Assembly (NCBI GenBank): GCA_031285975.1
Contig: JAITVE010000359.1
Coordinates: 1 to 14,576, forward strand
Source of the DNA: Candidatus Adiutrix sp.
Lineage (GTDB): Bacteria; Desulfobacterota; Desulfarculia; Adiutricales; Adiutricaceae
Direction of reading: 5' to 3'
DNA: 14,576 nucleotides
In this document: in pieces, positions 1 through 14,576 of the stretch
Numbering within the stretch: position 1 is the stretch's first letter
Layout: each line of letters opens with the position of its first letter
Notes under the pieces: generated by a model
Told to the model about the DNA's origin: nothing
The model's database searches: none
What the model saw: the letters and a program-made list of their open reading frames with translations, nothing else
Made by a program: the position numbers and the translations under genes

Positions 1-9
1 GAACGGCTC

Positions 10-178
10 AGACAAGTGGCACCGCAGTGGCGACGGGGAAGAGGCGCGGTTAGCAATCACAAAGGGCCGTGGAGCAACGCCGCAACTCGCCTGGTCATTC
101 AAACCTGATAAGATTTGAATAAGCTGAGATTACAAGCCTTGCTTGTAAAGAACTTAGACAAGCGGCGTTGCGGTGACG
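10..178 (+). repeat. Diverged direct repeat pair, 10-32 and 156-178
   Basis: Two 23-nt segments offset by 146 nt align without gaps. Both begin AGACAAG and then share GGC, GC, GTG and CG blocks at the same spacing. The differences are T/C, ACC/GTT, A/G and G/A, mostly transitions. The second copy also forms the right arm of the 74-83/162-171 inverted repeat. This pattern suggests a duplicated intergenic element, but the unit is short and could be partly chance. Confidence 0.4.
74..171 (+). other. Nested stem-loop structure, three-way-junction-like
   Basis: The outer arms GCAACGCCGC (74-83) and GCGGCGTTGC (162-171) are perfectly complementary over 10 bp. Two hairpins sit between them: ATTCAAA (97-103) with TTTGAAT (114-120), loop of 10 nt; and TTACAAGC (130-137) with GCTTGTAA (141-148), loop CTT. 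An outer stem enclosing two inner stems is the shape of a structured RNA or a folded single-stranded recombination site. Neither strand shows a T-tract after the stems, so it is not a simple intrinsic terminator. It ends about 75 nt upstream of the first lipoprotein gene. Confidence 0.4.
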
Positions 179-187
179 CTGTAGTCG

Positions 188-217
188 TTGGCTGAAGCAG
201 CCGCAATTAAATATCAT
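188..217 (+). promoter_or_regulatory. Possible sigma70-type promoter of the first lipoprotein
   Basis: TTGGCT at 188-193 and TATCAT at 212-217 are separated by 18 nt. The -10 matches TATAAT at five of six positions; the -35 is weak. A transcript would start near 224, downstream of the ATG at 220 and upstream of the GAGGAG at 234, which favours the GTG start at 247. The -35 overlaps the 190-202 hairpin. This is a consensus match only. Confidence 0.3.
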
Positions 218-246
218 GTATGTATTATTTGTTGAGGAGTACTTTT

Positions 247-672
247 GTGAAATTGTATAAATTGACGGGACTTGTGCTGGCGGTTGCGCTGGTAGCGGCC
301 TGTGCCATGCCGCTGACGGAGGCCATGAAGGCCAACAGTTGGGAACGGTATCAGTCGGCGGTGAATTCCTGGCGGGGCGCGGACGTTGGTGAACTGCTGG
401 CGGCCTGGCCCGCTAACTGGCGGAAAGGCCCGCCCGAGCAGGAGGGCGACGCCTGGGCCTACAGCTTTATCTGGACGGAAGAAATTTACCGCCAGGCCGA
501 CCAATACTACGACCACGCCCACCAGGAGTGGGTAGACCGCACCCCCGCCGGAGCCGAACTCTTGATCTGCGAAACCGTCTTTATCGCCGACTCCCAGGGG
601 CTCATCACCGGCCTCAGACCCGGCAATTACCAATGCGGCGACGCCACCCCGCCGCCGCCCCGGGTGCGGTAA
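247..672 (+). CDS. Small uncharacterised lipoprotein
   Basis: The protein is 141 residues and I do not recognise it as a named family. A GTG start at 247 is chosen because GAGGAG lies at 234-239, 7 nt upstream. The in-frame ATG at 220 has no ribosome site and would put nine residues, including an Arg, before the Lys that begins the signal peptide. From the GTG start, a short Lys-containing n-region is followed by a hydrophobic stretch and a lipobox V16-A17-A18-C19, so the product should be lipid-anchored. The mature part has a Trp-rich helical-looking segment, then a C-terminal core with two cysteines, one in CETVFIADSQG and one in GNYQC. This Cys-strand-Asp-turn-Cys pattern is seen in small lipoproteins of deltaproteobacteria with W-G-P/A motifs. 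It ends in a Pro-rich tail. The role is unknown. Confidence 0.75.
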   Translation: MKLYKLTGLVLAVALVAACAMPLTEAMKANSWERYQSAVNSWRGADVGELLAAWPANWRKGPPEQEGDAWAYSFIWTEEIYRQADQYYDHAHQEWVDRTPAGAELLICETVFIADSQGLITGLRPGNYQCGDATPPPPRVR

Positions 673-729
673 AAGATAAGGAGCCACAGCGGGTTACGTT
701 AGCTACTGCTTTATAGTCAGGAGATTGCC

Positions 730-1242
730 ATGAAAATATTCACAATAATAGCGGTTGCAGTTATTTTGTGTTTGCCTCTGGTTGCTTGCTCCAATTCAGA
801 TTCTGCATCGCAGTCTGGGCAAAGCTGTACCACCCTAGTCGTGCTCAGCGATTGGAAAACAAAAAGAGTGCCTATTACTTGCTGCCCCCCGTTGGACATT
901 GGTATTAAGGCTATCTATGGTGTGCCGCGAGTTCAAGTAGAGAGCGTCTTGGGAGCACCGCGTGATGATATTTCTAATGCGAAAAGCGTTTATTACAAGG
1001 ACGGTGGGATCAGAGTCCTCTACAATGAAGATGATATTTCAGCGAGCATAGTCTTAGCGCCAGAGCAACTACCCTTTGCACCAGATGCAGTATTGCGTTT
1101 TTTAGGCATTAGTACAATGACAGTGAGTGCTGATGTTAGCCCTGTGGATATTCAATGGGAAAATGATCCTCAATTTCGCTATATAGGTGTTGATGTGGAT
1201 AGAGAACAACCGGGGCTTGTGTACCAGATTTATGTAAGGTGA
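730..1242 (+). CDS. Uncharacterised lipoprotein, low GC
   Basis: The protein is 170 residues with a signal peptide and lipobox L17-V18-A19-C20; Ser at the next position would fit outer-membrane sorting by the E. coli rule. AGGAG at 719-723 gives a 6-nt spacing to the ATG. The mature part begins with a Ser/Gln-rich linker, followed by a Cys-Cys pair in the ITCCPPL segment. The next segment, around residues 59-73 (IYGVPRVQVESVLGAP), loosely resembles the 'V..lLG.P' turn of small BamE/SmpA-like folds, but I cannot claim membership. Base composition and codon use (many A/T third positions, ATA and TTA codons) differ sharply from the flanking genes, suggesting recent acquisition. The gene is 57 bp after the preceding lipoprotein and converges on the desulfurase gene with only 24 bp between the stops. 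Function unknown. Confidence 0.75.
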   Translation: MKIFTIIAVAVILCLPLVACSNSDSASQSGQSCTTLVVLSDWKTKRVPITCCPPLDIGIKAIYGVPRVQVESVLGAPRDDISNAKSVYYKDGGIRVLYNEDDISASIVLAPEQLPFAPDAVLRFLGISTMTVSADVSPVDIQWENDPQFRYIGVDVDREQPGLVYQIYVR

Positions 1243-1266
1243 AGTGTTTTCCTTGAAGCAATCCCT

Positions 1267-2415
1267 TCACCCCATTTTCTGATACGAAAGCTTGTCCAGC
1301 GTCTCCAAAGCGACGTCGATTTCGGCGGCGGTGTTGAAAATGCCGAAGGAGAACCGCGTCACGCCGCCGGAGGCCAGGCTGCCCAGGGCCTGGTGGGCCA
1401 GGGGCGCGCACTGGAGCCCGGCGCGGGTGAGGATGCCCGCCTCCCGTTCCAGGGCCGCGGCCAGGTCGGATGACGACCAGCCGCCGAGGGTGACGGCCAC
1501 CGTGGAGACCCGCTGCTCCAAGTCTGTCGGCCCCCAGACGGCGGCCCCTTTGATTTGGGCCAGGCCGTCCAGGAACTGGCCGGTGAGATTCATGTCGTGG
1601 CGGCGGATATTCCGGGGCCCGGTTTGGCGCACGAAGGTGGTGCCGGCGGCCAGCCCGGCCAGGCCGTGGGTGTTGGCGGTGCCCGCTTCCAGCGCATCCG
1701 GCAGGAAGTCGGGCTGCGTGAGGCTCTCGGAAGCGCTGCCGGTGCCGCCGGTGGCCAGCGGGCGCAAGGCTAATCCCTCACGCAGCCAGAGGCCGCCGGT
1801 GCCGGTGGGGCCCAACAGGCTTTTGTGGCCGGTGAAGCACAGGTAGTCCAGCCAGGTGCCGACATCTTCCAAGTCCATAGCCCCGGCGGTTTGGGCAGCG
1901 TCCAGGAGCATTGGGACGCCGCCGAGGGCCTCTTTAATGGCGCGGGCCGGGGCCAGCGCTCCGGTGACGTTGGAGGCGTGGTTGACCACCGCCAGCTTGG
2001 TGGCGGGGCGCAGGAGTTTGCGGAAATCTTCGGGGGAGGATAGGCCGCGTCCGTCCACGGGGGCCACGTCCCAGAGTATGCCGCGCTCGGCCACCAGGCG
2101 GGCCAGGGGGCGGGCCGCCGAGTTGTGCTCCAGGGCGCTGGAAATAACGTGGTCGCCCGCTTTCAGGCCGCAGCCTTCCAGCACGGTGTTGAGCGCCCAG
2201 GTGATGTTGGCGGTGAAGGCCAGGCGGCGGTTGTCCGCCAAGCCGAAAAGTTTGCTCAAATTTTTCCGCGCCTGGTGGATGGTGCGGGAGGCCGCCAGGG
2301 AGGCCGCGTGGCCGCTGCGGCCGGGGCTGGCCGGGGCGTTCAGGGCGGCGGTGACGGCCTCGATAACTTCCGGCGGCTTGGGGAAGGACGTTGCGGCGTT
2401 ATCCATGTAAATCAT
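1267..2415 (-). CDS. Class-V aminotransferase / cysteine desulfurase (EGC1-type)
   Basis: A PLP enzyme of 382 residues, probably releasing sulfur from cysteine (or a related substrate) as a persulfide. Visible family features are the N-terminal YMDNAAT (3-9), the PLP-stacking His97 in LEHNS, N149 in NHASN, Asp172 and Gln175 in LDAAQTAG, the Schiff-base lysine K198 in FTGHKSLLGPTG, and the candidate catalytic cysteine C336 in RAGLQCAPLAH. The RAGL.CAPLAH block is typical of the 'cysteine desulfurase family protein' subgroup (TIGR01977) rather than classical IscS or SufS. The start at 2415 is used because its ATG overlaps the TGA of the upstream gene as ATGA, implying translational coupling; an upstream extension of 26 residues looks like read-through of the neighbour in another frame. 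It is the last gene of a gltX-led operon. The coupling suggests it feeds sulfur to, or builds the cluster of, the NadA-like protein. Confidence 0.85.
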   Translation of the reverse strand: MIYMDNAATSFPKPPEVIEAVTAALNAPASPGRSGHAASLAASRTIHQARKNLSKLFGLADNRRLAFTANITWALNTVLEGCGLKAGDHVISSALEHNSAARPLARLVAERGILWDVAPVDGRGLSSPEDFRKLLRPATKLAVVNHASNVTGALAPARAIKEALGGVPMLLDAAQTAGAMDLEDVGTWLDYLCFTGHKSLLGPTGTGGLWLREGLALRPLATGGTGSASESLTQPDFLPDALEAGTANTHGLAGLAAGTTFVRQTGPRNIRRHDMNLTGQFLDGLAQIKGAAVWGPTDLEQRVSTVAVTLGGWSSSDLAAALEREAGILTRAGLQCAPLAHQALGSLASGGVTRFSFGIFNTAAEIDVALETLDKLSYQKMG

Positions 2416-3278
2416 GCGTTCACCCCCTCGCCCAGATACGCTTCCAGGCGGGTCACCATTGATTTGAGGTTGGTCAGCTTCATGTTGGGGCAAAAAATTT
2501 CCGCCTCGGTTTCGTGGAAATTTTTGCCTGGCAGGGCGGAAGCCAAATATTCAGCCAGCCCGGCCTCGCTGACAATGATGAATTCCGGCCCCGCGCTCTC
2601 GGCGCAGAAATGGAAAATATCGGCGCTGTCGCCCACGAAGTCGGCCATCGCCAAGAGCTCAGGGCGGCAGAGGAGGTGCGCGGCCACGGCGGCTTCCGGG
2701 TGCTCGGCTTTGGCGGCGGCCAGTTCTTCGGGCAGGGCCAGCTCGTGCACCTGACAGGCGGCTTTGGGCCAGCGGTGCACCACCTGATGGGCGAACCCGG
2801 CCCAGTCGGCCAGCTGCGGGCCGGGCAGCACAATGAGCTCCCGCCCCTCCGTCCCGGCCAAGGCTTCGCGGGCCGTGGCCGGGGCAATCTCCAGGTCGGC
2901 CAAATCGCGCAGTTCCGGGGTGACTTTGATATCCGCCACCACCAAAGCTTCCGGGTGAAGCCGCTTGGCTTCCAGCACTTCGGCCCGGCTGACGGCCTCG
3001 GCCAGGGGGCAGGAGAGGTCGGCTCGGGGCGTTAAAACCCGGGCCGCCGGGTGACGTCGCCCGATTTCAGCGGTCATATAGGAAGCCCCGCAGACCATCA
3101 CCGCCGGGGCTTGGCTGGCCACGGCCCGCGCCACAATCTGCCCCGCCCCGCCGACAAAATCGGCGGCGGCTTTCACTTCTTCCCGCTGGAAGAAGTGGGC
3201 CAGAATCTCCACCCGGCCTTGGGCGGCCAGTTCTTTCACCCGCTGGAACTGGGCCTTCTTTTTGTCGTTGAGCTCCAA
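2412..3278 (-). CDS. Divergent NadA-like Fe-S protein
   Basis: The 288-residue length fits the short quinolinate synthases (about 300). The three cysteines that bind the [4Fe-4S] cluster in NadA align: C90 (DLSCPLAE), C175 (AACQVHE) and C263 (FCPNMK), with spacings 85 and 88, close to those in Thermotoga maritima (87, 86). Other shared blocks are AHFFQ (27-31), CGASYM (63-68), MADFVGDSA (211-219) and NMKLTNL (265-271). Several residues known to be catalytic or substrate-binding in NadA appear changed. The AHYYQ tyrosine is Phe30, the HPE motif is His201-Leu202-Leu203 (no Glu), the VTYVN segment reads VADIK (Tyr lost), the first GDS is GGAG, and the SSN loop is PAT. It is therefore unlikely to make quinolinate normally. 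The start is a TTG with only a weak GGGG upstream, 14 bp after gltX; its stop overlaps the desulfurase start. Function inferred only as an Fe-S enzyme or sulfur carrier. Confidence 0.75.
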   Translation of the reverse strand: MELNDKKKAQFQRVKELAAQGRVEILAHFFQREEVKAAADFVGGAGQIVARAVASQAPAVMVCGASYMTAEIGRRHPAARVLTPRADLSCPLAEAVSRAEVLEAKRLHPEALVVADIKVTPELRDLADLEIAPATAREALAGTEGRELIVLPGPQLADWAGFAHQVVHRWPKAACQVHELALPEELAAAKAEHPEAAVAAHLLCRPELLAMADFVGDSADIFHFCAESAGPEFIIVSEAGLAEYLASALPGKNFHETEAEIFCPNMKLTNLKSMVTRLEAYLGEGVNA

Positions 3279-3292
3279 GGGCGACCCCGTTT

Positions 3293-4681
3293 TTAAGCGC
3301 GGAAGGCCAGGGCCGCGTCGATGCGCTTCAGGTTTTTTTCCGGGCCCAGAATGTCCAGAATCTCAAACAAACCGGGGCTGGCGGTCTGGCCGGTGAGGGC
3401 CACGCGCAGGGGCTGGGCCACGGCCCCGAGTTTGACCGCTTTTTCCTCGGCTAGGCGGCGCAGCAAATCCTCAAAGCCCTGGGCGGTGAGGGGTTTGGTC
3501 AGCACGTCTTTCATGGCCAAAAGCATGGCCTGGTTGTCCGGGGTGAGGAATTTTGTGGCCGCTTTGGGGTCTAAGGGCGGCAACTCCTGGAAGTAAAACT
3601 CGGCTTTGTCGGCCAGTTCCACCAGGGTCTTGCCGCGCTCCCGCACGGTGTGGGTGATTTTTACGAGGGTCTCGGCGTCTGGTTTGGCATAGCCCTTTTT
3701 TTCCAGATAGGGCCAGAACAATTCGCCCAACGCTTCGGGCGGGGTTTCTTTGATGTAGTGGCTGTTGAGCCAGTCCAGCTTCTCGGGGTTGAAAACACCG
3801 GCGGAGCGGCCCACGTGGCTGAGGTCAAAGAGCTCCCTCATTTCGTCCAGGCTGAAAATCTCCTGGTCGCCGTGAGACCAGCCCAGGCGGGCCAGGTAGT
3901 TGTTCAGGGCCTGGGGCAGGTAGCCCATCTCTTTGTAGGCCATGACCGAGGTGGCCCCGTGGCGTTTGGAGAGCCGGGTCTTGTCCGCCCCCAGAATCAT
4001 GGGCACGTGGGCGAACTGCGGCAGGGCCGCGCCCAAAGCCTTGTAGAGCAATATCTGGCGCGGGGTGTTGTTCACATGGTCGTCGCCCCGCACAATGTGG
4101 GTGATGTTCATGGTCACGTCGTCCACCACCACGGCCAGGTTATAGGTGGGCATCCCGTCGCTTTTGAGGATAATCAGGTCGTCGAGCTCGCGGTTGTCAA
4201 ACACCACCGGGCCTTTGATAAGGTCTGTCCAGCCGGTTTCCCCAGCCTCGGGGCCTTTGAAGCGCACCACCGCGCCGGGGGCCGGGCCGAGATTTTTTTC
4301 GCGGCAGAGGCCGTCATACTTGGGCTTGCCCCCGGCGGCCAGGGCGGCCTGGCGGCGCTCTTCCAAGTCTTCGGGTTTGCAGTGGCACCAATAGGCCTGG
4401 CCGGAACTGAGCATTTTGTCGATATATTCCCGGTGCAGGGCCAGCCGCCGGGTCTGGTAAACGGGCTCGCCGTCCCAGTCCAGGTTCAGCCAGGTCATGG
4501 CCGAGAGAATGGCCTGGGTAAATTCCTCGGTGGAGCGCAAAGCGTCGGTGTCTTCAATGCGCAGCACGAAGCGGCCGCCCAGTTTGCGGGCCAAAAGCCA
4601 GTTGAACAGGGCTGTGCGGGCCCCGCCGATGTGGAGGTGGCCGGTGGGGCTGGGAGCGAAGCGGGTGACTATCTGGGTCAT
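3293..4681 (-). CDS. gltX: Glutamyl-tRNA synthetase
   Basis: This enzyme charges tRNA(Glu) with glutamate in the cytosol using ATP. The 462-residue product has the class-I signatures: RFAPSPTG (7-14) leading into the HIGH variant HIGG (17-20), RIEDTD (41-46), and the KMSKS-type loop KTRLSKRHG (234-242). A Cys cluster, C99-x-C101 and C126, sits where many bacterial GluRS bind zinc. The region after about residue 300 matches the helical anticodon-binding part. The start at 4681 is chosen because MTQIVTRFAPSPTG is the usual N-terminus; in-frame sequence upstream to 4801 is unlike any GluRS and crosses the divergent promoter region. It heads the minus-strand operon with the NadA-like and desulfurase genes. 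The sequence does not show whether it is discriminating or non-discriminating. Confidence 0.96.
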   Translation of the reverse strand: MTQIVTRFAPSPTGHLHIGGARTALFNWLLARKLGGRFVLRIEDTDALRSTEEFTQAILSAMTWLNLDWDGEPVYQTRRLALHREYIDKMLSSGQAYWCHCKPEDLEERRQAALAAGGKPKYDGLCREKNLGPAPGAVVRFKGPEAGETGWTDLIKGPVVFDNRELDDLIILKSDGMPTYNLAVVVDDVTMNITHIVRGDDHVNNTPRQILLYKALGAALPQFAHVPMILGADKTRLSKRHGATSVMAYKEMGYLPQALNNYLARLGWSHGDQEIFSLDEMRELFDLSHVGRSAGVFNPEKLDWLNSHYIKETPPEALGELFWPYLEKKGYAKPDAETLVKITHTVRERGKTLVELADKAEFYFQELPPLDPKAATKFLTPDNQAMLLAMKDVLTKPLTAQGFEDLLRRLAEEKAVKLGAVAQPLRVALTGQTASPGLFEILDILGPEKNLKRIDAALAFRA

Positions 4682-4846
4682 GGAGAGGCGCCTTTTCAAT
4701 AATAATGGCGGCCGGTTTCGGGCCGCTGGTGAATATAAAAAAGTACCATAGTTCAGAAGGCCATGCAAGTTCCAAAGCGCGTTTGCGCTACACTCTGGCA
4801 AATGAACGGGATTTATTGTATATTATACTGAAAAAAAAGGAACGCT
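4682..4846. promoter_or_regulatory. Divergent intergenic promoter region
   Basis: These 165 bp separate gltX (-) from the membrane-protein gene (+) and are AT-richer than the flanks. On the plus strand, overlapping AT-rich -10-like hexamers (TATATT, TATTAT, TATACT) lie at 4819-4829, followed by AAGGAA at 4838-4842 just before the ATG; no good -35 stands at the right distance. On the minus strand, TTGCAT followed 17 nt later by TACTTT could serve gltX, but the match is weak. A small palindrome AGCGC-GTTT-GCGCT spans 4776-4789. No coding sequence was seen. Confidence 0.4.
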
Positions 4847-5314
4847 ATGGCCCTTATCTGGAAAGCCAAAAAAATCGACGGGGACGAAGCGCGGGACGAG
4901 GTTTTGCAGGGGGAGCGGTTGTTGCCCCGCGACCCTGAACAGCTGCCTTCGGACGCCGCCCTCCGCCACGAGGCCATGCTCATCAACGAAATATCGCTGG
5001 TGCTGGCCGAAAAGCGCACCTCGCTGTCGGTGATGCGCACGGGCCTGGCCATCCTGGCCCTGCCGCTGTCGGTGCTGAGCGTGCTGGTGGTCATTTCGCG
5101 CTATTACGACCCCATGAAAGTGCTGTATTTCCTGGCGCCGCTGCTGGCACTGTGCGTGTTGCTGGCCATCTTGGGCATTTATATGATCGTGCGCTCCCTC
5201 CGCCGGGTCTCGCAGCTGGATAAGGTCATCATCTCGCTCAAAAAGCAGAACGACAGTTTGCGGGAACTCTGCCTGGCCATGAGCGACCTGGTTTCGCCCG
5301 ACCCGGATTTTTGA
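4847..5314 (+). CDS. Two-helix membrane protein, DUF202-like
   Basis: A 155-residue protein. A charged cytosolic N-terminus (1-55) leads into LAEKRTSLSVMRTGLAI (53-69), which resembles the 'R-T-x-L-S/A-x-x-R-T-x-L-A' motif of the DUF202/YidH family of small inner-membrane proteins. Two hydrophobic segments follow, about 66-84 and 92-115, joined by a short loop with RYYDP. The C-terminal 40 residues (RRVSQLDKVIISLKKQND) look like a short amphipathic or coiled-coil helix. The ATG is preceded by an A-rich AAGGAA site at 4838-4842. The gene stands alone between divergent gltX and a convergent toxin gene, so context says little. Known DUF202 members have no firm biochemical role; the assignment rests on the one motif. 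Confidence 0.65.
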   Translation: MALIWKAKKIDGDEARDEVLQGERLLPRDPEQLPSDAALRHEAMLINEISLVLAEKRTSLSVMRTGLAILALPLSVLSVLVVISRYYDPMKVLYFLAPLLALCVLLAILGIYMIVRSLRRVSQLDKVIISLKKQNDSLRELCLAMSDLVSPDPDF

Positions 5315-5368
5315 CGGATTGGAAATGCCGTATGCCCTGCGCGGAGGGCCATGCCGAAAATGGTGGGG

Positions 5369-5764
5369 TCAGCACCGGCGAATGAGAAGGACAGGGGCTG
5401 GGTACATCGCCAGTGTTGCGTCGGAAGTGACAAGGCTTAGGTTCTCTGTCTTGGCCTGAGCCAGAAGCAGGCGGTCGAAGGGGTCTTTGTGGACCAGGGG
5501 GAGGTCGCTTACGGCGGTGGTGTGCAGCCCGGTAATGGCCATTTCGCGGTAGCCCCGTTCCAGAAGCTGGCCCCGCAGAATTTTTGCGTCCACCTGGAAG
5601 TCCGGGCGGTTTTGGGCGCTCTTGATCGCCACTTCCCACAGGCTGGCCGGGCTGAAATACATATCGTTGTCTTCATCGGCGATAAGTTGCCGGGCTTGCC
5701 CTGGCAGCAACTCGGGCCAGAATGTGGCCCAAATTACCATTTGGGTATCCAGCAGTATTTTCAT
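5369..5764 (-). CDS. PIN-domain toxin (VapC-like RNase)
   Basis: A 131-residue PIN-domain protein, probably the ribonuclease toxin of a type II toxin-antitoxin pair. The four acidic residues expected to bind the metal are visible: D6 in LLDTQ, E44 in SLWEVAIK, D97 in HKDPFDR and D115 in TSD. The 'LLDT..vIW', 'S.aSLWEvAiK' and 'H.DPFDRlLlAQA' blocks are typical of the PIN subgroup paired with Phd/YefM antitoxins (Sll0205-like). Its ATG overlaps the antitoxin TGA by four bases (ATGA), so translation is coupled and antitoxin is made first. It appears full length with an intact active site. The RNA target cannot be read from sequence. Confidence 0.9.
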   Translation of the reverse strand: MKILLDTQMVIWATFWPELLPGQARQLIADEDNDMYFSPASLWEVAIKSAQNRPDFQVDAKILRGQLLERGYREMAITGLHTTAVSDLPLVHKDPFDRLLLAQAKTENLSLVTSDATLAMYPAPVLLIRRC

Positions 5765-6006
5765 TCCCGGCCCTCAAACATGGCGCTAATCACTTCGCGG
5801 CCTATGGATTTGACGTCAACGTCCTTTCCCACAACTCCCTGGCCGCGCATAAAGCCCAGCCGCCTTGATTCCTTGGGCTCCGCATAGGGCAAGACTTTGA
5901 CCAGAGGCGTATCGTTATCGGCAATAATAAAGCCCTCCCCGTCTTTGGCCTGTTTCACCAGTTCCAAGAGGCGCTCTTGCGCTTCGTTTAAATTGATGGT
6001 CAGCAT
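5761..6006 (-). CDS. Phd/YefM-family antitoxin
   Basis: An 81-residue antitoxin, first gene of the pair. The N-terminal half, INLNEAQERLLELVKQAKDG (4-23) followed by GFIIADNDTPLVKVLPY, has the Phd/YefM layout of a helix, then a beta hairpin that dimerises and binds DNA. The C-terminal half (REVISAMFEG) is the short helix expected to wrap the toxin. A strong AAGGAGG site lies about 7 nt upstream of the ATG. Proteins of this family repress their own operon together with the toxin; the promoter and two palindromes just upstream (6047-6091) fit that. Confidence 0.88.
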   Translation of the reverse strand: MLTINLNEAQERLLELVKQAKDGEGFIIADNDTPLVKVLPYAEPKESRRLGFMRGQGVVGKDVDVKSIGREVISAMFEGRE

Positions 6007-6046
6007 GGCTTGGCCTCCTTAACCCATCGGCACGCGATTTTTTGCC

Positions 6047-6091
6047 GTACCCTATGGTACTCAAAATACCTTAAGTATGGAGCTAATGCAA
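6047..6091 (-). promoter_or_regulatory. Toxin-antitoxin promoter with two operator-like palindromes
   Basis: Reading the minus strand, TTGCAT (6091-6086) and TATTTT (6068-6063) are 17 nt apart, giving a plausible promoter with its start near 6056. A palindrome ATAC-CTTAA-GTAT at 6066-6078 overlaps the spacer and -10. A second, GTACC-CTAT-GGTAC, at 6047-6060 covers the predicted transcription start. Both share a TACC...GTA core, as expected for two binding sites of one dimeric repressor. The inference is autoregulation by the antitoxin. Confidence 0.5.
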
Positions 6092-6098
6092 GGCCCGC

Positions 6099-6191
6099 CC
6101 GACTGGCAGCGGCTGCCGGCTTTCGCCGAGGTGACGGCGGGCGGTGGCGGCAAAAAGTACAGGCCACAGCCTGTTCAACAGCGGTAAATAG
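6099..6191. other. Intergenic segment with imperfect hairpins
   Basis: This is the part of the gap between the antitoxin and hpt that lies outside the two promoters. An imperfect stem pairs TGCCG (6114-6118) and CGCCG (6124-6128) with CGGCG (6135-6139) and CGGCA (6148-6152). A second hairpin, ACAGGC-CACA-less-two-base loop ending GCCTGT, spans 6159-6174. The first is followed on the plus strand by A-residues, not T, so neither is a convincing terminator. No gene was seen. Confidence 0.3.
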
Positions 6192-6220
6192 TTGACGTAA
6201 CGGCCATAATCAGGTAACAT
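6192..6220 (+). promoter_or_regulatory. Sigma70-type promoter for hpt and the downstream operon
   Basis: TTGACG at 6192-6197 (five of six to TTGACA) and TAACAT at 6215-6220 (four of six to TATAAT) are exactly 17 nt apart. The transcript would begin near 6227. That coincides with the first in-frame ATG at 6228 and supports the later ATG at 6273 as the hpt start. This is the best promoter match in the window and the only clear one before the eight-gene run that follows. Confidence 0.55.
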
Positions 6221-6272
6221 TTTTCAGATGATTGGCGGACTATGCCCCACGGGGCGGGGAAGCGAGCGGGAA

Positions 6273-6821
6273 ATGCCGGACAAAAAAGTCCTTGTCTATA
6301 CTCCTGAGCAGATTACTGCGCGGGTGGCCGAGCTTGGCGCGGCCATTCGGCGGGATTACGCGCCGCTGCTGGCCGAAGGCGAGCAGCTTCTGGCCGTGGG
6401 CGTTTTAAACGGGGCCTTCATTTTCATGGCCGACCTGGTGCGGGCCGTGGGCGACCTGCCGGTGGAAGTGGATTTCGTGCGCCTGTCGAGCTATCAGGAC
6501 AGGACGACTTCCTCTTCGGAAGTGGTCATGACCAAGAACCTGGAAAAGGAAATTCGCGGCCGCCACGTGCTGGTGGTTGAGGATATCGCCGACTGCGGCC
6601 TGACCCTGGCCTGGCTGCTGGCATTTTTGAAGAAGCGGCAGCCCGCGTCCGTCCGGGTGGCCGTGGCCGTGGACAAGCGGGCCCGGCGGGAAACCCCCGT
6701 TGACCTGGACTATGTGGGCTTCAGCCTCGACGACGGTTTCCTGGTGGGCTACGGCCTGGATTATGCTGAAAAATATCGCAATCTTCCGGCCATTTACGAG
6801 GTCGTCACCCCGGCCGGGTGA
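6273..6821 (+). CDS. hpt: Hypoxanthine phosphoribosyltransferase
   Basis: Purine salvage enzyme converting hypoxanthine (and often guanine) plus PRPP to the nucleotide. In the 182-residue form the PRPP-binding loop VLVVEDIADCGLTL is at about 99-112; VEDI..CG.T corresponds to the usual VDDI.DTG.T. The GVLNGAFIFMADLVRA segment (43-58) and the C-terminal FLVGYGLDYAEKYRNLP (156-172) are diagnostic of the Hpt family. The ATG at 6273 is preferred to that at 6228, because the latter lies at the predicted transcription start without a ribosome site, and MPDKKVLVYTPEQI is a typical N-terminus. It leads the downstream run; the next start is 15 bp away. Confidence 0.93.
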   Translation: MPDKKVLVYTPEQITARVAELGAAIRRDYAPLLAEGEQLLAVGVLNGAFIFMADLVRAVGDLPVEVDFVRLSSYQDRTTSSSEVVMTKNLEKEIRGRHVLVVEDIADCGLTLAWLLAFLKKRQPASVRVAVAVDKRARRETPVDLDYVGFSLDDGFLVGYGLDYAEKYRNLPAIYEVVTPAG

Positions 6822-6836
6822 GCGGAGGACATAGTT

Positions 6837-8129
6837 ATGATTATCACGTGCGGTCAGTGCCAGGCCAAGTTCAAAGTCGCGCCTGAACAGATCAAGGAAA
6901 CCGGTTCCAAAGTCCGTTGTTCCAACTGCCGGTATGTTTTCACGGTTTACCGCCCCCAGCGGCCCGTGGAAGCGGCGGCTCCGGCGGTGGACGACTTTAG
7001 GGAGAGCGGGCCGGAGCAGGATGATTATTACGGCCCCGCCGACGCCGGGCGAACGGGCCGCGTGCCGGACGATTATGACGACAGCCCGGACGACCGGCCC
7101 TCTGACGACCCGGCGGCCCTGAAAGAACGGCGCGACCGCCGCCGCCGTCTGTACGAAGACATTGAAAATTCCGCCGACAGCGGCTTTGACGACGACGACC
7201 AACCGGAAGACGATTATGGCGACGACGACTTTGACGATGAGCAGGGCGGCCTGCCGCCCCTGCGCCGCAACCGGGGCCGCCAGTCCTCGGCCATGATGGC
7301 CGAGCCGGAAGACGAAGGCTACGACGACTCCGAAGAGTATGACGACGACGAGTACGAGCGGGACGACCGGCCCGAGCGCGTTGCCGCGCCCCAGGGCGAC
7401 CTGGGCCTGGGGGCCGACCCCGTGGAGGGCGACGACGCGCCCGAAGAGGGCAGCGGCGAAGACCCCTTCGCCCGCCTGGCCGCCGGGTATCGCGGGCAGA
7501 AGGGCTCGGGCCGGGGCGGCTCCCGCGGCAAGTCCAAGCTGCTGGCCGGGCTGGCCATTTTGGCTGCCCTCCTGGCCGTGGGCATTTACTTTTTGACCGG
7601 GCCGCAAGACGCGCTGATTACCGGCGACGAAACCCCCGCCGCGACCACCACCACCGCCGCCGGTTCCGAAGGCGCGGGCGGCGCGGGAACCGACGCCCCG
7701 GCCCCGGACGCTGGAACGGCAGACCCCAACGGCACCCTGCGCATTGGCTTCACCGAAGGCCAGCAAGGGTATTTCTACCGCACCAATACAGAGGCGGGCA
7801 ACATTCTCATCCTCACCGGCCAGGTGCGCAACAACTACTCCGAGCCGCGCAGCTTCGTGTATTTGCGCGGGCACCTGCTGTCAACCGATGAAACCACCCT
7901 GGCCGACCGCTTCGCCTATGCCGGGAACCTGTTGTCCGAAGAAGAACTGAAGACCCTGCCGATGCGGGAAATTGCCACCCGCCTGCTGATTAAGGGCGGT
8001 CGGGATAACGTCAACGTCAACATCCCCCCCGGCACGGAAGTTCCCTTCATGATGGTGTTCGACAACGTGCCCGACGGCACCGACCAGTACCGCATTGACG
8101 CGGTGAGTTCCGAACCGGCCCAGCAGTAA
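6837..8129 (+). CDS. Zinc-ribbon transmembrane protein with DUF3426 domain
   Basis: A 430-residue protein in four parts. Residues 1-38 are an MJ0042-type zinc ribbon (C5-x2-C8 and C28-x2-C31, with CG.C...F....I...G..VRC..C...F). Residues 50-215 form a low-complexity, extremely Asp/Glu-rich and probably disordered linker, broken by an Arg-rich patch at 98-104. A basic Gly-rich stop and one membrane helix lie at about 235-254. A Thr/Ala/Pro-rich spacer precedes a C-terminal DUF3426 beta-sandwich domain (296-430) with ILTGQVRNNY, FAYAGNLLSEEEL and PPG.EVPFMMVF. The ribbon is predicted cytosolic and the DUF3426 domain periplasmic. GGAGG at 6824-6828 supports the start. The gene follows hpt by 15 bp. 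The family has no established role; one protein binding metal or nucleic acid inside and something outside the membrane is inference. Confidence 0.85.
   Translation: MIITCGQCQAKFKVAPEQIKETGSKVRCSNCRYVFTVYRPQRPVEAAAPAVDDFRESGPEQDDYYGPADAGRTGRVPDDYDDSPDDRPSDDPAALKERRDRRRRLYEDIENSADSGFDDDDQPEDDYGDDDFDDEQGGLPPLRRNRGRQSSAMMAEPEDEGYDDSEEYDDDEYERDDRPERVAAPQGDLGLGADPVEGDDAPEEGSGEDPFARLAAGYRGQKGSGRGGSRGKSKLLAGLAILAALLAVGIYFLTGPQDALITGDETPAATTTTAAGSEGAGGAGTDAPAPDAGTADPNGTLRIGFTEGQQGYFYRTNTEAGNILILTGQVRNNYSEPRSFVYLRGHLLSTDETTLADRFAYAGNLLSEEELKTLPMREIATRLLIKGGRDNVNVNIPPGTEVPFMMVFDNVPDGTDQYRIDAVSSEPAQQ
7722..8126 (+). repeat. DUF3426 domain copy A
   Basis: First of four related domain-encoding segments. 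A 36-nt block at 8067-8102 is identical to 8637-8672 in copy B, and 7797-7819 is identical to 8367-8389. Both are offset by 570 nt, showing recent duplication or gene conversion rather than only protein-level conservation. Confidence 0.8.
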
Positions 8130-8150
8130 GCGCGGCGGGAAGCAAAAAGT

Positions 8151-9152
8151 ATGGACGCGCCGCCGGTGAAAGACACCCGCCTGAAAATCGCTGCTTCGGC
8201 GTATGCCAGATTGTCGCTGGCAATCGCCCTCTTGGCGTTGTGCCTTGCTTTCGGCGGCGGGCTGGCCCTGGCGGCGGAACAGGACGACCCCAACGGCACT
8301 CAGTACATCGGCTTTACTCAAGCCGATGGGGCGCAAGGCTATTTCTATCGCAAAAATAACGAGGCTGGCAACATTCTCATCCTCACCGGAATAGTTCGCA
8401 ACAACTATTCCGAGCCGCGCAGCTTCATTTATTTGCGCGGGCACCTGCTGTCTTCCGACGGAAAAACTCTGGCTGACCGCTTTGCCTATGCCGGGAACCG
8501 GCTATCTGAAGAAGCGTTAACGAGCCTGCCAATAAAAGAAATCACCGCCCGGCTTTCAGTGAAGAGCGGCAACGATAACGTCAACGTCAACATCCCCCCG
8601 GGCGCGGAAGTGCCCTTCATGGTGGTGTTTGACAATGTGCCCGACGGCACCGACCAGTACCGCATTGACGCGATAAGTTCCGAGCCGGGCGCAGTTGACC
8701 CCTCGAAGCCGGTGACCGCGAAGGCAAAGCATTCCATGATGTCGGGCACCTCCAGCGGCGACCCGGATATTGGTTTTTTAGAAGACCGGCTGAGCTATTT
8801 TTACCGCACCAACAAAGAGGCGGGCACCATTCTCATCCTCACCGGGCTGGTGCGCAATAACTATTCCGAGCCGCGCAGTTTCATCCGTTTGCAAGGCCAC
8901 CTTCTGGCTGCCGATGGAAGCAGCCTGGTTGACCGCTTCGCCTATGCCGGGAACCAACTCTCTGAGGAAGAACTGACGACTCTGCCAGTAAACGAAATCG
9001 TCGCCCGGCTTTTAGCGAAGAACGGCAAAGAGAACGCCAACGTCAACATCCCCCCGGGCAAAGAAATCCCCTTCATGATAATGTTCGACAATTTGCCCGC
9101 TGGCATCGATGAATATCGCGTTGACGCCGTCAGTTCCGAAGCGGCCCAGTAA
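8151..9152 (+). CDS. Exported protein with two DUF3426 domains
   Basis: A 333-residue protein with no zinc ribbon or anchor. It starts with a signal peptide: a basic n-region to R20, a hydrophobic core LSLAIALLALCLAF, and likely cleavage after ALA (residues 39-41) before AEQDD. Two DUF3426 domains follow, residues 46-181 and 204-333. Each carries the YFYR.N.EAG.ILILTG.VRNNYSEPRSF, DRFAYAGN.LSEE and VNIPPG.E.PFM blocks, separated by a short Pro/Ala linker. The first domain is nearly identical to the domain of the preceding gene. The start has only a weak GCGGGAAG upstream, 21 bp after the previous stop. It is predicted periplasmic. Function is unknown; it could bind the same ligand or partner as the anchored paralogue. 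Confidence 0.82.
   Translation: MDAPPVKDTRLKIAASAYARLSLAIALLALCLAFGGGLALAAEQDDPNGTQYIGFTQADGAQGYFYRKNNEAGNILILTGIVRNNYSEPRSFIYLRGHLLSSDGKTLADRFAYAGNRLSEEALTSLPIKEITARLSVKSGNDNVNVNIPPGAEVPFMVVFDNVPDGTDQYRIDAISSEPGAVDPSKPVTAKAKHSMMSGTSSGDPDIGFLEDRLSYFYRTNKEAGTILILTGLVRNNYSEPRSFIRLQGHLLAADGSSLVDRFAYAGNQLSEEELTTLPVNEIVARLLAKNGKENANVNIPPGKEIPFMIMFDNLPAGIDEYRVDAVSSEAAQ
8286..8693 (+). repeat. DUF3426 domain copy B
   Basis: Second domain copy, closest to copy A in both protein and DNA (identical blocks at 8367-8389 and 8637-8672). It carries a two-residue insertion near the start (QADGAQGYF against EGQQGYF). Confidence 0.8.
8760..9149 (+). repeat. DUF3426 domain copy C
   Basis: Third copy, in the same gene as copy B. 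It keeps VRNNYSEPRSFI, DRFAYAGN and NVNIPPGKE but differs more in the first strand and the C-terminal segment (LPAGIDEYRVDAVSSEAA). Confidence 0.8.
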
Positions 9153-9189
9153 GCGTGGCCGGAGACCAGAAAATAGGAGCGCACTGCCG

Positions 9190-9816
9190 ATGACAAGGAA
9201 CAGCTTGAAAATCATGGTCTCGGCCTATGCCCGCTTCCTTCTGGCCGCCGCCTGGCTCATGCTGTGCCTTGCTTTCGGCGGCGGGTCGGCTGTGGCTGGT
9301 GACCTCGAACCGTCCAAGCCAGTGCCGCCGCCAAAATCGGTGACGGTGCAACCGAAGGTAACGGAATCGGCAGTGCCGAAGCCGGAAACTGCCAAAGCGT
9401 CAGGCCGTTCCAACAGTGACCCGTATATCGGTTTTATCGAAGTGCCGTTGACTTTTTATTACCGTGAAAACAAAGATGCTGGGCGTCTTTTAATTTTTAC
9501 CGGCCAGGTGCGCAACAACTACCCCGAGCCTAGAAGCTTCATTTATTTGCGTGGCTATCTTTTGTCCGGTAATGGAGAACCCGTGGCCGAGCGTTTCGCC
9601 TATGCCGGGAATCAACTGTCCGAAGAAGTGTTAACCCATCTGCCCATGCAAGAAATCACCACCCGCCTTTCGATTAAGAGTGGCAAGGATAACGCCAATC
9701 TCAGCATCTCACCCGGCGCGGAAATTCCTTTTATGATGGTTTTCGATGATGTGCCCCAAAGCGCTCAAGAATATCGCTTTGATGTCGTTAGTTCCGAACC
9801 GGCGGGTGAACGATGA
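9190..9816 (+). CDS. Exported single-DUF3426 protein
   Basis: A 208-residue protein. A signal peptide (basic start, ARFLLAAAWLMLCLAF core, likely cleavage after AVA at 34-36) is followed by a Pro/Lys-rich linker (40-70) and one DUF3426 domain (77-205). The signal peptide DNA is closely similar to that of the preceding gene (around 8238-8261 and 9261-9284, shared CTTGCTTTCGGCGGCGGG), so the whole gene was probably duplicated, not just the domain. The ATG at 9190 is chosen for AGGAG at 9175-9179 and because it begins the signal peptide; in-frame sequence upstream overlaps the previous gene. The domain is the most diverged of the four (FYYRENKDAGRLLIF, ISPGAEIPF). Its TGA overlaps the next ATG (ATGA), coupling it to the acyltransferase gene. 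Confidence 0.82.
   Translation: MTRNSLKIMVSAYARFLLAAAWLMLCLAFGGGSAVAGDLEPSKPVPPPKSVTVQPKVTESAVPKPETAKASGRSNSDPYIGFIEVPLTFYYRENKDAGRLLIFTGQVRNNYPEPRSFIYLRGYLLSGNGEPVAERFAYAGNQLSEEVLTHLPMQEITTRLSIKSGKDNANLSISPGAEIPFMMVFDDVPQSAQEYRFDVVSSEPAGER
9418..9804 (+). repeat. DUF3426 domain copy D
   Basis: Fourth and most diverged copy. It keeps VRNNYPEPRSFIYLRG, ERFAYAGNQLSEE and PFMMVFDDVP. DNA identity to the other copies is scattered rather than in long blocks. Confidence 0.75.
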
Positions 9817-12263
9817 AGGGCCGCTTCCATCCGCTGCTGGCCAAGCCCGCTATGGCCTTTTTTAAACGCTTCGACTTTGTGGATTTTTTGACGAAACTGT
9901 CAAAGCGCGAGCCGGGGGCCAGCTATGCCGCCCGGCCCGACCTGCCGCCCCCGGCCTTCCCGGATCAGGAAGATATTGCCCGCCTGGCCGTGGATTTGGC
10001 CGAACGCTCGCTGGCCGAAAAGGGCGAGCCCGTGGGCCGCCGGGAGCTGGAGACCCAGGCCTCCATCATCTCCTGCCGCTACGACGCCGACCTGCACCAG
10101 ATGCTGCGCGGCGCGGCCATGAACATCATCTCCCAGCTTTTTGAATCACGCGACCAGGCCCGCCTTTTTACCTCCAATGACGGGCGGGAACTCAAAAATT
10201 TCGAGCGCCTCAAAAAAGCCGGTGAGGAAGGCCGGGGCGTGGTCTATCTCATCAACCACTCCTCCCACTGGGACGAGTTCATCTTCAACGTGTTCCTCGA
10301 CCAGAACAACCTGGCCATGCCCCTTTTCGCCGCCGGGCAGAACATGATGGCCACCCCCAGCCTGACCCGCCTGTTCATGGTCGGCTCCTACGTCATTGTG
10401 CGCTCCGGGGCCGGGCGGGCCTATCTCTCAACGCTGTACCATTATTGCCAGGCCCTGGGTGAGCTCGGCAAGCCCCAGGGCATTGTCCTGGAAGCCTGGT
10501 CGGGCGGGGCCCGCACCCGCGACGGCAGCTTGCGCTATCCCCGCCGCCTCATTGCCCTGCAAGGGGCCTTGGCCGCCCGCAACGATGTGCTGGTGCAGCC
10601 GGTGGTCATCAGCTACAGCCGGGTGCCGGAGGATTTGGGGCTCTCCGAGGGCGAGGGCCTGGCCTCCTGGCTCAACGGGAACCACTGTTTGGGCGAAGTC
10701 CTCAAGCGGCCTTGGGAGCCGAAGGAAAGCGTTATCCGGGGCCTGAAAAACCTTTTTGGCCGCACTTACGTGGGCTTTGGCCGGGGGCGGCTGGTCTCCG
10801 AACTGGCCGCCGAGCAGGCCGAAAGCGGGCCCGCCGAACTGACCCTGGACGAGTACGCCTCCCTCTACGCCATCAAGGAAATCGCCCGCGACAAAAAAAT
10901 CATGACCAGCCAGGTGGCCGCCCGCAGCCTTCTGGGCCGGGGCGGGAGGGCCGCTCCCGGAACGGGCCGCGCCGGGAAAACCGTTGACCTGGCGGAATCA
11001 GCCGTCAAGGCCATGGAGGAAATCCGCGATTATCACCGCCGCACCTTCAGCCAGGAGCCGGATTTCGAGGATTTTTTCCAGGAGCACACCCTGGAAGAAG
11101 CCCTGAAAGACGGCCTGGAATCGCTGAAAGCCCGCAAGGTCATTGGCCGCCGCCCCTTGTTTTCCAAGCGGCTGCCGAAAATTAAAGCGCCCCACGGCCT
11201 GGCCTATTACGCCACCCACGCCGACCGGCGGCTCTACAGCCCCTCGGCCAAGGAAAACTTTGTGGTCTGCGGCTCCGAGGCCTGGGCCTTCGGCCTGGTT
11301 TCCTACCTTGGCCGCCGCACGCTGAGCGACAAGAAATACAACAATTCCAGCCTCACCCTCTACGACCGCGACGAAGCGGCCATGGCCTTTTTGGCCTACG
11401 AGCGCACCCAGGCCGAAAAATTTCCCGGCTACCGGCTGCCCAAAAACATTTTCCCCACCCACGACCACACCGCCGCCTTCCGCAAGGCCACCGAGGTCAT
11501 TGTGGCTGTGCCGCCGTGGCGGGTGGACGAGATGCTCAAAATCATCCTAACCGAGGCCCGCGAACTGCGCAGCCTGATTATCGCCAGCCGGGGCTTCGAC
11601 CCCCAGTCCCACCGCCTGACCATGCAGATAGCCTGGGAGGCGGCCGTGTCCGCCGGGCGGCCGAAAATTGATATCCTGGCCTTGAACGGCCCCTTCAGCC
11701 CCAATGCCTTAATCGGCAACGACGGCGGCCTGTGGACTCTGGCCGGGCCGGTGCGCGGGGGCCGGGCCTCGGAGGCGCTGCTGTTCAAATTCGGCAGCTT
11801 CCGGGTCAGCACCAGCCCCGACCCCATTGGCGTGCAGACGGCGGCAGCCCTGGCTGACGCTTACGCCCTCTACGGGCATTATGTGGAACGCCAGCGCAAG
11901 CTCCGCTCCCAGCCCTTTGAAGCGGCGGCCTTCCTGCGGGAAGTCAGCGCCGAGGCCAAAAGCCTGACCCTGGCCCTGGGCGGCCAGCCCCAAACCTTTG
12001 AGGCCGACAACCCGGCCTGGATTTCCGAATTCATCATCCGCTCCCTAAGCGGCGCGGGGCCCTCCCCGGCCTGGCTGAACACCCTGAAAAGCGACGGCGC
12101 GGGCGAGGGCGCCCCGGCCCGGCGCGAACTGGCCGAAGCCTGGCCCGACCCCTGGGCCGCCGGATATTTTTCCATCCACTCCGCCTACCTCACCGCCAAG
12201 CACCTGGGCCTGACCCTGCCCCACCTGGAAGAAGCCAACCGCTTGTTCTGGTCGCAAGGCTGA
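9813..12263 (+). CDS. PlsB-like acyltransferase fused to GpsA-like module
   Basis: An 816-residue two-module protein. The N-terminal half resembles glycerol-3-phosphate acyltransferase PlsB: the HX4D catalytic motif is NHSSHWD (H149-D154), followed by VIVRSGAGRAYLSTLYHY (194-211) and the substrate-binding block LEAWSGGARTRDGSL (226-240). A linker (375-480) leads to a region following NAD-dependent glycerol-3-phosphate dehydrogenase (GpsA): ENFVVCGSEAWAFG (481-494), YRLPKNIFPTHD (540-551), VIVAVPPWRVDEML (562-575), SRGF (592-595), LNGPFSPNAL (624-633) and DPIGVQTAAALADAYAL (670-686). Key GpsA residues appear replaced: the lysine of KG is R593, the lysine-asparagine of ALKN is A681-D682, and the GxGxWG glycines are partly lost. 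Oxidoreductase activity is therefore doubtful; a G3P-binding, regulatory or scaffolding role is inference. ATGA overlap with the gene before; 13 bp to the permease. Confidence 0.8.
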   Translation: MKGRFHPLLAKPAMAFFKRFDFVDFLTKLSKREPGASYAARPDLPPPAFPDQEDIARLAVDLAERSLAEKGEPVGRRELETQASIISCRYDADLHQMLRGAAMNIISQLFESRDQARLFTSNDGRELKNFERLKKAGEEGRGVVYLINHSSHWDEFIFNVFLDQNNLAMPLFAAGQNMMATPSLTRLFMVGSYVIVRSGAGRAYLSTLYHYCQALGELGKPQGIVLEAWSGGARTRDGSLRYPRRLIALQGALAARNDVLVQPVVISYSRVPEDLGLSEGEGLASWLNGNHCLGEVLKRPWEPKESVIRGLKNLFGRTYVGFGRGRLVSELAAEQAESGPAELTLDEYASLYAIKEIARDKKIMTSQVAARSLLGRGGRAAPGTGRAGKTVDLAESAVKAMEEIRDYHRRTFSQEPDFEDFFQEHTLEEALKDGLESLKARKVIGRRPLFSKRLPKIKAPHGLAYYATHADRRLYSPSAKENFVVCGSEAWAFGLVSYLGRRTLSDKKYNNSSLTLYDRDEAAMAFLAYERTQAEKFPGYRLPKNIFPTHDHTAAFRKATEVIVAVPPWRVDEMLKIILTEARELRSLIIASRGFDPQSHRLTMQIAWEAAVSAGRPKIDILALNGPFSPNALIGNDGGLWTLAGPVRGGRASEALLFKFGSFRVSTSPDPIGVQTAAALADAYALYGHYVERQRKLRSQPFEAAAFLREVSAEAKSLTLALGGQPQTFEADNPAWISEFIIRSLSGAGPSPAWLNTLKSDGAGEGAPARRELAEAWPDPWAAGYFSIHSAYLTAKHLGLTLPHLEEANRLFWSQG

Positions 12264-12276
12264 GGTTCCCCCCGGT

Positions 12277-13353
12277 ATGACTGACGGCCCCGCGATTGCC
12301 CGCCCCCGTTCGCCTTGGCGCTCCCCCTGGAGCCTGGGGGCGGCCCTGTTCGCGGCCCTCATTGTGATGCTGGCCCTGTCCCTGGGCTCCGGCTACCTGC
12401 CCTTCACGCCGGGGGAACTTCTGGAAGCTTTGGGCCAGCAGCTTTTCGGGCTCGATTCCACCCTGGCGGAGGAACGGGCGGCGGTGCTGTGGGAAGTGCG
12501 CCTGCCCCGCCTGATGACGGCCCTTTTGGCCGGGGCCGCCCTGGGGCTCTCGGGGGCCGTCTTTCAGGGGTTATTGCTGAACCCCCTGGCCGACCCGTAT
12601 ACTTTGGGGGTTTCCTCCGGCGCGGCCTGCGGGGCGGCCATTGTTATTGTCGCGGGGCTGTTTTTGCCGGGCCTGCCGCTGCTGGAAACGCCCTGGGCCC
12701 TCACCGGCGGGGCCTTTGTCATGGCCGCCCTCACCCTGGCCCTGGTCATCGCCCTGGCCCGCGACGAGCAAAAGCACCTGTCGCCCACCAACCTCATCCT
12801 GGCCGGGGTCATCATGTCGGCCATTTTGTCGGCGGCCATTTCCTTCATCAAATATCTGGCCGGGGAGCAGGTCAGCTCCATCATTTTCTGGCTTCTGGGC
12901 AGCTTTCAGGCCCGCACCTGGACGGACGCGGCCGTGGTGCTGGCCTTCTTCATCCCCGCTTTCCTGGCGGCCCTGTGGTCGGCGGTGGATCTGAACATCA
13001 TGACCCTGGGGGTGCGCTCGGCGGAAACGTTAGGCGTGAACACCCGCCGGGTGCGGCTGACCCTTCTGGCCGCCGCCTCCCTGGCCGCTTCCGCCGCCGT
13101 GTCCGTGGCCGGGGTCATCGGCTTTGTGGGGCTCATTGTGCCGCATTTGGTGCGCCTGGTGAGCGGCCCCGACCACCGCAGCCTCCTCCCCCTTTCGGCC
13201 CTGGGCGGGGCGCTGTTGATGCTGGCCGCCGACACCGTGGTGCGGGTGGTTTTGCCGGGGGAAATCCCGGTGGGGGTGCTGACGGCCCTTTTGGCCGGGA
13301 CGGTCTTCCTGGTGATTTTCCGCAAGCGCATGGGGCGGCTGGCCTATGACTGA
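12277..13353 (+). CDS. FecCD/BtuC-type ABC transporter permease
   Basis: A 358-residue inner-membrane permease of the family importing iron-siderophores, heme or cobalamin. The hallmark segment RLPRLMTALLAGAALGLSG (75-93) with FQGLLLNPLADPYTLGVSSGA (96-116) is present. So is the coupling-helix region LGVRSAETLGVNTRRVR (244-260) and the C-terminal GFVGLIVPHLVRL (282-294) with GEIPVGVLTALLAGTVF (328-344). About nine to ten hydrophobic segments are visible after a Pro/Arg-rich cytosolic N-terminus. The start is 13 bp after the acyltransferase stop and the end overlaps the ATPase gene by 8 bp. The permease does not reveal the substrate. No riboswitch can fit in the 13-bp gap. Confidence 0.93.
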   Translation: MTDGPAIARPRSPWRSPWSLGAALFAALIVMLALSLGSGYLPFTPGELLEALGQQLFGLDSTLAEERAAVLWEVRLPRLMTALLAGAALGLSGAVFQGLLLNPLADPYTLGVSSGAACGAAIVIVAGLFLPGLPLLETPWALTGGAFVMAALTLALVIALARDEQKHLSPTNLILAGVIMSAILSAAISFIKYLAGEQVSSIIFWLLGSFQARTWTDAAVVLAFFIPAFLAALWSAVDLNIMTLGVRSAETLGVNTRRVRLTLLAAASLAASAAVSVAGVIGFVGLIVPHLVRLVSGPDHRSLLPLSALGGALLMLAADTVVRVVLPGEIPVGVLTALLAGTVFLVIFRKRMGRLAYD

Positions 13354-14161
13354 GGCACGTCAAGAAGCCTGGATCAGCCTGCGCGGCCTGGGTTTCAGCC
13401 ACGGAACCCAGCGGGTGCTGGACGCGGTGGACTTGGATTTTTATCCGGGCCGCCACTATATTCTGGCCGGGCCCAACGGCGCGGGCAAAAGCACGTTGCT
13501 GGATTTGCTGGCCAACTTGAAAAAACCGGCCACAGGCGGCATAATAGTAAAAGGGCGGCCCATGCCGGACTACGCCCCCCTGGAACTGGCCCGCACCCTG
13601 GCCCTGGCCCCGCAGGACTTTCGGCTGCACTTCGCCTTCAGCGTGCGCGAGGTGGTGGCCATGGGGCGGCGGCCCTACCTGGGCCGCTGGGGGCGGCTGA
13701 GCGCCGAGGACTACCGGGCTGTGGACGCCGCCCTGTCCGCCTTGAATCTGGAGGCCCTGGCCGCCAAGCCCGTCACGGCCCTCTCCGGCGGCGAGCGGCA
13801 GCGGGCGGTGGTGGCCCGCACCCTGGCCCAGGCCACGCCCATCATCCTTTTGGACGAGCCCACCGCCGGGCTGGACGTGGCCCACGGCCTGGCCCTCATG
13901 CGCCTGGCCCGCCAAAGGGCGGAGGAGGGGGCCCTGGTCATCACCGTGACCCACGATTTGAATTTGGCGGCGGTTTTCGCCCACGAATTCGTGTTTTTGA
14001 AAAAGGGCCGCCTGGCCGCCGCCGGGCCGCCGGAGCAGGCCTTCATTGCCCCGGTTTTGGATGCGGTCTACGAGGCCGAAGCTCGGGTCGTTCACGATGA
14101 TTTCGCCGGTGGCCCGGCCGCTTCGTTCCGTTTGCCTGATGAAAAGGAAAGGGGGTTATGA
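13346..14161 (+). CDS. ABC transporter ATPase (FepC/BtuD-type)
   Basis: A 271-residue ATP-binding subunit that powers the importer encoded by the flanking genes. It has Walker A GPNGAGKST (42-50), the Q-loop Q90 in LALAPQD, the signature LSGGERQR (146-153), Walker B IILLDEP (166-172), the D-loop AGLD (174-177) and the switch His203 in TVTHD. FSVREVVAMGRRPYLGRWG (98-116) is characteristic of the iron/cobalamin importer ATPases. The ATG overlaps the permease 3' end by 8 bp; the TGA overlaps the ATG of the binding-protein gene. All catalytic residues are intact. Confidence 0.95.
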   Translation: MTEARQEAWISLRGLGFSHGTQRVLDAVDLDFYPGRHYILAGPNGAGKSTLLDLLANLKKPATGGIIVKGRPMPDYAPLELARTLALAPQDFRLHFAFSVREVVAMGRRPYLGRWGRLSAEDYRAVDAALSALNLEALAAKPVTALSGGERQRAVVARTLAQATPIILLDEPTAGLDVAHGLALMRLARQRAEEGALVITVTHDLNLAAVFAHEFVFLKKGRLAAAGPPEQAFIAPVLDAVYEAEARVVHDDFAGGPAASFRLPDEKERGL

Positions 14162-14576
14162 TGCACAGTCCTAAAATCTTTACCCTTTGGCTAGCGTTGA
14201 TTTTAACGGTAATGCTGACCGCCGCCGCCCCTATTCAGGCCCAGGAAAAACATCTCCGGGTCATCAGCCTCTACGCGGCCCACACCGAGATTTTGCTGCG
14301 GCTGGGGGCGCGGGACAACCTCATCGGCCTGTCGGGCCAGGAAACTTACGCCGGGCCGGAAACCGAGGGCTGGAAGCGCCCGCCGGTGTTCAGCATCCGC
14401 GACGACGTGGAAAAATTCCTGGCGGCCAAGCCCGATTACATTCTGGTGCGGCCCATGCACATGGCTTCCGGCAGCCGCCTGATGGAGACGCTGAAACGTT
14501 CCGGCGTTAAAGTCTACGCGGCCCAGGTGGTGCACGCGGACGATCTGTACACATACTGGCGCGACCTGGCGGCCTT
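14158..14576 (+). CDS. ABC importer periplasmic binding protein, partial
   Basis: This reading frame runs off the right edge; 139 codons are visible. It starts at the ATG in the ATGA overlap (14158) or the adjacent ATG at 14161, behind GGAAAGGGGG. A signal peptide (KIFTLWLALILTVMLTAAAPIQA, split about residues 6-28) has a likely cleavage before QEKHLRV. The mature start, RVISLYAAHTEILLRLGARDNLIGLSG, is the usual first lobe of the class III (BtuF/FhuD-like) binding proteins. FSIRDDVEKFLAAKPDYILVRPMHM matches the 'd.E.i.alkPDlvl' segment of that family. It is probably exported but not lipid-anchored, since no lipobox cysteine is visible. The ligand (siderophore, heme, cobalamin or other) is undetermined. 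Confidence 0.88.
   Translation, partial: MMHSPKIFTLWLALILTVMLTAAAPIQAQEKHLRVISLYAAHTEILLRLGARDNLIGLSGQETYAGPETEGWKRPPVFSIRDDVEKFLAAKPDYILVRPMHMASGSRLMETLKRSGVKVYAAQVVHADDLYTYWRDLAA

Follow-up and report, generated by a model that had tools for sequence, protein, structure and literature searches.

The NadA2 locus and its protein family

The window, a stretch of 14,576 nucleotides from Candidatus Adiutrix sp., carries on its minus strand a gene for a divergent NadA-fold protein, here called NadA2, followed directly by an overlapping cysteine desulfurase gene (Table 1). The gltX-like gene upstream was rejected as a functional partner, since among the 25 of 33 other loci that were drawn it precedes NadA2 in L047 only. 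Elsewhere in the window, an 816-aa ORF joins a PF01553 acyltransferase domain (residues 135-267) to a PF01210 glycerol-3-phosphate dehydrogenase N-terminal domain (486-627) and resembles a fusion of two phospholipid-synthesis steps. A zinc-ribbon/DUF3426 protein is followed by two ORFs that repeat its C-terminal domain of about 100 aa (judged by eye), an apparent local domain amplification, and a PIN-domain ORF overlaps a Phd/YefM-like ORF (below the Pfam cut-off) in what is likely a toxin-antitoxin pair.

Table 1 Features of the window and codons of NadA2 discussed in the text
Feature	Position	Strand	Description
Cysteine desulfurase	1267..2415	minus	TIGR01977; ATG at 2415-2413 overlaps NadA2 stop by 4 bp (ATGA)
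NadA2	2412..3278	minus	288-aa divergent protein of NadA fold; start TTG at 3278, stop TGA at 2414-2412
Cys263 codon	2490..2492	minus	third cluster cysteine
His201-Leu202-Leu203 codons	2670..2678	minus	stand for canonical His-Pro-Glu
Cys175 codon	2754..2756	minus	second cluster cysteine
Asp116-Ile117-Lys118 codons	2925..2933	minus	stand for canonical Tyr-Val-Asn
Cys90 codon	3009..3011	minus	first cluster cysteine
gltX	3293..4801	minus	Glu-tRNA synthetase-like (judged by eye); lies 14 bp upstream of NadA2
PIN and Phd/YefM-like ORFs	5369-6006	minus	overlapping pair
DUF3426 region	6837-9816	plus	zinc-ribbon/DUF3426 protein and two repeat ORFs
DUF3426-region repeats	8151-9152	plus	two copies
DUF3426-region repeat	9109-9816	plus	one copy
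816-aa ORF	9813-12263	plus	PF01553 and PF01210 domains

In the Pfam search, NadA2 of the window matched PF02445 (NadA) at 165.9 bits (E 1.5e-48, cut-off 27), and no other Pfam domain was found in it at E up to 1. The NCBIfam equivalog cut-offs for quinolinate synthase were not reached, with scores of 122.1 against 262.9 for TIGR00550 and 165.8 against 294 for NF006878. With the NadA2 model as query, Foldseek listed 19 structures at E up to 0.001, every one a NadA, and by this model the fold of NadA2 is that of NadA. The likeness to NadA (PF02445; Thermotoga maritima 4p3x, Pyrococcus horikoshii 4zk6) covers fold, length, the three cysteines, H28, H178 and the Met-Lys that follows Cys263. Canonical NadA makes quinolinate from iminoaspartate and DHAP, and several database records name the NadA2-type gene quinolinate synthase, a name that is very probably wrong.

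The family tree and alignment that the earlier note had proposed as a check place the homologues outside canonical NadA, and the residue replacements persist across the aligned family. In a maximum-likelihood tree of 67 proteins, a 100/100 branch with a long stem separates all 31 NadA2 rows from the 36 canonical ones, two of which are actinobacterial. Three shortened NadA2 rows (L079, L074, L050) were left out, and the tree is rooted by midpoint and so does not give the direction of change. NadA2 as a pseudogene was rejected on its invariant residues and co-conserved operon. As a separate observation, the NadA2 ORFs of genus g7 (L056, L073, L076, L077, L078) measure 358-444 aa and their profile matches split mid-way; one NadA2-profile split is also found in L056, and the second part in this genus is longer or diverged.

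Cluster cysteines kept and active-site residues replaced

Residue counts come from a 64-row alignment of 34 NadA2 and 30 canonical rows, counting rows with a letter at each position; the L053 row is partial (the G008 gene has an in-frame stop). Set A3 holds 22 of the 34 NadA2 rows, A1 holds 17 of the 19 c2 and A2 17 of the 18 c3 (c2 and c3 being the operon partners described below). The earlier note had read C90, C175 and C263 as conserved with NadA-like spacing, and this extends to the whole family: the three coincide in the alignment with the cluster cysteines of NadAs of known structure, whose ligand role we assume here, and are cysteine in 34/34, 34/34 and 33/33 NadA2 rows and in 30/30 canonical rows at each position. 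Because of this invariance the pattern is not chance. His28 and His178 are likewise invariant in NadA2 and canonical rows wherever a letter stands.

The canonical Tyr116, Asn118, Ser133, Asn135, His201, Pro202 and Glu203, presumably active-site residues (Tyr, Asn, Ser-x-Asn and His-Pro-Glu), each stand in 30 of 30 canonical rows, whereas NadA2 has Asp116 for the tyrosine, Lys118 for the asparagine and Asn201 for the histidine (the window keeps His), and has lost Ser-x-Asn and Pro-Glu; the canonical pocket residues of the second and third parts of NadA2 are thus replaced. Three losses reported for the window were borne out by codons and alignment: the VTYVN tyrosine (Asp116), SSN to PAT at 133-135, and HPE to His201-Leu-Leu. 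The HPE segment aligns without a gap to the solved NadAs, as the earlier note had held, the top chain (6ora) reading HPQ and the next two HPE, and an alignment slip behind the missing HPE is therefore rejected.

Within NadA2, position 118 is Lys in 33/34 rows, with Arg in the finished genome G003, and position 116 is Asp in 21/34, with Gly, Glu, Thr or Gln in the other 13. Position 201 is Asn in 29/33 rows and His in four, the window among the latter, and Asn in 27/27 rows outside the window's genus; position 203 is Leu in 30/33 and Met in 3/33. Further residues (R32, G44, P84, R85, D87, D217, E260) are invariant in NadA2 where canonical NadA varies or differs. Two other replacements claimed for the window, AHYYQ tyrosine to Phe30 and the first GDS to GGAG (43-46), are present there but do not carry over to the family, since Tyr30 is kept in 26/26 rows and Ser45 in 24/26 rows outside the genus. 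Within the genus position 30 is Phe in three rows and Tyr in three, and position 45 is Ala in three, Ser in two and Thr in two; Phe30 and Ala45 stand in no row of another genus, and both losses are local to the window's genus and not family features.

Distribution, NAD genes and operon context

We surveyed 37 genomes of Ca. Adiutricaceae (G000-G036), seven from the window's genus and 30 from other genera; the grouping follows genome kinship labels, and some member records carry a Myxococcota label in their locus annotation. These bacteria live in the termite gut. The PF02445 search revealed NadA2 in 34 genomes, canonical NadA in 31 and both in 28, with six NadA2-only genomes (G000, G002, G003, G011, G024, G030) and three canonical-only ones, which are 61, 74 and 64% complete. 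The second, canonical nadA considered in the earlier note thus stands beside NadA2 in much of the family but not in the window's 78%-complete genome, which has the NadA2 copy only.

In 26 genomes of the class outside the family, none of the matches reached the strength of full-length NadA2; the best NadA2-profile match (231.7 bits) lies at a canonical locus, as do the remaining ones except that of G440 (202 bits), a genome not in the PF02445 survey. Full-length copies score 340 to 451 bits against this profile and shortened or split copies 144 to 320 per piece, so that score alone cannot tell a split copy. Two protein searches, each scoring 8000 candidates, gave among the matches listed NadA2 proteins and then directly canonical ones; from genera other than the window's, one search showed at least three NadA2 proteins (P0075, P0076, P0082), and as far more exist, NadA2 proteins outside the family may have been passed over.

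It is highly improbable that NadA2 still makes quinolinate by way of an unusual active site. The strongest item for a NadA role is the finished chromosome of G003, which has NadA2 and nadC, and in which neither canonical nadA nor nadB was found. Against it, G003 is also without nadB, the usual iminoaspartate source (aspartate dehydrogenase may be another), the site residues Tyr, Asn, Pro and Glu have given way to others throughout the family, and canonical NadA co-exists with NadA2 in 28 of the 37 genomes. In the window's genome, which is 77.9% complete, no match to canonical nadA, nadB or nadC was found; without nadB and nadC matches, nothing there marks NAD prototrophy. Several genomes of the family (G011, G018, G023, G026, G029, G032 and others) have a second NadC-like gene that scores lower, at about 92-175 bits, and stays under the nadC cut-off.

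The desulfurase of the window scores 381 bits against TIGR01977 (cut-off 377), and operon copies in several other genomes fall slightly below the cut-off (345.8 to 373.6). K198, which we take to be the PLP lysine, is present in 31/31 rows, and C336, presumably the catalytic cysteine, in 30/30 rows with a letter. The desulfurase lies directly downstream of NadA2 in 32/32 testable loci (26/26 in other genera, 6/6 in the window's genus). It was placed by motif in 31 of the 34 loci, two of the others ending with the contig and L048 being found by tblastn; among the 31, taking the nearest start, 13 loci show an overlap of 4 bp and 9 show one of 17 bp, while spacing in the remaining 9 runs from an overlap of 35 bp to a gap of about 310 bp.

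Around this pair, tblastn, which also covered the eight loci that were not drawn, revealed one five-gene order on one strand in 27 genomes of other genera, with c2 in 24/27, c3 in 26/27, the desulfurase in 26/27 and a PF11823 carrier gene in 25/27. All seven misses fall at contig ends, and for the two missing carriers the same genomes have contigs that start in desulfurase sequence and continue with a PF11823 gene (G016 C324, G031 C183). The protein c2 consists of TPR repeats and a cysteine-bearing C-terminal domain, which matches DUF2695 weakly (11/17 members, best E 0.014) and occurs in 5/395 genomes of the phylum, all five Ca. Adiutricaceae; its named database matches are Deltaproteobacteria or Ca. 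Adiutrix, and most are without a name. The AF2 model of c2 has a pLDDT of 86.1 and a pTM of 0.54. In c2 of L071 (6944-7891, minus) and its relatives, the cysteine domain carries an invariant pattern, GGCLGD ... GPCDCH. The protein c3 is a methyltransferase, typed on one representative (L071; best Pfam match FtsJ, 31 bits). A c3-like gene (187 bits) also occurs in the sister-family genome G038, with no c2 or NadA2 beside it (L113).

In the window's genus, c2 and c3 stand beside NadA2 in 0/6 testable loci and the carrier in 0/5. In G003 and G004, c2 and c3 are grouped at another locus, G005 has a c3 fragment, and no c3 was found in G000, G001, G002 and G006, four of the seven genomes and the window's among them. 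PF11823 genes are located elsewhere in all seven. Thus c2, c3 and the carrier are dispersed or dispensable in this genus. Around these PF11823 genes, an aminotransferase-like ORF (by eye) was seen in L092 and L093, and a 398-aa ORF, matched by length, in L114, L116, L119 and L122.

The constant desulfurase neighbour, overlapping in most loci, would also fit NadA2 as a non-catalytic Fe-S protein that serves as scaffold, sensor or regulatory subunit of the desulfurase, and the loss of the classical catalytic residues agrees with this. We consider such a role unlikely, as the new conserved charged residues (K118 in 33/34, R85, D87, D217, E260) are not obviously needed by a scaffold.

Sulfur handling and the possible role of NadA2

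A selenium module, in which a selenocysteine-lyase type enzyme (TIGR01977) hands selenium to NadA2, has some points in its favour: SelD is above cut-off in 19/37 family genomes, the related triads of sister families described below lie in SelD-positive genomes, and PMC2276186 and PMC5322559 link TIGR01977 and DUF3343/PF11823 to selenium by context. The distribution of the genes speaks against it. A PF11823 gene is present without SelD above cut-off in 14 of the 30 genomes of other genera, and in 13 of these 14 (G007, G010, G012, G013, G015, G017, G019, G020, G022, G024, G026, G030, G033) it is the only one and is the operon copy; the fourteenth, G036, has two PF11823 genes, one sharing a contig with a SelD fragment (47.8 bits). 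YedF was not found above cut-off in the 13, with weak matches limited to the TusA-like part. Several of the 13 are 74 to 87% complete, and G007, G013 and G015 reach 91, 93 and 96%. YedF and SelD above cut-off agree in 35/37 genomes, 18 of which have both (G002 has YedF only, G031 SelD only), and TIGR03527 (YedF) was found above cut-off on none of the NadA2 contigs. In genomes such as G003 and G004, desulfurase, SelD, YedF and PF11823 genes are grouped in a second set, apart from the operon. The operon is therefore kept without SelD and YedF and is independent of both. On this distribution, which points to sulfur instead, selenium is mostly rejected, and we regard the selenium reading as very unlikely; a missing SelD rules out selenophosphate, not all selenium use.

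The origin of the module was traced through its desulfurase. A tree that compares the 31 operon desulfurases with 10 others joins the operon copies in a single group (100/99); its sister group (99/97) comprises the desulfurases of G037, G039 and G040, genomes that belong to two further families of the same order. The 10 outgroup rows exclude the G000:C174 desulfurase and L135 (below the 150-bit limit), and several outgroup branches are long, with deeper relations not used. All three sister loci are compact same-strand triads of YedF, desulfurase and PF11823 (TIGR03527 in 3/3 at 214 to 223 bits, cut-off 110; PF11823 in 3/3; TIGR01977 in 2/2 checked), and SelD is present in G037, G039 and G040. 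YedF is a TusA-DsrE protein. These triads share their desulfurase and carrier families with the NadA2 locus and hold the sister desulfurases, so NadA2, c2 and c3 occupy the place of YedF in Adiutricaceae. The NadA2 locus differs in having no YedF, with NadA2, the TPR protein and the methyltransferase in its stead, and in being kept without SelD.

The earlier note had suggested a new enzyme or sulfur carrier on the NadA fold, and a sulfur-related function is supported by the overlapping desulfurase and, in other genera, by the PF11823 Se/S-carrier of the operon. Sulfur transfer at an open iron is the reading we favour because the cysteines are kept, the pocket is replaced, a lysine is gained at the asparagine site and a sulfur source is coupled to the gene. 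We hold it about evenly balanced whether NadA2 is a neofunctionalised NadA paralogue that acts as a [4Fe-4S] sulfur-relay enzyme, accepting and transferring sulfur at this iron. In such a relay, the desulfurase would draw sulfur from cysteine as persulfide, the small PF11823 protein would carry it, and the three-cysteine cluster of NadA2, its fourth iron free, would bind the carried sulfur in a [4Fe-5S]-type state. Lys118 may free the sulfur from the carrier, like Lys137 in TtuA, and NadA2 would hand it to an acceptor lying in what is the substrate pocket of NadA; c3 and the TPR/DUF2695-like c2 may act on or present the product. For NadA2 itself we infer the cluster, the sulfur binding, the role of Lys118 and the direction of transfer, and product methylation is suggested by c3 alone.

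Known enzymes offer partial parallels. As described in PMC7138817, TtuA takes TtuB-carried sulfur at the unique iron of a three-Cys [4Fe-4S] cluster, with Lys137 essential; for TudS, PMC10611767 describes a three-Cys cluster and a proposed [4Fe-5S] state. Further papers treat NcsA, LarE and CyuA as [4Fe-4S]-dependent sulfur enzymes, and a NadA crystal with 4-mercaptophthalate is deposited as 6i0k. NadA2 would thus resemble TtuA, NcsA, LarE and TudS in a three-Cys cluster that leaves one iron free (demonstrated in TtuA and TudS, predicted in NadA2), and TtuA also in a probable sulfur carrier partner and active-site lysine.

The folds of TtuA, NcsA, LarE and TudS differ from that of NadA, and an ATP-pyrophosphatase (PP-loop) domain is the hallmark of the TtuA/NcsA/LarE family. 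TtuA uses ATP, whereas no PP-loop or other ATP-binding domain was found in NadA2 by Pfam (PF02445 only, at E up to 1), unlike TtuA and LarE; this counts against the relay, in which an acceptor would have to be activated. IspH and Dph2 are relatives with one cysteine per domain; they differ in having no sequence match to NadA2 in Pfam and solved-structure searches, and in their substrates. Among the matches listed from the open-access literature, no publication was found that connects a NadA paralogue with a cysteine desulfurase.

Other points also weigh against the relay: Lys118 is Arg in G003 and Asp116 is replaced in 13/34 rows, c2, c3 and the carrier are not adjacent in the window's genus with 4/7 genomes lacking c3, and shared operon membership may mean only that the NadA2 cluster is built with sulfur from the desulfurase. 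The last of these leads to the main rival, itself rather unlikely in our estimate, that NadA2 catalyses a non-redox lyase or condensation reaction on some other small molecule, with the open iron as Lewis acid as in NadA and with desulfurase and carrier supplying sulfur only for the cluster or a later step. The sister triads, which hold the TusA-like YedF in the position of NadA2, argue against this and point to sulfur handling, and no requirement for a PF11823 carrier is known in Fe-S cluster assembly.

Carrying the sulfur relay further, we tentatively propose, as a possibility somewhat more doubtful than the relay itself, that the NadA fold was recruited in Ca. Adiutricaceae to replace the TusA-like YedF in the triad. 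NadA2 would then be a new sulfurtransferase whose open-site [4Fe-4S] cluster draws sulfur from the PF11823 carrier for insertion into RNA or a small molecule, which the operon methyltransferase then modifies, a new thio-metabolite pathway of these termite-gut symbionts.

NadA is annotated by homology, and 34 of the 37 family genomes carry a NadA2 that is very probably not a quinolinate synthase, lying in a separate clade and a different operon from NadA. PF11823, a family without characterised function that is usually discussed with selenium, gains a SelD-independent set of partners. NadA2 would be an example from nature of an Fe-S enzyme fold whose chemistry has changed while the cluster ligands stay, with the donor side in the same operon, and since desulfurase and carrier are encoded there, the re-use of an open-site cluster for sulfur transfer is directly testable.
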